Part shown: positions 1-64,000 of the stretch, in pieces
How the letters are laid out: each line of letters starts with the position of its first letter
Numbering within the stretch: position 1 is the stretch's first letter
From: Rubricoccus marinus
GTDB lineage: Bacteria; Bacteroidota; Rhodothermia; Rhodothermales; Rubricoccaceae
Direction of reading: 5' to 3'
DNA length: 64,000 nt
NCBI RefSeq assembly: GCF_002257665.1
Contig: NZ_MQWB01000001.1
Coordinates: forward strand, 2,106,511-2,170,510
Notes under the pieces: generated by a model
Told to the model about the DNA's origin: nothing
Databases searched by the model: none
The model's input: only the letters and a program-made list of their open reading frames with translations
Translations under genes and position numbers: made by a program

Positions 1-721
1 GGTACGACGCCATCGGGTCCGGCGCGACGCCTTCGCCGCGCAAGAGGACACGCGTCCAGCCGCCCAGCTCGATGTTCCGCTTCTGCGCGAGCGCGAACGC
101 GACGCCCATCGCGTACGCGCCGACGTGCGACACGTCGAGGAACTGAGCCTGCAGCCACGTCGAGAGGAAGTCCAGCGTCACAAACGCGATCGCGATCCAC
201 TTCATCGAGATGGAGCCCAGCAAGAACAGGTTCATCGTCTCGCGCGGGTGCAGCACGCCCGCCGCCACGACGACCGCGCCCACGGGTCCCCACGCGCCTG
301 CGTAAAGCCCAATGCCTCCACCGCCGAGCGCTCCCCACGCGAGCGCGAGGACGGCTCCGGCGAGGGTCGCGAGGAGGTAGAGGCCGAGGAGTTGGTGGCT
401 TCCGTACGTGTTCTCCAGGTCCCGCCCGATCCACGTCAGCCACGCGAGTGCGAACACGAACGAGATGATCCCCCAGATCAGTTGCGCGCCAAGCGGATTG
501 ATGAACCCGTAGGTCAGGATCGTCCACGGCCTCGTAATGGCAACGGCCGGGGCGCTCGAAAGCGCCGTCCACTCCACCACGAGCCCTCCCAATCCCACGA
601 TGCTGAGAACGATAAGCCCCAGAAAAGCCACGACGTTGATCGTCAGGATCAGGCGCAGCGCAGGCGGGAGGCTGCGGCGCCAGTTCTGAAACCGCGTGAC
701 GGGGGAGTTGGGATCGGACAT
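1..721 (-). CDS. Rhomboid-family membrane protein without catalytic serine (partial, 3' end beyond window)
   Basis: The frame opens with ATG at 721-719 and runs off the left edge, giving 240 visible residues. Several hydrophobic segments and the pattern of a glycine-rich helix, a LENTYGS loop and a C-terminal SHVGAYAMG helix match the rhomboid fold. In active rhomboids the fourth helix carries GxSG with the nucleophile serine. Here that segment reads YAGAWGPVG, so tryptophan stands where serine should be. The HxxxN motif of helix 2 is also not recognisable, while the histidine of the last helix is present. It is therefore probably a pseudoprotease. It starts 9 bases after the stop of an apparently active rhomboid gene on the same strand, so the two are probably co-transcribed. 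The product lies in the inner membrane; its partner or substrate is unknown. Confidence 0.75.
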   Translation of the reverse strand, partial: MSDPNSPVTRFQNWRRSLPPALRLILTINVVAFLGLIVLSIVGLGGLVVEWTALSSAPAVAITRPWTILTYGFINPLGAQLIWGIISFVFALAWLTWIGRDLENTYGSHQLLGLYLLATLAGAVLALAWGALGGGGIGLYAGAWGPVGAVVVAAGVLHPRETMNLFLLGSISMKWIAIAFVTLDFLSTWLQAQFLDVSHVGAYAMGVAFALAQKRNIELGGWTRVLLRGEGVAPDPMASY

Positions 722-730
722 GTGGGAAAG

Positions 731-1456
731 CTAGAGCGTGCGGGCGCGAGGTTTAACGGGAAGTCGGCCTCGCCAGTACAGGATGAGCAAAACGCCTGTA
801 ATCAGTCCGCCGAGGTGCGCAAAGTGAGCCGTGTTGGACGCGTAGGCTCCGAAGCCGCCCAGGATGTCCATCGCGGCGTAGCCCACCACCATCCACTTCG
901 CCGCGATGGGGACGGGCAAGAACAGCAGGTAAATGGGCTGGTTCGGGTACAGCATCCCAAACGCGCCCAAGACGCCCAACACGCCGCCAGAGGCCCCGAG
1001 CGTCGGGCCGTAAGCCCCTGCGGGGAGGGCGTCACCCAGGAACGGCCACGATATAACGCCGAGTTGCAGGAGGCTCGCGCCCAGGACCGCTCCTCCGAAG
1101 AGAATCGCGAACCGCTTGGACCCGAGTGTCTGCTCCAGGGGCGCTCCAAACATCCACAGCCCGAACATGTTGAACAGGATGTGGGAGAAGTCGCCGTGGA
1201 GGAACGCGCTCGTGACGATCTGCCAGGGCCAGAACAGCCCTCCAAACGTGGGCAGGACGGTCTCAGAAGGGATCCCGGCGGGCCACAGCGCGAACCACTG
1301 CTCAACGGGGCCAATCCCGGTGTCCATCGTCCCCGTCCGCATCCGGAAAACGAGTTGGGCCGCGAACGCGAGAACGTTGAGGATGAGAAGGTTCTTGACG
1401 ACGGGCGGCATCATGCCACCGCCGGAGAGTTGCGAACTGCTTTGAGGAAACGCCAC
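731..1456 (-). CDS. Rhomboid family intramembrane serine protease
   Basis: This 241-residue protein has about six membrane segments and the rhomboid landmarks: HGDFSHILFNMFGLW (H and N of helix 2), LEQTLGSKRF, the active-site GASGGVLG with the nucleophile serine, and a late AHFAHLGG segment with the catalytic histidine. It should cleave transmembrane substrates within the inner membrane. I used the GTG at 1456-1454; the tandem ATGs at 1414 and 1411 are equally good starts and give the usual short cytoplasmic N-terminus. The serine-less paralogue follows 9 bases downstream, and the divergent phosphoesterase gene starts about 200 bases upstream. Confidence 0.88.
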   Translation of the reverse strand: MAFPQSSSQLSGGGMMPPVVKNLLILNVLAFAAQLVFRMRTGTMDTGIGPVEQWFALWPAGIPSETVLPTFGGLFWPWQIVTSAFLHGDFSHILFNMFGLWMFGAPLEQTLGSKRFAILFGGAVLGASLLQLGVISWPFLGDALPAGAYGPTLGASGGVLGVLGAFGMLYPNQPIYLLFLPVPIAAKWMVVGYAAMDILGGFGAYASNTAHFAHLGGLITGVLLILYWRGRLPVKPRARTL

Positions 1457-1656
1457 GACGAACGGATGGGAGAGCGGCGCGAACGGGCAGGCGAGGGCGA
1501 AGTTGCGAGCGACCCGGCCGCCAGAGGCTCAGAACGGCGAAGAACGCGAGAGGCCGCACCAGCAACCCCGCGCCTTCGTTGACGTCCACAGCCACCCGAA
1601 CACGCTCGCTCAGGGCCTCTGGCGCCGCCCGACCGCCAACGGCCTCCTACCATTCC

Positions 1657-2472
1657 GTGACGCTTTTCGTCTCCGACGCCCACCTTGGACGCGGCTCCCG
1701 CGATGCCACGCGAGAGGCCGAGCGCGACCTCGTCGCCATGCTCCGAGCGCACGAGGATAAGGTTCTAGGCGGCGGCCGGCTCGTGCTTCTCGGCGACGTG
1801 TTCGACCAGTGGATCGAGTACCGGCACCTCGCGCCCAAAGAGGGCCTGCGCCTTCTCGGCCTGCTCGCCGACTGGTGCGACCGCGGCGCCGAGGTGGACT
1901 ACCTCGTCGGCAACCGCGACCCCTGGCACGTGGACCTGCTCGAACGCGAGATCGGGGTGCGCCTCTGGCGGGGCGCCTGGGCGGGCGAAATGGACGGCAC
2001 ACGCGCCTATATTGCACATGGCGACGGTCTCGACCGTCCCTCCCGGGTCCTCAGCCGCTTCCTCCACCGCCTCCAGCCGCTCGTGCGACACCCGCACACC
2101 GCCCGGCTTTACCGCATGTGCCTCCCCGGCGATTCAGGTTATGCCTTTGCCCGCTGGGTCTCGCACCGCTTCGGGACCGACGGCACCCCCGACGCCGAGA
2201 GCGCCCAGCGCGTCGGCGACGCCGCCAGAGGCCTCTTGCGCGAGACCGACGCGGACCTCGTCGTGATGGGGCACTCGCACGCCGCCACGCTGGAGGCGAC
2301 CGACCACGGCACCTACCTCAACACCGGCTACTGGTTCGGCGCGCGCACCTTTGGGCGCCTCGACCCCGTTCACCCGCACGACGACGCCAGCGGCCCCGTG
2401 CGCGCCTCGCTCCTCCGATGGACGGACGGGGCCGCCGAGACCCTCCGGGCGCCCTCGCCCGCCCTCCTCTGA
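1657..2472 (+). CDS. Metallophosphoesterase of the UDP-2,3-diacylglucosamine diphosphatase (LpxH-like) type
   Basis: The 271-residue product carries the calcineurin-like metal motifs in order: SDAHLG at the N-terminus, GDVFD, GNRD, HGD and GHSH. This order and length fit LpxH, which hydrolyses UDP-2,3-diacylglucosamine to lipid X in lipid A synthesis at the inner face of the inner membrane. I chose GTG at 1657 because the DAH motif lies seven residues later; the open frame extends upstream to 1579, but that part looks like low-complexity non-coding sequence. The gene ends 16 bases before the penicillin-binding protein gene, suggesting an envelope operon. Other UDP-sugar or nucleotide phosphoesterases of the family cannot be excluded. 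Confidence 0.75.
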   Translation: MTLFVSDAHLGRGSRDATREAERDLVAMLRAHEDKVLGGGRLVLLGDVFDQWIEYRHLAPKEGLRLLGLLADWCDRGAEVDYLVGNRDPWHVDLLEREIGVRLWRGAWAGEMDGTRAYIAHGDGLDRPSRVLSRFLHRLQPLVRHPHTARLYRMCLPGDSGYAFARWVSHRFGTDGTPDAESAQRVGDAARGLLRETDADLVVMGHSHAATLEATDHGTYLNTGYWFGARTFGRLDPVHPHDDASGPVRASLLRWTDGAAETLRAPSPALL

Positions 2473-2488
2473 CCCCTCCCCGGGACTC

Positions 2489-5149
2489 ATGGACGACAAC
2501 TCCACCTACTCCGACTCCGAACTCGAGTCGTACTTCGATTCCTCCGACGCCCGGAAAAGCGGCGCCGACACCGAGCTCGAAGACTTCTTCGACGGCACGC
2601 CAGAGGCCTCTGGCGCCAGCGCGACGCGCGCCTCGGGCGACGGTGCAACGGCCGACGCCGAGCTCGGCGCGTTTTTCGCCAGCCCGGACTACGCCTCGGG
2701 CGACGGCGCCTCTCGCGTGGTGTTGCCTCCCCCTCCGCCCCAGACGCCGCGCACGTCGCAGCGCCGCCGCACGCTCCGCGTCCTCTCGGTCATCATGGGC
2801 ATCGTGGCGCTCGGCGCGGTCGCCGGCTTCGGCATGGTGGCCTACTTCTGGCCGCAGCTGCCCTCGCTGGAGCAGATCGAGAACCCCAAGAACCTGTTGG
2901 CGACCGTTGTCCTGACCTCGGACAACCTGGAGCTGGCGCGGTACTACCAGGACGAGAACCGCACGTGGGTCCCGCTGGACTCCATCTCCCCGCACGTCGT
3001 CAACGCGCTTCTCGCGACGGAGGACCGCCGCTTCTATGACCACTGGGGCGTGGACGGCATCGCGCTCGGCGCCATCGTCAAGGACGCCATCGTGAGCGGC
3101 GACTTCCGCGGCGCGTCTACGGTCACGATGCAGCTCTCGCGCAACCTCTACCGTGAGGACGTCAACTTCGTCGTCGGCGAGAAGTCCGTTGTCCGCAAAA
3201 TCAAAGAGATCCTGACCGCCATCCGCATCGAGCGGATCTACACCAAGGACGAGATTCTGGAAGCGTACCTCAACACGGTCCCGTTCCTCTACAATGCTTA
3301 CGGCATCGAGAGCGCGGCCGAGACGTTCTTCGACAAGCATGCGAGCGCGCTCGACCCCTCGGAGTCCGCGGTCCTGATCGGTATGCTCGCCGCGAACAGC
3401 GCCTACGACCCCGCCAGAGGCCGCCCCGAGGGCGAGGTCACGTTCGAGTCCACGAACCAGCAGAGCATCGACCGCCGCAACGTCGTGCTGACGAACATGC
3501 GCAACGAGGGCGTGCTCAGCGAGGAGGCATACCAGGAGCACCGCGCGGCGCCCATCCGGCTCACGTTCAGCCCATACAGCCACGAGGACAACCTCGCGCC
3601 GCACTTTGCCGAGGTGCTCCGCATCTGGTTCAAGGAGTGGGCCGAGCGAAACAACTACGACCCCTACGCCGATGGCCTGGTGATCCGCACCACCATCGAC
3701 AGCCGGATGCAGGCGCTCGCTACGCAGGCCGTCCAAGAGCAGATGGAGACGCTGCAGGCGCGCACCGGGCAATCGTGGGGCTCCACGTCCGACCCGTACG
3801 GCTACTGGTGGCGCCGCAACACGGCCGTCGTGAACGAATACATCGCCGACACTGAGCCGTACCAGAGCCTCCGCCGCGACGGCGTGGCGCGAGAGGACGC
3901 CATCGCGCAGCTCCGGCAGCAGGAGACGTTCATGGACTCGCTCAAGACCATCAAGATGCGCGTCGAGGCCGGCCTTGTCGCCATCGACCCGCACTCGGGG
4001 CAGGTCAAAGCCTGGGTGGGCGGCCGCAACTACGTCGAGGACCAGTACGACCACGTGGGCACCTCGCGGCGCCAGCCGGGCTCCACGTTCAAGCTCTTCG
4101 CGTACACCACCGCTTTCGCCGAGGGCTACAGCCCGGACTCGTACGTGAGCAACGCTGGCTTCAAGTGGGGCGATTGGATCCCGAAGAACTCCGGTGGCGG
4201 GACGGGCGGCTACCTGCCTCTCAAGAGCGCGCTCGCGGGCTCGGTCAACATCGTGGCCGCACGCGTGACGAAGCACTTCGGTCCGGAGAAGATCAAGGAG
4301 ACCGCCGAAGAGATGGGCATCCGTAGCCCCATCGAGGCCGTGCGCTCCATCGCGCTTGGCACCAGCGACGTGAACCTCCTGGAGATGGCCGCGGCCTACT
4401 CGACCGTGGCCTCTGGCGGGATCTACCACGGCCCCTCCATGGAGGAAGAGCGTCCGAGCGATCCTGCCGTGCCGCCGCACATCGTGCTGGCGGTCGCGAG
4501 CATCGAGGACCGCTACGGCAACGTGATCGAGGACTTCACGCCGGCAGGGCGCGAGGTGCTCAACCCGTCCACGGCCTACACCACGTTCGCAACGATGCGT
4601 GGCGTGATCCAGTCCGGTACGGCCCGCTCCCTCACGGGACGTTTCCCGGCCACGCGCCGGCTTGACCTCGCGGGCAAGACGGGGACCACGCAGGAAAACG
4701 CGGACGGTTGGTTCATGGCGATGCACCCCGACCTCGTGGTCGGCTCGTGGGTCGGCTTCAACGACCGCCGGATCAAGTTCCGCTCCACCACGCTGGGCCA
4801 GGGCGCCCGGACGGCGCTCCCCAACGTGGGCGCGTTTTTCCAGCTCCTCCAGTCGGACTCGACGGTCGCGCTCGACCCGGATCGCCGATTCGAGAAGCCC
4901 GAGAACTACTCGGCGGGCCGCTCGGCACGGATCGGAGGCGGAGGTTTCTGGGCCGGCGACAGCAACTCCCGCTCCCGTAGCAGACGCTCTAGCGGGTCCT
5001 CGGAGAGCAGCGAGGAACGCAACGAGGCGCGCGGCATGATCGACCAGTACCGCCAGCGCGACCGCGCTCAGCCTGCGGCGCCCGCCCCGGCACCGGCGCC
5101 GACCCCGCAGGGCGGCTCGTCCGAACGCGGCGGCCGGATCGGCTGGTAG
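2489..5149 (+). CDS. Class A penicillin-binding protein 1A (glycosyltransferase/transpeptidase)
   Basis: An 886-residue bifunctional peptidoglycan synthase. An acidic, Ser/Gly-rich cytoplasmic N-terminus of about 95 residues precedes a single membrane anchor (LRVLSVIMGIVALGAVAGF region). The GT51 domain follows, with EDRRFYDHWG near residue 178, GASTVTMQLSRN, and the RKIKEI...LEAYLN block. The transpeptidase domain has the SxxK motif STFK near residue 532, SVN near 584 and KTGTT near 730. The C-terminal 70 residues are low complexity, rich in Ser/Arg and then Pro/Ala. It polymerises and cross-links glycan strands in the periplasm. The ATG at 2489 was preferred over the longer upstream frame because it clears the preceding stop by 16 bases. 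A strong hairpin terminator lies just downstream. Confidence 0.95.
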   Translation: MDDNSTYSDSELESYFDSSDARKSGADTELEDFFDGTPEASGASATRASGDGATADAELGAFFASPDYASGDGASRVVLPPPPPQTPRTSQRRRTLRVLSVIMGIVALGAVAGFGMVAYFWPQLPSLEQIENPKNLLATVVLTSDNLELARYYQDENRTWVPLDSISPHVVNALLATEDRRFYDHWGVDGIALGAIVKDAIVSGDFRGASTVTMQLSRNLYREDVNFVVGEKSVVRKIKEILTAIRIERIYTKDEILEAYLNTVPFLYNAYGIESAAETFFDKHASALDPSESAVLIGMLAANSAYDPARGRPEGEVTFESTNQQSIDRRNVVLTNMRNEGVLSEEAYQEHRAAPIRLTFSPYSHEDNLAPHFAEVLRIWFKEWAERNNYDPYADGLVIRTTIDSRMQALATQAVQEQMETLQARTGQSWGSTSDPYGYWWRRNTAVVNEYIADTEPYQSLRRDGVAREDAIAQLRQQETFMDSLKTIKMRVEAGLVAIDPHSGQVKAWVGGRNYVEDQYDHVGTSRRQPGSTFKLFAYTTAFAEGYSPDSYVSNAGFKWGDWIPKNSGGGTGGYLPLKSALAGSVNIVAARVTKHFGPEKIKETAEEMGIRSPIEAVRSIALGTSDVNLLEMAAAYSTVASGGIYHGPSMEEERPSDPAVPPHIVLAVASIEDRYGNVIEDFTPAGREVLNPSTAYTTFATMRGVIQSGTARSLTGRFPATRRLDLAGKTGTTQENADGWFMAMHPDLVVGSWVGFNDRRIKFRSTTLGQGARTALPNVGAFFQLLQSDSTVALDPDRRFEKPENYSAGRSARIGGGGFWAGDSNSRSRSRRSSGSSESSEERNEARGMIDQYRQRDRAQPAAPAPAPAPTPQGGSSERGGRIGW

Positions 5150-5170
5150 CTCTGCCGTCCAGATAGACAG

Positions 5171-5204
5171 AGAGGGAAGCGGGACGCCCTGCTTCCCTCT
5201 TTTT
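5171..5204 (+). terminator. Rho-independent terminator after the PBP gene
   Basis: A perfect 10-base stem (AGAGGGAAGC with GCTTCCCTCT) closes a 10-base loop and runs directly into TTTTT. It lies 21 bases after the penicillin-binding protein stop and is the clearest terminator in the window. Confidence 0.9.
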
Positions 5205-5227
5205 GTCATAGGCCGCGTCGTAGCCTC

Positions 5228-5253
5228 CGCCAGAGGCCTCTGGCGCCAGAGGC
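5228..5253. repeat. Intergenic cluster of three GCCAGAGG-family half-sites
   Basis: Three copies of the window-wide motif sit head to tail in alternating orientation (CGCCAGAGGC, GCCTCTGGCG, CGCCAGAGGC), forming two overlapping palindromes. The cluster lies between the PBP terminator and the sbcD-like gene, about 40 bases before its ATG. Confidence 0.9.
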
Positions 5254-5291
5254 ACACGGGTACGCCTGTAGTCTTCCGAACACACCCCTCC

Positions 5292-6542
5292 ATGAAGCTC
5301 CTCCACTGCGCCGACATCCACCTCGGCTACGAGACGCACGGCCGGCTCGACCCCGCCAGCGGCCTCAACACGCGCCTGCTGGACTTCAAGCGCTGTTTCG
5401 ACTTTATGGTAGAGCGCGCGATCGCGGAGGACATCGACGTGTTCCTGTTCGCGGGCGACGCCTACCGCACGGCCGACCCCACGCCAACGCAGCAAAAGCT
5501 CTTCGCCGAAGCGCTGCGGCCTCTGGCGGCGGCGGGTATACCCATCGTGATGATCGTGGGCAACCACGACCACCCGGTAAGCTTCGGGAAGGCGTCCTCC
5601 GTGGACATTTTCGGCGTGCTCGAAGGCCACGTCGAGGTCTTCGTCACACCGACGTTCCGCGGGCCGAGCAACCCGATCCAGACCAAGTCCGGCCCGCTGC
5701 AACTCATCGCGCTGCCGTGGCCCATCCGGTCCAAGATCCTCTCGCGAGAGGCCTACCGGCGCTCCACGCCGCACGAGATCCGCGGCGCGATCGAGGAGAT
5801 GTACACGACGTTCGTGAAGCAGTCGGCGCGCGAACTAGACCCCGCGGTCCCCGCGATCGTGGCGGCGCACCTGACGGTCCAGGGAGCTGAGTTGAGCGGT
5901 AGCGAGCGCTCCAGCCTCATCGCGCACGAGCCGACGTTTACGGTCGGCCAGCTGGCACAGCCAGGCGTGGACTACGTGGCGCTGGGCCACATCCACCGCT
6001 TCCAGGACCGTAACGCGGACGCCTTCGCCAGAGGCGAGGGGCCACCGGTGATCTACTCCTCGTCCATCGAGCGGATCTCGTTCAAGGAGTTCGACGCGCG
6101 CAAGGGCTTCGTGCTCGTCGACATCGAGCCCGGAGCGGAGCCGCGGACGCGCTACGAATACGTGGACACGCCCGCGCGCCGCTTTCTCCCCATTGAGGTG
6201 GACGCGAGTGAGTCGGCGAACCCGACCGAGGCGATCCTTGCGGCCGTCGCTCGGGAGGACGTAGCCGGGACCATCGTGCGCGTGCGCTACCGTGTGGGCG
6301 AGGAGCAGGTCGGGACCGTGGACCAGGGCGCGGTCCGCGAGGCGCTCGCCGATGCCGAGATGGTAGCGGCGATCGAGCGCGTCGTCGATGCGCAGGAGCG
6401 GCGCCAGAGGACCGTGGTGCGGCAGGACACGACCCTCAAGGACGCCATGAGCCGCTACGTCGCCCAGCACGAGAAGCTCGCCAACATGGAAGACGAGTTG
6501 GTGGCCGCGGCGCTGGAGATCGAGCAGGAGATCGAGGGGTAG
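5292..6542 (+). CDS. SbcD/Mre11-like DNA repair exonuclease
   Basis: The 416-residue protein begins MKLLHCADIHLGY and has the Mre11-type metal motifs: ADIHLG, FAGDAYR, GNHDHP, AAHLTV and GHIHRFQ. These coordinate two metal ions for nuclease action on double-strand breaks and hairpins. A capping region and an acidic helical tail follow. SbcD normally pairs with the SMC-like ATPase SbcC, usually encoded immediately downstream. Here the next gene is a convergent flippase, so any partner is outside this window or absent. The stop is followed at once by a copy of the iterated palindrome. Confidence 0.85.
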   Translation: MKLLHCADIHLGYETHGRLDPASGLNTRLLDFKRCFDFMVERAIAEDIDVFLFAGDAYRTADPTPTQQKLFAEALRPLAAAGIPIVMIVGNHDHPVSFGKASSVDIFGVLEGHVEVFVTPTFRGPSNPIQTKSGPLQLIALPWPIRSKILSREAYRRSTPHEIRGAIEEMYTTFVKQSARELDPAVPAIVAAHLTVQGAELSGSERSSLIAHEPTFTVGQLAQPGVDYVALGHIHRFQDRNADAFARGEGPPVIYSSSIERISFKEFDARKGFVLVDIEPGAEPRTRYEYVDTPARRFLPIEVDASESANPTEAILAAVAREDVAGTIVRVRYRVGEEQVGTVDQGAVREALADAEMVAAIERVVDAQERRQRTVVRQDTTLKDAMSRYVAQHEKLANMEDELVAAALEIEQEIEG

Positions 6543-6559
6543 CCCCTGGCGCCAGAGGC
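6543..6559. repeat. Iterated palindrome, one-mismatch copy, directly after a stop
   Basis: CCCCTGGCGCCAGAGGC starts on the base after the TAG of the sbcD-like gene. One base breaks symmetry compared with the 18-base consensus. It lies between two convergent genes. Confidence 0.85.
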
Positions 6560-6597
6560 CTCGGCCAAAGGGTTCGCGCCAGGCCGTTCCGTGTGCG

Positions 6598-8091
6598 CTA
6601 CCGCCCGAGCACTCCGAGAAGCGCCGCTTGGACGCGCCTCCGCTCCGGCAACGGCCAGACGGCGACAATAGCCACGGCACCGAACCCGAGCAGCGCCCCG
6701 ACCGACACGCCGATGCTCGACGGGACCCGCCCAGCGATGTACACCGCGGCTCCGGCCGCGAGCATCAGAACCACGCCGACGGCGGCCACGTGCACGCTCG
6801 GCAGGGACACGACGCCCCTCTGGCGCCAGAGGCCCACGACCAAATGGGCAGCGCCCAGGCCGAGCGCCAGTGCCCAGCCCCACGCCACCCCGCTCCCACC
6901 GAACGCGATGCCCAGCGCCCAGCCCGCCGCCGCGTTGACGACGCCTACCGTAACGTGGCTGGCGACGACATGGCGCATCTGCCCAGTGCCGAGCAGCAAG
7001 AAGAAGCCCGGGGCCGAAAGAGAGTTCAGCCCCCACCCCACGGCCAGGATCAGCGAGAATGCCACGAACCCCGGCTCGTAGCGCCCCACGAGCAGGTGCG
7101 AAACCAGCGGCGCGGCGGCCGCGACGGCGGCGAACAGCGCCAACGTCAGCGCCCACCCCAGCCGGTCCACGTCGCGGTAGACCTCGTTGACGCGCTCCGG
7201 CTCGCGCTCCTCCAAAGACGCGACCTCTGGCGTCAGGACCTGGAGCGCGGCCACGAGCAACGAACGGAGCTTCAGGATGGCGAGCGACGCCACCTCGTAG
7301 AGGCCCGCCAGTTCGAGGCCTCCGTAGCGGCCCATCAGCGCTTTCGTCGTTGGCTCGTAGAGCATCCGGAGCACGCCTAGAATCTGGAAGTTCACGCCGT
7401 AGCCCAGCATCTCGCGCACGAGCGAGATCCGCAGCCGGGAGGGAATCCACCTCACCTCAGGAAGCCTCTGGCGGATCGCGACCCACAACCCAACAAACCA
7501 CAAGAGGCCTTGGACGATCTGCGCGAAGGCGAGCCCGACCAAGCCATACGGCCCGACAAGGACGACGGCGAGCCCAACGTAGAGCACCTGCGAGCCCAGC
7601 AGGATCGCGTTGCGGAGGTCGAAGCGGGCGCACCCGTCCAGCCCGCTTTGTGCTGCCCCGGCGACGCTCACGAGCCAGAACGAGAGACACGCCCACGGCA
7701 AGAGAGCGCGCGCCGCGTCGAGAGCCGCAGGGTTCACTCCTTCGGGGTCGATGATCGCGGGCAAGAACGCTCCGACGGCGAAATACGCAGCGATCGCCAT
7801 CACGCCGATCACGAGCGCGATCGTCGTGACCGTCGTCTCCACGACCTCCGCGGCCGTCCGCTGGTCCCCCCTCGCGAGGTAGGCCGCGACGTACTTCACG
7901 GCGCTTCCCGTCAGCCCCAGGTCCGCGATCCGCGCCGCGCCCGTAGACGCCAGCACAACCGACCACACCCCGATCCCCTCGGCCCCGATCTCCAGCAGCA
8001 GGTACCGATAGAGCCCGAACAGAAGAAGCGCGCTCAGCACCGTCTGCGCGACGCTCGACGCGGCGTTACGGGTCGCCCGTGCTCCGTCCAT
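6598..8091 (-). CDS. Polysaccharide flippase (Wzx/MATE-like, MVF clan)
   Basis: The 497-residue protein has 12 or more hydrophobic segments. Its N-terminus (SSVAQTVLSALLLFGLYRYLL and GIGVWSVVLA) is typical of polysaccharide biosynthesis proteins that flip lipid-linked oligosaccharides across the inner membrane. It lies downstream of ispE on the same strand and about 1 kb from the exopolysaccharide operon, which lacks a flippase of its own, so it is the natural partner for that locus. Its coding sequence contains a full copy of the iterated palindrome near 6,820. Confidence 0.85.
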   Translation of the reverse strand: MDGARATRNAASSVAQTVLSALLLFGLYRYLLLEIGAEGIGVWSVVLASTGAARIADLGLTGSAVKYVAAYLARGDQRTAAEVVETTVTTIALVIGVMAIAAYFAVGAFLPAIIDPEGVNPAALDAARALLPWACLSFWLVSVAGAAQSGLDGCARFDLRNAILLGSQVLYVGLAVVLVGPYGLVGLAFAQIVQGLLWFVGLWVAIRQRLPEVRWIPSRLRISLVREMLGYGVNFQILGVLRMLYEPTTKALMGRYGGLELAGLYEVASLAILKLRSLLVAALQVLTPEVASLEEREPERVNEVYRDVDRLGWALTLALFAAVAAAAPLVSHLLVGRYEPGFVAFSLILAVGWGLNSLSAPGFFLLLGTGQMRHVVASHVTVGVVNAAAGWALGIAFGGSGVAWGWALALGLGAAHLVVGLWRQRGVVSLPSVHVAAVGVVLMLAAGAAVYIAGRVPSSIGVSVGALLGFGAVAIVAVWPLPERRRVQAALLGVLGR

Positions 8092-8101
8092 TACACGCGA
8101 C

Positions 8102-8123
8102 CTGGCGCCAGAGGCCTCTGGCG
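8102..8123. repeat. Double iterated palindrome between ispE and the flippase gene
   Basis: CTGGCGCCAGAGGCCTCTGGCG combines overlapping palindromes centred on GGCGCC and AGGCCT. It lies just upstream of the flippase start on the minus strand. Confidence 0.88.
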
Positions 8124-8187
8124 AGCCTGCGGGCTCGGATGGGAAGTGGGGGTCGTCATGCGCCGAAGGTAGCGGTGCGCCGCCCCA

Positions 8188-9057
8188 CTACGCGCCGGCG
8201 CCCTCCGCCCCAGGCGGCTGTACGTGCACGCGTGCCCCGCCCGTGCCCACCCTTTCCGCGCCAGACTGCGCTGCCTCTAGCGACTCGAACGCGGCCACAA
8301 CAGAGCTTCCCGAGCCCGAGAGAGCGGCCCAGCCGGCTCCCGCATTGAGCAGCGCGTCTCGAACCTCCCCCACAGCCGGGAATCGCTGCACGACGGGCGC
8401 CTCGAAGCTGTTGGTCACCTCGCGCCGCCAGCGCTCCAGATCGTTGGAGCGAACGGCGTCAGCCAGCGGCGGGTGCGGCGAGGCCTCTGGCGTGATCCAC
8501 CCGTACGCCTCGGCCGTTGGCACGTGCACGTCCGGGACGGCGACGACGAGCGTGAACGGGCACCGGTAGGGCCTGCCCTGCTCTCCCGCCAGAAGCCGGA
8601 GGTCCGTTCCCGTGCCGGTCGCGATGGCGGGGCCATCGAGGAGGAAGAACGGCACGTCGGCGCCGAGCCCGGCCGCGAGCCTGTGCATCGCCTCTGGCGG
8701 CACGTCGAGTCGCCAGAGGTCCGCGAGCAGGCGGAGCGCTGCGGCGGCGTCCGAACTCCCGCTGCCGAGCCCGGCCCCGTACGGCACGTGCTTGTCGAGG
8801 TGCAGCGCCGCCAGAGGCGGGATCCCGGCCCAGTCCGCCAGCGCCTCGGCGGCCCGCCACACCAGGTTGCCGCGGTCGGTGGGAAGCGCCGGGTCGGAAC
8901 ACGTCAGCGACAAGCCCTCACTCGCGCGGGCGGTCACACGGTCGGCCCACTCCAGAGGCAGAAAGACGCTCTCAAGCTCGTGGTAGCCGTCGGGCCTCTT
9001 GCGGAGGACCCGGAGGCCGACGTTGACTTTGGCGGGGGCGGAGCGGGCGATTGGCAT
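8188..9057 (-). CDS. ispE: 4-diphosphocytidyl-2-C-methyl-D-erythritol kinase
   Basis: The 289-residue product begins MPIARSAPAKVNVGLRVL, the usual IspE opening (AKxNLxLxV), followed by RPDGYHEL. The GHMP-kinase ATP loop is PYGAGLGSGSSDAAAAL, and a late ALSGSGSSVVAAF segment matches the third GHMP motif. The enzyme phosphorylates CDP-methylerythritol in the non-mevalonate isoprenoid pathway in the cytoplasm. The start at 9057 was chosen because the family begins here; the frame continues upstream but without homology. A terminator-like hairpin lies in the leader just before the start. Confidence 0.95.
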   Translation of the reverse strand: MPIARSAPAKVNVGLRVLRKRPDGYHELESVFLPLEWADRVTARASEGLSLTCSDPALPTDRGNLVWRAAEALADWAGIPPLAALHLDKHVPYGAGLGSGSSDAAAALRLLADLWRLDVPPEAMHRLAAGLGADVPFFLLDGPAIATGTGTDLRLLAGEQGRPYRCPFTLVVAVPDVHVPTAEAYGWITPEASPHPPLADAVRSNDLERWRREVTNSFEAPVVQRFPAVGEVRDALLNAGAGWAALSGSGSSVVAAFESLEAAQSGAERVGTGGARVHVQPPGAEGAGA

Positions 9058-9075
9058 GGGCTGAGGAGACGGGGC

Positions 9076-9095
9076 AAAAACGGCCCCAGGGGCCG
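9076..9095 (-). terminator. Possible attenuator-like hairpin in the ispE leader
   Basis: Read on the minus strand, the self-complementary CGGCCCCTGGGGCCG is followed by TTTTT, 18 bases before the ispE ATG. The loop geometry allows only about five firm pairs, so it may be weak. Nothing is encoded upstream on this strand, so attenuation of ispE is more likely than termination of another gene. Confidence 0.3.
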
Positions 9096-9190
9096 GGGGG
9101 CAACCGGAGCGCCCTGGCAGGCACATACGGCTCAACGTACTTTCGCCAGCAGTTTTCCGTTCGGTCCGGGCCCTCTCCCTCTGCTCCTTC

Positions 9191-10954
9191 ATGGTCTTCT
9201 CTCCGCGGATTCTGGCGCTGGCGCTGCTTGCCTGCCTGGTCGCCTCTGGCGCGCACGCGCAGAGCAACCCCTTCGGCACCGGGCTCCCCTCGATCCCCCG
9301 CACCGGAAGCATCAACGGGGCCGACGATATCGCGCTCGAAGGCTCCGTCGATGAGACGGAGTACTTAGTGGGACCGGGCGACACCTTTCTCGTCGCTATC
9401 GGCGGCGGGAGTGCTGCGCGCCAGTTCACAGCCGTCGTCACCGCAGACGGGCGGCTCGTGATCCCCGAGGCGGGTACGTTCAACGTGGCAGGCCGGACGC
9501 TGGAAAGCGTGCGCCGGCAGTCTGAGGCGGCTCTGGGGCGCCGGTACACGAACGTAACCACGGCGATCGCTCTCGCGAGCCCGCGCCGGTTCTCCGTCCA
9601 CGTCACGGGCGCCGTCCCCGAGCCCGGCCGCCACGCCGTGCGCGCAGCGGCACGCGTAGAAGATGCCTTGATGGTGGCCCGGCCCGCGACGGCCATGCGC
9701 GACTCGGACCGGCTGACGCTCGACACATACCGCCAGCCCGTTTCCACCACGCGCCGCGAGGCGCGCCCGGCTTACCGCAACGTCACCGTCCGGCACACGG
9801 ATGGGACAGAGAGCCGTATCGACATCGCGCGGTACCTCGTCACCGGCGACACGCGCTACAACCCGTACCTCCAAGACGGAGACGCCGTCCACCTCCCCAC
9901 CTTCGACCCCTCGCGCGAGGGCGTGTTCGTGAGCGGCGACGTCCCCTACCGCGGCGTGTACGACACCCGCCCGGGCGACACCGCGCTCGCCCTGCTCACG
10001 CTGGCCTCTGGCGACCGCGCCGAGAGCACGATCCGCGCGTTCCGCGTGACGCGGATGGGAGGCAGAGACGTCACCGACGTGCCTCTGGCGGAAGCGGCGG
10101 CGTTCCAGGTGCAGCCGCGCGACCAGATCTACGCCATTGGCTTGGCGCCAGAGGCCGGGACCGCTACCGCCCTCGGCTCGGTCCGTTACCCCGGCACGTA
10201 CCCCATTACCTCGGGCGTCACCACGCTCCGCTCGCTCCTAGACATGGCCGGCGGTCTCGCCGACGACGCGCTCGTGCGCGGCGCCTACATCGAGCGCTCC
10301 GCGCAGTCCGAACCCGAGGCTGTCCGTGCGGAGGTCAGCGGCGAGGAATCGCTCCTCTCCGCCGCCCCCCGTCTGAGCCGCCTGGATTCGCTTTCGCTCG
10401 GCATCGGGCGCCTGAGCGGCCTCGACTTCGTCAGCCGCCGGCTGTTCGTGCAGGAGACCTTCCGCACGCCGCGCCTCTCCGTCGATCTCGCCGACGCGCT
10501 GGCGAGCGGTGACGACATCGCGCTCGAAGACGGCGACCGCCTCGTCGTCCCCGAGGACTTCGGGCTCGTCCGCGTGTACGGCCAGGTGGTCCGCCCCGGC
10601 TACGTGCCTTACTCCCCCGGACTCGCGCCAGAGGCTTACGTTCAGGCCGTCGGCGGCGTCGCTCCGAGCGCGACGGATGTGTACGTGGTGGACGCTGCAA
10701 CGGGGCTCTTCGCCTCTGGCGGCCTCGTGCGTGAAGGCGACGCGGTGTACGTCGACCGCGAGCCCACCGCAGATACGGCGCAGCTGGAATCGCTCGCCCT
10801 CCAGAACCGGCAGCTTGCGCTTCAGACCGAGCAGATCCAAATCCAGGACCGGCAGCTTCGGCAGCAGGGACGGTTCCAGCTCTACCAGACCATCATCTCG
10901 ACGGTCGGAGCCGTAGCCACCGTCATCTTCGCCGTAGAGGCGCTCCGCAACTAG
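9191..10954 (+). CDS. Polysaccharide export outer-membrane protein (Wza-like, SLBB domains)
   Basis: The 587-residue precursor has a clear signal peptide (MVFSPRILALALLACLVASGAHAQ). The Poly_export domain begins at EYLVGPGDTFLVAIGGG, and several SLBB-type soluble ligand-binding domains follow (for example the GSVRYPGTYPI and VYGQVVRPGYVPYSPG regions). The C-terminus has a Gln/Leu-rich coiled coil (LALQNRQLALQTEQIQIQDR) and a final membrane segment. It should form the channel for exopolysaccharide export. It is the first gene of an operon running to 20.8 kb; the next gene starts nine bases after its stop. Confidence 0.9.
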   Translation: MVFSPRILALALLACLVASGAHAQSNPFGTGLPSIPRTGSINGADDIALEGSVDETEYLVGPGDTFLVAIGGGSAARQFTAVVTADGRLVIPEAGTFNVAGRTLESVRRQSEAALGRRYTNVTTAIALASPRRFSVHVTGAVPEPGRHAVRAAARVEDALMVARPATAMRDSDRLTLDTYRQPVSTTRREARPAYRNVTVRHTDGTESRIDIARYLVTGDTRYNPYLQDGDAVHLPTFDPSREGVFVSGDVPYRGVYDTRPGDTALALLTLASGDRAESTIRAFRVTRMGGRDVTDVPLAEAAAFQVQPRDQIYAIGLAPEAGTATALGSVRYPGTYPITSGVTTLRSLLDMAGGLADDALVRGAYIERSAQSEPEAVRAEVSGEESLLSAAPRLSRLDSLSLGIGRLSGLDFVSRRLFVQETFRTPRLSVDLADALASGDDIALEDGDRLVVPEDFGLVRVYGQVVRPGYVPYSPGLAPEAYVQAVGGVAPSATDVYVVDAATGLFASGGLVREGDAVYVDREPTADTAQLESLALQNRQLALQTEQIQIQDRQLRQQGRFQLYQTIISTVGAVATVIFAVEALRN

Positions 10955-10963
10955 GACCGCGCG

Positions 10964-12220
10964 ATGTCTACCTCCCTACCCGATGTCCGGATCTCAGGCG
11001 GCGACGGCCCCGGCAGCCTGCCACGAGGGGCTGAGCCTCTGGCGCCAGAGGCGCCCGCGAGCGAGGGCGTGATCTCACCGCGGCTCCTCGAGCGGCTGTG
11101 GTGGGCGGCCCGCGTGGCCTACCGTGCCCGGTGGGTACTGATCGCCATCACCATCCTCGCAGCTGGCCTCTCGGTCTGGCTGGCGCTGCTGATGCCGAAC
11201 CGGTTCCAGGCCGAAACCCGCGTCATGCTGCCCGATAGCGGCGACGGCTTTGGAGGCCTGCTCGAATCCATCGCTCCCGGCGCGTCGGCCATCCTCGGGC
11301 AAGACGGCGGGGGCGGCTATACGCGCTACTCGGCCATTCTCACCTCTCGGACGTCCCTCGAAGAGGTCGTAGACCGCTTTGACCTGGTCCGCGTGTATGA
11401 GACCCAGGAAAAGGCTTCTCCTCGCGATGAAGCCGTAGCGGCGCTTTCTGCGAACACCGGGATCGGTGTCGATCTGGAGTACGACTACCTCTCTGTACGC
11501 GTGCTGGATGAGAGCCCCGAGCGCGCCGCCGATATCGCCAACTACTACGTGGCGGTGCTCAACCGGCGGCACATCGCGCTGAGCAGCGGGAGCGCAGCCG
11601 AGCAGCGGGAGTTTCTCGAGACGCGTCTGAATGAGGCCGAGCTCGCGCTGGACTCCGCCCGGCAGGCTATGCAAGCATTCCAGGAGCGCAATGGCGTGGT
11701 CCAGCTGGAATCCCAGGCAGAAGCGCTGATGGGCGCGATCGGCGCCGCTCGGGGCCAAGTTGCCGAGGCCGAGGTGCGGTACCAGGCGCTCCGGTCCCAG
11801 TACGGGGACGAGAACCCGGACGTGTCCGCGGCCCGTGCCGCTGTGTCGTCCGCGCAGTCTCAACTCAACCGCCTGACGGGAGGGGAAGACGCCGTGATGC
11901 CCATCCCGCTCCAGCAGTTTCCCGCCGTTGGACGCCAGTATGGGCAACTGATGCAGGAGCTTAAAACGCAAGAGGCCATCCTGACGGCCATCCGCCCCAT
12001 GTACGAGCAGGCGGCCATGTCGGAGCGCCGCGACGCCAGCGCCGTCCAGGTGCTCGATCCGGCCGTGCCGCCGTCTCGCAAGGCCGAGCCCCGGCGGTCC
12101 ATCATCGTCCTGTCCGCGACCCTTGCGGCGCCGATCCTCGCGCTGCTGCTGCTGCTGACCTGGGCGCTTGTCCGGGAGAACGGCGCGCGCGTCTTTAGCC
12201 GGCTCCGCGCCGAGAGCTAG
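10964..12220 (+). CDS. Wzz-like polysaccharide chain-length/co-polymerase protein
   Basis: The 418-residue inner-membrane protein has two membrane segments (about residues 52-75, and near the C-terminus LSATLAAPILALLLLLTWALV). These flank a periplasmic domain with Wzz features and a GNVR-like coiled-coil region. No cytoplasmic tyrosine-kinase domain follows. It probably sets polysaccharide chain length and bridges the polymerase to the export channel. The N-terminal 30 residues include a full iterated palindrome read as LAPEAP. Its TAG stop overlaps the GTG start of the next gene by one base. Confidence 0.85.
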   Translation: MSTSLPDVRISGGDGPGSLPRGAEPLAPEAPASEGVISPRLLERLWWAARVAYRARWVLIAITILAAGLSVWLALLMPNRFQAETRVMLPDSGDGFGGLLESIAPGASAILGQDGGGGYTRYSAILTSRTSLEEVVDRFDLVRVYETQEKASPRDEAVAALSANTGIGVDLEYDYLSVRVLDESPERAADIANYYVAVLNRRHIALSSGSAAEQREFLETRLNEAELALDSARQAMQAFQERNGVVQLESQAEALMGAIGAARGQVAEAEVRYQALRSQYGDENPDVSAARAAVSSAQSQLNRLTGGEDAVMPIPLQQFPAVGRQYGQLMQELKTQEAILTAIRPMYEQAAMSERRDASAVQVLDPAVPPSRKAEPRRSIIVLSATLAAPILALLLLLTWALVRENGARVFSRLRAES

Positions 12221-13629
12221 TGGAGAGTGCAAAGCTCTCACTCCCCCCTCTGCCTCTGGCGGTGGGAAGCGGGCTCGCGGCTACGGGTCTGCTTCTGGCG
12301 GTCCTCGCTCTCGCGCCAGAGGCCCTACCCCTCTTGGTGGTCGCGGGAATTGGGCTTCTGGCGCTGCTGGTCTGGGCCCCCTCCGTCGCCGCGCCCCGCA
12401 CCGTCGGGCTGATCGCCGTCTCCATTCTTAGCATCGCGGCTCTCGGCGGCGACGATGGGACGGACGCGTTCGAGGTCGCCTTCGGCGTTGCGCTGCTTCT
12501 CTACCCGGTGCTGTGGTACGTGCTGAGCGCCGCGGAAGGGTACCGATGCATCCGAACGGGTCCCGACCTCGCATACGTCCTCTTTCTAGCAGTCGCGCTC
12601 GTTTTCGGCGTCGGTCTCGCCGCTAGAGGCGACGGCTTCAGCGCGGAGTTCCGGTCGGACATCACGACCGTGCTGGCGTTCGCGATGTGGCTGCCGGCAC
12701 GCGAGGTGTGCATCCGCCACCGCTACGGGCCGCGCATCATCGCGACGCTGCTGATCGGGCTCGGGGTCGTCGCGGCTATTAGCGCCGCGGTACGGCTTCA
12801 GATGGCGCTCAGCAGCGCTGAAGCGTTTTACGAAGTCGTGGATGTGCGGATCGCCTCTGGCGAGATCCAGGTGATCGGCGCGCTTCTCACGGCGATGTGC
12901 GCCCTGGCGGTGGTTCGCACGCTCGGCATGCGCGTGGTACTGCTCGCCGCGACGGGCTTGCTTCTGGGCGGGTTGATCCTGGCGAAGTCGCGAGGCCCAT
13001 GGGTGGCTGCGGCGGTGGCCCTTATGATCGCGGGGAGCCTCTTACCAGGGCATGGCAAGCGCAGGCTCGTCGGCTTTAGCCTGTTGGGCGCGGCGCTCCT
13101 CGTAGGAGGAGCGATCGCCGTCCTGGGAGACGAACTCGCGCTGATCGGAATCGGCCTGGCGCGGCGCTTGTTCTCCATTTCGAGCGCGTTTACGGCCGAT
13201 GTGTCGCTTCTCAACCGCTATGAAGAGACCGCCAGTGCGTGGCGAGAGATTCAGCAGAGCCCGATCCTGGGCCATGGTTGGGGCGCCCAGGTGTTTCGGA
13301 AGGACCTCATCGCGAATGGCACGCTTTCCTGGGGTTTCATCCACAACGGGTACATCTGGCTCTGGCATAAGGTGGGCATCTTAGGCCTCACGCTGTTCCT
13401 GATTCCATTCGGCACCTCGGTACTCTACGGGATCCGTGCGGCAACATCGGCCGCGCTCGCACACGAGGAACGTGCCTACGCGGCTGCGTCGGTTGGTGCC
13501 GTGCTCGCGTTCGCCGTGCTCGGCCTCCCCTCGAACCCGTTCGCGGTCTTGGACCAGATACTCATCGTGACCCTCGCGATGGCTCTCGCCAGCGGCCTGT
13601 ACCACCGCTCCCTGCGCTATGCTCACTGA
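12220..13629 (+). CDS. O-antigen polymerase/ligase family protein (Wzy/WaaL-like)
   Basis: A 469-residue polytopic membrane protein with about 11-12 hydrophobic segments. A large loop near residues 340-390 contains ILGHGWGAQVF and FIHNGYIWLWHKVGILG, the signature region of the Wzy_C/O-antigen ligase family (a conserved H-N-x-Y). It should polymerise or ligate lipid-linked repeat units on the periplasmic face. The start is a GTG overlapping the previous stop (TAGTG), and the 3' end overlaps the next gene by 11 bases, so the genes are translationally coupled. Confidence 0.85.
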   Translation: MESAKLSLPPLPLAVGSGLAATGLLLAVLALAPEALPLLVVAGIGLLALLVWAPSVAAPRTVGLIAVSILSIAALGGDDGTDAFEVAFGVALLLYPVLWYVLSAAEGYRCIRTGPDLAYVLFLAVALVFGVGLAARGDGFSAEFRSDITTVLAFAMWLPAREVCIRHRYGPRIIATLLIGLGVVAAISAAVRLQMALSSAEAFYEVVDVRIASGEIQVIGALLTAMCALAVVRTLGMRVVLLAATGLLLGGLILAKSRGPWVAAAVALMIAGSLLPGHGKRRLVGFSLLGAALLVGGAIAVLGDELALIGIGLARRLFSISSAFTADVSLLNRYEETASAWREIQQSPILGHGWGAQVFRKDLIANGTLSWGFIHNGYIWLWHKVGILGLTLFLIPFGTSVLYGIRAATSAALAHEERAYAAASVGAVLAFAVLGLPSNPFAVLDQILIVTLAMALASGLYHRSLRYAH

Positions 13630-14539
13630 CCGTCTCCGCACACTGCTCCGGCGCTCAGGCCCTGCGCGCGCCCTCGCGAGTCCCCTTCTCGCCGTGCGCC
13701 GCCGCATCGTCGGCAGGCGCCATGCGCTTCGAGCCTCCGTGTGGGACGACGCGCGAGGGCTTCTGGCGCAGCCCCCGGTTGTCCGCGTGGACACCTTTGG
13801 CGGCACGTTCGAACTCGACCCCCGATCACACATCCTCGCGCGGCTGATGCTGGACGGTGACTACGAGCCGGAGGTCTTCGGCCTATGCGCCAGCCTTCTG
13901 GATCCCGAGCGCGACGTGATCGACGTGGGGGCGAATGCGGGCTTCTTCTCCGTAGGGCTCGCGCAGCGCCTTACAAGCGGGCGCCTGCTTGCTATTGAGC
14001 CCTCGGCCGCGATGGTGGCGCGCCTCCGAGGCAACCTGGAGCGGAACGGCGTGACGGAGAACGTGCTCGTCGAGCCTCTGGCGTTGTCCGACCGTGAGGG
14101 CACGGCATCGCTCAACACCATCCAAGGCAACGAGGAGTACAGCACGCTGGGCGAGGCGGCGCACCCCGCGCTCGCGTCGAGCGGGATCGCCTCTGGCGTG
14201 GTGCAGGAACGCATCCGCACGGCTCGTCTGGACGACGTCGTGGCCGCGCATGGTTTGCGCCCGGCGCTGCTGAAGGTGGACGTGGAGGGTTTCGAGGCCC
14301 AGGTCTTCGGGGGCGCGATGCAGACTCTCCGAGACCACCGCCCGGCGGTCGTCACCGAGTTCAGCGCCGACCTGCTGCGCGCAAACGGCTCGTCGCCAGA
14401 GGCCATGGTCCGACTGTTCGAGTCGTGCGGGTACCGCATCCTGGACCCGTTCACGCCCGGCCACCCGCCCGTGACGCCGACATTTCTTCGAACGACAGAA
14501 GAAGTCCTCTGCCTTCCTGAGGAGCACCCGCTCGCGTGA
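13619..14539 (+). CDS. FkbM-family methyltransferase
   Basis: The 306-residue protein has the class I methyltransferase glycine loop DVIDVGANAGFFSVGLA near residues 100-115, an acidic residue ending the second strand (LLAIEPSA), and the FkbM signature LLKVDVEGFEAQVF. It probably O-methylates a sugar in the exopolysaccharide repeat unit using S-adenosylmethionine. It is embedded in the glycosyltransferase operon and overlaps both neighbours by a few bases. Confidence 0.88.
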   Translation: MLTDRLRTLLRRSGPARALASPLLAVRRRIVGRRHALRASVWDDARGLLAQPPVVRVDTFGGTFELDPRSHILARLMLDGDYEPEVFGLCASLLDPERDVIDVGANAGFFSVGLAQRLTSGRLLAIEPSAAMVARLRGNLERNGVTENVLVEPLALSDREGTASLNTIQGNEEYSTLGEAAHPALASSGIASGVVQERIRTARLDDVVAAHGLRPALLKVDVEGFEAQVFGGAMQTLRDHRPAVVTEFSADLLRANGSSPEAMVRLFESCGYRILDPFTPGHPPVTPTFLRTTEEVLCLPEEHPLA

Positions 14540-15738
14540 TGCGTCCCCGCCTGATGCTGTACGAGTCCGCCTCTGGCGGCCACCGCGCGGAGCACCTCTG
14601 CTGGCTCGCCGATGCCTGGATGGCGCGGGACCGTGACGACGTGCTCGTCCTGGTACCGCCTCAGCAGCTAGCGGACAACTTCCCGGAGGTCGCCGATCGG
14701 GCTAACGCCAGCGGCGGCCGGATCCGCCTCGCCCCGTACGATTCGGCTCTGGAGCAGGGAACGCAGTGGGATAGCCTGCTCGGAACCCGTCGCGCCGAGC
14801 CTCTGGCGCGCGCGATCCTGGCTCACCGGCCGGAGCGGGTCCTGGCGATGAGCTTTGATCACTTTCTCGCGCCGCTGGGATGGGGCGTCCCGCTACCGGC
14901 AGACGCTCTGGTCTCGGGCATCTTTTTCCGGCCCACGCTCCACTACGACGCCATCGGATCTCCTTCGACGTCGCTGCGGGAGCGGGCCGAGCGCACGCTA
15001 AAGCGACTGCTCACCCGACGCGCTCTACGCCACCCGGCCTTCGACACACTGTTCAGCCTGGACCCGACGGCTGTGCCTGCGCTCCAGGCGCTTGGCCCGA
15101 ACGTGGCGCTTCTCCCCGACCCGGTCCCGGAGGAGCCCGTTCTCCGCCCTCGCAACGAGGTCCGCGCGGATCTCGGCATCGAACCGGGGCGCACGCTCTT
15201 CCTGTTGGCGGGCGGTCTGGACGACCGCAAGGGACCTCTGGAAACGCTCCGGGCGCTCCTCGCGCTCGCGCCAGAGGCCCAAGCGCGTACTGCGGTGGCC
15301 TTTATGGGGCGCGTTGGCGCCGATGTCCGGGACCGATTCGACGCGCTTGCCGACGAGGTTCGGGGCTCGACCGCCGTGCAACTCGTCGTGCGCGACGCGT
15401 TCGTGCCGACGGGCGAGATGCAGACGGTGGTGGCGGCGGCGGACGTGCTTCTCGTTCCGTACGTGAAGCACGTGGGCTCCAGCGGCTTTTTGATGCGTGC
15501 CGCTGGCGCCGGCGTGCCGGTCCTCTCCCAGGCGTGGGGCGCGATGGGTCACCTCGTGCGCGAGCACGGCCTCGGTCAGACAGTCGACCCGACAGACACC
15601 CGAGCCCTCGCCACGTCGCTCTCGCGAGCCAGCCAGACGCCAGAGGCGGGGTTCGACCCGGAGGGAGCGGCCCGCTTTGCCGCCCGGTTTACGGTCCAGG
15701 CGTACACGGAGACCATCCTCAACCGCCTGGCGCCATGA
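14536..15738 (+). CDS. Glycosyltransferase, GT4-like (GT-B fold)
   Basis: The 400-residue protein has a GT-B organisation. The N-terminal half begins with the glycine-containing loop YESASGGHRAEH, and the C-terminal half with LFLLAGGLDDRKGPLETL. A late segment (LVPYVKHVGSSGFLMRAAGAGVPVLSQ) matches the nucleotide-sugar binding E/S-rich region of family 4. The sugar substrate cannot be read from sequence. The start is GTG at 14536 or ATG at 14539, overlapping the previous stop. Confidence 0.78.
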   Translation: MMRPRLMLYESASGGHRAEHLCWLADAWMARDRDDVLVLVPPQQLADNFPEVADRANASGGRIRLAPYDSALEQGTQWDSLLGTRRAEPLARAILAHRPERVLAMSFDHFLAPLGWGVPLPADALVSGIFFRPTLHYDAIGSPSTSLRERAERTLKRLLTRRALRHPAFDTLFSLDPTAVPALQALGPNVALLPDPVPEEPVLRPRNEVRADLGIEPGRTLFLLAGGLDDRKGPLETLRALLALAPEAQARTAVAFMGRVGADVRDRFDALADEVRGSTAVQLVVRDAFVPTGEMQTVVAAADVLLVPYVKHVGSSGFLMRAAGAGVPVLSQAWGAMGHLVREHGLGQTVDPTDTRALATSLSRASQTPEAGFDPEGAARFAARFTVQAYTETILNRLAP

Positions 15739-16916
15739 CCGCGTGTGTACTCTGGGCGAGGTTCGGCCCTTACCACATCGCACGCCTGGCCGCAGCACAC
15801 GGCTATTTCGACGCGCGAGGCGGTACGCTTGTCGGGATGGAGGTCGCGGGTGACGATGCGACGTACGCGTGGGACACCGAAGGCGAGTCCCCTTTCCCGC
15901 GGACCTGCGCGTTCCCCGACCGGACGGTCGAGGCGATCCCGAACGCCGAAATGGCGCGCGGAATCACCGAGGCGCTGGACCGCTTGGATCCCTCCGCCGT
16001 CGCCTTTGCGAGCTACTCCACGCCCGACGCGCTCGCGGCGCTCGCCTGGTGCCGGCGCAAGAGGCGCACGGCGGTCATGATGTTCGACAGCCGCGCGGAG
16101 GACGCGCCCCGGAGCGTGCCGCGGGAAGCGCTCAAGCGCGCGCTGGTCTCGGGCGTTGACGCCGCGCTCGTGGCGGGGACTCAGAGCCGCGCCTACGCTC
16201 GCGCCCTGGGCATCCACGAAACGTACGCGCCGCTGGACGTCGTGGACAACGCTTCGTTCGCCTCTGGAGCCGAGCAACCCCGGCCGGCCCTCGCGCCCGA
16301 CGGGCCGTACTTCCTCGCGTCTGGCCGATTCGTGGGACGCAAGAACCTCTCCACGCTGCTTCGGGCGTACGCGACGTATCGAACGCGGAGCGACGTGCCG
16401 TGGCCGCTTGTGTTGCTCGGCGACGGGCCCGAACGCGAGCCTCTGGCGGCCCTCGCCGGCGAAGGCGTGACGTTCGCGGGGTTCCAGCAGCGCGACGCGC
16501 TCCCGGCGTTTTACGGCCACGCCGGGGCGTTCGTCCACTCCGCGACGCAGGACCAGTGGGGACTGGTCGTAAACGAGGCGATGGCGGCAGGCCTGCCACT
16601 GCTCGTCTCGACCGGCGCAGGATGCGCGCCCGACCTCGTGGAAAACGGTGAGAACGGCTGGACGTTTTCGCCAGAGGCCGAGGACGATCTTGCCGCCCTC
16701 CTCTCCCGCACCGCCGCCCTCGCTCCCGAGGTGCGCCAGAGGCTTGGTCAACGCTCGCGCGAGATTGTGGCGAGCTTCCGGCCGGAGGACTTCGCTGAGG
16801 GCCTCTGGCGGGCGTGCCTCACGCCTTCCAAGCGGGCGTTCCCGCTCCGCTGTCGCCTCGCGCTCGCCGCCCTCGCGCGCCGCGATCCTCGCGCGTACCA
16901 CGCCATCCCGGACTGA
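15735..16916 (+). CDS. Glycosyltransferase family 4 protein
   Basis: The 393-residue GT-B enzyme starts at ATG 15735 (MTACVLWARFGPYHIARL), whose ATGA overlaps the previous stop. The acceptor half includes the TPDALAALAWCRRK region. The donor half has SGRFVGRKNLSTLLRAY, LLGDGPEREPL, and WGLVVNEAMAAGLPLLVS, the E-x7-E-like motif of GT4. It should add one sugar to the lipid-linked repeat unit in the cytoplasm. Several in-frame copies of the iterated motif are read as PLA, PEA and LWR. Confidence 0.85.
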   Translation: MTACVLWARFGPYHIARLAAAHGYFDARGGTLVGMEVAGDDATYAWDTEGESPFPRTCAFPDRTVEAIPNAEMARGITEALDRLDPSAVAFASYSTPDALAALAWCRRKRRTAVMMFDSRAEDAPRSVPREALKRALVSGVDAALVAGTQSRAYARALGIHETYAPLDVVDNASFASGAEQPRPALAPDGPYFLASGRFVGRKNLSTLLRAYATYRTRSDVPWPLVLLGDGPEREPLAALAGEGVTFAGFQQRDALPAFYGHAGAFVHSATQDQWGLVVNEAMAAGLPLLVSTGAGCAPDLVENGENGWTFSPEAEDDLAALLSRTAALAPEVRQRLGQRSREIVASFRPEDFAEGLWRACLTPSKRAFPLRCRLALAALARRDPRAYHAIPD

Positions 16917-18058
16917 TGCACCTCGCGTTTCTCGCGCTTCAAGACCCCACGGACCCCGCGGCGTTCTCGGGCATCCCGTTCCGGGTCGCGCGCCACCTCC
17001 GCGCGGCGCTTGCAGAGCGAGGGGGGCGCTTGAGCACCGTCGGTCCCCTCCATGAGGGCGCCCCGCTGAGCGGGAAGGTCACCAAGCTGAAACACCGGCT
17101 GGCGGGCCGGGGGTACCTGGGACACCACACGTGGTTGTCCACGCGCGCGATGAGCCAGCGCGCCAACGAGGCCATTCAGCGGCTCCAGCCCGACGCCGTC
17201 CTGTGCCTCTCTTCCCTCCCCTTTGTGGACCTCGATCCGTCCGTTCCCGCGGCCTTCTGGGTGGACGGGACGTTCGAGATGAACCTCGAGTACTACAGCG
17301 ACTACAGCGGGTTGGCGGACGACAACGTGCGCCAGGGGCTGGAGACGGACCGCGCCGGGATCGCCCGGGCGGACCTCGCGCTGTACGCGTCCGAGGCCGC
17401 GGCAGCGTCCGCGATCGGCTACTTCGGCGCGGATCCGGAGCGCGTACACGTTGTCCCATGGGCGGCCAACCTCGATGCTCCCCCTTCGCGCGAAGACGCT
17501 GAGCGCGCGCTCGCGGGCCGACGCTCGGACCGGGCGCAGCTCCTGTTTCTGGGCAAAGACTGGTTTCGAAAAGGGGGCGACCGCGCCGTACGCGTAGCCG
17601 AGGAGATGACGGCGCTCGGCCTTCCCACCATGCTCCACGTTGCCGGTGCGCACCCGCCTCTGGCGCCCGAAGCCCAAGGCGTGGCTGTAGAGGGGTTTCT
17701 GTCGAAGGACGACCCCGCACAACGCCAGAGGCTTTTAGCGCTGCTCCACGACAGCCACTTTCTGCGCATGCCGGTGCGGGCCGAGGACTTCGGATGCGTC
17801 TTCGCCGAGGCGGGCGCGTACGCGCTCCCGTCGATCTCCACCCGAACCGGGGGCGTTCCCAGCGCCGTCGGCGACGGCGGCTTGCTGTTCGCGCCAGAGG
17901 CCACCCCGCAAGAGATCGCGGCTGACGCGGTCGCTCTGCTTCGCGACAGAGACCGGTACTTTGCTCTCGCGCAGGCGGCTCGAGATCGCTACGAGCAGGA
18001 GACAAACTGGGACACCGTCGTTCGGCGCGTCTTGGACCTTTTGGAGCCGCTCGTATGA
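16916..18058 (+). CDS. Glycosyltransferase family 4 protein
   Basis: The 380-residue protein starts at ATG 16916 (TGATG overlap with the preceding stop). Donor-domain features include LLFLGKDWFRKGGDRAVRVAEEM, HVVPWAANLD, and EDFGCVFAEAGAYALPSIST, with the glutamate-containing GT4 loop followed by a GG(I/V)PSAVGDGG segment. The substrate is unknown. It is part of the run of overlapping exopolysaccharide genes. Confidence 0.85.
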   Translation: MHLAFLALQDPTDPAAFSGIPFRVARHLRAALAERGGRLSTVGPLHEGAPLSGKVTKLKHRLAGRGYLGHHTWLSTRAMSQRANEAIQRLQPDAVLCLSSLPFVDLDPSVPAAFWVDGTFEMNLEYYSDYSGLADDNVRQGLETDRAGIARADLALYASEAAAASAIGYFGADPERVHVVPWAANLDAPPSREDAERALAGRRSDRAQLLFLGKDWFRKGGDRAVRVAEEMTALGLPTMLHVAGAHPPLAPEAQGVAVEGFLSKDDPAQRQRLLALLHDSHFLRMPVRAEDFGCVFAEAGAYALPSISTRTGGVPSAVGDGGLLFAPEATPQEIAADAVALLRDRDRYFALAQAARDRYEQETNWDTVVRRVLDLLEPLV

Positions 18059-19200
18059 GTTCCGTCGCGATCGTCGGCCGATTTCCGCCGCCGCTGGACG
18101 GTCAGGCGGTGGTCACCCGCACCCTCGCCGATCTGTTGGACCGTGAGCACGGCGGGACGCTAGACGTGCGCCGCTTCAACCTTTCGGCTCCGGAGGGCGA
18201 CCAGATCAGCGACGTCTCGCGCGGTGACCGACTAAAGCACTACCTCGGTGCCGGTGCACGGCTTCGCACGTGGGCGTCCTCCCTCCCGGCTGGCCCCATT
18301 CTCTGGCCGTCCGTTTCTCCCAGCGTGATGGGACACCTGAGAGACGTGGGAACGGTCCTGCCCGCGCTCGGCCGCGAGCGCGAAGTGTACGCCGTCGTCC
18401 ACCGGGGGGACTTCCACACACAGTTCGAGCACCCCTTGACGCGGTGGACGGCACCGGGGCTCATCCGGCGCCTCGCCGGGGTTGTGTTCCTCTCGCACGG
18501 GCTCGCCGAACGCTGTGCCCAGTGGATCCCCCCTGAGAAGCGCATCGTCGTCCACAACACCATCGGGCCAGACGTGGAGGTTCCCCCAGAGGCGGCGCGC
18601 GCGAAGTCTGAGCGGTCGGTTTCTGGCCGACCGGTGCGGGTGCTTTTCCTGTCGGGGATGATCCCAAGCAAAGGCTACCTCGTGGTGCTGGACGCGATCG
18701 CGGAGTTGCAGCACCGCGGCGTCGAGGTCGAGGCAACGTTTGCAGGCCGCTGGCTCAGCGCGGAAGACGAGCGCGCGTTCTGGACGCGGGCCCACGCCCC
18801 TGGCGCTGCGCGCGCGGTCCGGCACCTCGGCGGCGTCAGCGATCGGGCGGAGATCCAGCGGCTCTACCTCGATGCGGACTTTTTCGTGCTGCCCACGACG
18901 TACCCCATCGAAGCGCAGCCTCTCACCATTATCGAGGCCTTGAGCGCCGCGACTCCCGTCATCGCGACGCGTCACGCCAGCATCCCGGAGATGATCGAGG
19001 ACGGCGTGAGCGGACGGTTTGCCGCGCCAGACGCCAACGCGCTCGCGGACGCCGTCGAAGCCTCGATGGAGCCCAATGTATGGTTCGCCCTGTCGCGTGG
19101 AGCCCGCGCGCGCTACGATGCCGCGTTCGCGCCAGAGGCCGTCCGCGCTCAGTGGATGGAGCTTCTGGCGCACATGCGCCCCGCTTCTCTGCACGCATGA
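18055..19200 (+). CDS. Glycosyltransferase family 4 protein
   Basis: The 381-residue enzyme begins VAIVGRFPPPLDGQAVVTR, a typical GT4 N-terminal strand and glycine loop. It has LFLSGMIPSKGYLVVLDAI at the start of the donor domain and EAQPLTIIEALSAATPVIAT as the GT4 nucleotide-sugar motif. It overlaps both neighbours through ATGA junctions. It is the fourth glycosyltransferase of the operon, suggesting a repeat unit of around five sugars including the primed one. Confidence 0.87.
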   Translation: MSSVAIVGRFPPPLDGQAVVTRTLADLLDREHGGTLDVRRFNLSAPEGDQISDVSRGDRLKHYLGAGARLRTWASSLPAGPILWPSVSPSVMGHLRDVGTVLPALGREREVYAVVHRGDFHTQFEHPLTRWTAPGLIRRLAGVVFLSHGLAERCAQWIPPEKRIVVHNTIGPDVEVPPEAARAKSERSVSGRPVRVLFLSGMIPSKGYLVVLDAIAELQHRGVEVEATFAGRWLSAEDERAFWTRAHAPGAARAVRHLGGVSDRAEIQRLYLDADFFVLPTTYPIEAQPLTIIEALSAATPVIATRHASIPEMIEDGVSGRFAAPDANALADAVEASMEPNVWFALSRGARARYDAAFAPEAVRAQWMELLAHMRPASLHA

Positions 19201-20759
19201 CCCGTCTCCTCTGGCTCGCCATTCTCGCCGCCGCCCCGTTTCTGTGCCTGCGGGCGCAGACGCCAGCCGCTCTCCCGGAGAACGTCCTCTTCGACGACTT
19301 CGACTACGCCTCGACGGAGTGGGAGCAGATGATGACGGGCACACCTCCCGCTGCCAGAGGCCCGTACGGCTCGCTGTATGGCCCGAATGAGTGGGTGGTG
19401 TCCGCCTCTGGCGAGACCGCGGAGCGCCGGCTGTGGTATCGGTACGCCTGGCAAGAGGGTGGCCCTCCCCAACCCGAGCGTCAGCTGAAGACCAGCACAA
19501 ACGGGCTGCTGTTCTCGATGATGCCAGGGCGCCACCTCGCGGATGGATGTCCGGACACCACCGGAGGACCGTTGCCCGTGCTCCCCCAGCAGATCGCTTC
19601 GGGGTTCTCTGCTCGGCGTGGCACGTGGGCATCGCACGTCAATCTGGGGACCCTCCCGTCACCAGAGCGCGCAGCGATGATCAACGCCTTCTGGCTGCTC
19701 TCACCGACGGTCGGCGTTGTTCGGCAACCCGACGGCTCGGATGTCCGGATCACAAACGAGGTAGACCACGAGTGGAACAACCGCTTTCTGGGTTCTTCTC
19801 AGGCGTACCTCTTCTCCTCAACGGGCAGCACGCTCGGCACGCAAGGCCTCGGGCGGAAGGCGCCGATGGGCACGCCTCTGGCGCCGCCGCCCCTGGGCAT
19901 CAACTACGACCGCGAGATCGACGGCGCGGTCGCGGACTCGTGGTCGTGCCTCTACACGCGTGGCGAGACGCGGCTCTCGCTGGCGCCAGAGGCGTGCTCG
20001 GCGTTGCTTCAGGGCCGGCGCGTGCGCGGTCTCCCGGCTCCAGAGGGTGAGGTGTTCGCGACCTGGCTGATCCACATCGGCGACGACGGGACGCGGTTTA
20101 CCCTCGTTTCGGACGGCTGGGGCGGGCGGCTAGAAATGGAATCGTCCCGCCTCTCGCCGCCGACGCAGTTGGAGGTGTTCACGCTCTTTAGCCAGCACTT
20201 CAGCCCGGGCGACCACACGACCGGGTGTGGCCTTGGGCCCGCTCTCCAGCGGGAGTATCCCTTTGAGGTCGACTGGTTTCTGTACTCCCCACGCCCCGAT
20301 CTCGAGCGCGACGAAGCAGTCCGCGTGGTGTCGCAGATCCGTAGTCGCGGCGTCTCCCGCCTCGCCACGATCCCGGGAGCCCGGCTGGAGCGGCCCGAGC
20401 GGCCTCTCGTGGGCCACGCGTCGGACTGGGGCTTTGGCGCCTGGACCACGCCGCTCTCACTGGATGTCCGCGCCCCGAGGCATATGGCGTGGGGAGAAAC
20501 GGCGACGCTTCTAGCGCTGCCACCTGCACGGCACGGCGCGTTCCGCACCACGTGGACGCTCGCCACGCGCTACGAAGACGGCCGGTACGAACGCGAGACC
20601 CGGACGGAGGCCTTCGCCCTCCCGTTCACCTTCGCCTCTGGCGTGCGCACGACGCTGGTTCACGTTCGGCTCGAAGAGGTTAACGAGTCCAATCAGACGG
20701 TCCGCAACGAGACCGTTCAACCCGTAGAGCACGTGTTCATGATCCACCGCCGAGACTAG
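19197..20759 (+). CDS. Secreted GH16-like (concanavalin-like) protein, possible polysaccharide-processing enzyme
   Basis: This 520-residue protein ends the exopolysaccharide operon. Its N-terminus is a signal peptide (MTRLLWLAILAAAPFLCLRAQ). The body looks like a beta-sandwich. The segment ITNEVDHEWNN contains E-V-D-x-E, which matches the catalytic E-x-D-x-E pattern of glycoside hydrolase family 16, and VDWFLYSP resembles the strand that closes the GH16 cleft. This suggests a periplasmic or outer-surface enzyme that trims or releases the polysaccharide. The match is short and by eye, so a non-catalytic lectin-like protein is possible. The start at 19197 overlaps the preceding stop by four bases. 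Confidence 0.5.
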   Translation: MTRLLWLAILAAAPFLCLRAQTPAALPENVLFDDFDYASTEWEQMMTGTPPAARGPYGSLYGPNEWVVSASGETAERRLWYRYAWQEGGPPQPERQLKTSTNGLLFSMMPGRHLADGCPDTTGGPLPVLPQQIASGFSARRGTWASHVNLGTLPSPERAAMINAFWLLSPTVGVVRQPDGSDVRITNEVDHEWNNRFLGSSQAYLFSSTGSTLGTQGLGRKAPMGTPLAPPPLGINYDREIDGAVADSWSCLYTRGETRLSLAPEACSALLQGRRVRGLPAPEGEVFATWLIHIGDDGTRFTLVSDGWGGRLEMESSRLSPPTQLEVFTLFSQHFSPGDHTTGCGLGPALQREYPFEVDWFLYSPRPDLERDEAVRVVSQIRSRGVSRLATIPGARLERPERPLVGHASDWGFGAWTTPLSLDVRAPRHMAWGETATLLALPPARHGAFRTTWTLATRYEDGRYERETRTEAFALPFTFASGVRTTLVHVRLEEVNESNQTVRNETVQPVEHVFMIHRRD

Positions 20760-20778
20760 ACGCGGATCACGCCAGAGG

Positions 20779-21231
20779 CTAGGCCGTCCCCGTCGAGCCG
20801 AAGCCGCCCACCCCGCGCTCGGTCGCGTCCAGGCTCTCCGCCGGCGTGAACCGGACCTGCTCGTACCGCGCGACGACGAGTTGCGCGATCCGCTCGCCTC
20901 TGGCGACGTGGAACGTTTCCGGGCCGTGGTTGATGAGCAGCACGCCCACCTCGCCGCGGTAGCCGCTGTCGATCGTTCCAGGGCTGTTCAGAACGGTGAC
21001 GCCGTGCTTGAAGGCGAGGCCTGATCGGGGCCGCACCTGGCCTTCGGTGCCAGCAGGCAGTGCAATCTTGAGCCCGGTCGGCACGAGCGCGAACGCGCCG
21101 GGCGCGAGCGCGAGAGGCTTGCCCTCGGGCACCGCCGCGCGGAGGTCGAGGCCGGCCGCGTCGGGCGTGGCGTGGGCGGGGAGTTGGAGGCCCTCGCCGT
21201 GAGGCAGGACGGTAACGGGTACGTCGGTCAT
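20779..21231 (-). CDS. dut: Deoxyuridine 5'-triphosphate nucleotidohydrolase
   Basis: The 150-residue protein contains the five dUTPase motifs, including [41 protein letters not shown] and the C-terminal [10 protein letters not shown] arm. The trimeric enzyme hydrolyses dUTP to dUMP and keeps uracil out of DNA. Its TAG stop runs straight into CCTCTGGC on the minus strand. It follows the peptide-transporter gene with a probable terminator between them. Confidence 0.96.
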
Positions 21232-21245
21232 GCCGGAAACTAGAA

Positions 21246-21272
21246 CGGGAGCGGCCGTCGTGACCGCTCCCG
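21246..21272 (-). terminator. Hairpin between the peptide-transporter gene and dut
   Basis: A nine-base perfect stem (CGGGAGCGG with CCGCTCCCG) with a nine-base loop. On the minus strand it is followed by TTCTAGTTT, so it probably terminates the transporter transcript; it ends about 15 bases before the dut start. Confidence 0.55.
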
Positions 21273-21310
21273 CTCGTGGAGTCTCAGCGCCTCTGGTGCG
21301 CGAAGGCGTG

Positions 21311-21328
21311 GCCTCTGGCGCCAGAGGC
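21311..21328. repeat. Perfect 18-base iterated palindrome
   Basis: GCCTCTGGCGCCAGAGGC lies nine bases downstream of the stop of the peptide-transporter gene on the minus strand, before the hairpin that precedes dut. Confidence 0.93.
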
Positions 21329-21337
21329 GGCGTGGAA

Positions 21338-22909
<1,572 letters not shown>

Positions 22910-23046
22910 GAGGGGTCGGTCGGGGTGATCGGGTTGGCGCCTGGGCGCGGGGATACAGAGAAGCCGGGCGAAGATACCATGTGGTAACACGCCCTCTGAC
23001 GTCCCCGTCCGTGCCCACTCCGTTCTGCCCCGCCTCTGGCGGGCCG

Positions 23047-24006
23047 CTACGGTTGGATGTCCAGGACCCGTGCCGCGAGCGCGTGCGGCGCGCGCGCTGC
23101 GCTGTCCATTTCATGCACCGCCGCCGCTAGCCTCTGGCGGCGCTCCCCGCTCCAGAACGTCTCGCGCCAGAGGCCTTCGACGAGCCGGCGCACGCGGCGG
23201 CGTAGCCGTTCCTCTCGCAATGCGTCCCACTCCGACTCTAGCCGGCTGCGATGCGCGTCCAATGCGCCCATCAATCCGTCGATGTTCTCGCCGTTGAGCG
23301 CGGACGTTTTGACGACGGTTGGGTTCTCGCCAGAGGCCCCAACGGCCTGCGCCGCGGGCGCCCGCAGGTGCATCATCTGGCGAAGCGCGCGGACCATCGC
23401 GCCCGCCTCCGGGTGGTCGGCCTTGTTGACGCAGAACACGTCGGCGACTTCCATGAGGCCTGCTTTCATCGCCTGGACCGCGTCGCCGCTTTCGGGCACG
23501 AGGACGACAAGCGTGGTGTCGGCGGTGTCCGCCACGTCGATCTCGCCTTGCCCCACGCCGACGGTTTCGAGCAGGACGACGTCGAAGCCCGCCGCGTCGA
23601 ACACGTCGCACGCGGCCTCGGCCGCCTCGGCCAGGCCCCCGAGCGCGCCTCTGGCGGCGAGGCTGCGCACAAACACGCCGTCGTCCTCCACGCGGTCGGC
23701 CAGGCGCACGCGGTCGCCGAGCAGCGCGCCGCCGGTGAACGGGCTGGACGGGTCCACCGCCACCACCGCCACCGTCTGGCCTCTGGCGCGAAGCGCCGAA
23801 ACCAGCCGGTCCGTTAGCGTGGACTTCCCAGCGCCCGGCGGGCCCGTGATGCCGATGCGCCACGCGCGGCCCGTGTCGGGATAGAGCGCGTCCACTAGAT
23901 CAGCCGCGCCCGGCAGCGCGTTCTCCACCGCCGTGAGGGCGCGAGCGATGGTCCGCCTCTGGCGAGAGCGGACGCCAGAAGCGAGGTCGAGGGCGGAATC
24001 AGGCAC
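23047..24006 (-). CDS. meaB: Methylmalonyl-CoA mutase-associated GTPase MeaB
   Basis: The 319-residue G3E-family GTPase has Walker A GITGPPGAGKSTL near residue 55, VAVDPSSPFTGGALLGDRVR (the MeaB/ArgK signature), ETVGVGQGE as switch/Walker B, and NKADHPEA as the guanine-specificity motif. It protects and loads adenosylcobalamin-dependent methylmalonyl-CoA mutase. The mutase genes are not in this window; they would be expected upstream on the minus strand in many genomes, but the next gene here is divergent. Confidence 0.92.
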   Translation of the reverse strand: MPDSALDLASGVRSRQRRTIARALTAVENALPGAADLVDALYPDTGRAWRIGITGPPGAGKSTLTDRLVSALRARGQTVAVVAVDPSSPFTGGALLGDRVRLADRVEDDGVFVRSLAARGALGGLAEAAEAACDVFDAAGFDVVLLETVGVGQGEIDVADTADTTLVVLVPESGDAVQAMKAGLMEVADVFCVNKADHPEAGAMVRALRQMMHLRAPAAQAVGASGENPTVVKTSALNGENIDGLMGALDAHRSRLESEWDALREERLRRRVRRLVEGLWRETFWSGERRQRLAAAVHEMDSAARAPHALAARVLDIQP

Positions 24007-24135
24007 GGTGCAAAAGTCGGGTCGCGCAAGCTCTCACCTCGCGCGGATTCGCGCCAGAGGCAATCAGTGGCCGCCCGCTCGCGTGTACGAATCAGAGCCC
24101 AAGACGGGCGTCTCAAACGCCCGGGCACGGACCCT

Positions 24136-24157
24136 TTGAATCCCGGCGTTGTATACT
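24136..24157 (+). promoter_or_regulatory. Possible promoter of the L,D-transpeptidase gene
   Basis: A TTGAA at 24136-24140 and a TATACT at 24152-24157 lie in an unusually AT-rich stretch 28 bases before the ATG. The spacing between them is shorter than the sigma-70 optimum, so only the TATACT element is suggestive. Confidence 0.3.
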
Positions 24158-24184
24158 GGATCAAACGATATCAACCCCTCAGAA

Positions 24185-25204
24185 ATGCTTCGCAACGCGC
24201 TTTTTGCCGCCTTCCTCGGCGTCCTCGCCAGCGGCCCCGCCCTCGCGCAGAGCGACTCCGACCGAGCCGCCGACGCCCTGATCTCTCAGGACCTCTCGCA
24301 AGACGGTAGCACTGCCTACTTCAGCCAGGCGTGGCTGATGGACACGATGGAAAAGCGGACCTCGGAGAGCATCCGTGACGTGCCGCGCGTCTACTACGAC
24401 TACTACGTGGTCCCCGAGGGATCCAACCGGCTGGAGGCCCGGCTCTCGCTCTACCGCCAGTACGGCAACCGCGATGTTGTGAAGCCGCTGCTGTGGCTGC
24501 TCAACCGGAACGACCTTGAGGACCTCAGCCCCGGCGATACGCTGGTGGTGCCGAGCGCGTTCGGCCTGGACTTCCGCGCGTACTCCCCGTTCCCGCGCTA
24601 CTACCCCGGCGCGCGCGAACTGGAGAAGATCGTGATCCTGAACAAGACCGTGCAGTCCTGGGCGGCTTACAGCTTTGGCGAGCTCCAGCGGTGGGGCCTC
24701 ATCAACACCGGTGCGGAAAGCGGACGCACGCCGAGCGGACGGTTCAACGTCAACTGGAAGCAAGATTACCGCGTGAGCACGCTTAGCCCCGGCTACGGCT
24801 CCAGCCGCCCCGATGCCGAACTGTGGGAGATGCATTGGGTGATGAACCTCCACGAGCGGCGCGGCATTCACATGCACCAGTACGCGCTCCCGACGGCCGG
24901 TCCTGCATCCCACGGTTGCATCCGCCTCTTGGAGCCGGACGCGAAGTGGCTCTACTCGTGGACCGACACCTGGGAGAAGACCGGTGGCGACCACATCTCC
25001 TCCGTCGGGGCCACGATCCACGACCAGGGCACGATGGTGCTCATCATCGGCAGTGACATCAGCGAGCCCCCTCAGCCGTTTATGCGCCGTAAGGACTACC
25101 CGGTGATCCGCATGGTGGACCTTCCCCCGGACCCGTACATGGTCCCGGCCGGAACGGACCAGCAGGAGCGGTTCGACCGCAAGCGGTCCTCGTCCGCTCC
25201 CTGA
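24185..25204 (+). CDS. Secreted L,D-transpeptidase (YkuD domain)
   Basis: The 339-residue precursor has a signal peptide (MLRNALFAAFLGVLASGPALAQ). A LysM-like segment (SLYRQYGNRDVVKPLLWLLNRN...LSPGDTLVVP) follows, and then a YkuD domain with the active-site pattern GPASHGCIRLLEPDA (H-x-x-S-H-G-C-x-R). It should form or edit 3-3 cross-links or anchor proteins to peptidoglycan in the periplasm. ATG 24185 fits the signal peptide; a start 12 codons earlier is possible but adds charged residues. No copy of the iterated motif was seen in the gene. Confidence 0.85.
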   Translation: MLRNALFAAFLGVLASGPALAQSDSDRAADALISQDLSQDGSTAYFSQAWLMDTMEKRTSESIRDVPRVYYDYYVVPEGSNRLEARLSLYRQYGNRDVVKPLLWLLNRNDLEDLSPGDTLVVPSAFGLDFRAYSPFPRYYPGARELEKIVILNKTVQSWAAYSFGELQRWGLINTGAESGRTPSGRFNVNWKQDYRVSTLSPGYGSSRPDAELWEMHWVMNLHERRGIHMHQYALPTAGPASHGCIRLLEPDAKWLYSWTDTWEKTGGDHISSVGATIHDQGTMVLIIGSDISEPPQPFMRRKDYPVIRMVDLPPDPYMVPAGTDQQERFDRKRSSSAP

Positions 25205-25229
25205 CCCCGGCCTGCCGCCGACAGCACCG

Positions 25230-25250
25230 CCTCTGGCTTTCCGCCAGAGG
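25230..25250. repeat. Iterated motif as a stem-loop between convergent genes
   Basis: CCTCTGGC and GCCAGAGG face each other across a five-base loop, between the transpeptidase stop and the TCA that ends the convergent CAP-domain gene. The right arm abuts that stop codon. Confidence 0.85.
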
Positions 25251-25751
25251 TCAGCGCGGGCGTCCAAACACCTGCGTCCAGTAGTTGGACTCGCGCGCGG
25301 CGCCCAGTTCGGTAAAGGTCGGGTCCATGATGGCGCTGCAGTGAGCGGGGCTCTGCAAGAGAGCGTCCACGACGCTGCGGACCGGGACATCCATGAGCGC
25401 GAGGTTCTCGCCTACGCTCCGCCACGCGTATCCTGCACGGCTCGCGCGGTCTCCGACGCGGCTTCCGTCGCTGCCTGTGTGAGAGAAGCGGCCTGTAGAA
25501 GCCATGTCGCGCGAGTGGTGGCGCGCCGCTCGGTGGAGCGCTCCGTCCCACGCGAGAGGCTGCACGGCGTCTTTCCACGTGTCGCCGCAGCTTCGTCCCT
25601 CGGCGCGCGCGGCGTTGACCGCCACCAACATCTCAGTCCAGGCCTCCCCACTAGTGGAGGTGGTCGGATCACTGGAGGGGTCCGTCAGGAGGTCCGCCAC
25701 CTCGCAGCCGCTGAGGGCAAAGAGGGCAGCAAGAAGAACGAGGCGAGACAT
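25251..25751 (-). CDS. CAP-domain (SCP/PR1-like) lipoprotein
   Basis: The 166-residue protein has a lipoprotein signal (MSRLVLLAALFALSGC). The CAP fold is recognised by VNAARAEG, PLAWDGALHRAARHHSRDMASTGRFSHTGSDG (family motif with the conserved histidines), GENLALMD and a late SPAHCSAIMDPTFTELGAA. Members are extracytoplasmic and of varied, often unknown, function. The upstream in-frame codons are excluded because the lipobox start is convincing. Confidence 0.85.
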   Translation of the reverse strand: MSRLVLLAALFALSGCEVADLLTDPSSDPTTSTSGEAWTEMLVAVNAARAEGRSCGDTWKDAVQPLAWDGALHRAARHHSRDMASTGRFSHTGSDGSRVGDRASRAGYAWRSVGENLALMDVPVRSVVDALLQSPAHCSAIMDPTFTELGAARESNYWTQVFGRPR

Positions 25752-25876
25752 GGGCAGAGAATCGGTCCGATGCGGCCAGGGTATCGGCCGTTTGGGGGTG
25801 TGCCGCATGACTTGCGCACAAGGTCACGCGGAGTTGACGCCAGAGGCTCTCTGCCCGAAGGCCTCTGGCGCAGAAC

Positions 25877-26365
25877 CTACCCCCCTACCGAGAGCGTGGC
25901 CCGGACGGGGACGGTCGTCGGCGGGAGGCACACGCTGTCGTTGCAGACCGCGAAGCGGATTTCAGCTCCTACGCGGTGCCGTCCGGACGCGCGCGTGGTG
26001 ACGTGGAGCCCCTGCGAGACGCGCGCGGTCCCGGAGTGGTAGGTGTAGCTCTCCTTCAGGATCTCGTCGTACTTCTCCTGCGGCCGCGTCTGTCGGAGCC
26101 CGCCTCTGGCGCTGACGCCGGTCGGAAGTGCGCCAATGGTGAGCGTCAGCGGGATGCCCGAAGGCGACTCGGCGGCGTAGAGGCGCCATCCGTCCGCGAT
26201 GGTGGCGGACGCCACGAACCGCGCTTCCCCCGCGTCCTCGCCGGGCACGATGCGCGCGGTCCACGTCACGAGGTCGGTCGCCCGAAGCGGGCCCGAGGAG
26301 GAGCTTTGAGCGCTCGCGCCAGAGGCGAATGCGAGCAGGGCGATAGCGGTGAGCAGGCGAATCAC
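25877..26365 (-). CDS. DsbD alpha-domain-like secreted protein
   Basis: The 162-residue protein has a signal peptide (MIRLLTAIALLAFASGASAQ). Its body matches the N-terminal immunoglobulin-like domain of DsbD: GWRLYAAESPSGIPLTL, the KYDEILKESYTYHSGTA region, and FAVCNDSVCLPP with the two redox cysteines. In full-length DsbD this domain relays electrons to periplasmic partners. Here it is encoded alone, without the membrane or thioredoxin domains, so the upstream reductant is elsewhere. Confidence 0.8.
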   Translation of the reverse strand: MIRLLTAIALLAFASGASAQSSSSGPLRATDLVTWTARIVPGEDAGEARFVASATIADGWRLYAAESPSGIPLTLTIGALPTGVSARGGLRQTRPQEKYDEILKESYTYHSGTARVSQGLHVTTRASGRHRVGAEIRFAVCNDSVCLPPTTVPVRATLSVGG

Positions 26366-26420
26366 AACCGAGCAGGTGGGGACGAAAGAGAGGCGAACGT
26401 CGCGAGGGGCTCGAAACGTA

Positions 26421-26453
26421 CAGCGCCCGCCCCGGGGTCCGGAGCGGGCGCTG
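26421..26453 (-). terminator. Hairpin downstream of the rpsF-rpsR-rplI operon
   Basis: A perfect 10-base stem (CAGCGCCCGC with GCGGGCGCTG) closes a 13-base loop 42 bases after the rplI stop on the minus strand. The following tract is T-poor (TACGTTT), so termination may be inefficient or Rho-assisted. Confidence 0.5.
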
Positions 26454-26477
26454 AAGCGGGTGAGGCGCGGACCGCGC

Positions 26478-26495
26478 GCCTCTGGCGCCAGAGGC
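26478..26495. repeat. Perfect 18-base iterated palindrome overlapping the rplI stop codon
   Basis: GCCTCTGGCGCCAGAGGC shares its last base with the TAG of rplI, so on the minus strand the stop reads directly into the palindrome. Confidence 0.93.
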
Positions 26496-26950
26496 TAGAT
26501 GGTCTCCTCGTTGGGGACCACCTTGACCTTGACCTCCGCCGTGTGCTCCGGGGAGATCCGGACCGTTGCGGGGTAGACGCCCACGGTCTTGATGTCCTCG
26601 GTCAGCGTGATCTTGCGGCGGTCGACGGGCAGGCCCTGGGCTTCGAGGCCCTCGGCGATCTGCTGCGTGGTGATCGATCCGAAGATGCGATCCTCCTCGC
26701 CGGTCTTCATCGCGATGACAACCTCGGTGCCTTCGAGCTTGGCCGCGAGTTGCGCGTCCTTCTCGCGACGGGCTTCGAGCTTGTGCTCCTGCTGCCGGCG
26801 CTCCTCGGTGTAACGCTTCACGTTGGACTTGCTCGCGATGACCGCGAGCTGGCGGGGCACGAGGAAGTTGCGCCCGTATCCGTTCTTGACCTCGACGACG
26901 TCGCCCCGAAGGCCGAGCGTGTCGTGGTCCTCAGTCAGAATGACTTTCAT
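26495..26950 (-). CDS. rplI: 50S ribosomal protein L9
   Basis: The 151-residue protein begins MKVILTEDHDTLGLRGDVVEVKNGYGRNFLVP, the highly conserved L9 N-terminal domain. A long helix (VKRYTEERRQQEHKLEARREKDAQLAAKL region) connects it to the C-terminal rRNA-binding domain. Full length for the family. It is the last gene of the rpsF-rpsR-rplI operon, and its leader consists largely of 7-base repeats. Confidence 0.97.
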   Translation of the reverse strand: MKVILTEDHDTLGLRGDVVEVKNGYGRNFLVPRQLAVIASKSNVKRYTEERRQQEHKLEARREKDAQLAAKLEGTEVVIAMKTGEEDRIFGSITTQQIAEGLEAQGLPVDRRKITLTEDIKTVGVYPATVRISPEHTAEVKVKVVPNEETI

Positions 26951-26954
26951 ATCA

Positions 26955-27054
26955 GTGTTCGGTGTTCGGTTGTCGGCTGTCGGTGTTCAGCGGCCGAGGC
27001 CTCTGGCGGCGCGGGGCCGCTCATGCTGAGCACCGAGCACCCAAAAACCGATGA
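26955..27054. repeat. Two inverted heptad-repeat arrays in the rpsR-rplI gap
   Basis: Seven-base units run almost unbroken between the genes. At 26955-26989 there are GTGTTCG, GTGTTCG, GTTGTCG, GCTGTCG and GTGTTCA; at 27027-27054 there are TGAGCAC, CGAGCAC, CCAAAAA and CCGATGA. The two blocks are partly inverted copies of each other and flank one GCCTCTGGCGG at about 26999. A transcript could fold into a long imperfect stem ahead of rplI. Confidence 0.7.
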
Positions 27055-27477
27055 CTACTTGACGTTGTCGGCGACGAAGGGCAGAAGGGCGCAGTGACGG
27101 GCGCGCTTGATGGCGGTCGTCAGCTGGCGCTGGAACTTGGCGGAGACTCCGGTCATGCGACGCGGGAAGATCCGGCCCTGCTCGTTGATGTACTGCTTGA
27201 GCGTCTCGACGTCCTTGTAGTCGATGTACTCGATACCGGCGGCCTTGAACGGGCAGCTCTGGCGCTCGTGACGCGCACCGGGCGCCGCGATGCGCTCCAG
27301 GGTGTCGTTCGTGGAGCCCGCCATGAGGGTGGCGGCCGTCTTGGGGTCCACCGCCTTCTTAACGATCTCGCGGTCGCTCTGCTCGGCGATCTGCTCGACC
27401 TGCGTCGCGGGGGCGTCGTCGGTGGGGGCGCTAACGCCCTCCATCGCGGTGGTTTTCGGGGTTGGAGTGACTTCCAT
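27055..27477 (-). CDS. rpsR: 30S ribosomal protein S18 with long N-terminal extension
   Basis: The C-terminal 68 residues are canonical S18: [37 protein letters not shown], and [20 protein letters not shown]. The product as read is 140 residues, nearly twice the usual 75 or so, because of an acidic, low-complexity N-terminus ([20 protein letters not shown] onward). Internal ATG codons exist in the extension, so the true start may be later. The stop of rpsF lies 12 bases upstream of the long start, which fits the long form. Confidence 0.93.
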
Positions 27478-27489
27478 CGGAGGGATCGG

Positions 27490-27861
27490 TTAGGCGGATT
27501 CGGTACGGGTGGGCATCTTCGGCGCGTCGCCCGTCTTCATGGCTTCGTAGTGGCGCGCCATCTTCGCGTCGTAGCGAAGGAGGAGGTGCCGCATGATGTC
27601 GTCGTTGATGCGCAGGGCGCGATCGAGACGGGCGATGAACTCGCCGGGCGCCGAGAAGTTGACGATCACGTAGTAGCCGTTCCGCTTCTTCTCGATGGGG
27701 TAGGCCAGCCGCTGGCTGCCTTGGACGTTCGTGTTGTCGATGGTCGCCTCGTTCTCCTTGAGGTAGGCATCGACGCGCTTGACGATGTCAGCGGTCTGCT
27801 CCTCGTTGAGAACAGGGTTGATGATGTACATCAGTTCGTACATCGGGGGCTTGGTAGCCAT
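27490..27861 (-). CDS. rpsF: 30S ribosomal protein S6
   Basis: The 123-residue protein has the S6 hallmarks YELMYIINPVLNEEQ, LAYPIEKKRNGYYVIVNF and RALRINDDIMRHLLLRYD. It binds the 30S platform together with S18, which is encoded directly downstream. Unlike many genomes there is no ssb between the two. The coding sequence contains no copy of the iterated motif. Confidence 0.97.
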   Translation of the reverse strand: MATKPPMYELMYIINPVLNEEQTADIVKRVDAYLKENEATIDNTNVQGSQRLAYPIEKKRNGYYVIVNFSAPGEFIARLDRALRINDDIMRHLLLRYDAKMARHYEAMKTGDAPKMPTRTESA

Positions 27862-28337
27862 TGGGCGTGCGGGCAGTCCCGCGGGTGTCCCTGTGGGATA
27901 CGTGTGGAGTCCGGCCGGTCCCGGTCTCTCCGGGCGGCCGACGTATGCCCGCCAGAGGCGCAGCGCGCGCCGAGGCAGGCAGGGGCCTCTGGCGACGTGG
28001 CGCCAGCGACGGACACAAAACTAGGAAACCGAGCCCTGCAGGCGGGTGCATGGGGGGTGAATTGGCAACGGTTGTTGCGTCCGCCGATGGATCCCCCGAG
28101 AGGCCTCTGGCGCCAGAGGCGGTGTGCAGCGCACCCTTTGTGAGGCCTACGACGCTCCGCAAGAAGGCGAAGCAGAGGCGCCCAGCCGCCCCGTCCCCGA
28201 TCTTAGAAGCTCATCGCTACCGGCCGGGGCGCCGTCGGCGCCGTCGTGATTCTCGGAAGCGGACCCCTTCGCTTCCCCGCTCGCCTTCGCTGTAGGCCCT
28301 CTTGGGCCTCCGGCGCCAGAGGCTGAGCCCACGACGC
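27862..28337. other. Intergenic region between divergent rpsF and the DEAD-box helicase gene
   Basis: This 476-base gap must hold both promoters. It contains one motif half-site at about 27949, another at about 27985, the perfect palindrome at 28103-28120, and a half-site at about 28312 just upstream of the helicase ATG. I see no tRNA, convincing small ORF or strong terminator in it. Confidence 0.6.
28103..28120. repeat. Perfect 18-base iterated palindrome between divergent genes
   Basis: GCCTCTGGCGCCAGAGGC lies in the rpsF/helicase divergent region. It shows that perfect copies are not confined to positions after stop codons. Confidence 0.92.
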
Positions 28338-29642
28338 ATGACGTTCGACGATTTCAACCTTTCCCCCGCCGTCCGCAAGGGCGTGCAAGACGCGGGATAC
28401 ACCACGCCCACCCCCGTCCAGGCGGCGACGCTCCCCCACGGCCTCAAAGGCATCGACGTGGTCGGCGTGGCGCAGACGGGGACGGGCAAAACGGCGGCCT
28501 TCGTGCTGCCCATCCTGGACTACCTGGAGCGCGAGCCCTCGAAGGGATCCGGGCGCCAGCGGCCCATCCGTGCGCTCGTGGTCACGCCCACGCGTGAGCT
28601 GGCGATCCAGGTGACGGACGCCGCGAAGACGTACGGCAAGCACACCTCCATCCGCAGCGCGACGATCTACGGTGGCGTAAGTAAGGGCAAGCAGCGCGAG
28701 GCCATTCGCCGAGGCACCGACCTGGTCGTCGCCACCCCCGGCCGCCTGCTGGACTTTATGGGCGAGGGCGTGATCGACCTCTCCAAGGTGGACGTGCTCG
28801 TGTTGGATGAGGCCGACCGCATGTTCGACATGGGCTTCATCAAGGACGTGCGCAAGATTGTTGCCGCCGTGCCGGAGCAGCGCCAGACGATGCTGTTCTC
28901 GGCCACGATGCCCAAGGCTATCCAGGAGCTTGCGAAAAGCATCCTTTACAAGCCCGAGACCGTGGAGGTGGGCCAGCGGCGGGACCCGGCGGCGACCGTG
29001 ACGCAACGCGCCGTTCGCATCGCGGAGGCGGAGAAGCAGGCGTTGCTGCACCACATCATCGAGACCGAGGACGTGCAGAAGATCATCGTCTTCTCCCGCA
29101 CGAAGTACCGCGCCGACCGCATCAAGAAAAAGCTGGACCGCGCGGGCTACAGCGCCATCGCCATCCATTCTAACCGCAGCCAGGGGCAGCGCCAGCGCGC
29201 GCTCAAGGGCTTCGAGGGCGGCGAGTACCAGATCATGGTCGCGACCGACATCGCCGCCAGAGGCATCGACATCGACGGCGTCTCGCACGTTATCAACTTC
29301 GACACGCCGAACATCCCGGAGGACTACATCCACCGCATCGGCCGAACAGGCCGCGCGGAGACGACGGGCGACGCGATCTCCTTCATCTCGGCACCGGAGA
29401 ACGACAACCTCCGCGCGATCGAGAAGCACACCGGCCGTGAGATCGAGCAGGTGACCTACGAAGGCTTCGACGCGCCCGCGATGAGCGAGGCCATCCAGAA
29501 GGCCTCTGGCGGTAAGGGCGGGAACCGGGGCGGTGGAAACCGCGGCGGCGGCCGGGCCTCTGGCGGCGCCGGCAAGGGCAACGGCCGCAAGCGCAGCTCC
29601 GGCGGCGGCAAGGGCCGCGGCCGAGGCTCTCGCAGCCGCTAA
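28338..29642 (+). CDS. DEAD-box ATP-dependent RNA helicase
   Basis: The 434-residue protein has all helicase motifs: Q motif (F-N-L...PTPVQAATLP), AQTGTGKT, PTRELAIQV, TPGRLLDFM, DEADRMFDMGF, SATMP, the IVFSRTK domain-2 entry, ARGIDI and HRIGRTGR. The C-terminal 50 residues are Gly/Arg/Lys/Ser-rich, as in RhlE-type enzymes, and should bind RNA. Motif V is encoded GCC-AGA-GGC, that is, by a copy of the window-wide motif. It probably acts in ribosome assembly or RNA decay. Confidence 0.95.
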   Translation: MTFDDFNLSPAVRKGVQDAGYTTPTPVQAATLPHGLKGIDVVGVAQTGTGKTAAFVLPILDYLEREPSKGSGRQRPIRALVVTPTRELAIQVTDAAKTYGKHTSIRSATIYGGVSKGKQREAIRRGTDLVVATPGRLLDFMGEGVIDLSKVDVLVLDEADRMFDMGFIKDVRKIVAAVPEQRQTMLFSATMPKAIQELAKSILYKPETVEVGQRRDPAATVTQRAVRIAEAEKQALLHHIIETEDVQKIIVFSRTKYRADRIKKKLDRAGYSAIAIHSNRSQGQRQRALKGFEGGEYQIMVATDIAARGIDIDGVSHVINFDTPNIPEDYIHRIGRTGRAETTGDAISFISAPENDNLRAIEKHTGREIEQVTYEGFDAPAMSEAIQKASGGKGGNRGGGNRGGGRASGGAGKGNGRKRSSGGGKGRGRGSRSR

Positions 29643-29649
29643 CCGCTCC

Positions 29650-29675
29650 GGCCTCTGGCGGTGACGCCAGAGGCC
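29650..29675. repeat. Iterated motif as an 11-base stem with a four-base loop between convergent genes
   Basis: GGCCTCTGGCG and CGCCAGAGGCC pair perfectly across GTGA. The element fills the 34-base gap between the helicase stop and the MBL-hydrolase stop and could act as a bidirectional 3'-end hairpin. Confidence 0.9.
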
Positions 29676-29676
29676 G

Positions 29677-30327
29677 CTACCCAACCAGGAACGGGTTCGA
29701 GCGGCGCTCGGCGCCGACCGTCGTGCTCGAGCCGTGGCCGGAGTAGACGACCGTCTCGTCGGGGAGCGTGAGGAGTTGCTCGCGGATGGACGCCAGGAGC
29801 GTGGCGGTATCACCGCCCCACAGATCCGTGCGGCCGATGGAGCCCTGGAACAGCACGTCGCCGCCGATGACCTGGCCGTTGGCGTGGTCCACGAACACGA
29901 CCGAACCCGGCGAGTGGCCGGGCGCGTGGCGCACCTCCAGCGTGGATTCACCTAGTTCGATCTGGTCACCGTGCGCGAGGTCGCGCGTCGGCGCGGGCGG
30001 CTCGGTCACGCGGATGCCGAACATCTCACCCTGAACGCGAGCGTTCTGCAGCAGCGGCAGGTCCGCCGGATGCATCGCCCAGCCTCCGCCCTCGGCGCCA
30101 GAGGCGTAGCGCGCCGCGAACTGCGAGCAGCCGAGGATGTGGTCCAGGTGTCCGTGCGTGAGCAGCAGGTGCCGGACGCGCAGCCCGTTGCGCTCGATGT
30201 AGCTGTGCACGCGGTCGCGCTCCTCGCCAGAGGCCGTCCCGGGGTCGACCACGGCCGCCTCGCCCGCGCTGTGGATGACGTAGGTGTTCTCGGGAAACGG
30301 GCCGACGGTAAAGGAGCGGACGGTCAT
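29677..30327 (-). CDS. MBL-fold metallo-hydrolase (glyoxalase II-like)
   Basis: The 216-residue protein has the metallo-beta-lactamase zinc motif THGHLDHILG near residue 58, an ENTYVI opening typical of the glyoxalase II branch, a PGHSPGSVVF segment with the next histidine, and a YSGHGSST segment near the C-terminus. It is likely a cytoplasmic thioester or related hydrolase; the substrate is not evident. Five ACTGGGG heptads lie immediately upstream of its start. Confidence 0.85.
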   Translation of the reverse strand: MTVRSFTVGPFPENTYVIHSAGEAAVVDPGTASGEERDRVHSYIERNGLRVRHLLLTHGHLDHILGCSQFAARYASGAEGGGWAMHPADLPLLQNARVQGEMFGIRVTEPPAPTRDLAHGDQIELGESTLEVRHAPGHSPGSVVFVDHANGQVIGGDVLFQGSIGRTDLWGGDTATLLASIREQLLTLPDETVVYSGHGSSTTVGAERRSNPFLVG

Positions 30328-30329
30328 GC

Positions 30330-30364
30330 GGGGACTGGGGACTGGGGACTGGGGACTGGGGACT
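30330..30364. repeat. Tandem heptad repeat, five copies of GGGGACT
   Basis: Five perfect 7-base units lie three bases before the start of the MBL-hydrolase gene (minus strand). The unit is a rotation of ACTGGGG, the complement of CCCCAGT, a heptamer described as a short tandemly repeated sequence in heterocystous cyanobacteria. Confidence 0.93.
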
Positions 30365-30402
30365 GGAAGATCGCAGTTGGGCGGGCCTCTGGCGCTTCAG
30401 GG

Positions 30403-30423
30403 GATGCGTACTGCGTGATGCGG
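30403..30423. repeat. Degenerate heptad repeat (GATGCGT type)
   Basis: Three related 7-base units (GATGCGT, ACTGCGT, GATGCGG) follow a CCTCTGGCG half-site in the same intergenic region. The composition resembles the heptads between sufB, sufC and sufD. Confidence 0.6.
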
Positions 30424-30488
30424 TAGGGGTAGCCACGAGGAGCCTTACCGGTCAGGTCCAGGTCCTAAACCGTTCGGTGCCGCGCTCG

Positions 30489-30506
30489 GCCTCTGGCGCC
30501 AGAGGC
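30489..30506. repeat. Perfect 18-base iterated palindrome upstream of the heme O synthase gene
   Basis: GCCTCTGGCGCCAGAGGC lies 24 bases before the CTCATCC heptad array in the gap between divergent genes. Confidence 0.92.
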
Positions 30507-30530
30507 GGAACAAATCGGGCGGCGCCCCTC

Positions 30531-30600
30531 CTCATCCCTCATCCCTCATCCCTCATCCCTCATCCCTCATCCCTCATCCCTCATCCCTCATCCCTCATCC
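30531..30600. repeat. Tandem heptad repeat, ten perfect copies of CTCATCC
   Basis: Ten identical 7-base units occupy 70 bases, ending 76 bases before the heme O synthase ATG. Copy number at such arrays is expected to vary by slippage, so the array could modulate promoter spacing. No spacers are present, so it is not a CRISPR. Confidence 0.97.
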
Positions 30601-30676
30601 CTCCGCGATCCGCCGCAACTTGACGGAACGGATCCCGTGGTTGGGGTTTGATTGAAGCACGAACGACACCCGCCCC

Positions 30677-31585
30677 ATGCGGTCCTCCACACCGCTAACC
30701 GCTCCCGCAGAAACCGCCGAGTTCGCTCGGTTCGCGGACTACCGCGAGTTGCTCAAACCCGGCATCGCCTCGTTCGTCGTCGTGATGGCGGCGGCGAGCT
30801 ACCTGCTGGGCTCGGACGGCACGATCGTGTGGAAAACGCTGATCGGCCTGATGGTGGGGACGGGGCTGACCGCCGGCGGCGCGGGCACGCTCAACCACGT
30901 CGTGGAGCGGGACCTCGACGCCCGCATGGGCCGCACGCGCCAAAGGCCGGTGTCGGCCGGCCGCGTCTCGCCTCTGGCGGGAGCGCTCTACGGCATCGGG
31001 TGCGCTGTAGCGGGCGCGGTTGTCCTTGCGCTGACCACCAACCCGATCACGACCGCCCTCTCGGTCCTGACCGTCGGCCTGTACGTGCTGGTGTACACGC
31101 CGCTCAAGCAACGGACGGTCCACAACACGCTCGTCGGCGCGATCCCCGGCGCCCTCCCAGCGCTGGGCGGCGTGACGGCGGCCACGGGCTCGCTCAACAC
31201 GACCGGCTGGGTGCTGTTCGGCATCCTCTTCCTGTGGCAGCTCCCGCACTTCTACGCCCTCGCGTGGGTGCTCCGCGAGGACTACCAGAAGGGCGGCTTC
31301 AAGATGCTCCCGAGCGCCAGAGGCGGGGTGCGCGCCACCACGAGCATCGCGCTCGTCTCCACGCTCGCGCTTCTCGTCGTAGGCATGCTGCCCGGCGCGA
31401 CGGGCGCGGCCGGGATGCTGTACCTCGTCGGGATGGCCTTTATCGGGGTCGTGTTCACCATTCCCGCCTTCTCGTTTTACTCCGAGCCCAACGACGAGCG
31501 CGCACGGCGCCTTTTCCTCACGTCCGTGATCTGGGTCCCGTGCTTTTTCGCTCTCGTCGTCGCGGACGTGCTGCTGCGGTGGTAG
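30677..31585 (+). CDS. ctaB: Protoheme IX farnesyltransferase (heme O synthase)
   Basis: The 302-residue polytopic UbiA-family prenyltransferase has the two Asp-rich metal/diphosphate motifs: NHVVERDLDARMGRTRQRP near residue 75 and the YTPLKQRT loop followed by a second motif region, with GAIPGALPALGG typical of CyoE/CtaB. It adds a farnesyl group to heme B for cytochrome oxidase. No oxidase genes lie nearby. The next gene starts 19 bases downstream across a gap made almost entirely of the iterated palindrome. Confidence 0.93.
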   Translation: MRSSTPLTAPAETAEFARFADYRELLKPGIASFVVVMAAASYLLGSDGTIVWKTLIGLMVGTGLTAGGAGTLNHVVERDLDARMGRTRQRPVSAGRVSPLAGALYGIGCAVAGAVVLALTTNPITTALSVLTVGLYVLVYTPLKQRTVHNTLVGAIPGALPALGGVTAATGSLNTTGWVLFGILFLWQLPHFYALAWVLREDYQKGGFKMLPSARGGVRATTSIALVSTLALLVVGMLPGATGAAGMLYLVGMAFIGVVFTIPAFSFYSEPNDERARRLFLTSVIWVPCFFALVVADVLLRW

Positions 31586-31603
31586 GCCTCTGGCGCCAGG
31601 GGC
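31586..31603. repeat. Iterated palindrome filling the ctaB/DedA-like gap
   Basis: GCCTCTGGCGCCAGGGGC (one mismatch) begins on the base after the ctaB TAG and ends one base before the GTG of the next gene. The intergenic spacer is essentially this element. Confidence 0.9.
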
Positions 31604-31604
31604 C

Positions 31605-32042
31605 GTGAGCGCCGACCTCGCGCTGTGGGTCGAGGCCTACGGCGCGCTCGGCCTCGCAGGCGCGGCGTTTCTGGGGGCGACGCTCGTGCCGATCTCCTCC
31701 GAGGTCGCCTTCGTGGCTGCCCTGCGCCTCGGCATGGCGGCGCCAGAGGCGCTCCTCTGGGCGACGCTTGGCAACTCGCTCGGGTGCGCGCTGAACTACG
31801 TGCTCGGGCGGTGGGGCCGCGAGCGCATCGAGCCCAAGCTTCAGGCCTCTGGCGCAGGCCGGACCGCGCTTAGGTGGACGGAGCGGTTCGGCGTGCCGGC
31901 GCTGCTTCTCTCGTGGCTGCCCGTGATCGGCGACCCTTTGACGCTGGCGGCGGGCGTAGCGCGCGTGCGCCCGTGGGTGTTCATCGCGCTCGTGGTCTCG
32001 GTCCGTGGCCTCCGGTACCTCGCGCTCGTCCCGCTGGGCTAG
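31605..32042 (+). CDS. YqaA-like DedA-family membrane protein
   Basis: The 145-residue protein resembles the short YqaA branch of the DedA/VTT family. It has an N-terminal re-entrant-like helix with FLGATLVPISSEVAF, a G-x-x-x-G-containing segment (LGNSLGCALNYVLGRWG) and a PVIGDPLTLAAGVARV segment. These inner-membrane proteins are linked to lipid flipping or proton-dependent transport. GTG 31605 is the only start consistent with the preceding stop and palindrome. Confidence 0.78.
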   Translation: MSADLALWVEAYGALGLAGAAFLGATLVPISSEVAFVAALRLGMAAPEALLWATLGNSLGCALNYVLGRWGRERIEPKLQASGAGRTALRWTERFGVPALLLSWLPVIGDPLTLAAGVARVRPWVFIALVVSVRGLRYLALVPLG

Positions 32043-32060
32043 GCCTCTGGCGCCAGAGGC
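32043..32060. repeat. Perfect 18-base iterated palindrome directly after a stop
   Basis: GCCTCTGGCGCCAGAGGC begins on the base after the TAG of the DedA-like gene. Confidence 0.93.
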
Positions 32061-32216
32061 ATCCCGCTGCGGATCGTCGGCGGTTTCGAGACCGTCGGCG
32101 CACTGCGAACCTCGGGCGGAGAATCGGCGCGCAGGCCGCCCCTGAAAGCCCTTCCGGCTACCTTCACGCGATACGTTCCGGGCCACAGGCCCCCTCCCTC
32201 TCCTCAATCCCGACTC

Positions 32217-33710
32217 ATGGCCGACCACATCTTCAAGAACTACATCAACGGCGAGTGGCGCGACGCCGCCTCTGGCGAGACGTTCGAGAGCCGCAACCCG
32301 GCGATCAACTCCGACCTCGTCGGCACCTTCCCCGCCTCTGGCGAGGCGGACGTGGCCGAGGCCGTCGCGGCGGCAAAGGCGGCCTTCCGCGAGTGGAGCC
32401 TGATGCCCGCGCCCAAGCGCGGCGAGATCCTCAAGCGCGTCGGCGACATCATGACCGAGCGCAAAAGCGAGATCGCGCACGCGATGACGCGCGAGATGGG
32501 CAAGCCCTTTTTCGAGACCAAGGGCGACGTGCAGGAGGCCATCGACACGGCCTACTACGCGATGACGATGGGCCGCCAGCTCTTCGGCCACACGGTCCCG
32601 AGCGAGATGTCGAACAAGTTCAACATGACCGTCCGGCGCCCCATCGGCGTCTGCGGCCTCATCACGGCCTGGAACTTCCCCGTCGCCGTCCCGACGTGGA
32701 AGATGTTTCCCGCCATCCTGAGCGGCAACACCGTTGTGTTCAAGCCCAGCGAGGACGCCCCGCACTCGGGCGCGCTTCTCGTGCAGGTGATGCACGATGC
32801 CGGCGTTCCTAAGGGCGTCGTCAACCTGGTGCAGGGCGCGGGCGTGACCGGCCAGGCGATCGTGGACCACCCGGACGTGGCCGCTATCTCCTTTACCGGC
32901 TCCTCGGAGACCGGCGCGAAGATCGCCGCCGACGCTGCGGCACGGCACGCGCGCGTCAGCCTGGAGATGGGCGGGAAGAACCCGGCCATCGTCATGGAGG
33001 ACGGCGACGTGGACCTCGCGATGGAGGGCCTCATCTGGGGCGCCTACGGCACGACCGGCCAGCGCTGCACCGCCACGAGCCGCCTCATCGTCCACGAGGA
33101 CGTACACGACGACTTAGTGGAGCGCATCATCGCCAAGGCGAGCACGCTCAAGCTGGGCTATGGCAACGACTCCGACACGGAGATGGGCCCGCTCATCAAC
33201 CAGAAGGCGCTCGACAAGGTGACCGGCTACATGGACGTCGCCCGCGAGGACGGCGCGACGATCGCGATGGGCGGTGAGCGCGCCTCTGGCGAAGGCCTGG
33301 ACGACGGCTACTTCTTCCAGCCGACGCTCCTCACGGGCGTCACCCGCGATATGCGCGTGGCGCGAGAGGAGATCTTCGGGCCGGTCCTCTCGGTCATCAA
33401 GATCAAGAGCTTCGACGAGGCCATCGAGGTCGCCAACGACGTCGCTTTTGGCCTCTCCAGCGCGATCTACACCCGCGACGTGGCCCGCGCCTTCCGTGCG
33501 CTGCGCGACATCGACGCCGGGATCACGTACGTCAACGGCCCGACCATCGGCGCCGAGGCGCACATGAGCTTCGGCGGCGTCAAAGCCACCGGCAACGGCC
33601 ACCGCGAAGGCGGCTGGGAGGTCTACGACTTCTACACCGAAACCAAGACCTGCTACATCGACTTCTCCGGCGGCCTCCAGCGCGCGCAGATCGACAACTA
33701 CGACGACTAG
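32217..33710 (+). CDS. NAD(P)-dependent aldehyde dehydrogenase
   Basis: The 497-residue enzyme has the ALDH landmarks: ITAWNFPVAVPTWKM and FKPSEDAP in the cofactor site, FTGSSETG, LEMGGKNP with the general-base glutamate near residue 258, and GQRCTATSR with the catalytic cysteine near 292, then EEIFGPVLSV. The overall pattern resembles ALDH7-like or succinate/aminoadipate semialdehyde dehydrogenases, but the substrate cannot be fixed from sequence. A strong terminator follows, and the gene stands alone. Confidence 0.92.
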   Translation: MADHIFKNYINGEWRDAASGETFESRNPAINSDLVGTFPASGEADVAEAVAAAKAAFREWSLMPAPKRGEILKRVGDIMTERKSEIAHAMTREMGKPFFETKGDVQEAIDTAYYAMTMGRQLFGHTVPSEMSNKFNMTVRRPIGVCGLITAWNFPVAVPTWKMFPAILSGNTVVFKPSEDAPHSGALLVQVMHDAGVPKGVVNLVQGAGVTGQAIVDHPDVAAISFTGSSETGAKIAADAAARHARVSLEMGGKNPAIVMEDGDVDLAMEGLIWGAYGTTGQRCTATSRLIVHEDVHDDLVERIIAKASTLKLGYGNDSDTEMGPLINQKALDKVTGYMDVAREDGATIAMGGERASGEGLDDGYFFQPTLLTGVTRDMRVAREEIFGPVLSVIKIKSFDEAIEVANDVAFGLSSAIYTRDVARAFRALRDIDAGITYVNGPTIGAEAHMSFGGVKATGNGHREGGWEVYDFYTETKTCYIDFSGGLQRAQIDNYDD

Positions 33711-33740
33711 CCTCTGGCGACCCCGTCTCGCGCCAGAGGC
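33711..33740. repeat. Iterated motif pair after the aldehyde dehydrogenase stop
   Basis: CCTCTGGCGA and TCGCGCCAGAGGC are inverted around a short spacer, starting on the base after the TAG. A conventional terminator follows eight bases later. Confidence 0.88.
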
Positions 33741-33747
33741 GCTTCCG

Positions 33748-33781
33748 GCCCGGCTCTCTCCATAGAGCCGGGCCTCTTTTG
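33748..33781 (+). terminator. Rho-independent terminator after the aldehyde dehydrogenase gene
   Basis: A perfect 10-base stem (GCCCGGCTCT with AGAGCCGGGC) with a six-base loop is followed by CTCTTTT. It lies independently of, and just after, a copy of the iterated motif. Confidence 0.88.
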
Positions 33782-33895
33782 TAGGCGCTAGAGGCGGAGC
33801 CTGCGGCTGCGCAGATAGGCCTGCGGGGACCGAGCCGACGCCTAGCAAACAAATTCAGCCTCTGGCGGTAGAACGGTCTCACATCCGCACCGCCC

Positions 33896-34105
33896 ATGCC
33901 CGAGACCGAAACGCGAACCGTCACCCAGGAAGTCCTTTTTCAACTTGCCCGGATCCCCGGCGCCGTCCACCGGGATGACCTCGCGAAAGCCGCGGGGACC
34001 ACGCCGGACTACGCCGGGCGCGTGCTCGGCAAGCTCGTACAGACCGGGCACGCGGCACGCGTGGGTCGCGGCACGTACAAGCTGACGCGTAACGTAAAGC
34101 AGTAG
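33896..34105 (+). CDS. Small winged-helix-like DNA-binding protein
   Basis: The 69-residue protein is a single domain. The segment HRDDLAKAAGTTPDYAGRVLGKLVQTGHAARVGRGTYKL reads as helix-turn-helix (AKAAGTTPDYAGRVLGKL) followed by a beta wing (ARVGRGTYKL). It may be a small regulator; I do not recognise a named family. It stands between a terminator and another very small gene. Confidence 0.65.
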   Translation: MPETETRTVTQEVLFQLARIPGAVHRDDLAKAAGTTPDYAGRVLGKLVQTGHAARVGRGTYKLTRNVKQ

Positions 34106-34124
34106 CGCCAGAGGCCTCTGGCGG
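34106..34124. repeat. Iterated palindrome (inverse order) directly after a stop
   Basis: CGCCAGAGGCCTCTGGCGG starts on the base after the TAG of the small winged-helix gene. The half-sites meet at AGGCCT rather than GGCGCC. Confidence 0.92.
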
Positions 34125-34225
34125 CGGGGCTTCACCAGAGCGGGACCGGGGTTTCATGGACAATCTCCTGGGGTTCCAATACCTTCCAGGAGCGCGCCGC
34201 GCCTCGCCCACCATACCCGCTCCGC

Positions 34226-34417
34226 ATGTCCGCCCAGATCGACCCCAGCCTCGACGCCCCCGCCCGCGTCGCCGTCCGCCTTCTCGAAGCCGACCACATC
34301 TCGCTGGGCCGCGCCGCCGAACTCGCCGGGACCGACGTCCGCGGCATGCTGGACGCGATGGGCTACGACCTCGTCCCCGTCGTGATCGACACCGAGAGCG
34401 AGGACTCCGCGGCGTAA
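34226..34417 (+). CDS. UPF0175-like small protein
   Basis: The 63-residue product contains ARVAVRLLEADHISLGRAAELAGTDVRGMLDAM, close to the UPF0175 pattern (a short helix, then I-S-L-G-x-A-A-E-L-A-G). These proteins are often antitoxins paired with a PIN-domain toxin. No PIN gene follows here; the next gene is a convergent cupredoxin. It may be an orphan antitoxin or a stand-alone regulator. Confidence 0.6.
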   Translation: MSAQIDPSLDAPARVAVRLLEADHISLGRAAELAGTDVRGMLDAMGYDLVPVVIDTESEDSAA

Positions 34418-34439
34418 CACCTGCGCCGTTTGGGATTCA

Positions 34440-34470
34440 GCCTCTGGCGAGCCTCCATGGCGCCAGAGGC
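34440..34470. repeat. Iterated motif as a stem-loop between convergent genes
   Basis: GCCTCTGGCG and CGCCAGAGGC pair across an 11-base spacer between the UPF0175-like gene and the convergent cupredoxin gene. Confidence 0.88.
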
Positions 34471-34476
34471 CCCGAC

Positions 34477-35103
34477 TTAGTGCCCGCCCGTGTGGGCTTC
34501 GGCCTTGCCCGCGAGAGACACGCCCTGCGAGAGCGCGAGGCCGGGAGCCGTCGCGCGGATGATGTAGACGCCGGGGCGCGAGGCGCCAGCGGCCCACACG
34601 AAGTCGGTCTGCCCTGCGGCGGCCACCCCTTCGTAGATCACGTCGACCTCGCGGCCTCTGGCGTCGAACACCGCGACGCGTACGGTTTCGGACTGCACAA
34701 GCGTGAGCACGAGGCGGACGGACCCCGTAAACGGGTTCTCGCTCGCGAGGGTCAGGCTCGCGCTGGCGTCGGGCGCCTCTTCCGTGGACGTGTTGGACGT
34801 GACGGTGATGGAGCCCTGCATAACGCCCGAGTGCGGGTCGCACTGGTACGTGGAGGTACCGATCTGGCTAAACGTGAACTCGTAGGTCCACCCCGCCCCG
34901 ACGTCCGGGCGCCCGAAGGCCTCCGGCCCCGACAGCTGCGAGACGTTGTGGGCGCCGTCCTCGTTGACCCACCGGACGGTGTCCCCCGCCTCAATCGTCA
35001 GCGCAGCGGGCGTAAACGTAAAGCTCCGCACGACGACCGTGTGGGTGGTCTGGGCTGAAGCGCCAGAGGCGCACAAAAGCAGGGCGAGCAGGAACGTGCG
35101 CAT
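34477..35103 (-). CDS. Secreted cupredoxin (plastocyanin-like) with T9SS-type C-terminal domain
   Basis: The 208-residue precursor has a signal peptide (MRTFLLALLLCASGASAQ). A blue-copper domain follows with histidine in GAHNVSQL and YQCDPHSGVMQG, giving the C-x2-H-x4-M ligand set of type 1 copper. After a short acidic linker, the last 85 residues (SENPFTGSVRLVLTLVQSETVRVAVFDARGREV...GVYIIRATA) resemble the type A sorting domain used by type IX secretion. It is probably a surface-exposed or exported electron carrier. The final residues (KAEAHTGGH) are unusual for such a domain. The upstream frame extension is non-coding by composition. Confidence 0.82.
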   Translation of the reverse strand: MRTFLLALLLCASGASAQTTHTVVVRSFTFTPAALTIEAGDTVRWVNEDGAHNVSQLSGPEAFGRPDVGAGWTYEFTFSQIGTSTYQCDPHSGVMQGSITVTSNTSTEEAPDASASLTLASENPFTGSVRLVLTLVQSETVRVAVFDARGREVDVIYEGVAAAGQTDFVWAAGASRPGVYIIRATAPGLALSQGVSLAGKAEAHTGGH

Positions 35104-35173
35104 GTCAGAGCAAGGATGGGGACGGCAACGTACGCCAGAGGCGCTATCCTCGTGTCCCCTCTCGCCACACGCC

Positions 35174-35824
35174 ATGGCCCTCTTCGGCTCCTCCTCTCCC
35201 CCCGAAACCTTTCCCGAGGTCCGCGCGACCGACCTCGACGGCAAGGAACTCACCCTTCCCGCCGACCTCCCGGCGCCTCTGGCGCTCGTGATCGTGCTGT
35301 TCCAAGACGACCTGGACCCGCTCGCGGACCAATGGGCGCGGCTCGGCGACGAGATCGCGGCGCAGCACGCCGGGCAGATGGCCGTTGTCGAAACGCCCGT
35401 TGTCGGCCGCGGGATGAAGCTGTTCGGCTCCCTCGCGACGATGGGCATCCGCGGCCAGGTGGATGATGACGCGGAGCACGCGCGGACGCTGCCGATCTAC
35501 GTGGACAAAAAGCCGTTCCGCAAAACGCTCAAGCTCTCCAAGGAGGCGGACGTGTACCCGTTTCTCGTCGAGCGCGCGACCGGCGCCATCCTATGGGCCG
35601 GTGAGGGCGCGATCGACATGCACGAGGTGCAGAGCCTGGAGGCCGCCGTCTCCGCCGCCATCTCGCGACTGCCTGCGTCCCCGTTACCCGAGGCGGAGCC
35701 GCCGTCCACGGATACGACGCCGTCCATGGCGCCACGGGACACCCCGGGCGGGCTCGCCGACCCCGCTGGGGACGCACCCGATGCCGCTCCGCCAGAGGCC
35801 TCTGGCGACGACGTAAAAGGCTAG
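35174..35824 (+). CDS. Thioredoxin-fold-like protein without cysteines
   Basis: The 216-residue product begins MALFGSSSPPETFPEVRATDLDGKELTLP and continues LALVIVLFQDDLDPLADQWARLGDEI, which looks like a redoxin/peroxiredoxin-type strand-helix start. No cysteine occurs anywhere, so it cannot be a thiol oxidoreductase. The C-terminal 50 residues are Pro/Ala/Asp-rich and contain a full iterated palindrome read as PPEASG. Its stop overlaps the convergent glycosylphosphotransferase stop in a shared CTAG. Function unknown. Confidence 0.6.
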   Translation: MALFGSSSPPETFPEVRATDLDGKELTLPADLPAPLALVIVLFQDDLDPLADQWARLGDEIAAQHAGQMAVVETPVVGRGMKLFGSLATMGIRGQVDDDAEHARTLPIYVDKKPFRKTLKLSKEADVYPFLVERATGAILWAGEGAIDMHEVQSLEAAVSAAISRLPASPLPEAEPPSTDTTPSMAPRDTPGGLADPAGDAPDAAPPEASGDDVKG

Positions 35825-37290
35825 TACGCGCCGGATCCCTTGAGGACGACGCGGACCGTCCGCACGAGGATGACCGCGTCCAACCACAGCGACCAGTTGC
35901 GGACGTAGTACGGGTCCCACCGCTCCATGCCGGTGTTGCCACTGTCGCTGCGGCCCGATACCTGCCACATGCCCGTAATGCCGGGCCGGACGCGCTCGCG
36001 CAGGTTTCGGACACGGGCGTGCAACTCCTCGTGGTGGTACGCCGGAAGCGGACGCGGGCCAACAAGGCTCATGTCGCCGCGGAGCACGTTGAACAGCTGC
36101 GGCAACTCGTCCATGCTCGTCTTGCGCAGGAACGCCCCCACCTTCGTGATCCGCGGATCGTGTTCGAGCTTGAAGTACGTCTCCCACTCCTCGCGTAGAG
36201 CGCTGTCCTCCTCCATCGCTTTCGCCAGCACGGCCTCGGCGTTGGGGACCATCGTGCGGAGCTTCCAGGCGCGGAACGTCTGGCCGTCGAGCCCGATCCG
36301 CTCCTGCCCGTAGAACGGCGTCGTGCGGTCCTCGAGCCAGATCGCGAGGGACAGGAGCCCGACGACGGGGACCCAGAACGGCGCGAGAAGGACCATGACC
36401 GAGAGGTCGAACGCGCGCTTGACGAACCGCGCGGCGGGCTGCGTGAGCGTGGCCGTGATCTCCAGTCCCAGGATGCCCGCGAAGTCGCGCGGGCGCACGC
36501 TCAGACTCGGCGCGTCGAGGATCTCGGGGACGACGACGACCGTGGGGTAAATCGCCAGAGGCCCTTCCAAGAGCAGCGACTGCCGCTCGCGGTCCGCCTC
36601 CGGCAGCGCGAGGAACGCCACAGCGGCCTCTGGCGCCACGCGTTCCATGTCGCCGACGATGGGCACGGTATCGAGGTAGCCGCCCCAGCGGTCGGGGTCC
36701 TCGTCGAACACGGCGACGGGCTTGTAGCCCATGCCGATCTCCTCCTGCAGTTGGCGCACGATGCGAGAGCCCGCCTCACCCGCGCCGTAGATCACCGCCG
36801 GCACGCCCCAGGCGTCTCGGCGAATAAGCAGGTCTTTGGCCTTGATCCGCATCAGCGGCACGATCACGAGGCTGAGCACCGCAGCCACACCGAGCGTGAG
36901 CCGGCTGGAATCCAGCAGGACCGACGAGTGCCGCACCATCCAAATACCGAGCGCGGTCGCCACGAAGGCGCCGACAAGCGTGATGGTCTGGCGGCGGAAC
37001 TCCTCTACGGCGCCCAGGCCCCAGCCGGGCAGCAGGCGCCAGAGGGCGGCTCCGGCGAGATAAAGCGGGATCGCCGCCCACCCCGCGCCGACGACCATCT
37101 GCGGCTCGCCCGCCCAGAGCAAGCGGACGCCGCCGGCCAAGACCAGCGCAAGCGTGAGTCCCAGCGCCTCGGCTCCCCCCAGAACGGCCGAGTTCAAGGC
37201 CGCGCGCCGCGCGTGCGCAGCCGCGTGCCGCTTCGCCAGCGCGAGGCGGCTGCGAAAAGGTCGGGACGTATCGAGGACGAGCGTTTCCAT
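35821..37290 (-). CDS. Polyprenyl glycosylphosphotransferase (WbaP/WcaJ-like priming enzyme)
   Basis: The 489-residue protein has about five N-terminal membrane segments, a Rossmann-like CoA-binding domain (AVIYGAGEAGSRIVRQL near residue 165), and a C-terminal bacterial sugar-transferase domain. That domain runs from KRAFDLSVMVLLAPFWVP and includes FRAWKLRTM, KVGAFLRKTSMDELPQ, SLVGPRPLP and RVRPGITGMWQVSGR. It transfers a sugar-1-phosphate to undecaprenyl phosphate, the first step of exopolysaccharide assembly. It lies 15 kb from the main operon, which has no priming enzyme. ATG 37290 fits the first membrane segment. Confidence 0.92.
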   Translation of the reverse strand: METLVLDTSRPFRSRLALAKRHAAAHARRAALNSAVLGGAEALGLTLALVLAGGVRLLWAGEPQMVVGAGWAAIPLYLAGAALWRLLPGWGLGAVEEFRRQTITLVGAFVATALGIWMVRHSSVLLDSSRLTLGVAAVLSLVIVPLMRIKAKDLLIRRDAWGVPAVIYGAGEAGSRIVRQLQEEIGMGYKPVAVFDEDPDRWGGYLDTVPIVGDMERVAPEAAVAFLALPEADRERQSLLLEGPLAIYPTVVVVPEILDAPSLSVRPRDFAGILGLEITATLTQPAARFVKRAFDLSVMVLLAPFWVPVVGLLSLAIWLEDRTTPFYGQERIGLDGQTFRAWKLRTMVPNAEAVLAKAMEEDSALREEWETYFKLEHDPRITKVGAFLRKTSMDELPQLFNVLRGDMSLVGPRPLPAYHHEELHARVRNLRERVRPGITGMWQVSGRSDSGNTGMERWDPYYVRNWSLWLDAVILVRTVRVVLKGSGAY

Positions 37291-37485
37291 CGGATCGGGG
37301 GGTCTGGCCTCTGGCGGATCAACAACCGCTCCGCGCGAGTGGGACCGTCTACGCAACCGGGTTCTGCAATTCCCCAGCGACGCCAGAGGCGTGCAAACCC
37401 TGCCTGAGGGTACGGCGCCGCGGCGTTTCGTCCATGCGAAGACCGGGTGGGGTTCCGTCCCGCCGTGCGGATCGCGCGCCTCCAC

Positions 37486-38025
37486 ATGATGACCACCGAC
37501 GCCCTCCTTCTCGACACCGAGCACCGCTTGTTCACTGAGCGCTTCGACGCGTTCGCGCCCGAGGCCCGCCTCTGGCGGCCCGGTCCCGAGCAGTGGAACG
37601 CGAACGACGTGATGGAGCACCTCGTGCGCGTGGAGGAGGGCCTGATCGTCGGGTTAGAGCGCCAGATCGCCGCAGGCGAGGGCCGCCGAGACGTGGGTGT
37701 TCCCTCGCCAGAGGCGCTGGAGGCGGTCCGCAGGTTTCTGCGCTCCGGCGGGCGCACGCGCGTTCCGGCACGCGCCACTGCGCACATCACGCCGCAGGGC
37801 GACGACCCCTGCGAGGTGCGCGAGCGCTGGGACCGCCTCCCGAGCCGCTGGCGCGAGGCCCTCGGCTCCGTCCCCGAAGCGCTTGCCGACGTGGGCCTTC
37901 TCCTCCACCCGCGCGCGGGCGCAATCACCGCCCGGGGGGCCGCCCTGTTCGCGACCGACCACCGAGCGCACCACGCCGCGCAACTGAAGCGGCTCCAAGA
38001 GGCCGAGGGCTTCCCCGGCGGCTGA
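37486..38025 (+). CDS. DinB-like (YfiT/DinB superfamily) protein
   Basis: The 179-residue product is a predicted four-helix bundle with W-N-x-x-D-V-M-E-H-L-V-R-V-E-E near residue 35 and TDHRAHHAAQLKRL near the C-terminus. These supply the three histidine-type metal ligands of the DinB/YfiT fold. Members are often thiol transferases or hydrolases of unknown substrate. ATG 37486 is followed by a second ATG in the next codon. Confidence 0.75.
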   Translation: MMTTDALLLDTEHRLFTERFDAFAPEARLWRPGPEQWNANDVMEHLVRVEEGLIVGLERQIAAGEGRRDVGVPSPEALEAVRRFLRSGGRTRVPARATAHITPQGDDPCEVRERWDRLPSRWREALGSVPEALADVGLLLHPRAGAITARGAALFATDHRAHHAAQLKRLQEAEGFPGG

Positions 38026-38117
38026 CGCCAGAGGCCGGCTCCGCGCGAGAGGTCGGATCTGGAGGTGGCAACTTTGGACGCCGAGGGCGATCCTGTCGGC
38101 TCCCTCCCGCCGCTTCC

Positions 38118-40163
38118 ATGCGCCTCCGCCTCGCCCTCGCCGCGCTTCTCCTCACGCCGCTCGCCTCTGGCGCCCAGCCTTCCGCCGATGTCCCGGTCAA
38201 GCGGGTGATTCTGTTCACGTCTGGCGTGGGCTACTTCGAGCACGACGGGCGCGTCAGCGGCGACGCCGACCTCACGTTGCGTTTCGAGCAGAGCGCGCTG
38301 GACGACGTGATCAAGTCGCTCGTCGTGGAGGACCAGCAGGGCCGCGTGAGCGAGGTTGTGTACCCGTCGCAGGCGCCGCTGGAGCGCCGGCTGCAAGCGT
38401 TCGCGGTCGACCTCTCGGGTGTAGGCGGCATCGCGTCACTCTTGACGCAGATGCGCGGCGCGGCGCTCGAAGTGGAGACCGCCGCGGGCACGTTCCGTGG
38501 GCCTCTGGCGAGCGTGGACGGCCCGACGGGCGGCGAGAACGATCCCGGCGTGCGGCTGACGATTCTCACCTCGGGCGGACTCCGCACGATCCAACTCTCG
38601 GACGCGCGCCGCGTCGAGATCCTCGATGCCGAGCTTCGCGCCGAGGTGGAGGGCGCGCTGATGGCGCTCGCCGAGGGCAGCAGCGGCGAGCGCAAGCCGG
38701 TGACGGTCCGCTTCCGCGGCTCGCGCCAGAGGCCGGTCAAGCTGGGCTACGTCGTTGAGTCCCCCGTCTGGAAGACGACGTACCGGCTCGTCCTTCCGCA
38801 GCCGGGCGAGGCCGACGGCTACCTCCAGGGTTGGGCCGTGGTAGAGAACCCGACCGAGAGCGACTGGGACGACGTGCGCCTCGAACTCGTGAGCGGGCGG
38901 CCGATCTCGTTCGAGATGGACCTGTACTCGCCGCGATACCTCCAGCGGCCCACCGTGCAAATCCCGGACGACGCCTCTGGCGTGCGCCCGCGCACGTACG
39001 AGGATGGCGTGGGCGCCAATGGGGTTCAGAGTGAGAAAATCCAGAGCGCGCGTACTGTTTCAGGTGACGAGATGGAAAACCTACCTGCCCGAAGCGTCGC
39101 TGGCGTAACCGCTCTTCGAGGAGGCGTCCAAGCACCTGCGCCTCCGCCACCCGCTGCCGAGCCTCTGGCGCTGGATGCCGGCGTCGTCTCCAACGCGCAG
39201 GCGGGCGCACTCGGCGAGTTGTTCGCCTACATCCTAGACGGCATCTCCATCCCCCGGCGCGGGTCCGCGATGCTCCCTATCGTCACCGATGCCATCGGCA
39301 CGGAGCGGCTAAGCGTCTACACGCCCGGCAGCGCCGGACGCCACCCTCTGCGCGGCGCGCGCATCACGAACCGGACGGACAAGCACCTCCGCGGCGGCCC
39401 CATCACCGTCTTCGACGACGGCTACGCCGGCGACGCGCTCCTCAACGACCTCGGCCCCGGCGACGACCGCCTCGTCACGTTCGCCGTCGATCAGGACGTG
39501 CTCGTCGATCCCGTTCCCGGCAGCCAGGATATAGGCGACGTGCAAACGGCAACCATCGCGGACGGCGTGCTCCGCATCGTACGCGAGCGCGTGCGCCGAA
39601 CCGGCTACCGCATCGAGAACCGCGGCGAGCGTGACCGAACCGTTCTCGTTGAGCATCCCCGCATGAGCGGCGGCGCGCTCTCCAGCCTCACGGCCGAAGA
39701 GACCACGCCCGCGCTCTACCGCCTGCGAGTTGACGTGGCCCCTGGCGAGGCGGACACGCTGGTGGTCAACGAGACCGCGCCCCTTTCCGAGACCTACGCG
39801 CTCGCGTCGCAGACGCCGGAGCGCATCCTCGCGCTTGTCCGTACTACGTCGGGCCTCTCGCCAGAGGCCCGACGTATGCTGGAACGCGCTGCAGCGCTCG
39901 CCGAGGACGTCGCGACGGCGCAGCGCCGGTTGAACGCGTTGCAGAACGAGCGGGGCGAGATCTCGCGGGACCAGGACCGCATCCGCCAGAACCTCCAGGC
40001 CGTGGACAGCGACACCGACTACGGCCGCCGCCTCCTCGCAAAGCTGGACCAACAAGAGAGCCGGCTGGAGCAGTTGGACCGCGAGATCGAGCAGGCGCAG
40101 GCGGACCTCAACCGCCGCCAGCAAGCGCTCCGCGACGGCGTGCGCGGCATGAACGCGCGCTAA
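38118..40163 (+). CDS. Secreted DUF4139-like protein with an inserted TonB-plug-like segment
   Basis: The 681-residue precursor has a signal peptide (MRLRLALAALLLTPLASGAQ). The N-terminal half starts VKRVILFTSGVGYFEHDGRV and includes PVKLGYVVESPVWKTTYRLVL and WAVVENPTESDWDDVRLELVSGRPISF, the pattern of DUF4139/mucoidy-inhibitor-like proteins. Around residues 300-340, SARTVSGDEMENLPARSVAGVTALRGGV resembles the start of a TonB receptor plug rather than this family. The C-terminus is a long coiled coil (residues 600-675). It is probably periplasmic or outer-surface; function unknown. Confidence 0.65.
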   Translation: MRLRLALAALLLTPLASGAQPSADVPVKRVILFTSGVGYFEHDGRVSGDADLTLRFEQSALDDVIKSLVVEDQQGRVSEVVYPSQAPLERRLQAFAVDLSGVGGIASLLTQMRGAALEVETAAGTFRGPLASVDGPTGGENDPGVRLTILTSGGLRTIQLSDARRVEILDAELRAEVEGALMALAEGSSGERKPVTVRFRGSRQRPVKLGYVVESPVWKTTYRLVLPQPGEADGYLQGWAVVENPTESDWDDVRLELVSGRPISFEMDLYSPRYLQRPTVQIPDDASGVRPRTYEDGVGANGVQSEKIQSARTVSGDEMENLPARSVAGVTALRGGVQAPAPPPPAAEPLALDAGVVSNAQAGALGELFAYILDGISIPRRGSAMLPIVTDAIGTERLSVYTPGSAGRHPLRGARITNRTDKHLRGGPITVFDDGYAGDALLNDLGPGDDRLVTFAVDQDVLVDPVPGSQDIGDVQTATIADGVLRIVRERVRRTGYRIENRGERDRTVLVEHPRMSGGALSSLTAEETTPALYRLRVDVAPGEADTLVVNETAPLSETYALASQTPERILALVRTTSGLSPEARRMLERAAALAEDVATAQRRLNALQNERGEISRDQDRIRQNLQAVDSDTDYGRRLLAKLDQQESRLEQLDREIEQAQADLNRRQQALRDGVRGMNAR

Positions 40164-40191
40164 CCACCAGCGGAGGGTCGTGCCCGCTTCG

Positions 40192-40222
40192 CGCCAGAGG
40201 CTAAGACGAGACGGCCTCTGGC
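40192..40222. repeat. Pair of inverted iterated-motif copies after the DUF4139-like gene
   Basis: CGCCAGAGGC (40192-40201) and GCCTCTGGCG (40213-40222) are inverted with an 11-base spacer, 28 bases after the stop. Confidence 0.85.
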
Positions 40223-40303
40223 GCCACGACCGAACTTCGCGGGCGTCCCGGCATACGTGTGCGTTCTTGAGGGCGTTGGCCCCGCGCCCGTGAACCCCCG
40301 ATT

Positions 40304-41431
40304 ATGCGCCGCTTCTCCCCTCTCCTGATCCTCTTGGGCATCCTGCCCGCCCTCCTGGCGGCCGGGTGCAGCGGCACGCCTACCGCCGTCGGCACGCGCG
40401 CCGACGAGTTCACGCCGGAGATCCTCGCGGACTACAAGGTGCCGGAGGAGTCCCAGGCGTTCTCGCCGGACGTCATGAACTTCCTCGTGGTCGGGGACTG
40501 GGGCCGAAACGGGTTCTTCAACCAGCGCGACGTGGCGGTCACGATGGGCGAGGTGGGCGCACGCATCAACAGCCGGTTCACGATCTCGACGGGCGACAAC
40601 TTCTACACCGAGGGCGTGGACTCCATCGAGGACCCGAAGTGGGAGCGGTCGTTCGAGAACATCTACACCGCGCCCGCGCTTCAGAGCCGGTGGTACTCCG
40701 TGCTCGGCAACCACGACTGGCAAGGGGACTACCAGGCGCAGATCGACTACATGACGAAAAGCCCGCGGTGGCACATGCCCGCGCGCTACTACACCGAGAC
40801 CGTTCAGGTGGACGACTCCACCCAGGCGCTCTTCGTCTACCTGGACACCACGCCGCTCAGTGAACGCGAGCCTCGGGGCAAGTACAACAAGACGGAGGAC
40901 TGGGACCCTGAGGCGCAACTCGCGTGGCTGGACAAGACCCTGGCGGAGAGCGACGCGGCGTGGAAGATCGTGGTCGGCCACCACCCGATCTACGTCGGCT
41001 CGGTGCGCTACGAGGACAACCCGCGGTTGATTGAGAGCCTGGTGCCCATCTTCGAGAATCGCGGTGTGCAGGCGTACTTCGCGGGCCACGACCACAACCT
41101 CCAGCACCACCGCCCGGAGGGCTCACCGGTGGATTACTTCGTTTCTGGCGCGGGCTCGCTCACGCGCGGCGTGGTGCAAACGCCCAACACGCTGTTCGCG
41201 CTCCGCGTCTCGGGCTTTATGGCCGTCTCCCTCTTGCGGGAAAACCTCTACGTTCACGCATTCGAGGAGAACGGCCAGCTCGTCTACGCCACGTTTATCC
41301 CGCGCGTCCGCCCGGACCTCCACTCGGACCGCGAGATCGACGAAGAGACCGACCTGAGCGACCCCAAGGTGCGCGCCGACCAGGAGGCCGCCGAAGAGGA
41401 CGACGGCGAAGGCACGCTCCGCACCCCCTAG
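40304..41431 (+). CDS. Purple acid phosphatase-like lipoprotein (ACP5 type)
   Basis: The 375-residue precursor has a lipobox (ILPALLAAGCSG). The metallophosphatase motifs are VVGDWGRNG, STGDNFYTEGV, LGNHDWQGD, VVGHHPIYV and FAGHDHNLQHH, in the arrangement of tartrate-resistant acid phosphatase. It should hydrolyse phosphate esters outside the cytoplasm. An acidic tail ends the protein. I saw no copy of the iterated motif in the coding region, although a pair follows the stop. Confidence 0.88.
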   Translation: MRRFSPLLILLGILPALLAAGCSGTPTAVGTRADEFTPEILADYKVPEESQAFSPDVMNFLVVGDWGRNGFFNQRDVAVTMGEVGARINSRFTISTGDNFYTEGVDSIEDPKWERSFENIYTAPALQSRWYSVLGNHDWQGDYQAQIDYMTKSPRWHMPARYYTETVQVDDSTQALFVYLDTTPLSEREPRGKYNKTEDWDPEAQLAWLDKTLAESDAAWKIVVGHHPIYVGSVRYEDNPRLIESLVPIFENRGVQAYFAGHDHNLQHHRPEGSPVDYFVSGAGSLTRGVVQTPNTLFALRVSGFMAVSLLRENLYVHAFEENGQLVYATFIPRVRPDLHSDREIDEETDLSDPKVRADQEAAEEDDGEGTLRTP

Positions 41432-41437
41432 CGACCC

Positions 41438-41460
41438 CGCCAGAGGCCGAGCCTCTGGCG
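41438..41460. repeat. Iterated motif pair with a three-base spacer between co-directional genes
   Basis: CGCCAGAGGC, CGA, then GCCTCTGGCG, starting seven bases after the acid-phosphatase stop and 16 bases before the GTG of the SGNH gene. Confidence 0.9.
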
Positions 41461-41476
41461 CCCCGCTCCCCCGCTT

Positions 41477-42670
41477 GTGGACACGCCCGTTTCTGCCGAC
41501 TCGCCTCTGGCGCCCCGCACGCGCCGGCTGTTCGGAATCGCGGCGGTGGGGATCGGGCTCGTCCTCGCGCTCGGCCTCGCCGAGGTGGCGCTGCGGCTTT
41601 TCGCGCCGCAGCCGGTGGGGCCTTCGCACCTCACGCTAGATGCAGATTTGGGCGTGATCCCCAAGCCCGGCCTCTCCGGGACGGTCCGCCTGCCGGGCAT
41701 CTACACGTACACGTTCCACCACGACGCCCACGGCTTCCGCGAAACGCCGACCTCTACGGCCGACTCGACGGCGCCAGAGGTCCTGATCCTTGGCGACTCC
41801 TTCGCCTACGGCATGGGCGTGGAAGACGACCAAACCGCGGCCTCGCAGCTCGCGGGTGGGCTCTCCGCCAGAGGCATGGACGTGCGCGTGACCAACGCGG
41901 CACGCATCGGCGCCGGGCCGGGCTACGCGCTGCGGCTGCTCCAAACGCGCGGACGCCTCTGGCGCCCCGAGGTGGTGGTCTACCTCTTCTGCTACAACGA
42001 CTACGCGAACCTCCAGCACGCGACGTACTTCGACGTGGGCGAGGACCGCACCCTCACGCCTGTCTCGCCGCGCGACACGCCGCGGCAGACGAAGACGCGA
42101 TGGTCCCAGCTTCCGGGGGCGTACACGCTTCAAAGCCACTCTCACGTGGCCGGGCTGGTACGCCGCGTGGGCGTGGGGCTGTTCGGCGAGCGCCAGCCCG
42201 GTCCCAGCACGTTCGACCTCGACACGCTGAACACGCCTCTGGCGTACTCCGAGCCGCACCGCCAGTGGCTCAACGACGTGTACATGGAGGCGCTCAAAGC
42301 CGAGGTCGAATCGCGCGGCGGGCGCTTTTTGGCGTTCTACATCCCCAGCGCCGCCGAGGTGGCCGCCTTCCGCAGAACCGGCGTGCCGACCGAGGACCAG
42401 ACGGCGTTTACGCAGATGCTGAGCCGCCAGGGCATCGACGGGCTCGCGTTTACCGAGCCTCTCGCGCAGACCGGAGAGCCCATTGCGCGGCTTTACTTCC
42501 CGGAGATCCACTGGCGCCCGCTAGGCCTCGGCGTGGCCGCAGGCGCGATGCTGGACCCCGTGCAGGCGGCGGTCTGCACGCAGACGCCAGAGGCCGGGGG
42601 ATGCGCGACGGCACCTACGGTCGTTCGCCAGATCGTCGAGATGCGCGCCGGCCGCGGGTCCGGCGGATAA
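41477..42670 (+). CDS. SGNH/GDSL-hydrolase-like membrane-anchored protein
   Basis: The 397-residue protein has one N-terminal membrane segment (FGIAAVGIGLVLALGLAEVAL) and then an SGNH-type domain: block I is LILGDSFAYGMGV with the nucleophile serine, block II includes NAARIGAGPGYAL, block III is FCYNDYAN, and the late FPEIHWRPLGLG supplies a histidine. It may be a periplasmic esterase or acetyl transferase acting on glycans. Its last 56 bases overlap a convergent small gene. Confidence 0.75.
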   Translation: MDTPVSADSPLAPRTRRLFGIAAVGIGLVLALGLAEVALRLFAPQPVGPSHLTLDADLGVIPKPGLSGTVRLPGIYTYTFHHDAHGFRETPTSTADSTAPEVLILGDSFAYGMGVEDDQTAASQLAGGLSARGMDVRVTNAARIGAGPGYALRLLQTRGRLWRPEVVVYLFCYNDYANLQHATYFDVGEDRTLTPVSPRDTPRQTKTRWSQLPGAYTLQSHSHVAGLVRRVGVGLFGERQPGPSTFDLDTLNTPLAYSEPHRQWLNDVYMEALKAEVESRGGRFLAFYIPSAAEVAAFRRTGVPTEDQTAFTQMLSRQGIDGLAFTEPLAQTGEPIARLYFPEIHWRPLGLGVAAGAMLDPVQAAVCTQTPEAGGCATAPTVVRQIVEMRAGRGSGG

Positions 42671-42923
42671 GGGCGTCGTAGCCCTGCTGGCTGAGCCAGA
42701 TCTCGCCGTCGGTGTAGGCGGGGCGGACGTAGTAGGTGCCGGTGCGGTGGATGGGCGAGCCGTAGGCGGCGCACACGGCGTCCTCGGGCGGCGCGCCCCT
42801 TTGCCGACGCGAGGCGGCCTCTGGCGTGGGATCGGTCGTCTGGCGCCACCGGATGCGGCGCCAGCGGCGCTGGGCGAGGTCGTCCCAGACCTCGTCGCCG
42901 GGATCGGGCCGGACGGTGCTCAT
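42615..42923 (-). CDS. Hypothetical protein, 102 residues
   Basis: I do not recognise this gene. Its ATG (42923-42921) overlaps the TGA of the upstream minus-strand gene, a TGATG junction that argues for real translation. The product is soluble and very rich in Arg/Trp (DLAQRRWRRIRWRQTTD) with a GTYYVRPAYTDGEIWLSQQGYDALIRR centre. The 3' 56 bases lie antisense to the end of the SGNH gene. Confidence 0.5.
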   Translation of the reverse strand: MSTVRPDPGDEVWDDLAQRRWRRIRWRQTTDPTPEAASRRQRGAPPEDAVCAAYGSPIHRTGTYYVRPAYTDGEIWLSQQGYDALIRRTRGRRASRRSGERP

Positions 42924-43261
42924 CAGGCGCGGTCGCGGGCGCGGAGTTCGTTGCGGCCGGAAGCCTCTGGCGCGAGGTCGTCGTCGAACGCCTCGGAGAG
43001 CGTGGACGCGTCGAGGCGTCCGTCGCCGAGGAGGAATTCGCGCTCCAGTTCGTCGATGCGGGCCGCCAGAGGCGCCGTCGCGTCGATCACGGCGTCCTGG
43101 ATGAGCGCTTCGAGCTCGCTTTTACGCATCGCGCTCGAGGCCCCGCTGGATGCCCGCTCGGGCCTCTCGCGCGCGGGGCTAGAGTCGCGGAGCATCTTGA
43201 TGCCTCGGAACACCGCCAGAGGCGCCAGGACGAAGAGGATGAACACGATGATGACTTCCAT
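42923..43261 (-). CDS. Small membrane protein, possibly PspB-like
   Basis: The 112-residue product starts MEVIIVFILFVLAPLAVFRGIKMLRD, a single N-terminal membrane helix. A short linker and a coiled-coil-like segment (SELEALIQDAVIDATAPLAARIDELEREF) follow. This order, helix then coiled coil, recalls phage-shock protein B and similar envelope-stress components. The likeness is structural, not a firm match. Its stop is coupled to the start of the next gene. Confidence 0.5.
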   Translation of the reverse strand: MEVIIVFILFVLAPLAVFRGIKMLRDSSPARERPERASSGASSAMRKSELEALIQDAVIDATAPLAARIDELEREFLLGDGRLDASTLSEAFDDDLAPEASGRNELRARDRA

Positions 43262-43466
43262 AACAGCGAGGAGCGGCGGGGGTGGCCGGAGACTACGGCG
43301 CAGCCTGGAGCCTGTTGCACGGGGCCGCTGACGCGAGAGGCGGTGACGCGCGCGGCTCGCAAGAGGCCTCGTGCGCCTCCCGCTCGAATCTCGCGCGAGG
43401 GCGCTCGCCAGAGGCGGCAAGGGCCTCTGGCGCCGTGATAGTTTGCGGCGCACCCCCGACGCTCCC

Positions 43467-43964
43467 ATGGTTTTGCGCTTCGCCCTCCCCCTGCTCGCCC
43501 TCTTGCTGACGGCGGTCCCCTCCTCCGCCCAGAACGCGCCGGCCCGCATCGGCATCGGCATCGACGCGCTGGCGATCCCGGTCCGCAGCGGCGACGTGGA
43601 CCCTTCGGTGGGGCTCGGCATCCGCGGACGCATCGCGCTGCCGGTCAACGCCGACCTCTCCGCCGCGGCGAGCCTGGGGATCTCGACCAGCCTCGCGAGC
43701 GACGCGGTCATCACGGCCACGCCGCAGGTGTCGATGATTGTGACGCTGCCGGGTGGAGAGAACTCGGTGCGCTACATCCTGGGCGGGTTCGGCGGCTACG
43801 TGCCCTTCTCCGGCGGCGGCGCGGGTCCGACGGTCCACCTCGGGTTTGGCTGGGCCGTTCCGCTTTCCGAGACCTCGCTGTACTTCGAGATCGATCCGGC
43901 ACTCGTGGTGGGCTCGGACGCGCTCACGGTGGTCGTGCCGCTCCGCGCAGGCGTGATCTTCTAG
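43467..43964 (+). CDS. Small outer-membrane beta-barrel-like protein
   Basis: The 165-residue precursor has a signal peptide (MVLRFALPLLALLLTAVPSSAQ). Alternating hydrophobic strands follow (IGIGIDALAIPV, GLGIRGRIALPV, VRYILGGFGGYVPF, TVHLGFGWAVPL, TVVVPLRAGVIF), and the final residue is phenylalanine, as in many outer-membrane barrels. Eight strands would fit the length. No family was recognised. Confidence 0.6.
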   Translation: MVLRFALPLLALLLTAVPSSAQNAPARIGIGIDALAIPVRSGDVDPSVGLGIRGRIALPVNADLSAAASLGISTSLASDAVITATPQVSMIVTLPGGENSVRYILGGFGGYVPFSGGGAGPTVHLGFGWAVPLSETSLYFEIDPALVVGSDALTVVVPLRAGVIF

Positions 43965-43971
43965 GCGCGGG

Positions 43972-43989
43972 GCCTCTGGCGCCAGAGGC
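43972..43989. repeat. Perfect 18-base iterated palindrome between convergent genes
   Basis: GCCTCTGGCGCCAGAGGC lies seven bases after the barrel-protein stop and directly abuts the stop of the convergent lipoprotein gene. Confidence 0.93.
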
Positions 43990-45261
43990 TCAGCAGCCGC
44001 CCCCGCCGCCCCGAAAGGCGTCCGTAAACCGGCCGCCGCGGAAGGTGACGATGAGGTAGCGGTAGACCTCGGTGCCTTCTTCGAGGAAGAGCGCTTCGGC
44101 GGCGCCGTCGGCATCGACGTCCAGCACGCCGAGCAGTGAGAGCGTGGCAAAGCCGCTGGGGCGGTCCGGTACGCGTTCGAAAAGGAGGCGCGGCGCCGTC
44201 GCTCCGGGCGATGCCGCAACGGCGAGGCTCCGCCGCCGTTCGCCCTCGCCGATGGTGAACACGCCCACGGCCTCGTCCTGGCCATCGCCGTCCAGGTCCG
44301 CCGCGATGGCGCGCTGCTGACGAAGCCGCTGCGTGTCCACGCCCGCGATCTCGAACCTCTGTCGCGCGACGCCCTCCAGCGCCCTCGCGAGCGGACGGTT
44401 GAGAGCGGTGCCCTCCGCCAGAGGCGCGCCCATCACGCTGGAGGTGGTGCCGAGGCGCGCCCAGCGCGCGGCCTCTGGCGTCGGCGGGTCGGCGTAGGCG
44501 GTGACGTACTGGCAACCGAGCAGGCTGGCGCGGACGCTATCGACGCGGACCTCGGCGGGCGGCTGGCCGGCGCCGAGCGCGTAGAGCTTGCTGCCGCGAG
44601 GCGCGAGGGCATCGGCTGCGGCTCGGTTCAGGCCTGTCTCCGCCGCGAGCGCGAGGCTGTCACTGGCAAACGTGGAGTCGAAAAGGGCGCGTGCGCGCTG
44701 CTCGTACGGCGCCAGAGGCGCGAGGTAGCGGCCGTTCTCATAGCGCGCGATGGGGCTGAAGGCGAGCGTGCGGCGGCGGATGGTGGAGTCGGAGAGGACG
44801 CGGACGGCGAACAGCGTCGCCTCGGCGTCGCCCGCGCGCCAGTTGGGGCCGGAGCGGCCTCCGCCCTCGAAAACCCAGTTGGGGGCCTCGCGCCGGTGGC
44901 GCAGGATCAGTTCGCCCTGGATGGAGCGCTTTTCGGCGCGGAGCGCGAGCGCGACGCGGGACCGCGCGACCCGTCCGCTGTCGTCCACTACCTGATCCAC
45001 GATCCGAAGCTGGCGGATCTCCTCGGCCTCGATGGTCCACGGCCTCGCGCCCGAGCCGTCCTCGAAAAAGTCGAACCGGAGGCCGACAAGGTCCTCGCTG
45101 ATCTGTTCGGTGCTCGGAGGATCTGGAAGCGCGACGGGTTCGGGCTCGTCCGCGCAGCCGCTGGCGAGGCACATCACCAGGAGCAGCACTCTCCCAGTCC
45201 TCTGGCGCCAGAGGCCCGAGGTGCCTATCGGGATGCGTCGCCACAGGCGGCTAGATGGCAT
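43990..45261 (-). CDS. Hypothetical lipoprotein with FG-GAP-like repeat near the C-terminus
   Basis: The long frame gives 423 residues, but a lipobox (LLLVMCLASGCADE) near residue 35 suggests the real start is the GTG at 45189. The codons before it include a full iterated palindrome that looks intergenic. The product has a region with IAADLDGDGQDEAVGVFTI and LGVLDVDADGAAEALFLEEG, the D-x-D-x-D-G pattern of calcium-binding FG-GAP/EF-like repeats. It is probably attached to a membrane facing the periplasm. Function unknown. With the long start it overlaps the upstream HAS-barrel-like gene by 11 bases. Confidence 0.65.
   Translation of the reverse strand: MPSSRLWRRIPIGTSGLWRQRTGRVLLLVMCLASGCADEPEPVALPDPPSTEQISEDLVGLRFDFFEDGSGARPWTIEAEEIRQLRIVDQVVDDSGRVARSRVALALRAEKRSIQGELILRHRREAPNWVFEGGGRSGPNWRAGDAEATLFAVRVLSDSTIRRRTLAFSPIARYENGRYLAPLAPYEQRARALFDSTFASDSLALAAETGLNRAAADALAPRGSKLYALGAGQPPAEVRVDSVRASLLGCQYVTAYADPPTPEAARWARLGTTSSVMGAPLAEGTALNRPLARALEGVARQRFEIAGVDTQRLRQQRAIAADLDGDGQDEAVGVFTIGEGERRRSLAVAASPGATAPRLLFERVPDRPSGFATLSLLGVLDVDADGAAEALFLEEGTEVYRYLIVTFRGGRFTDAFRGGGGGC
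45199..45215. repeat. Iterated palindrome at the 5' end of the lipoprotein gene
   Basis: CCTCTGGCGCCAGAGGC lies 10 bases upstream of the alternative GTG start, which supports that shorter start. Confidence 0.9.
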
Positions 45262-45880
45262 CTTGCGCGCGGCGAAGGATGGAGGTGAGCCGCTCGTGGT
45301 CGTCGTCCAGCAGGCGGAGCAGCGCGCGGCCCGCCGCCAGAAGCACGGCGTCGCCTTCGTCGCCGCGGCCGTGAGCTTTGTAGAGGCCGCTGAGGACGGC
45401 CGCGATCAGGTCGTCGGCGGGGACGGCGGGGTCGGGGTGCCGCGCGAGGGTGCGGAGCGCGTCGAACGGCTCGCCGAGGAGGGCGACGGCCTCTGGCGCG
45501 CAGCAGCGCACGCGGTCGTGCAGCGCGGCGATGTGCGGCGGGAGCGACTGGCGGACGCGGGGGCGGCCGTCGGGGCGGCGCGAGGTTCCATCCCACCACC
45601 CGAGGATCTGCGCGCGGACGGTCGTGCGGATGAGCTCCTGGAGCTGAGGCATCTCGCGCTGGATGGTCTCGCGGTCCCAGCCGGCGCCCAGCGCCATCGC
45701 GCGGCGGCCGGGCTCCAGGCTCCCGGTCTCGGTGTGGCTCACGAGGGCGTAAACGATGGCGCCAGAGGCGATCTCGACCTCGATCCAGGTCCCGAACGCG
45801 GGCGGCTCGGCGTCGCGGTACGTCTCAGCGACGATCTCGCGGGTGCTGCTGGCGACGACTTCGGCGATGGGGGTGCTCAT
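45251..45880 (-). CDS. HAS-barrel-like domain protein
   Basis: The 209-residue product opens IAEVVASSTREIVAETYRDAEPPAFGTWIEVEIASGAIVYALVSH, which resembles the HAS-barrel (HerA-ATP synthase beta barrel) found at the N-terminus of HerA translocases and in stand-alone bacterial proteins. The rest is alpha-helical with no Walker motifs, so it is not a HerA ATPase. The gene lies on the same strand as the nurA gene 2.2 kb upstream. NurA is the classic HerA partner, and the cassette array sits between the two. The family call is by eye. Confidence 0.5.
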   Translation of the reverse strand: MSTPIAEVVASSTREIVAETYRDAEPPAFGTWIEVEIASGAIVYALVSHTETGSLEPGRRAMALGAGWDRETIQREMPQLQELIRTTVRAQILGWWDGTSRRPDGRPRVRQSLPPHIAALHDRVRCCAPEAVALLGEPFDALRTLARHPDPAVPADDLIAAVLSGLYKAHGRGDEGDAVLLAAGRALLRLLDDDHERLTSILRRAQDAI

Positions 45881-46177
45881 GCCGGAAGATCGCGCCTCTG
45901 GCGGGACGCGGCGCCAGAGGTTCGGTCCTCCCGGGCCTCTGGCGAGTGCGGTGTAGCGGGCCGGGGCGAACTCGTGCGCGCGGTGAATCCACCTGCGCCT
46001 GGAGGTCGCCAGAGGCGGTGCGGGCGGATTTCCGCTGGAGTTTGCGCGTGCGTAGGTTGGACGCTTTCCGGATGTTCTGACGCATGAAGTGCGCGAACCA
46101 TCGCTTCATGCCGCCCAGCTTCCGCCTTTTGTCCCGATTCCGGACTTCAACCGGCACTCAGTGCCGCTGAAGTACTA
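45881..46177. other. Gap upstream of the cassette array
   Basis: The left half holds copies of the iterated motif at 45894, 45912, 45936 and about 46008. The right half is plainer and contains two hairpins: GCATGAAG/CTTCATGC at 46082-46111, and a strong one at 46144-46173 built from ACTTCA/TGAAGT and CGGCAC/GTGCCG. The second lies four bases before the first cassette recombination point and may be a remnant attC or attI. I see no integrase gene. Confidence 0.5.
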
Positions 46178-46200
46178 GTTATGCAGATCACCCAACTCCG

Positions 46201-46866
46201 ATGAACTACGGTTACCTCCCAAGCTGGATCAGCACTGAGTTGGAAAGGCTCGGTCGCCTTATCGAATATGTCAACGGCTTCCTGACGGATCAGGCGGCTG
46301 ACGCTGAGGCGGCTCAGCAGACAGCCTTGGACGCTCACGTCGAAGCGCAGACCACTGACTCGTTTATGGACTTCTTTGCCGCAGGCATGGAGGCAAACGA
46401 AGTGTCTGAGGCGTTTCCCAATCTGATCTACGCCTCTCTCTTCCTCTCACTCTACTCGTTTCTTGAAAACACACTCGATCAACTCACCAAGTACCTAGCC
46501 CGTGAGGAGGGAGAGGGCAAGGTCACACCCAAGGAACTGAGTCATCGCGGAATCTTCCGGTCCCAGGTGTATCACCAGAAGGTGATGGACATCCCCTTTC
46601 CTGACCAAAGCGACGCTTGGGAGAGAGTCGAGGGCTACAACAGGGTCCGCAACTCATTGATTCATTCCTATGGCCGCGTCTCGGCGGACGGCGGTAGCAA
46701 TGCGCTCCGCTCGTTCATCAGCGCAACCAATGGAGTCGAGATCGTAACTGGAAGCTGGAACCAAGAGCAGCTATCTCTCAACTACGACTTCGTGAAGCTG
46801 GCTTACGAGGATGTCGTATCGGTTTTGAGAGACCTGGCAGAGGTCTACGCCCAAAGATCTGCATAA
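46201..46866 (+). CDS. Cassette 1 gene: HEPN-like protein
   Basis: The 221-residue product is mostly helical. RNSLIH at residues 150-155 in the context YNRVRNSLIHSYGR is the R-(N/H/D)-x3-H signature of HEPN domains, many of which are RNases in toxin-antitoxin and phage-defence systems. A partly hydrophobic helix (LIYASLFLSLYSFLENTLDQL) precedes it, as in RiboL-PSP/Apea-like HEPN families. The ATG lies 23 bases after the recombination point, and the stop TAA is inside the R'' core of the attC site. No antitoxin is encoded in the same cassette. Confidence 0.65.
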   Translation: MNYGYLPSWISTELERLGRLIEYVNGFLTDQAADAEAAQQTALDAHVEAQTTDSFMDFFAAGMEANEVSEAFPNLIYASLFLSLYSFLENTLDQLTKYLAREEGEGKVTPKELSHRGIFRSQVYHQKVMDIPFPDQSDAWERVEGYNRVRNSLIHSYGRVSADGGSNALRSFISATNGVEIVTGSWNQEQLSLNYDFVKLAYEDVVSVLRDLAEVYAQRSA

Positions 46867-46989
46867 CCAGCGGCTGCAGGCCGACAACGGGCTCCAGCGC
46901 TCTTGCTTCGTCCGGGGCTCGGCGTCTACGTTGCCTTCCCTATGGTCCGCGGTCGTTGCCCGTTGCGGCTGAGCCGCCATCTGTTACAC
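46861..46989 (+). repeat. attC site of cassette 1
   Basis: R'' is GCATAAC and the closing R' is GTTACAC. The left arm GCGGCTGCAGGCCGACAACGGGC pairs with the right arm (46958-46977) read in reverse as GCGGCTCAGCCGCAACGGGC. The pairing is complete apart from unpaired single bases on the left arm, matching the extrahelical bases that direct integrase strand choice. Length 129 bases, within the known attC range. Confidence 0.88.
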
Positions 46990-47004
46990 CGCGCTCCCGC
47001 TACT

Positions 47005-47628
47005 GTGGAATTGACCCTCGGTGACGGAACTTCGGTCCGGTCGCCCACCCCAGATCAGACCCGCGAGGCGCTGGTGGCGCTTGACGGGAGCCCCGATGCA
47101 TTCGCGATTCTGGACCGGGGCGACGGGACGTTTGTGCAGGCGCACGGCTCACCTACTGGGGGCTTCCTTCTTGAGCATCACGCGACAAACGGGAAACACC
47201 ATCGTGCGACTAACACCGCGCTTGCACTCTCGACGGTCGCCTCGGTGTTTGAGAGATTTGCCTCTGGCGCGCCCGACCCTCTCGCGCGGTTGTCAACCGT
47301 TGAGGTCAAGTTCGAGCCGCCGGACCCTGCCCCTCAACATCCTGCCCGGCCTCGTTGGGTGTCCGTCACGCTGATCGTGCTTGGCGGGATGCTGGCGACC
47401 ACCGTTTTCTATGCTATCGTGCTTTGGGCTATCCACAGCGGACCTACAGGCCTTCGTCTGGTTATGGTTGCCTCGGCGGCACTTACGGGGGGAATGTTAT
47501 GGGACGGGGTCAGACGAGGGGAGATGAATGGAAACAGCCGGGACACCGCTCCAGTGCTGTACTACCTATACCTAGCGTCTTACACCATGCTGTTCTGTGC
47601 AAGCGTGGGTGGTGCCCTGTTCTTCTAA
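47005..47628 (+). CDS. Cassette 2 gene: membrane-anchored protein of unknown function
   Basis: I placed the start at GTG 47005, 22 bases after the recombination point; the open frame continues upstream, but that lies inside the attC of cassette 1. The 207-residue product has an N-terminal soluble domain of about 95 residues (ELTLGDGTSVRSPTPDQTREALVAL, DAFAILDRGDGTFVQAHGS, FLLEHH). Three or so membrane segments follow (VTLIVLGGMLATTVFYAIVLWAI, LVMVASAALTGGML, YLYLASYTMLFCASVGGALFF). The soluble part looks like domains common in cassette and immunity-type proteins, but I do not recognise a named family. Confidence 0.7.
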   Translation: MELTLGDGTSVRSPTPDQTREALVALDGSPDAFAILDRGDGTFVQAHGSPTGGFLLEHHATNGKHHRATNTALALSTVASVFERFASGAPDPLARLSTVEVKFEPPDPAPQHPARPRWVSVTLIVLGGMLATTVFYAIVLWAIHSGPTGLRLVMVASAALTGGMLWDGVRRGEMNGNSRDTAPVLYYLYLASYTMLFCASVGGALFF

Positions 47629-47637
47629 ACGCGCGCG

Positions 47638-47767
47638 GTGTAACCCGGCGCTGCAGCCGACGGAGGGCCGTGGCGTTCTCGCCTCCGCCAGAGGCCCGCG
47701 TCGTACGTTGCGCGCTCCCACTTTTGCGCTCGTTCGCCCTCCGCTGCTGAGCGCCAATCTGTTCTGC
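47638..47767 (+). repeat. attC site of cassette 2
   Basis: R'' is GTGTAAC, the exact complement of the cassette's own opening GTTACAC. The left arm GCGCTGCAGCCGACGGAGGGC aligns with the reversed right arm GCGCTCAGCAGCGGAGGGC, with unpaired G and A on the left arm. The closing R' is GTTCTGC. Length 130 bases. Confidence 0.88.
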
Positions 47768-47779
47768 CGCGCTCCCATC

Positions 47780-47974
47780 ATGCTCATTAAGGCACTGATC
47801 GTTCTTAGCCCGGTAGTGGTCATCGGCTCTAGCGTCGTGCTTTTCCTAGAGCGGGCTAAGATGAAAGACCCCGGCTTTTTTGAACTGAGCAAGAGCAGGA
47901 GGTCAGTAGCCGCGAGGGCGGTGTTCACGGCGTACGCCGCTTTACTCGTAGCGGCGGTTGTGCTCGGGTGGTAG
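47780..47974 (+). CDS. Cassette 3 gene: small membrane protein
   Basis: The 64-residue product starts 19 bases after the recombination point. It has two hydrophobic segments (ALIVLSPVVVIGSSVVLFL and AVFTAYAALLVAAVVLGW) separated by a basic loop (ERAKMKDPGFFELSKSRRSV). No family recognised; small two-helix proteins are common cassette cargo. Confidence 0.6.
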   Translation: MLIKALIVLSPVVVIGSSVVLFLERAKMKDPGFFELSKSRRSVAARAVFTAYAALLVAAVVLGW

Positions 47975-48020
47975 CCTCCACGGCATCCCTATGTCTCTCG
48001 TAGCCGTCGAACCGCGCGCG

Positions 48021-48114
48021 GCAGAACCCACCGCTGCAGGCCTCCCGCGGACGAAGTCCACGCTCGGCCTGAGCCATCCCAGCGCCAGAGGCCTCTGGCG
48101 CCACACTGTTACAC
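48021..48114 (+). repeat. attC site of cassette 3, carrying an inserted iterated palindrome
   Basis: R'' is GCAGAAC, complementary to the cassette's own opening GTTCTGC. GCTGCAGGCC pairs with GGCCTGAGC with one extrahelical G. Between this arm and the closing GTTACAC lies AGCGCCAGAGGCCTCTGGCG and flanking bases. In the other two attC sites that interval is only five or six bases. The closing core overlaps the stop codon of the minus-strand nurA gene. Confidence 0.82.
48082..48102. repeat. Iterated palindrome inside the cassette 3 attC, just after the nurA stop
   Basis: GCGCCAGAGGCCTCTGGCGCC lies seven bases after the nurA TAA on the minus strand, within the attC arm-to-core interval. Confidence 0.92.
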
Positions 48115-49257
48115 CCGCGGCACCTGCTTGGAGACGCTCTTGCCGCTGGCGTCCCCCGCCAAGCCATCGCGGCGCAAGCGGCCTGCGAGCAGGCGGAAGA
48201 ACATCTCCCGCTCCTCCGCGCGGACCACGGCGCGTTCGTGCGCCTCTTGCAGGATGATCGGGTAGCCCCCCCCCTTCTCCGCCTGGTCCAGCAGGACCGA
48301 GTGGACGAGGTCCAGCCAGCCCGGCACGTTCGCAGCCCACGCAGGCATCTCCACGCGCGCCACCTCGCCCTTCAGGCGGAGGTAGAACGCTACGATCTGG
48401 TGCGGCCCGTACTGCGAGAGCACCTCGCTCCGGCTCTGGAACGTCGTGCTCCGTTCGCCCACCTCCAACACGCGTTCGAACAGGTGCCGGTCCAGCAGGC
48501 CGTGCAGGGAGTCATCGCCCGTGGCCCAGTCTTCCTCGCCTCGGTGCAAGCGGAGCAGGTTCACCACCTCCGCCGCGCCCGGCCGCGAGATGTACGACGC
48601 CAGAGGCACGCCGTCCTCTTGGAAGCGGTCGAGGATGGCGACGTAGCGCGCGAGCAGCGTCGTCTCCAGCGCGCGGTTTTTCATGCCGCGCAGCATCCAG
48701 CGGATGAGTGTGCCGTCCGCGAGGGCCACGATCTCGCGCCCGCTGCGGCGCTCCTCCACGGCCGTTTTGTGCAGCCAGTCCAGTTCCTGCTCGTCGCGCA
48801 GGGCCGAAACCACCTCCGCCGAGGCCTCTGGCGTGGCCGGGTCGTCCGGCGCCAGGTCGTCCAGATCGCCGCGCGAGTAGCGGAAGTCAGGCTCGGCGCG
48901 CATGAGCGGCGCGTCCAGCGTGCCGTAGTGCAGCGCGATCCGGCCGACGTTGAGGAGGTAGCACGCCGGGTCCGAGTGCCGGTCTGGGAAGATCTGGCTG
49001 CCGTCGGTCGCCACGACCGTGACCGTCGCGGGACGGCTGCCTGGAGCGGTGCCCACATCGGGCTGACCGAGCGGAATCCCACGCAGCGGCCCACGCCCCG
49101 CCTTCCGCGCGCGCTCTGCCAGAGGCTCCCAGTCCGGCGCGCACTCGTCCAGACACGCGCACGCCGTCTCCAGCCGCCACGCGTGGCGGTTTTGCTCCTG
49201 GCGCTGGTAGGCCGAGAAGTCGCCGAGTTGGCTCGCGAGGCGGGAGAAGTCGATCAC
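48109..49257 (-). CDS. nurA: NurA-domain nuclease
   Basis: The 382-residue protein has the NurA landmarks: VVATDGSQIFPDRHSDPACYLLNVG with the first catalytic aspartate, REIVALADGTLIRWML with the second acidic site, and the late PIILQEAHERAVVRAEEREMFFRLL. NurA is a 5'-3' nuclease that works with the HerA translocase in DNA end resection; a HAS-barrel-like gene lies further along the same strand. I used GTG 49257 (VIDFSRLASQLGDF); the frame extends further upstream without family resemblance. No herA ATPase gene is visible in the window. Confidence 0.85.
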   Translation of the reverse strand: MIDFSRLASQLGDFSAYQRQEQNRHAWRLETACACLDECAPDWEPLAERARKAGRGPLRGIPLGQPDVGTAPGSRPATVTVVATDGSQIFPDRHSDPACYLLNVGRIALHYGTLDAPLMRAEPDFRYSRGDLDDLAPDDPATPEASAEVVSALRDEQELDWLHKTAVEERRSGREIVALADGTLIRWMLRGMKNRALETTLLARYVAILDRFQEDGVPLASYISRPGAAEVVNLLRLHRGEEDWATGDDSLHGLLDRHLFERVLEVGERSTTFQSRSEVLSQYGPHQIVAFYLRLKGEVARVEMPAWAANVPGWLDLVHSVLLDQAEKGGGYPIILQEAHERAVVRAEEREMFFRLLAGRLRRDGLAGDASGKSVSKQVPRV

Positions 49258-49418
49258 AGAGAAGAGGCGGCGGCGGAGCCTGGAAGGTAGAATCCCGCCC
49301 CGGCGCGCGTCGCCGGCGCCAGGGGCCTCTGGCGTGGGCGCCCATTCCACCGCCTCTAGCGAGAACCCACCCAAACCTCGCAGCCGCGCGCACACTCCGG
49401 CACGCGCCAGAGGCGTAC

Positions 49419-50591
49419 TTGCCTCGTCCCGCTTCCCGCTCCGCATTGGCCGGCCTCTACATCCACGTCCCCTTCTGCTCGCAGCGCTGCATCTACTGCG
49501 ACTTCTATTTCACGACCACGAGCCGTGAGACGGGAGCCTTCGCGCGCGCCGCCGCGGTCGAGATCGAGGCGTACGGCAAGGAGTTCGGGTCCCGCGAGCC
49601 TCTGGCGACGATCTACTTCGGCGGCGGGACGCCCTCGCTGCTCCCGCCAGAGGACCTCGCGACGATCCTCAACGCCGTCCACGCGCACTTCGACACCTCG
49701 CAGGTGGAGGAGGTCACGCTGGAGGCGAACCCCGAGGACCTCACCGCCAGCGGCCTGGGCTCGCTTCGCGCGATGGGCGTCACGCGGCTCTCGCTCGGCG
49801 TGCAGTCGTTTTTCGACGAGGACCTCGCGTTCATGAACCGCGCCCACGACGCCGCCCAGGCCGAGCGCGCCGTGCAGATCGCCGCCGACACGTTCGACTC
49901 GTTCTCGGTCGACCTCATCTTCGGCGTGCCCGAGCAACCGTTCGAGCACTGGGGCGCGAACCTGGAGAAAGCGCTCCGCCTGGGCGCGCCGCACATCTCC
50001 GCGTACTCCCTCACCGTCGAGCCCAAGACGCCTCTGGCGAAACAGGTCCAACTCGGAACCGTGATTCCCGAGGGCGATGACGCGATGCTGGATCGCTACC
50101 TGTTTACCCACGAGTACCTGAAGGAGCGCGGCCTGGAGCACTACGAGGTCTCCTCGTTCGCCAAACCCGGCCACCACTCGCGCCACAACTCGCTCTACTG
50201 GGCACACCAGAACGTCCTCGCGATCGGCCCCAGCGCGCACGCGTTCTGGCGCGAGACCCGTAGCAAAGCGTGGCGGTGGGCCAACGTCGCCCACCTCGGC
50301 AGCTGGCGCGGACTGCTGGAATCCGGCCACCTCCCCGTCGACAACCGCGAGCAGCTCGGCGCCGACGCCCTCGCCGACGAGGCCATCCTGCTCGGCCTCC
50401 GCCGCCTCGACCTCGGCCTCGACCTCGACGTTCTGGAGCGCGACTACGGCGTCGATCTCTTGGTCGAAAAAGCCGACCTCCTCGCCTCTTTCGAGCGCGA
50501 ATCTCTCCTCACCGTCCGCAACGGCCGCGTCCGCCTCACCCCCAGCGGCGCCGCCGTCGCCGACGCACTCGCCGTCCGCCTCGTCCGCTAG
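49419..50591 (+). CDS. hemW: Radical SAM heme chaperone HemW-like protein
   Basis: The 390-residue protein has the radical SAM cluster motif CSQRCIYCDF (C-x3-C-x2-C), preceded by GLYIHVPF. It also has FGGGTPSLLPPEDL, EANPEDL, RLSLGVQSFFDEDL, DLIFGVPEQ and ISAYSLTVEP, all characteristic of HemW, and a C-terminal HemN-type domain. The extra cysteine after the cluster that distinguishes true HemN is absent. TTG 49419 is used as start; TTG 49446 is equally possible. It probably inserts heme into acceptor proteins. Confidence 0.9.
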   Translation: MPRPASRSALAGLYIHVPFCSQRCIYCDFYFTTTSRETGAFARAAAVEIEAYGKEFGSREPLATIYFGGGTPSLLPPEDLATILNAVHAHFDTSQVEEVTLEANPEDLTASGLGSLRAMGVTRLSLGVQSFFDEDLAFMNRAHDAAQAERAVQIAADTFDSFSVDLIFGVPEQPFEHWGANLEKALRLGAPHISAYSLTVEPKTPLAKQVQLGTVIPEGDDAMLDRYLFTHEYLKERGLEHYEVSSFAKPGHHSRHNSLYWAHQNVLAIGPSAHAFWRETRSKAWRWANVAHLGSWRGLLESGHLPVDNREQLGADALADEAILLGLRRLDLGLDLDVLERDYGVDLLVEKADLLASFERESLLTVRNGRVRLTPSGAAVADALAVRLVR

Positions 50592-50651
50592 CCCCTGGCG
50601 CCCTTTCTCCCTTCGTTCCGTTTCGCCAGAGGCCCACGCCTCCCGATACAC

Positions 50652-51170
50652 ATGACTCGCTTCTTCTCTCTCATCCTGCTCGCGTCCCTGTTCGGTTGCC
50701 AGGAGTCCGCGCCCGAGCCCACGCCAGAGGCGCCTTCGGCCCCGTCCATCCCGTTCGACATCGCCGGGGACCTGACCTTCTCCCGCGATGGACAGCCTAT
50801 CACCACCATCGCGATCGAGGTCGCGGACACGGACTCGCTGCGGATGCGCGGCATGATGGACCGCACAGAGATCCCGGACGCGACGGGCATGCTGTTCATC
50901 TTCCCCACCGCCGCGCCGCAGTCGTTCTGGATGCAGAACACGCCGAGCGCGCTCGACATCATGTATTTCGGCGCGGACTCGACGCTGATCAACGTGCAGG
51001 CCAACGCCGTCCCGTTCCAGACCAACCCGACGTATCCATCTGAGGGACCGGCGCAGTTCGTCGTCGAAACGCCTGCCGGGTTCGCCCGCCGGTACGGCCT
51101 AACGCCGGGTGTCCGCATCGACTGGGACCTCGACACCGAGGAAGCACCAGCGTCAGAGACAGCCCCCTGA
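50652..51170 (+). CDS. DUF192-family lipoprotein
   Basis: The 172-residue precursor has a lipobox (LILLASLFGCQES) and a DUF192 domain: IEVADTDSLRMRGMMDRTEIPDATGMLFIF, SFWMQNTPSALDIMYFGADSTLI, and VVETPAGFARRYGLTPGVRI. Such proteins are small periplasmic beta-barrel-like proteins of unknown role. A hairpin terminator stands 114 bases downstream. Confidence 0.87.
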   Translation: MTRFFSLILLASLFGCQESAPEPTPEAPSAPSIPFDIAGDLTFSRDGQPITTIAIEVADTDSLRMRGMMDRTEIPDATGMLFIFPTAAPQSFWMQNTPSALDIMYFGADSTLINVQANAVPFQTNPTYPSEGPAQFVVETPAGFARRYGLTPGVRIDWDLDTEEAPASETAP

Positions 51171-51326
51171 ACTCCCTACAGTTAGTTGCTAAGATGGAGC
51201 GAACATATCCTCTGCAGGAACTCACCTCCCCCGATCTAGCGTTAAGCTGTCAGAGATGGGGCCCGTAAGCCCCTCCCGCCACACCGCGTCGGTGGATCCT
51301 GTAAGATCCGTCGACGCGGTTATTTT
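51171..51326 (+). ncRNA. Structured, lower-GC intergenic region ending in a terminator; possible small RNA
   Basis: The region has no credible ORF. It has a visibly lower G+C content than its surroundings (TTAGTTGCTAAGATGG, GAACATATCC), an internal hairpin GGGGC-CCGTAA-GCCCC at 51259-51274, and it ends in a strong terminator. This is either a long 3' UTR of the DUF192 gene or an independent small RNA. I do not recognise a known RNA family. Confidence 0.3.
51284..51326 (+). terminator. Rho-independent terminator
   Basis: The outer stem CCGCGTCG/CGACGCGG and the inner stem GGATC/GATCC form a long hairpin with the loop CTGTAA, followed by TTATTTTAT. Direction is plus-strand because of the T-tract. 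Confidence 0.85.
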
Positions 51327-51365
51327 ATGCCCCTACGCGAAGGCGCTTTCCCTGCCTGAAACGCG

Positions 51366-51383
51366 GCCTCTGGCGCCAGAGGC
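51366..51383. repeat. Perfect 18-base iterated palindrome downstream of the A-type scaffold gene
   Basis: GCCTCTGGCGCCAGAGGC lies about 30 bases after the stop of the A-type iron-sulfur gene on the minus strand, between it and the plus-strand terminator. Confidence 0.92.
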
Positions 51384-51412
51384 CTGAGTGTCCGACGGTG
51401 GAAGGTGTCGCG

Positions 51413-51766
51413 CTAGAGCGAGAAGGACTCGCCGCACGCGCACGTCCGAACCGCTTGCGGATTGTGGAAGTGGAAGCCCTGGCCGTCCAGGCCGTCCGAG
51501 AAGTCCAGCGTCGTCCCCTCCACGTACGCGAGGCTCCGGGGGTCGAGCACGAACCGGAGGCCGTCGACTTCCACAGTCTCGTCGGCGTCCTGAACCGTGG
51601 TGTCCCAGCCGAGATCATACGTCAAGCCGGAGCAGCCGCCGGGCACGACCGCCACGCGGAGGTACTGCTCGGTCACGTCCACGCCGTCGCCGGCGGCGAC
51701 CTGAACGAGCCTCTGGCGGGCGGACTCTGTGATCTGGAGCAGGGCGTCGGGGGCGGTCTCGGTCAT
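51413..51766 (-). CDS. A-type iron-sulfur carrier protein (HesB/ErpA/SufA-like)
   Basis: The 117-residue protein has the three conserved cysteines in [13 protein letters not shown] and the C-terminal RTCACGESF, with [11 protein letters not shown] at the start. It should carry assembled clusters to target apoproteins. It is divergent from sufB, sharing a 170-base promoter region with it, which fits joint regulation of cluster biogenesis. Confidence 0.92.
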
Positions 51767-51936
51767 GGGTTTACGCGGCGTTTGAGGGAAACTTAACCGG
51801 GTCTGGGCGGGTCCGTGGATCAGGTCTGGATAACATGCAGAGCGGCGAACGGTTGCCCTCTCGCGAGGGCTTCACATCGAGCGCGGAACGGTCGCCAGAG
51901 GCCCTTCGTCCGCACCTCAACACACACCGGAACACG

Positions 51937-53400
51937 ATGCCGACGTATACCGAGCACGACTTCTTCGAGGACGTAGCCCAGGAGGGCTACAAGTACGGCT
52001 TCACGACCAACGTCGAGTCCGAGAAAGCGCCCAAGGGGCTCTCGGAGGACACCGTGCGGTTCATCTCCGCCAAAAAGGAAGAGCCGCAATGGCTGCTGGA
52101 CATCCGCCTAAAGGCGCTCCGGCACTTTTTCAAGCTGCTCGACGAAGGTCACGAGCCTGACTGGGCGCACCTCGACATCCCCGCCATCGACTACCAGGAC
52201 GCGTATTACTACGCGGCTCCGGGGTCAAAGGCCAAGTACGACAGCCTGGAGGACGTTCCCCAGGAGATCCTGGACGACTTCGCCAAGCTCGGCATCCCGC
52301 TCGGCGAGCAGGCCGCCCTCGCGGGCGTGGCTGTGGACGCCGTGATGGACTCCGTGAGCGTCGCGACGACGTTCAAGAAGGAACTGGCCGCGCAGGGCAT
52401 CATCTTCTGCTCGTTTAGCGAGGCCGTGCAGGAGCACGAGGAGTTGGTGCGCGAGTACATGGGCTCGGTCGTCCCGTACACGGACAACCTGTTTGCCGCG
52501 CTCAACTCGGCGGTCTTCTCCGATGGCTCGTTCTGCTACATCCCCAAGGGCGTGCGCTGCCCGATGGAGCTGAGCACCTACTTCCGCATCAACGAGGCCA
52601 ATACGGGCCAGTTTGAGCGGACGCTCATCATCTGTGAGGACGACGGCTACGTGAGCTACATGGAGGGCTGCACGGCTCCCATGCGCGAGGAGTACCAGCT
52701 CCACGCCGCGATCGTCGAGATCGTCGCCAAGGAGCGCTCCGAGGTCAAGTACAGCACCGTCCAGAACTGGTACCCCGGCTCGGCCGATGGCAAGGGCGGC
52801 GTCTACAACTTTGTGACCAAGCGCGCGATGTGCGCCGGCAACGACTCCAAGGTGACGTGGACGCAGCTCGAAACGGGCTCGGCCATCACGTGGAAGTACC
52901 CGTCCTGCATCCTCAAGGGCGACCGCTCGGTCGGTGAGTTCTACTCCGTGGCCTTCACCAAGGACCACCAGCAGGCCGACACCGGCACGAAGATGATCCA
53001 CCTCGGCCGCGACACGCGCTCGACGATTATCTCGAAGGGCATCTCTGCCGGAGAGTCCAACAACTCGTACCGCGGCCTCGTCAAGGTCAACAAGAAGGCA
53101 GCCAACGCGCGCAACTTCTCGCAGTGCGACTCGCTGCTCATCGGCGACCAGTGCGGCGCGCACACCTTCCCGTACATCGAGATCAACAACGAGACGGCCA
53201 AGGTGGAGCACGAGGCCACGACCTCCAAGATCGGCGAGGACCAGATGTTCTACTGCACCGCCAGAGGCATCTCCGAGCAGGACGCGCTCAACCTCATCGT
53301 CAACGGCTACGCGAAGGAGATCCTCGCCAAGCTGCCGATGGAGTTCGCCGTCGAAGCCCAGAAGCTCCTCTCGGTCCAGCTCGAAGGCTCTGTAGGGTAA
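51937..53400 (+). CDS. sufB: Fe-S cluster assembly scaffold subunit SufB
   Basis: The 487-residue protein is full length for SufB, with [30 protein letters not shown] at the start, [16 protein letters not shown], and the beta-helix core ending in [32 protein letters not shown]. It forms the SufBC2D scaffold. ATG 51937 matches the family N-terminus. The conserved Ala-Arg-Gly near residue 443 is encoded GCC-AGA-GGC, the only copy of the iterated motif seen in the gene. Confidence 0.97.
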
Positions 53401-53403
53401 TCC

Positions 53404-53481
53404 GTGATGCGGGACGCGTGAGGGGTTGCCCCATCACCGTCCCGCCGGATCTGACTCTCAACGCATCACGAATCACGCATT
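53404..53481. repeat. Inverted heptad repeats in the sufB-sufC gap
   Basis: Left units GTGATGC, GGGACGC, GTGAGGG (53404-53424) and right units ACGCATC, ACGAATC, ACGCATT (53461-53481) form inverted arms; GTGATGCG pairs with CGCATCAC. The array ends seven bases before the sufC ATG. Confidence 0.65.
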
Positions 53482-53487
53482 ACACCC

Positions 53488-54255
53488 ATGTCTCTCCTCT
53501 CGATCCAAAACCTCCACGCTCAGGTGGAGGACGCTGAAATCCTCCACGGTCTCTCGCTTGAGATCAACCCCGGCGAGGTCCACGCCATCATGGGGCCGAA
53601 CGGCTCCGGCAAGTCCACGCTCGGTAACGTCCTCGCAGGCCGCGACGACTACGAAGTGACCGAGGGCTCGGTCACGTTCAAGGGCGAAGACCTCCTGGAG
53701 ATGGCGCCAGAGGAGCGCACCCGCGAAGGGCTCTTCCTCGCGTTCCAGTACCCGGTCGAGCTTCCGGGCGTGAGCACGATGCAGTTTCTCCGCACGGCGG
53801 TGAACAGCATCCGCGAGCACCGCGGCGAGGCCGAGATGCCCGTCGGCGAGTTCCTCAAGCTGATGAAGGACAAGGCCGAGTACGTCAACTTGGACTACAA
53901 GCTGGTCCAGCGCGCCGTCAACGAAGGGTTCTCCGGTGGCGAGAAGAAGCGCGCCGAGATCTTCCAGATGGCGATCCTCGACCCGCAGCTCGCCATCCTC
54001 GACGAGACCGACTCCGGCCTCGACATCGACGCGCTCCGCGTCGTCTCTGACGGCATCAACAAGCTCCGCGACGCCAACCGCTCGTTCGTGCTCATCACGC
54101 ACTACCAGCGCCTGCTGGAGTACGTCGAGCCCGACTTTGTGCACGTTCTCGTGGACGGCCGCATTGTCCGCTCCGGCGGTAAGGAGCTCGCCCTCGAGCT
54201 GGAGGAGAAGGGCTACGACTGGATCAAGAAGGAGACGGCGGCTGTCGCCGCATAA
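53488..54255 (+). CDS. sufC: Fe-S cluster assembly ATPase SufC
   Basis: The 255-residue ABC ATPase has Walker A GPNGSGKST near residue 36, FQYPVELPGV at the Q-loop typical of SufC, the signature FSGGEKKR near 149, and LAILDETDSGLD as Walker B. It powers conformational changes of the SufBC2D complex in the cytoplasm. Confidence 0.97.
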   Translation: MSLLSIQNLHAQVEDAEILHGLSLEINPGEVHAIMGPNGSGKSTLGNVLAGRDDYEVTEGSVTFKGEDLLEMAPEERTREGLFLAFQYPVELPGVSTMQFLRTAVNSIREHRGEAEMPVGEFLKLMKDKAEYVNLDYKLVQRAVNEGFSGGEKKRAEIFQMAILDPQLAILDETDSGLDIDALRVVSDGINKLRDANRSFVLITHYQRLLEYVEPDFVHVLVDGRIVRSGGKELALELEEKGYDWIKKETAAVAA

Positions 54256-54331
54256 GTACGTATTGCGTCGTGCGTCCGGAGAGCCTCTGGCGCCGGACGC
54301 ACGACGGTTTACGCAGTACGCACTACGCAAT
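54256..54331. repeat. Heptad inverted repeat with the iterated motif as loop, sufC-sufD gap
   Basis: A 14-base perfect stem (54266-54279 with 54293-54306: CGTCGTGCGTCCGG and its complement) encloses a 13-base loop that contains GCCTCTGGCG. Outer heptads (GTACGTA, TTGCGTC on the left; ACGCAGT, ACGCACT, ACGCAAT on the right) extend the symmetry. The structure fills the gap between sufC and sufD and may set their relative expression through mRNA stability. Confidence 0.85.
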
Positions 54332-54340
54332 CGAACCATC

Positions 54341-55660
54341 ATGCTAGACGTCACGACCCGCCCCGATCTTTTTGGCCAGGCTGCCGAGGAGTTCGACCGC
54401 GCCTTTTCCGGCGACGGGGCCCCTCGCCCTTTTGCAGACCTGCGCGCCAAATCGCGCCAGCACTTCGAGGCGCTCGGCCTGCCGACCAAGAAGCTGGAGG
54501 CCTGGAAGTACACCGACCTCCGCCCCGCTCTCAAAGAGGACTACCAGTTCGCCGCTGGCGACGGCACGAGCACCTTCGCGCCAGAGGCCATCGACGCCTT
54601 CGCGATCCCGGGGCTCGACGCGGCACGTCTCGTCGTCGTCAACGGCGCGGTGGTGGACGCTCTCTCCGACTTGTCGGCTCTCGGTGAGGGCGTGACGGTG
54701 GGCAGCCTGCGCGAGGCGGCGCAGGAGAATGGCGCCGTGATCGCCGAGTACTTCGGCAAGTTCACCGAGACGGACCAGAACGCGTTTGCCGCGCTCAACT
54801 CGGCCTTCGACCTGGACGGCTTTTTTGTCCACGTCGCCAAGGGCGTCGAGGTGAAAACGCCGATCCACGTGATCCACCTGGTGGAGGGCGACCAGCCGAC
54901 GTTTGTCCAGACCCGCCACTTGGTGGTCGTGGAGGACAACGCTCGCGTGCGGATCGTGGAGAGCTACGTAGCCTCTGGCGAGACGCCGCAGTTCGGCAAC
55001 CACCTGGTCGAGATCGCGGCCGGCCCCGGCTCCGCCGTGCGGCACGTGCGGATCCAGGACGAGGGCAGCCACGCGCACGCGATCACCACGACGAACGTCT
55101 ACCAGGACCGCGACTCGGACGTGCACACGCACACGTTCACGTTCGACACCGGGCTCGTGCGCAACAACACGACGGCCGTATTGGGCGGCCCGGGTGGCAA
55201 CCACACCGTTGGCGGCCTGTATATCCTGCACGGTGAGCAGCATGTCGACACGAGCACGCTCATCGACCACGAGGCGCCCGCCTGCGAGAGCAACGAGCTG
55301 TTCAAGGGCATCTGCTACGACAAGACGACCGGTGTCTTCAACGGCAAGGTCTTCGTCGCACGCCCCGCGCAGCAGACCAACGCGTACCAGCAGAGCCAGG
55401 GCGTCATCCTCTCGCCCGACGCGCGGCACTTTTCCAAGCCCGAGTTGGAGATCTACGCCGACGACGTGAAGTGCTCCCACGGATCCACGACCGGCGCCAT
55501 CGACCCGGAGGCGCTGTTCTACCTCCGCGCCAGAGGCCTCTCCCTCTCGGACGCCCGCGCGCTGCTCCTCTACGCCTTCGCGCACGACGTCGTCGCGGAG
55601 TTGGAGAACGAGCCGCTCCAGGAGTTCCTCGACGCGCGCATCTCCGAGCGCCTGACCTAA
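54341..55660 (+). CDS. sufD: Fe-S cluster assembly protein SufD
   Basis: The 439-residue protein has the SufD features LPTKKLEAWKYTDLRPALK at the N-terminus and the beta-helix core ending HGSTTGAIDPEALFYLRARGLSLSDARALLLYAFAHDVV. ATG 54341 follows the inverted repeat by nine bases. The conserved Arg-Ala-Arg-Gly is encoded through a copy of the iterated motif (55529-55537), at the position homologous to that in SufB. Confidence 0.95.
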   Translation: MLDVTTRPDLFGQAAEEFDRAFSGDGAPRPFADLRAKSRQHFEALGLPTKKLEAWKYTDLRPALKEDYQFAAGDGTSTFAPEAIDAFAIPGLDAARLVVVNGAVVDALSDLSALGEGVTVGSLREAAQENGAVIAEYFGKFTETDQNAFAALNSAFDLDGFFVHVAKGVEVKTPIHVIHLVEGDQPTFVQTRHLVVVEDNARVRIVESYVASGETPQFGNHLVEIAAGPGSAVRHVRIQDEGSHAHAITTTNVYQDRDSDVHTHTFTFDTGLVRNNTTAVLGGPGGNHTVGGLYILHGEQHVDTSTLIDHEAPACESNELFKGICYDKTTGVFNGKVFVARPAQQTNAYQQSQGVILSPDARHFSKPELEIYADDVKCSHGSTTGAIDPEALFYLRARGLSLSDARALLLYAFAHDVVAELENEPLQEFLDARISERLT

Positions 55661-55688
55661 GCGCCTCTGGCGCGCATCCCGCAGACCT

Positions 55689-56126
55689 ATGGAAACGCCC
55701 GAGACCCCGACCGACGCGACGCCAGAGGCCCAGCCCACCGCGGCCTCTGGCGCGAGCGCTCCGTTCGAGCGCGATTTCCTGACGACCGGGCAAGAGGTGG
55801 ACGACCTCTCCCCTCTGGAGGAGCAGATCAAGGCCGTGATGCGGTCGATCTACGACCCCGAGATCCCGGTGCCGATATGGGACCTCGGGCTGATCTATGG
55901 CTGGACCATCCAGGGCGCAGGGGAAGACCAGGGATCGGACGTGACGGTGCAGATGACGCTCACGGCGCCCAACTGCCCGGCGGCCGAAACGCTCCCCGTC
56001 GAAGTGGAGCAAGGCGTGAACGCCCTCGAAGGCGTCCGCCACGTCGTCATCGATCTTGTCTTTATCCCCACGTACTCGATGGAGATGATGAGCGACGAGG
56101 CTCGGCTGACGCTGGGCTTTATGTAG
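55689..56126 (+). CDS. DUF59/SufT-type Fe-S assembly factor
   Basis: The 145-residue protein has a Pro/Ala/Thr-rich N-terminus followed by a MIP18/DUF59 domain: MRSIYDPEIPVPIWDLGLIYG and MTLTAPNCPAAETLP, with the conserved cysteine. Such proteins (SufT, PaaD-like) aid maturation of iron-sulfur proteins. It follows sufD by 28 bases. No cysteine desulfurase (SufS) or SufU/SufE lies in this window. Confidence 0.88.
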   Translation: METPETPTDATPEAQPTAASGASAPFERDFLTTGQEVDDLSPLEEQIKAVMRSIYDPEIPVPIWDLGLIYGWTIQGAGEDQGSDVTVQMTLTAPNCPAAETLPVEVEQGVNALEGVRHVVIDLVFIPTYSMEMMSDEARLTLGFM

Positions 56127-56396
56127 CCTCCGGCGAGAGAGGCAACGTCCTCGGGCGGGCGCACGAGACCGCCGCGGCCGGCTGTGCGGAGCCGGCAAAT
56201 GTCTACGCCAGAGGCCGTGGGGCCGTATCGGGGCGTTCCCTTACGGTCTCGGAATCGAGCCCGGAGAGCTTTAGGGCGGACAAGTGTGGCAAAGAGGTTC
56301 CGGTGGGGTGCCGTGAAAGGGCGCCCCTTAAGGTGGCACGTACTCTGACATAACGAGCACTACCGGACGCCCCGGTCTCCCCCACAGCTCTCCCCC
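56127..56396. other. Intergenic region before the VOC-family gene
   Basis: This 270-base gap contains a degenerate motif copy immediately after the DUF59 stop, a half-site at about 56206, and an eight-pair hairpin at 56305-56327 (GGGGTGCC facing GGCGCCCC around GTGAAAG). There is no T-tract and no recognisable riboswitch core. Confidence 0.4.
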
Positions 56397-56834
56397 ATGC
56401 CCGCCTCCCTCCCCCTGGCCGACTCGCCCCTCCGCGCCGCAGAGCGCACGCTGCGCAAACCCTCCACGGCCGTCTGGCTGCAGAGCGTTCGCGTTCGGAC
56501 GAACCGCTTCGACGAGTCCCTGGCATTCTACGGCTCCCTTCTCGGCCTGTCGCTCCGCACCGTTCGTGTCCACCCGGTCTCGTCGGAGCTCTCCGCACAG
56601 ATGACGGACGCCGAGGGCAACGACGTGCTCGAACTCGTCGAGACCGAGGCGGAGCAGGCCTCTGGCGGCCACGAACTCGCGTTCGGGATGCCGCGCCGGA
56701 CATGGCACCTCCTGCGGGCGCGGTTGGACACGCAGAAGTGGCCGTACGAAACCGCCGGCGACTGCCTGTACCTCTCGGACGCCGACGGCACGTCGCTCCG
56801 CATCGAGTCGCTCGGCACGCTGGGGTACGCGTAG
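56397..56834 (+). CDS. VOC-family (glyoxalase/dioxygenase-fold) protein
   Basis: The 145-residue protein has the VOC beta-alpha-beta pattern: VRVRTNRFDESLAFYGSLLGLSLRTV, then a second half ending CLYLSDADGTSLRIESLG. Only one pair of half-domains is present, so it should dimerise. The classic metal ligands are not fully evident, and the substrate is unknown. Confidence 0.75.
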   Translation: MPASLPLADSPLRAAERTLRKPSTAVWLQSVRVRTNRFDESLAFYGSLLGLSLRTVRVHPVSSELSAQMTDAEGNDVLELVETEAEQASGGHELAFGMPRRTWHLLRARLDTQKWPYETAGDCLYLSDADGTSLRIESLGTLGYA

Positions 56835-56994
56835 CGGCGTGCCCAGAAGGCTCGATCTGGCCCTCGTCGCGATAGGCGAACCGGGCGGCAAGCGCAGCCC
56901 GTGCGCGTAGATCGAACGTGGCAAGCACAGTACTGAGGCCTCGCGTTCCGACGCAATAGTCCTTCGGCTTCTGGCGCGCCGCGAGGTGACCGTG

Positions 56995-57966
56995 TCACCA
57001 CCCGCCAGAGGCGCCGCCGCCGCCAGAGGACCCACCGCCGCCGCTAAAACCGCCGCCACTAGAGGACGAACTGCTAACCGTCGGGACGGAGTAGCTCCGC
57101 CCGTCTACCACGACGCTCGTCTGTCCCCTTTTCCGGGCCGTCCGGAACGCCGCGATCTTTTTTGCGCGATGGGCGCGCTTTTCCTGCCACGCCGGGGAGC
57201 CCGAGAGTGCTCGGTCCAGGCCCAGGTACACCGCGAGAAAGCCGAGAGCGCTCAGCGCACCGGCACTCCAAGAGTTTGCGCCTAGGATCCCCTCACCGAT
57301 GGATCCGCCGAATACGGCGAGGTAGATCGCCGTCATGACGCCCGTTGCGTACCGGGTGGGCGGGGGATCCAACAGCTTCCGGAACGAGAGGAGCACCGGC
57401 GCGGCCAACATGCATAGCACTAGGACGGCCCACACCACGATCGGCGTCTGCCCGCTGGATCCGCCAGAGGCCTCTGGCGGCACATAAGTCCCATCAAGCG
57501 AGCCGATGATGGCTTCGACGGCGCCGAGCGTGCCCCCATCGAAGTCGCCGGCGCGGAAGCGAGGCGTCATCTCGTCGCGGATGATCTGTCCCGCGCGGGC
57601 GTCGGTCAGGAGCGCTTCGAGCCCGTAGCCGACCTCGATCCGGATTTTGCGGTCGTCTCGCGCAATGAGAAGAAGTACGCCGTTGTCTTGATCGGCCTGG
57701 CCCAGACCCCAGGTGCGGAAGACCTCCGTCGCCCACTGTTCCAGGTTCTCACCGTTGAGAGACGGCACGGTCAAGACGGCGACCTGCTCCGTCGTGGAGT
57801 CCTCCAGCGCGCGGAGACGCGCGTCGAGCGCCTGCTCCGTCGCCGGCGAGAGCACTTCGCCGAGGTCCACCACCCGACCGGTCAGCGGCGGAACGCCGGG
57901 CTGGCTGTGCGCGCCAGAGGCCAGCAGGCCGCTGGCGAGAACGAGGACGAGCGCGAGAGTCCTCAT
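56995..57966 (-). CDS. TPM-domain membrane protein (YgcG-like)
   Basis: The 323-residue precursor has a signal peptide (MRTLALVLVLASGLLASGAHS). The TPM domain begins LTGRVVDLGEVLSPATEQALDARLRAL and includes IEVGYGLEALLTDARAGQII. Two to four membrane segments follow, then a Ser/Gly-rich tail (SSSSSGGGFSGGGGSSGGGGASGGW) typical of the family. The domain is periplasmic and linked to photosystem repair or envelope functions in other bacteria. It starts with an ATGA overlap on the upstream TPM gene. A full iterated palindrome is read as PPEASGG. Confidence 0.87.
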   Translation of the reverse strand: MRTLALVLVLASGLLASGAHSQPGVPPLTGRVVDLGEVLSPATEQALDARLRALEDSTTEQVAVLTVPSLNGENLEQWATEVFRTWGLGQADQDNGVLLLIARDDRKIRIEVGYGLEALLTDARAGQIIRDEMTPRFRAGDFDGGTLGAVEAIIGSLDGTYVPPEASGGSSGQTPIVVWAVLVLCMLAAPVLLSFRKLLDPPPTRYATGVMTAIYLAVFGGSIGEGILGANSWSAGALSALGFLAVYLGLDRALSGSPAWQEKRAHRAKKIAAFRTARKRGQTSVVVDGRSYSVPTVSSSSSSGGGFSGGGGSSGGGGASGGW

Positions 57967-58622
57967 TCCTCGCGCACGCGGACGCCATCGTGCAGCTCGT
58001 CGGTGTCGTCCTCGCGGATCTCGACGCCGCGGCGGTGGAGTAGTTCGCCGCACTTGCCGATGCCTCTGACCATCCCGCCCGCGAGATCCCCGCTCCGGAT
58101 GCCGTCGCGCATCAACGCCACGACCTCGACCCAGTCCTCGGGCTCCACCTTGGCGTTGATGCCGGTATCGCCCAGCACTTCGATGCGGTGCTCCATGAGC
58201 GAGACGAACAGCAGGATGCCGGTCCGGTCTCGGGTGTCGAACACTTCCTCGTCTAGAAACGCCATCGAGGCGCGGCGATGCACCTGCTGCGCCATCCGGT
58301 CAGACCCAGCGAGCCAGCGGCGGACCGGTTCGATCAGCGCCAGCAGCGCGCCGAGCGTGCCGCCGAGCGTCATCACGAGCACCATCGCCCATCCCGTGTA
58401 CAGCCAGCCCAGGCCCCACCCGTCGTAGAAATACGCGAACGCGAGCGCGAACAGGGCGGCGAGCAGCGCCCCGCCAGAGGCCGCCTTCCACGTTGCCACG
58501 TCGTACTGGCCGGAGCGCGCGACGACGTACGGCACGATCTCGCCCGCGGTTTGACGCTCGGCCTCCGCGACCGCGTCGGCGATGCGCTGGTGTTCGTCGG
58601 CGGTGAAAAGGGAGTCGGCCAT
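57963..58622 (-). CDS. TPM-domain membrane protein, second type
   Basis: The 219-residue protein has FTADEHQRIADAVAEAERQTAGEIVPYVVARSGQY, then two membrane helices (ALLAALFALAFAYFY and WAMVLVMTLGGTLGALLALI). A C-terminal part with RTGILLFVSLMEHRIEVLGDTGINAKV matches the TPM domain of the YgcG/Psb32-related group. The pair of TPM genes is a common arrangement, often next to a LemA gene, which is not seen here. Confidence 0.82.
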   Translation of the reverse strand: MADSLFTADEHQRIADAVAEAERQTAGEIVPYVVARSGQYDVATWKAASGGALLAALFALAFAYFYDGWGLGWLYTGWAMVLVMTLGGTLGALLALIEPVRRWLAGSDRMAQQVHRRASMAFLDEEVFDTRDRTGILLFVSLMEHRIEVLGDTGINAKVEPEDWVEVVALMRDGIRSGDLAGGMVRGIGKCGELLHRRGVEIREDDTDELHDGVRVREE

Positions 58623-58667
58623 GGGTGCGGTGGGTGGATCGCCCAAGCTACACGAGCCGTCCCGCCC

Positions 58668-59300
58668 TTACGTACGCCGAAGCCGCCGAACGAGGACCAT
58701 GTACGCGCCCAGGCACGCGGCCGACAGAACCAGCGACACGCCCGCAAGCATAAGAGCCGGCCTCTCGCCACCGACGCTGTTGAGCCGCGCGAACAGCGCC
58801 AGCGGCAGCGTCTGCGTCTGCATCGGGATGTTGCCCGCCACGACGACCGTCGCGCCGAACTCCCCCAGCGCCCGCGCGAAGTGCAGCGCCGCGCCTGCCG
58901 CCACCCCCGGCAGCGCCAGAGGCAACGTGACGCGTCCGAACACCTGCGAGCCTCTGGCGCCATCGGCGCGGGCGGCGTCCTCGAGTTCCGGGTTGATGCC
59001 CTCGAACGCGACGCGCGCTGTTTGGACAAGAAGCGGGAAGCCCACGATGGCGGAGGCGAGCACCCCCGCCCCCCACGTGAACGCGACGCTGCGCGGGAGC
59101 ACGAGAAGCAACGCGTAGCCCGTCACCACCGGGGGCAACACGAGCGGCAGCATCGCGGCATACTCCCACAGCCACGCCGCGCGGAGCCTCTGGCGCGCGA
59201 GCGCCCACCCCAGCGCGACGCCGGGAATCAGCGCGAGCGCCGTAGCGGCCACGGCGACGCGTAGCGAGAGCGCGACCGCGGCCCAGTCGGCGGCGCTCAC
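58668..59300 (-). CDS. modB: Molybdate ABC transporter permease
   Basis: The 210-residue inner-membrane permease has about five helices and the binding-protein-dependent transport loop EDAARADGARGSQVFGRVTLPLALPGV (the EAA motif that contacts the ATPase), followed by ARALGEFGATVVVAGN, characteristic of ModB. GTG 59300 overlaps the modA stop by four bases. No modC ATPase gene follows; the next gene is a TPM protein. Confidence 0.92.
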   Translation of the reverse strand: MSAADWAAVALSLRVAVAATALALIPGVALGWALARQRLRAAWLWEYAAMLPLVLPPVVTGYALLLVLPRSVAFTWGAGVLASAIVGFPLLVQTARVAFEGINPELEDAARADGARGSQVFGRVTLPLALPGVAAGAALHFARALGEFGATVVVAGNIPMQTQTLPLALFARLNSVGGERPALMLAGVSLVLSAACLGAYMVLVRRLRRT

Positions 59301-60034
59301 AGGTCTGCCGGAGTCTTCTGGACTGCGCGAAACCCGCGGCGGCGCCACGTCTCGCCAGAGGCCCGAGCGTGGGCGCAGAAGGCCTCGCCCTCTGCTTCGC
59401 GCCCCGAGCCCGCAACGACGGCGCACCGGTAGACGATGGGTGCGACGAGCGAATCTGGAAACAGCGCCGCTGTCCGCACACGGTTTGACAGACGGGCGTC
59501 GGTCTGGTAGACCACCGCCGCGTCGGCCCGGCCGCTGGCGACGGCGCCGAGCGCCGCGCGCACGTCGGCAAAGGGGATCACGCGCGAGGACACGCCGCGC
59601 CAGAGGCCGGCGCGCTCCAGAGCCGCCTGGGCGAAGCGTCCCGCTGGAACGTGCGCGGGGTCGGCCAGGGCGAGGCGCTCAACCCGCGCCAGAGGCCGCA
59701 GGCTCGCCCAAGCGGAATCCCGCGCCGGGACAACGACGGCGAGGGCGCCTCGCGAGACCTCGATGGGCTCTCCACTCAGCCTCTGACGCGAACCCAGCCA
59801 GTCCACCCACTCGTCACCGACGAGCAGCGCCACCGAGGCAGGTGCCCCGGCGTCGATCTGGCGCGCGAGCGCGGAGGTGGCACCAGGGCTTATCCGCGTT
59901 TTACCCTCGAACGCCTCCGCGAGGTCCTGCGCCGCGTCCGCCGCCGACGCCGACGCGAAAACCGTCAGCGCGTCCTCTCGCGCGCACCCCACCCACAAGC
60001 CGAATGCGAGTGACGCCAGCGCCAGAGGCCGCAC
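59297..60034 (-). CDS. modA: Molybdate-binding lipoprotein
   Basis: The 245-residue product has a lipobox (LASLAFGLWVGCARE). The ModA-like binding fold is seen in LTVFASASAADAAQDLAEAFE, SALARQIDAGAPASVALLVGDEWVDWL, ALADPAHVPAGRFAQAAL and GRADAAVVYQTDA. It should capture molybdate or tungstate in the periplasm. I chose GTG 60034 because it starts one base after the upstream stop and gives a good lipoprotein signal; a longer ATG start at 60076 would overlap the preceding gene by 41 bases. Confidence 0.9.
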   Translation of the reverse strand: MRPLALASLAFGLWVGCAREDALTVFASASAADAAQDLAEAFEGKTRISPGATSALARQIDAGAPASVALLVGDEWVDWLGSRQRLSGEPIEVSRGALAVVVPARDSAWASLRPLARVERLALADPAHVPAGRFAQAALERAGLWRGVSSRVIPFADVRAALGAVASGRADAAVVYQTDARLSNRVRTAALFPDSLVAPIVYRCAVVAGSGREAEGEAFCAHARASGETWRRRGFRAVQKTPADL

Positions 60035-60035
60035 G

Positions 60036-61028
60036 CTACTGAACGCCCGGAATGGCACCGCCCTCGATGAGTTCAAGCGCGGACTCGGCGCTTACGCGCG
60101 CGTCTTCCCCCGGCTGCGTGTTCGCGATCACGGTCTCGAACGCCTCTCGCGCCTGATCCGTCCGGCCAATCATCAGCCGCCGTTGACCGATAAAGAGGTT
60201 AGCGCCGGGATGCCCGGCGTTTGTAGCGAGGACCGCCTGCGCTTCTTGGATGGGCCGCATCGGGTTGACGCCCTCGAACACGAGCGCTTCCGCGAGCGCC
60301 ACGCGCACGTTGGGGTTGTCCTCAGCCTCCAGGCTCTGCTCCAGCAACGCCACCGCGCGGCTGGCCCAGAGGCGGCTGGAGTCCGGCGCCTCTTGCTGGG
60401 ACTGGAACGCGGCCGTGAGGTAGTAACGCGCCGCCTCGTAGTAGCCCGACGCGGTGCCCTGCGCCTCCAGCGCGGCGGCCTGCTGCTGCATCGTCGCGCC
60501 GGGAAGCGGCGGGACCGGGCCCTCAGGCAGCGGGTTCATCGTCGCCTCAGCCGCGCCGGCAACGCCAGCGGGGACCGCCTCCGTATTGGGCTCGGGTTCC
60601 AGCGTAGCCCCTCGGTCTCCGAAAAACGCCGTCAGCGCGTACAACCCGATAACGGCAGCGATCGCGGCGCCGACAAAGGTCACCGCCCGCTTACCAACGT
60701 CTGACGGCGGGCGCTCGCCAGAGGCGGCCTCTTGCGACGCCGGGGGCGGACTGGGCACCTGGGCAGGCACGGCCTCCGCGAGAGGCGTCGCGCACTGGTT
60801 GCAGAACAAGGCCTCGGGCGAGTTGGCGTGGCCGCACGTCGGGCACACGAGGCGCGAGGCGTCGGCCGCAGGGACGCCAGAGGCATGCACGTCGGCGGTT
60901 GCCTCTGATACGATGGCCTCTGGCGCGAGCGGGTCGGTCGCACCGGCGGGGGTGCCGCAGAGCGCGCAGCGATCGGCGCCTGGGGCGAGGGCGGCACCGC
61001 AAGAACGGCAGGAAGTCGGGGAGGGCAT
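60036..61028 (-). CDS. Double zinc-ribbon membrane protein with TPR-like repeats
   Basis: The 330-residue protein has two zinc ribbons at the N-terminus (SCRSCGAALAPGADRCALCG and VCPTCGHANSPEALFCNQC). A Pro-rich linker, one membrane helix (AVTFVGAAIAAVIGLYALTAFF) and a helical C-terminal half with TPR character (AARYYLTAAFQSQQ, AREAFETVIANTQP) follow. The arrangement suggests a scaffold joining a cytoplasmic zinc-ribbon part to a periplasmic TPR part. It starts four bases after the HU gene. Function unknown. Confidence 0.75.
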   Translation of the reverse strand: MPSPTSCRSCGAALAPGADRCALCGTPAGATDPLAPEAIVSEATADVHASGVPAADASRLVCPTCGHANSPEALFCNQCATPLAEAVPAQVPSPPPASQEAASGERPPSDVGKRAVTFVGAAIAAVIGLYALTAFFGDRGATLEPEPNTEAVPAGVAGAAEATMNPLPEGPVPPLPGATMQQQAAALEAQGTASGYYEAARYYLTAAFQSQQEAPDSSRLWASRAVALLEQSLEAEDNPNVRVALAEALVFEGVNPMRPIQEAQAVLATNAGHPGANLFIGQRRLMIGRTDQAREAFETVIANTQPGEDARVSAESALELIEGGAIPGVQ

Positions 61029-61032
61029 TCGT

Positions 61033-61317
61033 CTACGCGTTGGCCTCTTCGACGAGGCGTTTGAACTCGGCGGCGGGCTTGAAAACCGGGAGCGATCGAG
61101 CGGCCACAGGCACCGGCTCGTTGGTGCGTGGGTTGCGTGCGGTCCGCGCCGCGCGGTGCTGCGATTTGAACGATCCAAACCCCCGGAGCTCAACGCCTTC
61201 GCCGTCCACGACCGCTTGGATCACGGTGTGCATGAAGCCGTCGACGACCGCCTCGGTTTCGAGCTTGGTCAACCCGGTCGCCTCGGCGATCCGGTCCACA
61301 ATCTGGGCCTTGGTCAT
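61033..61317 (-). CDS. HU/IHF-family DNA-binding protein
   Basis: The 94-residue protein has the HU fold: MTKAQIVDRIAEATGLTKLETEAVVDGFM, VELRGFGSFKSQHRAARTARNPRTNEPV, and VFKPAAEFKRLVEE. The basic beta-arm RTARNPRT contacts the minor groove and bends DNA. It is the first gene of a run that continues through the zinc-ribbon gene to modA, modB and two TPM genes. Confidence 0.95.
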   Translation of the reverse strand: MTKAQIVDRIAEATGLTKLETEAVVDGFMHTVIQAVVDGEGVELRGFGSFKSQHRAARTARNPRTNEPVPVAARSLPVFKPAAEFKRLVEEANA

Positions 61318-61444
61318 GGTGCGCGGTGGCGGTGAGGGGCTGCCCAGAATACGCCGGCGTGGCATCGGCTTCTGGCAGACAGGAGGGATTCGGCGTATCT
61401 TTGGCCGAGGATTTTCTTTCAGGTTCCCGCCCGCAGCGGACTCT

Positions 61445-62215
61445 ATGCGCGTCTTATATGTCGCGGGCGAAGTCGCCCCGTTCTCCGAGACCACCGAAAC
61501 CGCTGGTCTCCTTCGTGTTCTCCCCGACACGCTCCAGGAAGAGAAAGGCATCGAGCCTCGGATCATGATGCCCCGCTACGGGGTCGTCTCCGAGCGCCGG
61601 AACCGTCTCCACGAGGTGATCCGCCTGTCCGGCACCAAGGTCCCCGTTGGAGACGACACCGACACCCTCCAGGTCAAGGTCGCGTCCATCCCGGGCATCC
61701 GGCTCCAGGTCTACTTCATGGACTCCGTCGCGTACTACAAGCGCAAAGGGCTCTACAAGGACCGGCGCACCGAGGAGATCTTCGAGGACAACCCCGGGCG
61801 CGCGCTCTACTTCGCGCGGGCAGCACTCCTGACCGCTCAGAAGCTCGGCTGGGGCCCGGACGTGGTCCACGCCAGCGGCTGGATCGCGGCGTTTACGCCC
61901 CACGTCCTCAAAACGGAGTTCGGCGACGACCCGCTCTTCGCCAACACCGGCTCGGTCTACACCCCCGACGTGGTCGAAGGCTTCGAGGCGTCGCTCTCTG
62001 CAGAGGAGGCCAGCTCGCTCGGCCTTCCGGACGAGTGGGGCGGCAAGAGCCTCCGCGAGATCGGCCTGAGCACCGCTGACCGCGTGGCCTACGCCTCTGG
62101 CGACGCGCCCGGCGACGGCCCGGCCGGACCCGTTCTGGACGGCGAGCCCAGCGACGTCGCCATGGCGACCTACGCGCTGTACTTGGAAGTCGCACCCGAG
62201 CCCGAGGAGGCGTAA
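61445..62215 (+). CDS. Glycogen/starch synthase N-terminal-domain (GT5-like) protein
   Basis: The 256-residue protein opens MRVLYVAGEVAPFSETTETAGLLRVLP, where glycogen synthases have K-T/V-G-G-L-A-D for ADP-glucose binding. GIEPRIMMPRYGVV and DVVHASGWIAAFTPHVL (the DVVHxHDW-like stretch) follow. Only the first Rossmann domain is present, about half of a full GT5 enzyme. Short proteins of this kind occur in Bacteroidota and Rhodothermota. Whether it is catalytic alone is doubtful, since the donor-binding second domain is absent. Confidence 0.8.
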   Translation: MRVLYVAGEVAPFSETTETAGLLRVLPDTLQEEKGIEPRIMMPRYGVVSERRNRLHEVIRLSGTKVPVGDDTDTLQVKVASIPGIRLQVYFMDSVAYYKRKGLYKDRRTEEIFEDNPGRALYFARAALLTAQKLGWGPDVVHASGWIAAFTPHVLKTEFGDDPLFANTGSVYTPDVVEGFEASLSAEEASSLGLPDEWGGKSLREIGLSTADRVAYASGDAPGDGPAGPVLDGEPSDVAMATYALYLEVAPEPEEA

Positions 62216-62221
62216 GCGCCC

Positions 62222-62917
62222 GTGCTCGTCCTCGGTATTGAGACCGCGACCGACGTGTGCTCGGTCGGACTTGTCGACGGCGAGCGCGACCTCGCCTCGT
62301 TCTCGCTGTTGCGCCCGCGCCAGCACGGCACGCGCCTCGCGGGCCTGATCCAATCGGCCCTCGCAACCTCTGCCGTCGCGCCAGAGGCGCTAGACGGCAT
62401 CTCGGTCTCCGCAGGGCCCGGCTCCTACACCGGGCTGCGGATCGGCCTGAGCATCGCCAAAGGGTTGTGCCTCGCCAGCGGCGCAGACCTTCTCGCGGTC
62501 TCGACGCTCGAAGCGCTGGTGCACGCCTCTGGCGGAGCTGCCACCTCCGGCGACACACGGGTCGCGGTCCTTCCCTCCAGGCGTGGCGAGGTGTACGCTG
62601 GTGCCTACAGCTGGGGCGAGGACGGCTGGCGCGCGGTCCTGGCGCCAGAGGCCATCACGCTCTCGGACGTCGCGGCGTGGGCCGAGCCGCTGGCCTCCCC
62701 GACGCTCGTCGGCGGAGCGTCGGACGCCGCCTCTGGCGCGCTACGCGAGGAGGGGATCGAGCACCGTACGCTGGACGCGACGCCGTCGGGCCTTGTCGTC
62801 GCGCGCTTGGGGCATCAGAAGCTCCAAGCCGGCGAGACGGAGGACGTGGCGGCCTACGAGCCCGCCTACCTCAAGCCGTTCGTCTCTGGCGATCCCGCCG
62901 CTCGCGCCAGAGGCTGA
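62222..62917 (+). CDS. tsaB: tRNA threonylcarbamoyladenosine biosynthesis protein TsaB
   Basis: The 231-residue protein has the ASKHA-fold opening LVLGIETATDVCSVGLVDG and the TsaB signature ISVSAGPGSYTGLRIGLSIAKGLCL. It partners TsaD and TsaE in making t6A37 on ANN-decoding tRNAs. The start is GTG 62222, six bases after the preceding stop. The iterated motif occurs several times in frame and once directly before the TGA. Confidence 0.94.
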   Translation: MLVLGIETATDVCSVGLVDGERDLASFSLLRPRQHGTRLAGLIQSALATSAVAPEALDGISVSAGPGSYTGLRIGLSIAKGLCLASGADLLAVSTLEALVHASGGAATSGDTRVAVLPSRRGEVYAGAYSWGEDGWRAVLAPEAITLSDVAAWAEPLASPTLVGGASDAASGALREEGIEHRTLDATPSGLVVARLGHQKLQAGETEDVAAYEPAYLKPFVSGDPAARARG

Positions 62918-62968
62918 CGGGCGCCGCTGGCGTTTCCTACCTTCCCCTCTCTCCTCCCGACCCTGAGC

Positions 62969-63874
62969 ATGGCCTGGTTCAAGCGACAGTCCGCCGGCAT
63001 CAAGACCGAAGCGCGTGAGCGCAACGAAGCCCCCGAAGGCTACTGGCAGAAGTGCCCCGAGTGTGGCACCATCACGAGCCAGCGCGATCTGGAGCAGAAC
63101 GCCCGCGTGTGCCCCTCGTGCCAGCATCACTACACGATGCCGGGCTTGGAATACCTCCGCCTCCTCTTTGACGACGGGCAGTTCACGCGGCACGACGCCA
63201 ACCTCCACTCGGGCGACCCGCTGAGCTTCGAAGACCGGAAGCCGTACCCGCAGCGCACCATCGCGGCCGAGCGCAAAACCGGCTTGAATGACGCCGCCGT
63301 ATCGGGCACGGGCCTTGTTGGCGGTCACCCGGCATCCATCGCGGCGATGGACTTCAGCTTTATTGGCGGCTCGATGGGCTCGGTCGTGGGCGAGATCCTG
63401 ACGCGCGCCATCCGCCGCGCCACCGAGGAGCAGCGGGCGTGCGTCATCATCAGCCAGTCCGGGGGTGCGCGCATGATGGAGGGCGCGCTTTCGCTGATGC
63501 AGATGGCGAAGACCAGCGCCAACCTCGCCGTCTTGGGCGAGCACGGCTTGCCGTACATCTCCATCCTCACCAACCCGACGACCGGCGGCGTCACGGCTTC
63601 GTTCGCGATGCTGGGCGACGTGCAGATCGCCGAGCCCGGCGCCTTGATCGGTTTTGCTGGACCACGCGTGATCCGCGAGACCATCGGGCGGGACCTCCCG
63701 CGCGGTTTCCAGCGCGCCGAATTCCTCCTCGACAAGGGCTTCGTCGACCTCATACGCCCCCGCGGCGAGATGCGCGCCACGCTCGTCAACCTGTTCGGCC
63801 TCCTCATGGAAGGCGACGCGCCGCGCGAGGGCGAGCCTCTGGCGGACACCGCGCTCGCGAACGGGCAGGCGTAA
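62969..63874 (+). CDS. accD: Acetyl-CoA carboxylase carboxyltransferase subunit beta
   Basis: The 301-residue protein has the AccD zinc ribbon (KCPECGTI and VCPSCQHHY) near residues 29-51. The carboxyltransferase core includes MDFSFIGGSMGSVVGE, SGGARMMEGALSLMQMAKT, and TNPTTGGVTASFAMLGDVQIAEPGALIGFAGPRVI. It transfers CO2 from biotin to acetyl-CoA in the first step of fatty-acid synthesis. Confidence 0.97.
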   Translation: MAWFKRQSAGIKTEARERNEAPEGYWQKCPECGTITSQRDLEQNARVCPSCQHHYTMPGLEYLRLLFDDGQFTRHDANLHSGDPLSFEDRKPYPQRTIAAERKTGLNDAAVSGTGLVGGHPASIAAMDFSFIGGSMGSVVGEILTRAIRRATEEQRACVIISQSGGARMMEGALSLMQMAKTSANLAVLGEHGLPYISILTNPTTGGVTASFAMLGDVQIAEPGALIGFAGPRVIRETIGRDLPRGFQRAEFLLDKGFVDLIRPRGEMRATLVNLFGLLMEGDAPREGEPLADTALANGQA

Positions 63875-63886
63875 AGCGAACGGTCA

Positions 63887-63904
63887 GCCTCTGGCGCCAG
63901 AGGC
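63887..63904. repeat. Perfect 18-base iterated palindrome downstream of accD
   Basis: GCCTCTGGCGCCAGAGGC starts 12 bases after the accD stop. The last bases of the window (GCCCCCGCGATGGCGGGCC) may be the start of a terminator hairpin completed outside it. Confidence 0.92.
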
Positions 63905-64000
63905 CACCGCGTACGTCCGTCTCTACACGGACCGGAGCAAAGCGCCAGATCTCGCCGGGCTGAGCCTCCTTCCTTTTTGAAGCCCCCGCGATGGCGGGCC

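Follow-up and report, generated by a model that had tools for sequence, protein, structure and literature searches.

The array lies in a window of 64,000 bp (C1:2106511-2170510, the whole stretch of DNA that was analysed) of a genome which comprises 15 contigs and 4.43 Mb and comes from a single strain. Three cassettes follow an attI site between nurA and an ORF of 209 aa. The features are listed below in window coordinates; attI copies without an adjoining intI are called satellites.

45251-45880, minus strand: flanking ORF of 209 aa, adjoining nurA in three relatives
45943-45951, plus strand: motif CGAGTGCGG, at exactly -127 bp relative to the attI block
46070-46178, plus strand: satellite copy of attI-1, with 94% identity to the intI-linked attI (C1:1900734)
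46082-46111, plus strand: first inverted box pair of attI, GCATGAAG...CTTCATGC
46145-46172, plus strand: second inverted box pair of attI, CTTCAACC...GCTGAAG
46179-46983, plus strand: cassette 1, start/end match 12 bp; ORF 46201-46866, 221 aa
46861-46989, plus strand: attC1, 129 bp; leave-window-out profile E 5e-22
46984-47761, plus strand: cassette 2, start/end match 12 bp; ORF 47005-47628, GTG start, 207 aa
47638-47767, plus strand: attC2, 130 bp; leave-window-out profile E 6.9e-12
47762-48107, plus strand: cassette 3, start/end match 12 bp; ORF 47780-47974, 64 aa
48021-48107, plus strand: attC3, degenerate terminal site interrupted by the repeat GCGCCAGAGGCCTCTGGCGC
48109-49446, minus strand: flanking gene nurA (Pfam NurA, 4.5e-28), its stop codon being the supposed third R' core

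The product of cassette 1 may be a HEPN RNase, since it carries the motif RNSLIH (R-x4-H) and gives weak HEPN-like matches in Pfam and PADLOC. The ORF of cassette 2 matched no family above the cut-off. That of cassette 3 is related to a cassette in the C1:235 kb array (tblastx, 49% identity, 80 aa), and kindred cassettes are found in arrays with different attI types. In three relatives (G005, G006 and G008) nurA lies next to the 209-aa gene, with a gap of roughly 70-100 bp and no array between them; in the window this place is occupied by attI and the array. A search of four relatives for the pair of genes that flank the C1:241 kb array did not find the two together. A search of the window with Rfam at gathering scores gave no match.

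Cassette boundaries and attC sites

According to the first-pass annotation, the R'' core of each cassette complements the R' core that opens it. This holds for each of the three cassettes, and the agreement between cassette start and end extends to 12 bp, beyond the 7-bp core. Of the 7,555 GTT...AAC pairs located 150-1500 bp apart on the plus strand of the window, three reach 12 bp and the next best 9; these three are exactly the cassettes. The other cassettes chained in the genome have a start/end match of 11-13 bp in all but one case.

The sites attC1 and attC2 were recovered by a search of the window for paired 7-base cores with complementary arms, and the same search of shuffled window copies (n=5) gave zero attC-like matches. 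The E values listed above come from a profile for which 14 attC sites were used, all of them outside the window. The stem common to 16 attC sites consists of 20 pairs, 10 of which show compensatory changes, and one of its arms carries three single unpaired bases (alignment columns 16, 20 and 24). The predicted folds of individual sites are only moderately better than those of shuffled sequences (z from -1.5 to -2.8), and for this reason the covariation is the stronger evidence for attC.

The third site had also been presented as well formed, at 48021-48114, and here the description fails. The profile matches this site over no more than the first 28 bases (E 0.073), and the covariance model, which supports attC1 and attC2, did not report it at E<=0.01. 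The supposed R' core GTTACAC is the end of nurA with its stop codon (reverse complement GTG TAA C), and nurA of relatives likewise ends PRV-stop at that place. The sites attC1 and attC2 are genuine; the third attC, at the end of the array, is broken. Across the whole genome the attC model gives 31 matches in about a dozen places, the weakest of which may be due to chance. The attC sites of the different arrays constitute one family.

The sequence GCGCCAGAGGCCTCTGGCGC inside the third attC is a palindromic repeat of the genome. The sequence GCCAGAGGC, counted together with its complement, occurs 201 times in the 64 kb as compared to about 1.4 times expected from shuffles, often in the form of the palindromes GCCTCTGGCGCCAGAGGC or GCCAGAGGCCTCTGGC. 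The last attC of most arrays in the genome is interrupted or shortened at the same palindromic repeat (window, 48075-48100; L009, ~18300; L031, ~14130; L032, ~7320; L033, ~12970; L064, ~5745). The repeat is also present in some internal attC loops.

The attI block, its copies and the integrases

Just upstream of the interval reported in the first-pass annotation, and missed there, lies an attI site, to which the cassettes are joined between G46178 and T46179. The assignment is made by comparison with a complete integron on the same contig, namely with the sequence that separates its intI from its first cassette. A whole-genome search revealed five copies of this site (attI-1), each heading an array:

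C1:165122, minus strand: without intI
C1:241340, plus strand: without intI
C1:1424384, plus strand: without intI
C1:1900734, plus strand: beside intI
C1:2152558, plus strand: window copy, without intI

The attI-1 model gave no match in this genome away from an array. Behind all five copies the array starts at the identical junction G/TT (the slash marks the joint), and the first cassettes that are joined there differ from copy to copy. The block is 94-97% identical in all pairs of copies, whereas the 117 bp directly upstream of it are only 33-47% identical in 8 of the 10 pairs. Conservation of the block next to diverged sequence suggests selection for use; homogenisation by gene conversion could, however, preserve the similarity even if the sites were not in use. 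Within the block an 8-base box forms two inverted pairs, which are possible contacts of the integrase.

Two full-length integron integrases, IntI-1 and IntI-2, are encoded in the genome. Both score over the curated cut-off and show the catalytic R, K, H, R, H, Y pattern upon alignment. The gene intI-1 (C1:1899705-1900640) is situated beside attI-1 on the same contig as the window array, 252 kb away from it. No IntI coding was found within about 10 kb of the four attI-1 satellites. The statement that the array has no integrase is thus correct locally, but not for the genome. The residue that follows the first catalytic arginine is G in IntI-1 (L009:14700-15713, minus strand) and in its G005 and G008 relatives, and E in the other integrases (LRLRGALRL versus LRLLEALRL).

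IntI-2 is encoded on C10 (139 kb), i.e. on another contig than its satellites. Its attI type comprises four sites, one beside its intI and three without intI. All four head cassette arrays, and those behind the following three sites are intI-less:

C1:234825: attI-2 related site
C1:1320983: attI-2 related site
C1:1467001: attI-2 related site

Since a ParA-like ORF (L013:3-599, minus strand) lies near IntI-2 on C10, this integrase may be plasmid-borne, with its attI satellites on C1. The array near C1:1686 kb has only the last 14 attI bases in common, GCCCAATACTTGTT.

The lineage had been regarded as one not commonly linked with integrons, which is at odds with the relatives: IntI over the curated cut-off is present in 6 of the 9 genomes of the family and attC matches in all 9. 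In these relatives the attI ending tracks the IntI group, being roughly GAAGTA.TAG/TT for the IntI-1 group, GCCCAATAC.TG/TT for the IntI-2 group and AATCACTGG/TT for a third group. By model search, family genomes other than the source have one attI per type, with the exceptions of G008 (two attI-1 sites, one without intI) and G004 (one attI-1-like site at an intI-less array). Some intI-less arrays of G005 and G006 begin with attI-like ends which are too diverged to be called copies. In G041, a genome of another family of the same order, two attI-1-like sites are located on contigs without its IntI (C91 and C35; L160 and L159), and the C91 site heads an intI-less cassette array; this genome is fragmented, and linkage of the C91 array to its IntI is possible.

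Proposed supply of integrase in trans and alternative origins of the arrays

Most probably, with a probability of about 0.6, the window array is a satellite integron platform, which has its own attI and no integrase gene and is served in trans by one integrase. The joining of a folded attC bottom strand to attI is established integron biology. IntI-1 would perform this reaction at G/TT not only of its own attI but also of the satellites, so that cassettes would be inserted from a distance of 252 kb at the window attI and at the three other dispersed copies; IntI-2 would act likewise on its own attI type. Three elements of this picture are inferred: the action of the integrases in trans, continued exchange of cassettes at the satellites and the way in which the attI copies spread.

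This interpretation relies on several lines of evidence: the restriction of the five attI-1 copies to the heads of arrays, the junction G/TT shared by differing first cassettes, the contrast between the kept block and its diverged upstream sequence, full-length IntI-1 and IntI-2 with the catalytic pattern together with the lack of IntI coding within about 10 kb of the satellites, the correspondence of attI type and IntI group in relatives, kindred cassettes under different attI types, the single attC family, and the adjacency of nurA and the 209-aa gene in G005, G006 and G008. An intact integrase matching the window attI is present elsewhere in the genome. It counts against this interpretation that, in the rest of the family, most genomes have a single attI for each integrase and that the terminal attC of several arrays is broken.

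The satellites could instead be inert remnants of duplicated or separate integrons which have lost intI and take up no cassettes. Loss of intI is a proposed origin of CALINs (PMC8618304), and the broken terminal attC sites fit such decay. The motif CGAGTGCGG deserves attention in this respect. It occurs at -127 of the attI block in all five copies (window, L031, L032, L033 and L009) and is kept though most of the sequence between it and the block has diverged. In the intI-linked copy it is found inside the first codons of intI, and the equal distance in the satellites looks as if intI had been cut there. The motif may mark the point where intI was cut away or be a promoter element; a gapped alignment of the sequence upstream of the block with the intI-linked copy was not significant, leaving only the in-register motif at -127. 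Its shared position in 4/4 satellites is easier to reconcile with a single unit that spread than with separate losses, a search with IntI proteins revealed no intI remnant beside any satellite, and the attI block was kept at 94-97% while its upstream neighbour diverged. Decay into inert remnants is unlikely, though it is the foremost alternative to a satellite platform.

It is far less probable that the repeated block is some other repeat or an RNA leader preceding the cassettes and not attI. The block does fold well as single-stranded DNA (z -3.86) and has two inverted-repeat pairs, but in the complete integron it sits between intI and the first cassette and ends with G/TT, relatives of IntI-1 have equivalents ending GAAGT..TAG/TT, and every copy found heads an array. 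Off-target insertion into a chance chromosomal site (attG) with no involvement of attI, which is also among the proposed origins of CALINs (PMC8618304), is contradicted for the window array, where the first cassette is preceded not by a chance core but by about 120 bp that are a 94% copy of the intI-linked attI, and is highly improbable here; it could hold for the array at C1:1407 kb.

The two attI sets of the genome (five attI-1 and four attI-2 sites) may be described more broadly as a distributed integron, where one integrase and dispersed attI platforms with short arrays by different host genes replace one long array. The chances for and against this broader view appear to be even. If it is true, some of the arrays at present classed as CALIN could belong to this type.

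Relation to known integron systems

In the usual picture one integrase goes together with a single attI and a single array, and it has been proposed that intI-less arrays are integrons in a degraded state. An integron typically has one attI close to the integrase (PMC9024848), and three origins of CALINs are considered in reviews, namely off-target insertion, loss of intI and rearrangement (PMC8618304). Conserved attI sites at the heads of intI-less arrays make activity and feeding in trans testable. If such arrays are active in trans, this changes both the reading of CALINs and the view of where cassette genes enter the chromosome. In the literature, which was covered incompletely, no description was found of attI copies dispersed over a genome with a separate array behind each.

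The first-pass label of CALIN is apt insofar as two or more attC sites are present in the window array and no integrase is nearby; a program would assign the same label, there being no adjacent intI. It does not describe an array which has its own attI at the head and four near-identical copies of that attI elsewhere in the genome. Since IntegronFinder 2 detects only the attI of class 1 and not others (PMC9024848), attI platforms would go unseen and be reported as CALINs.

With a complete chromosomal integron the array shares attI, the G/TT junction, attC sites with a conserved stem and cassettes in one orientation. It differs in that the window attI has no adjoining intI and in that there are several attI copies per integrase. 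Off-target attG sites likewise receive cassettes by the action of integrase away from intI, but in the present array the target is a copy of the very attI that belongs to the integrase. A truncated attI is known to act inside cassettes of class 1 integrons (PMC12901181). These Delta-attI gene cassettes resemble the present case in having an extra attI away from the usual position which is recombined there by the integrase; in them, however, the truncated attI replaces attC inside a cassette, whereas in this genome attI heads separate, distant arrays.
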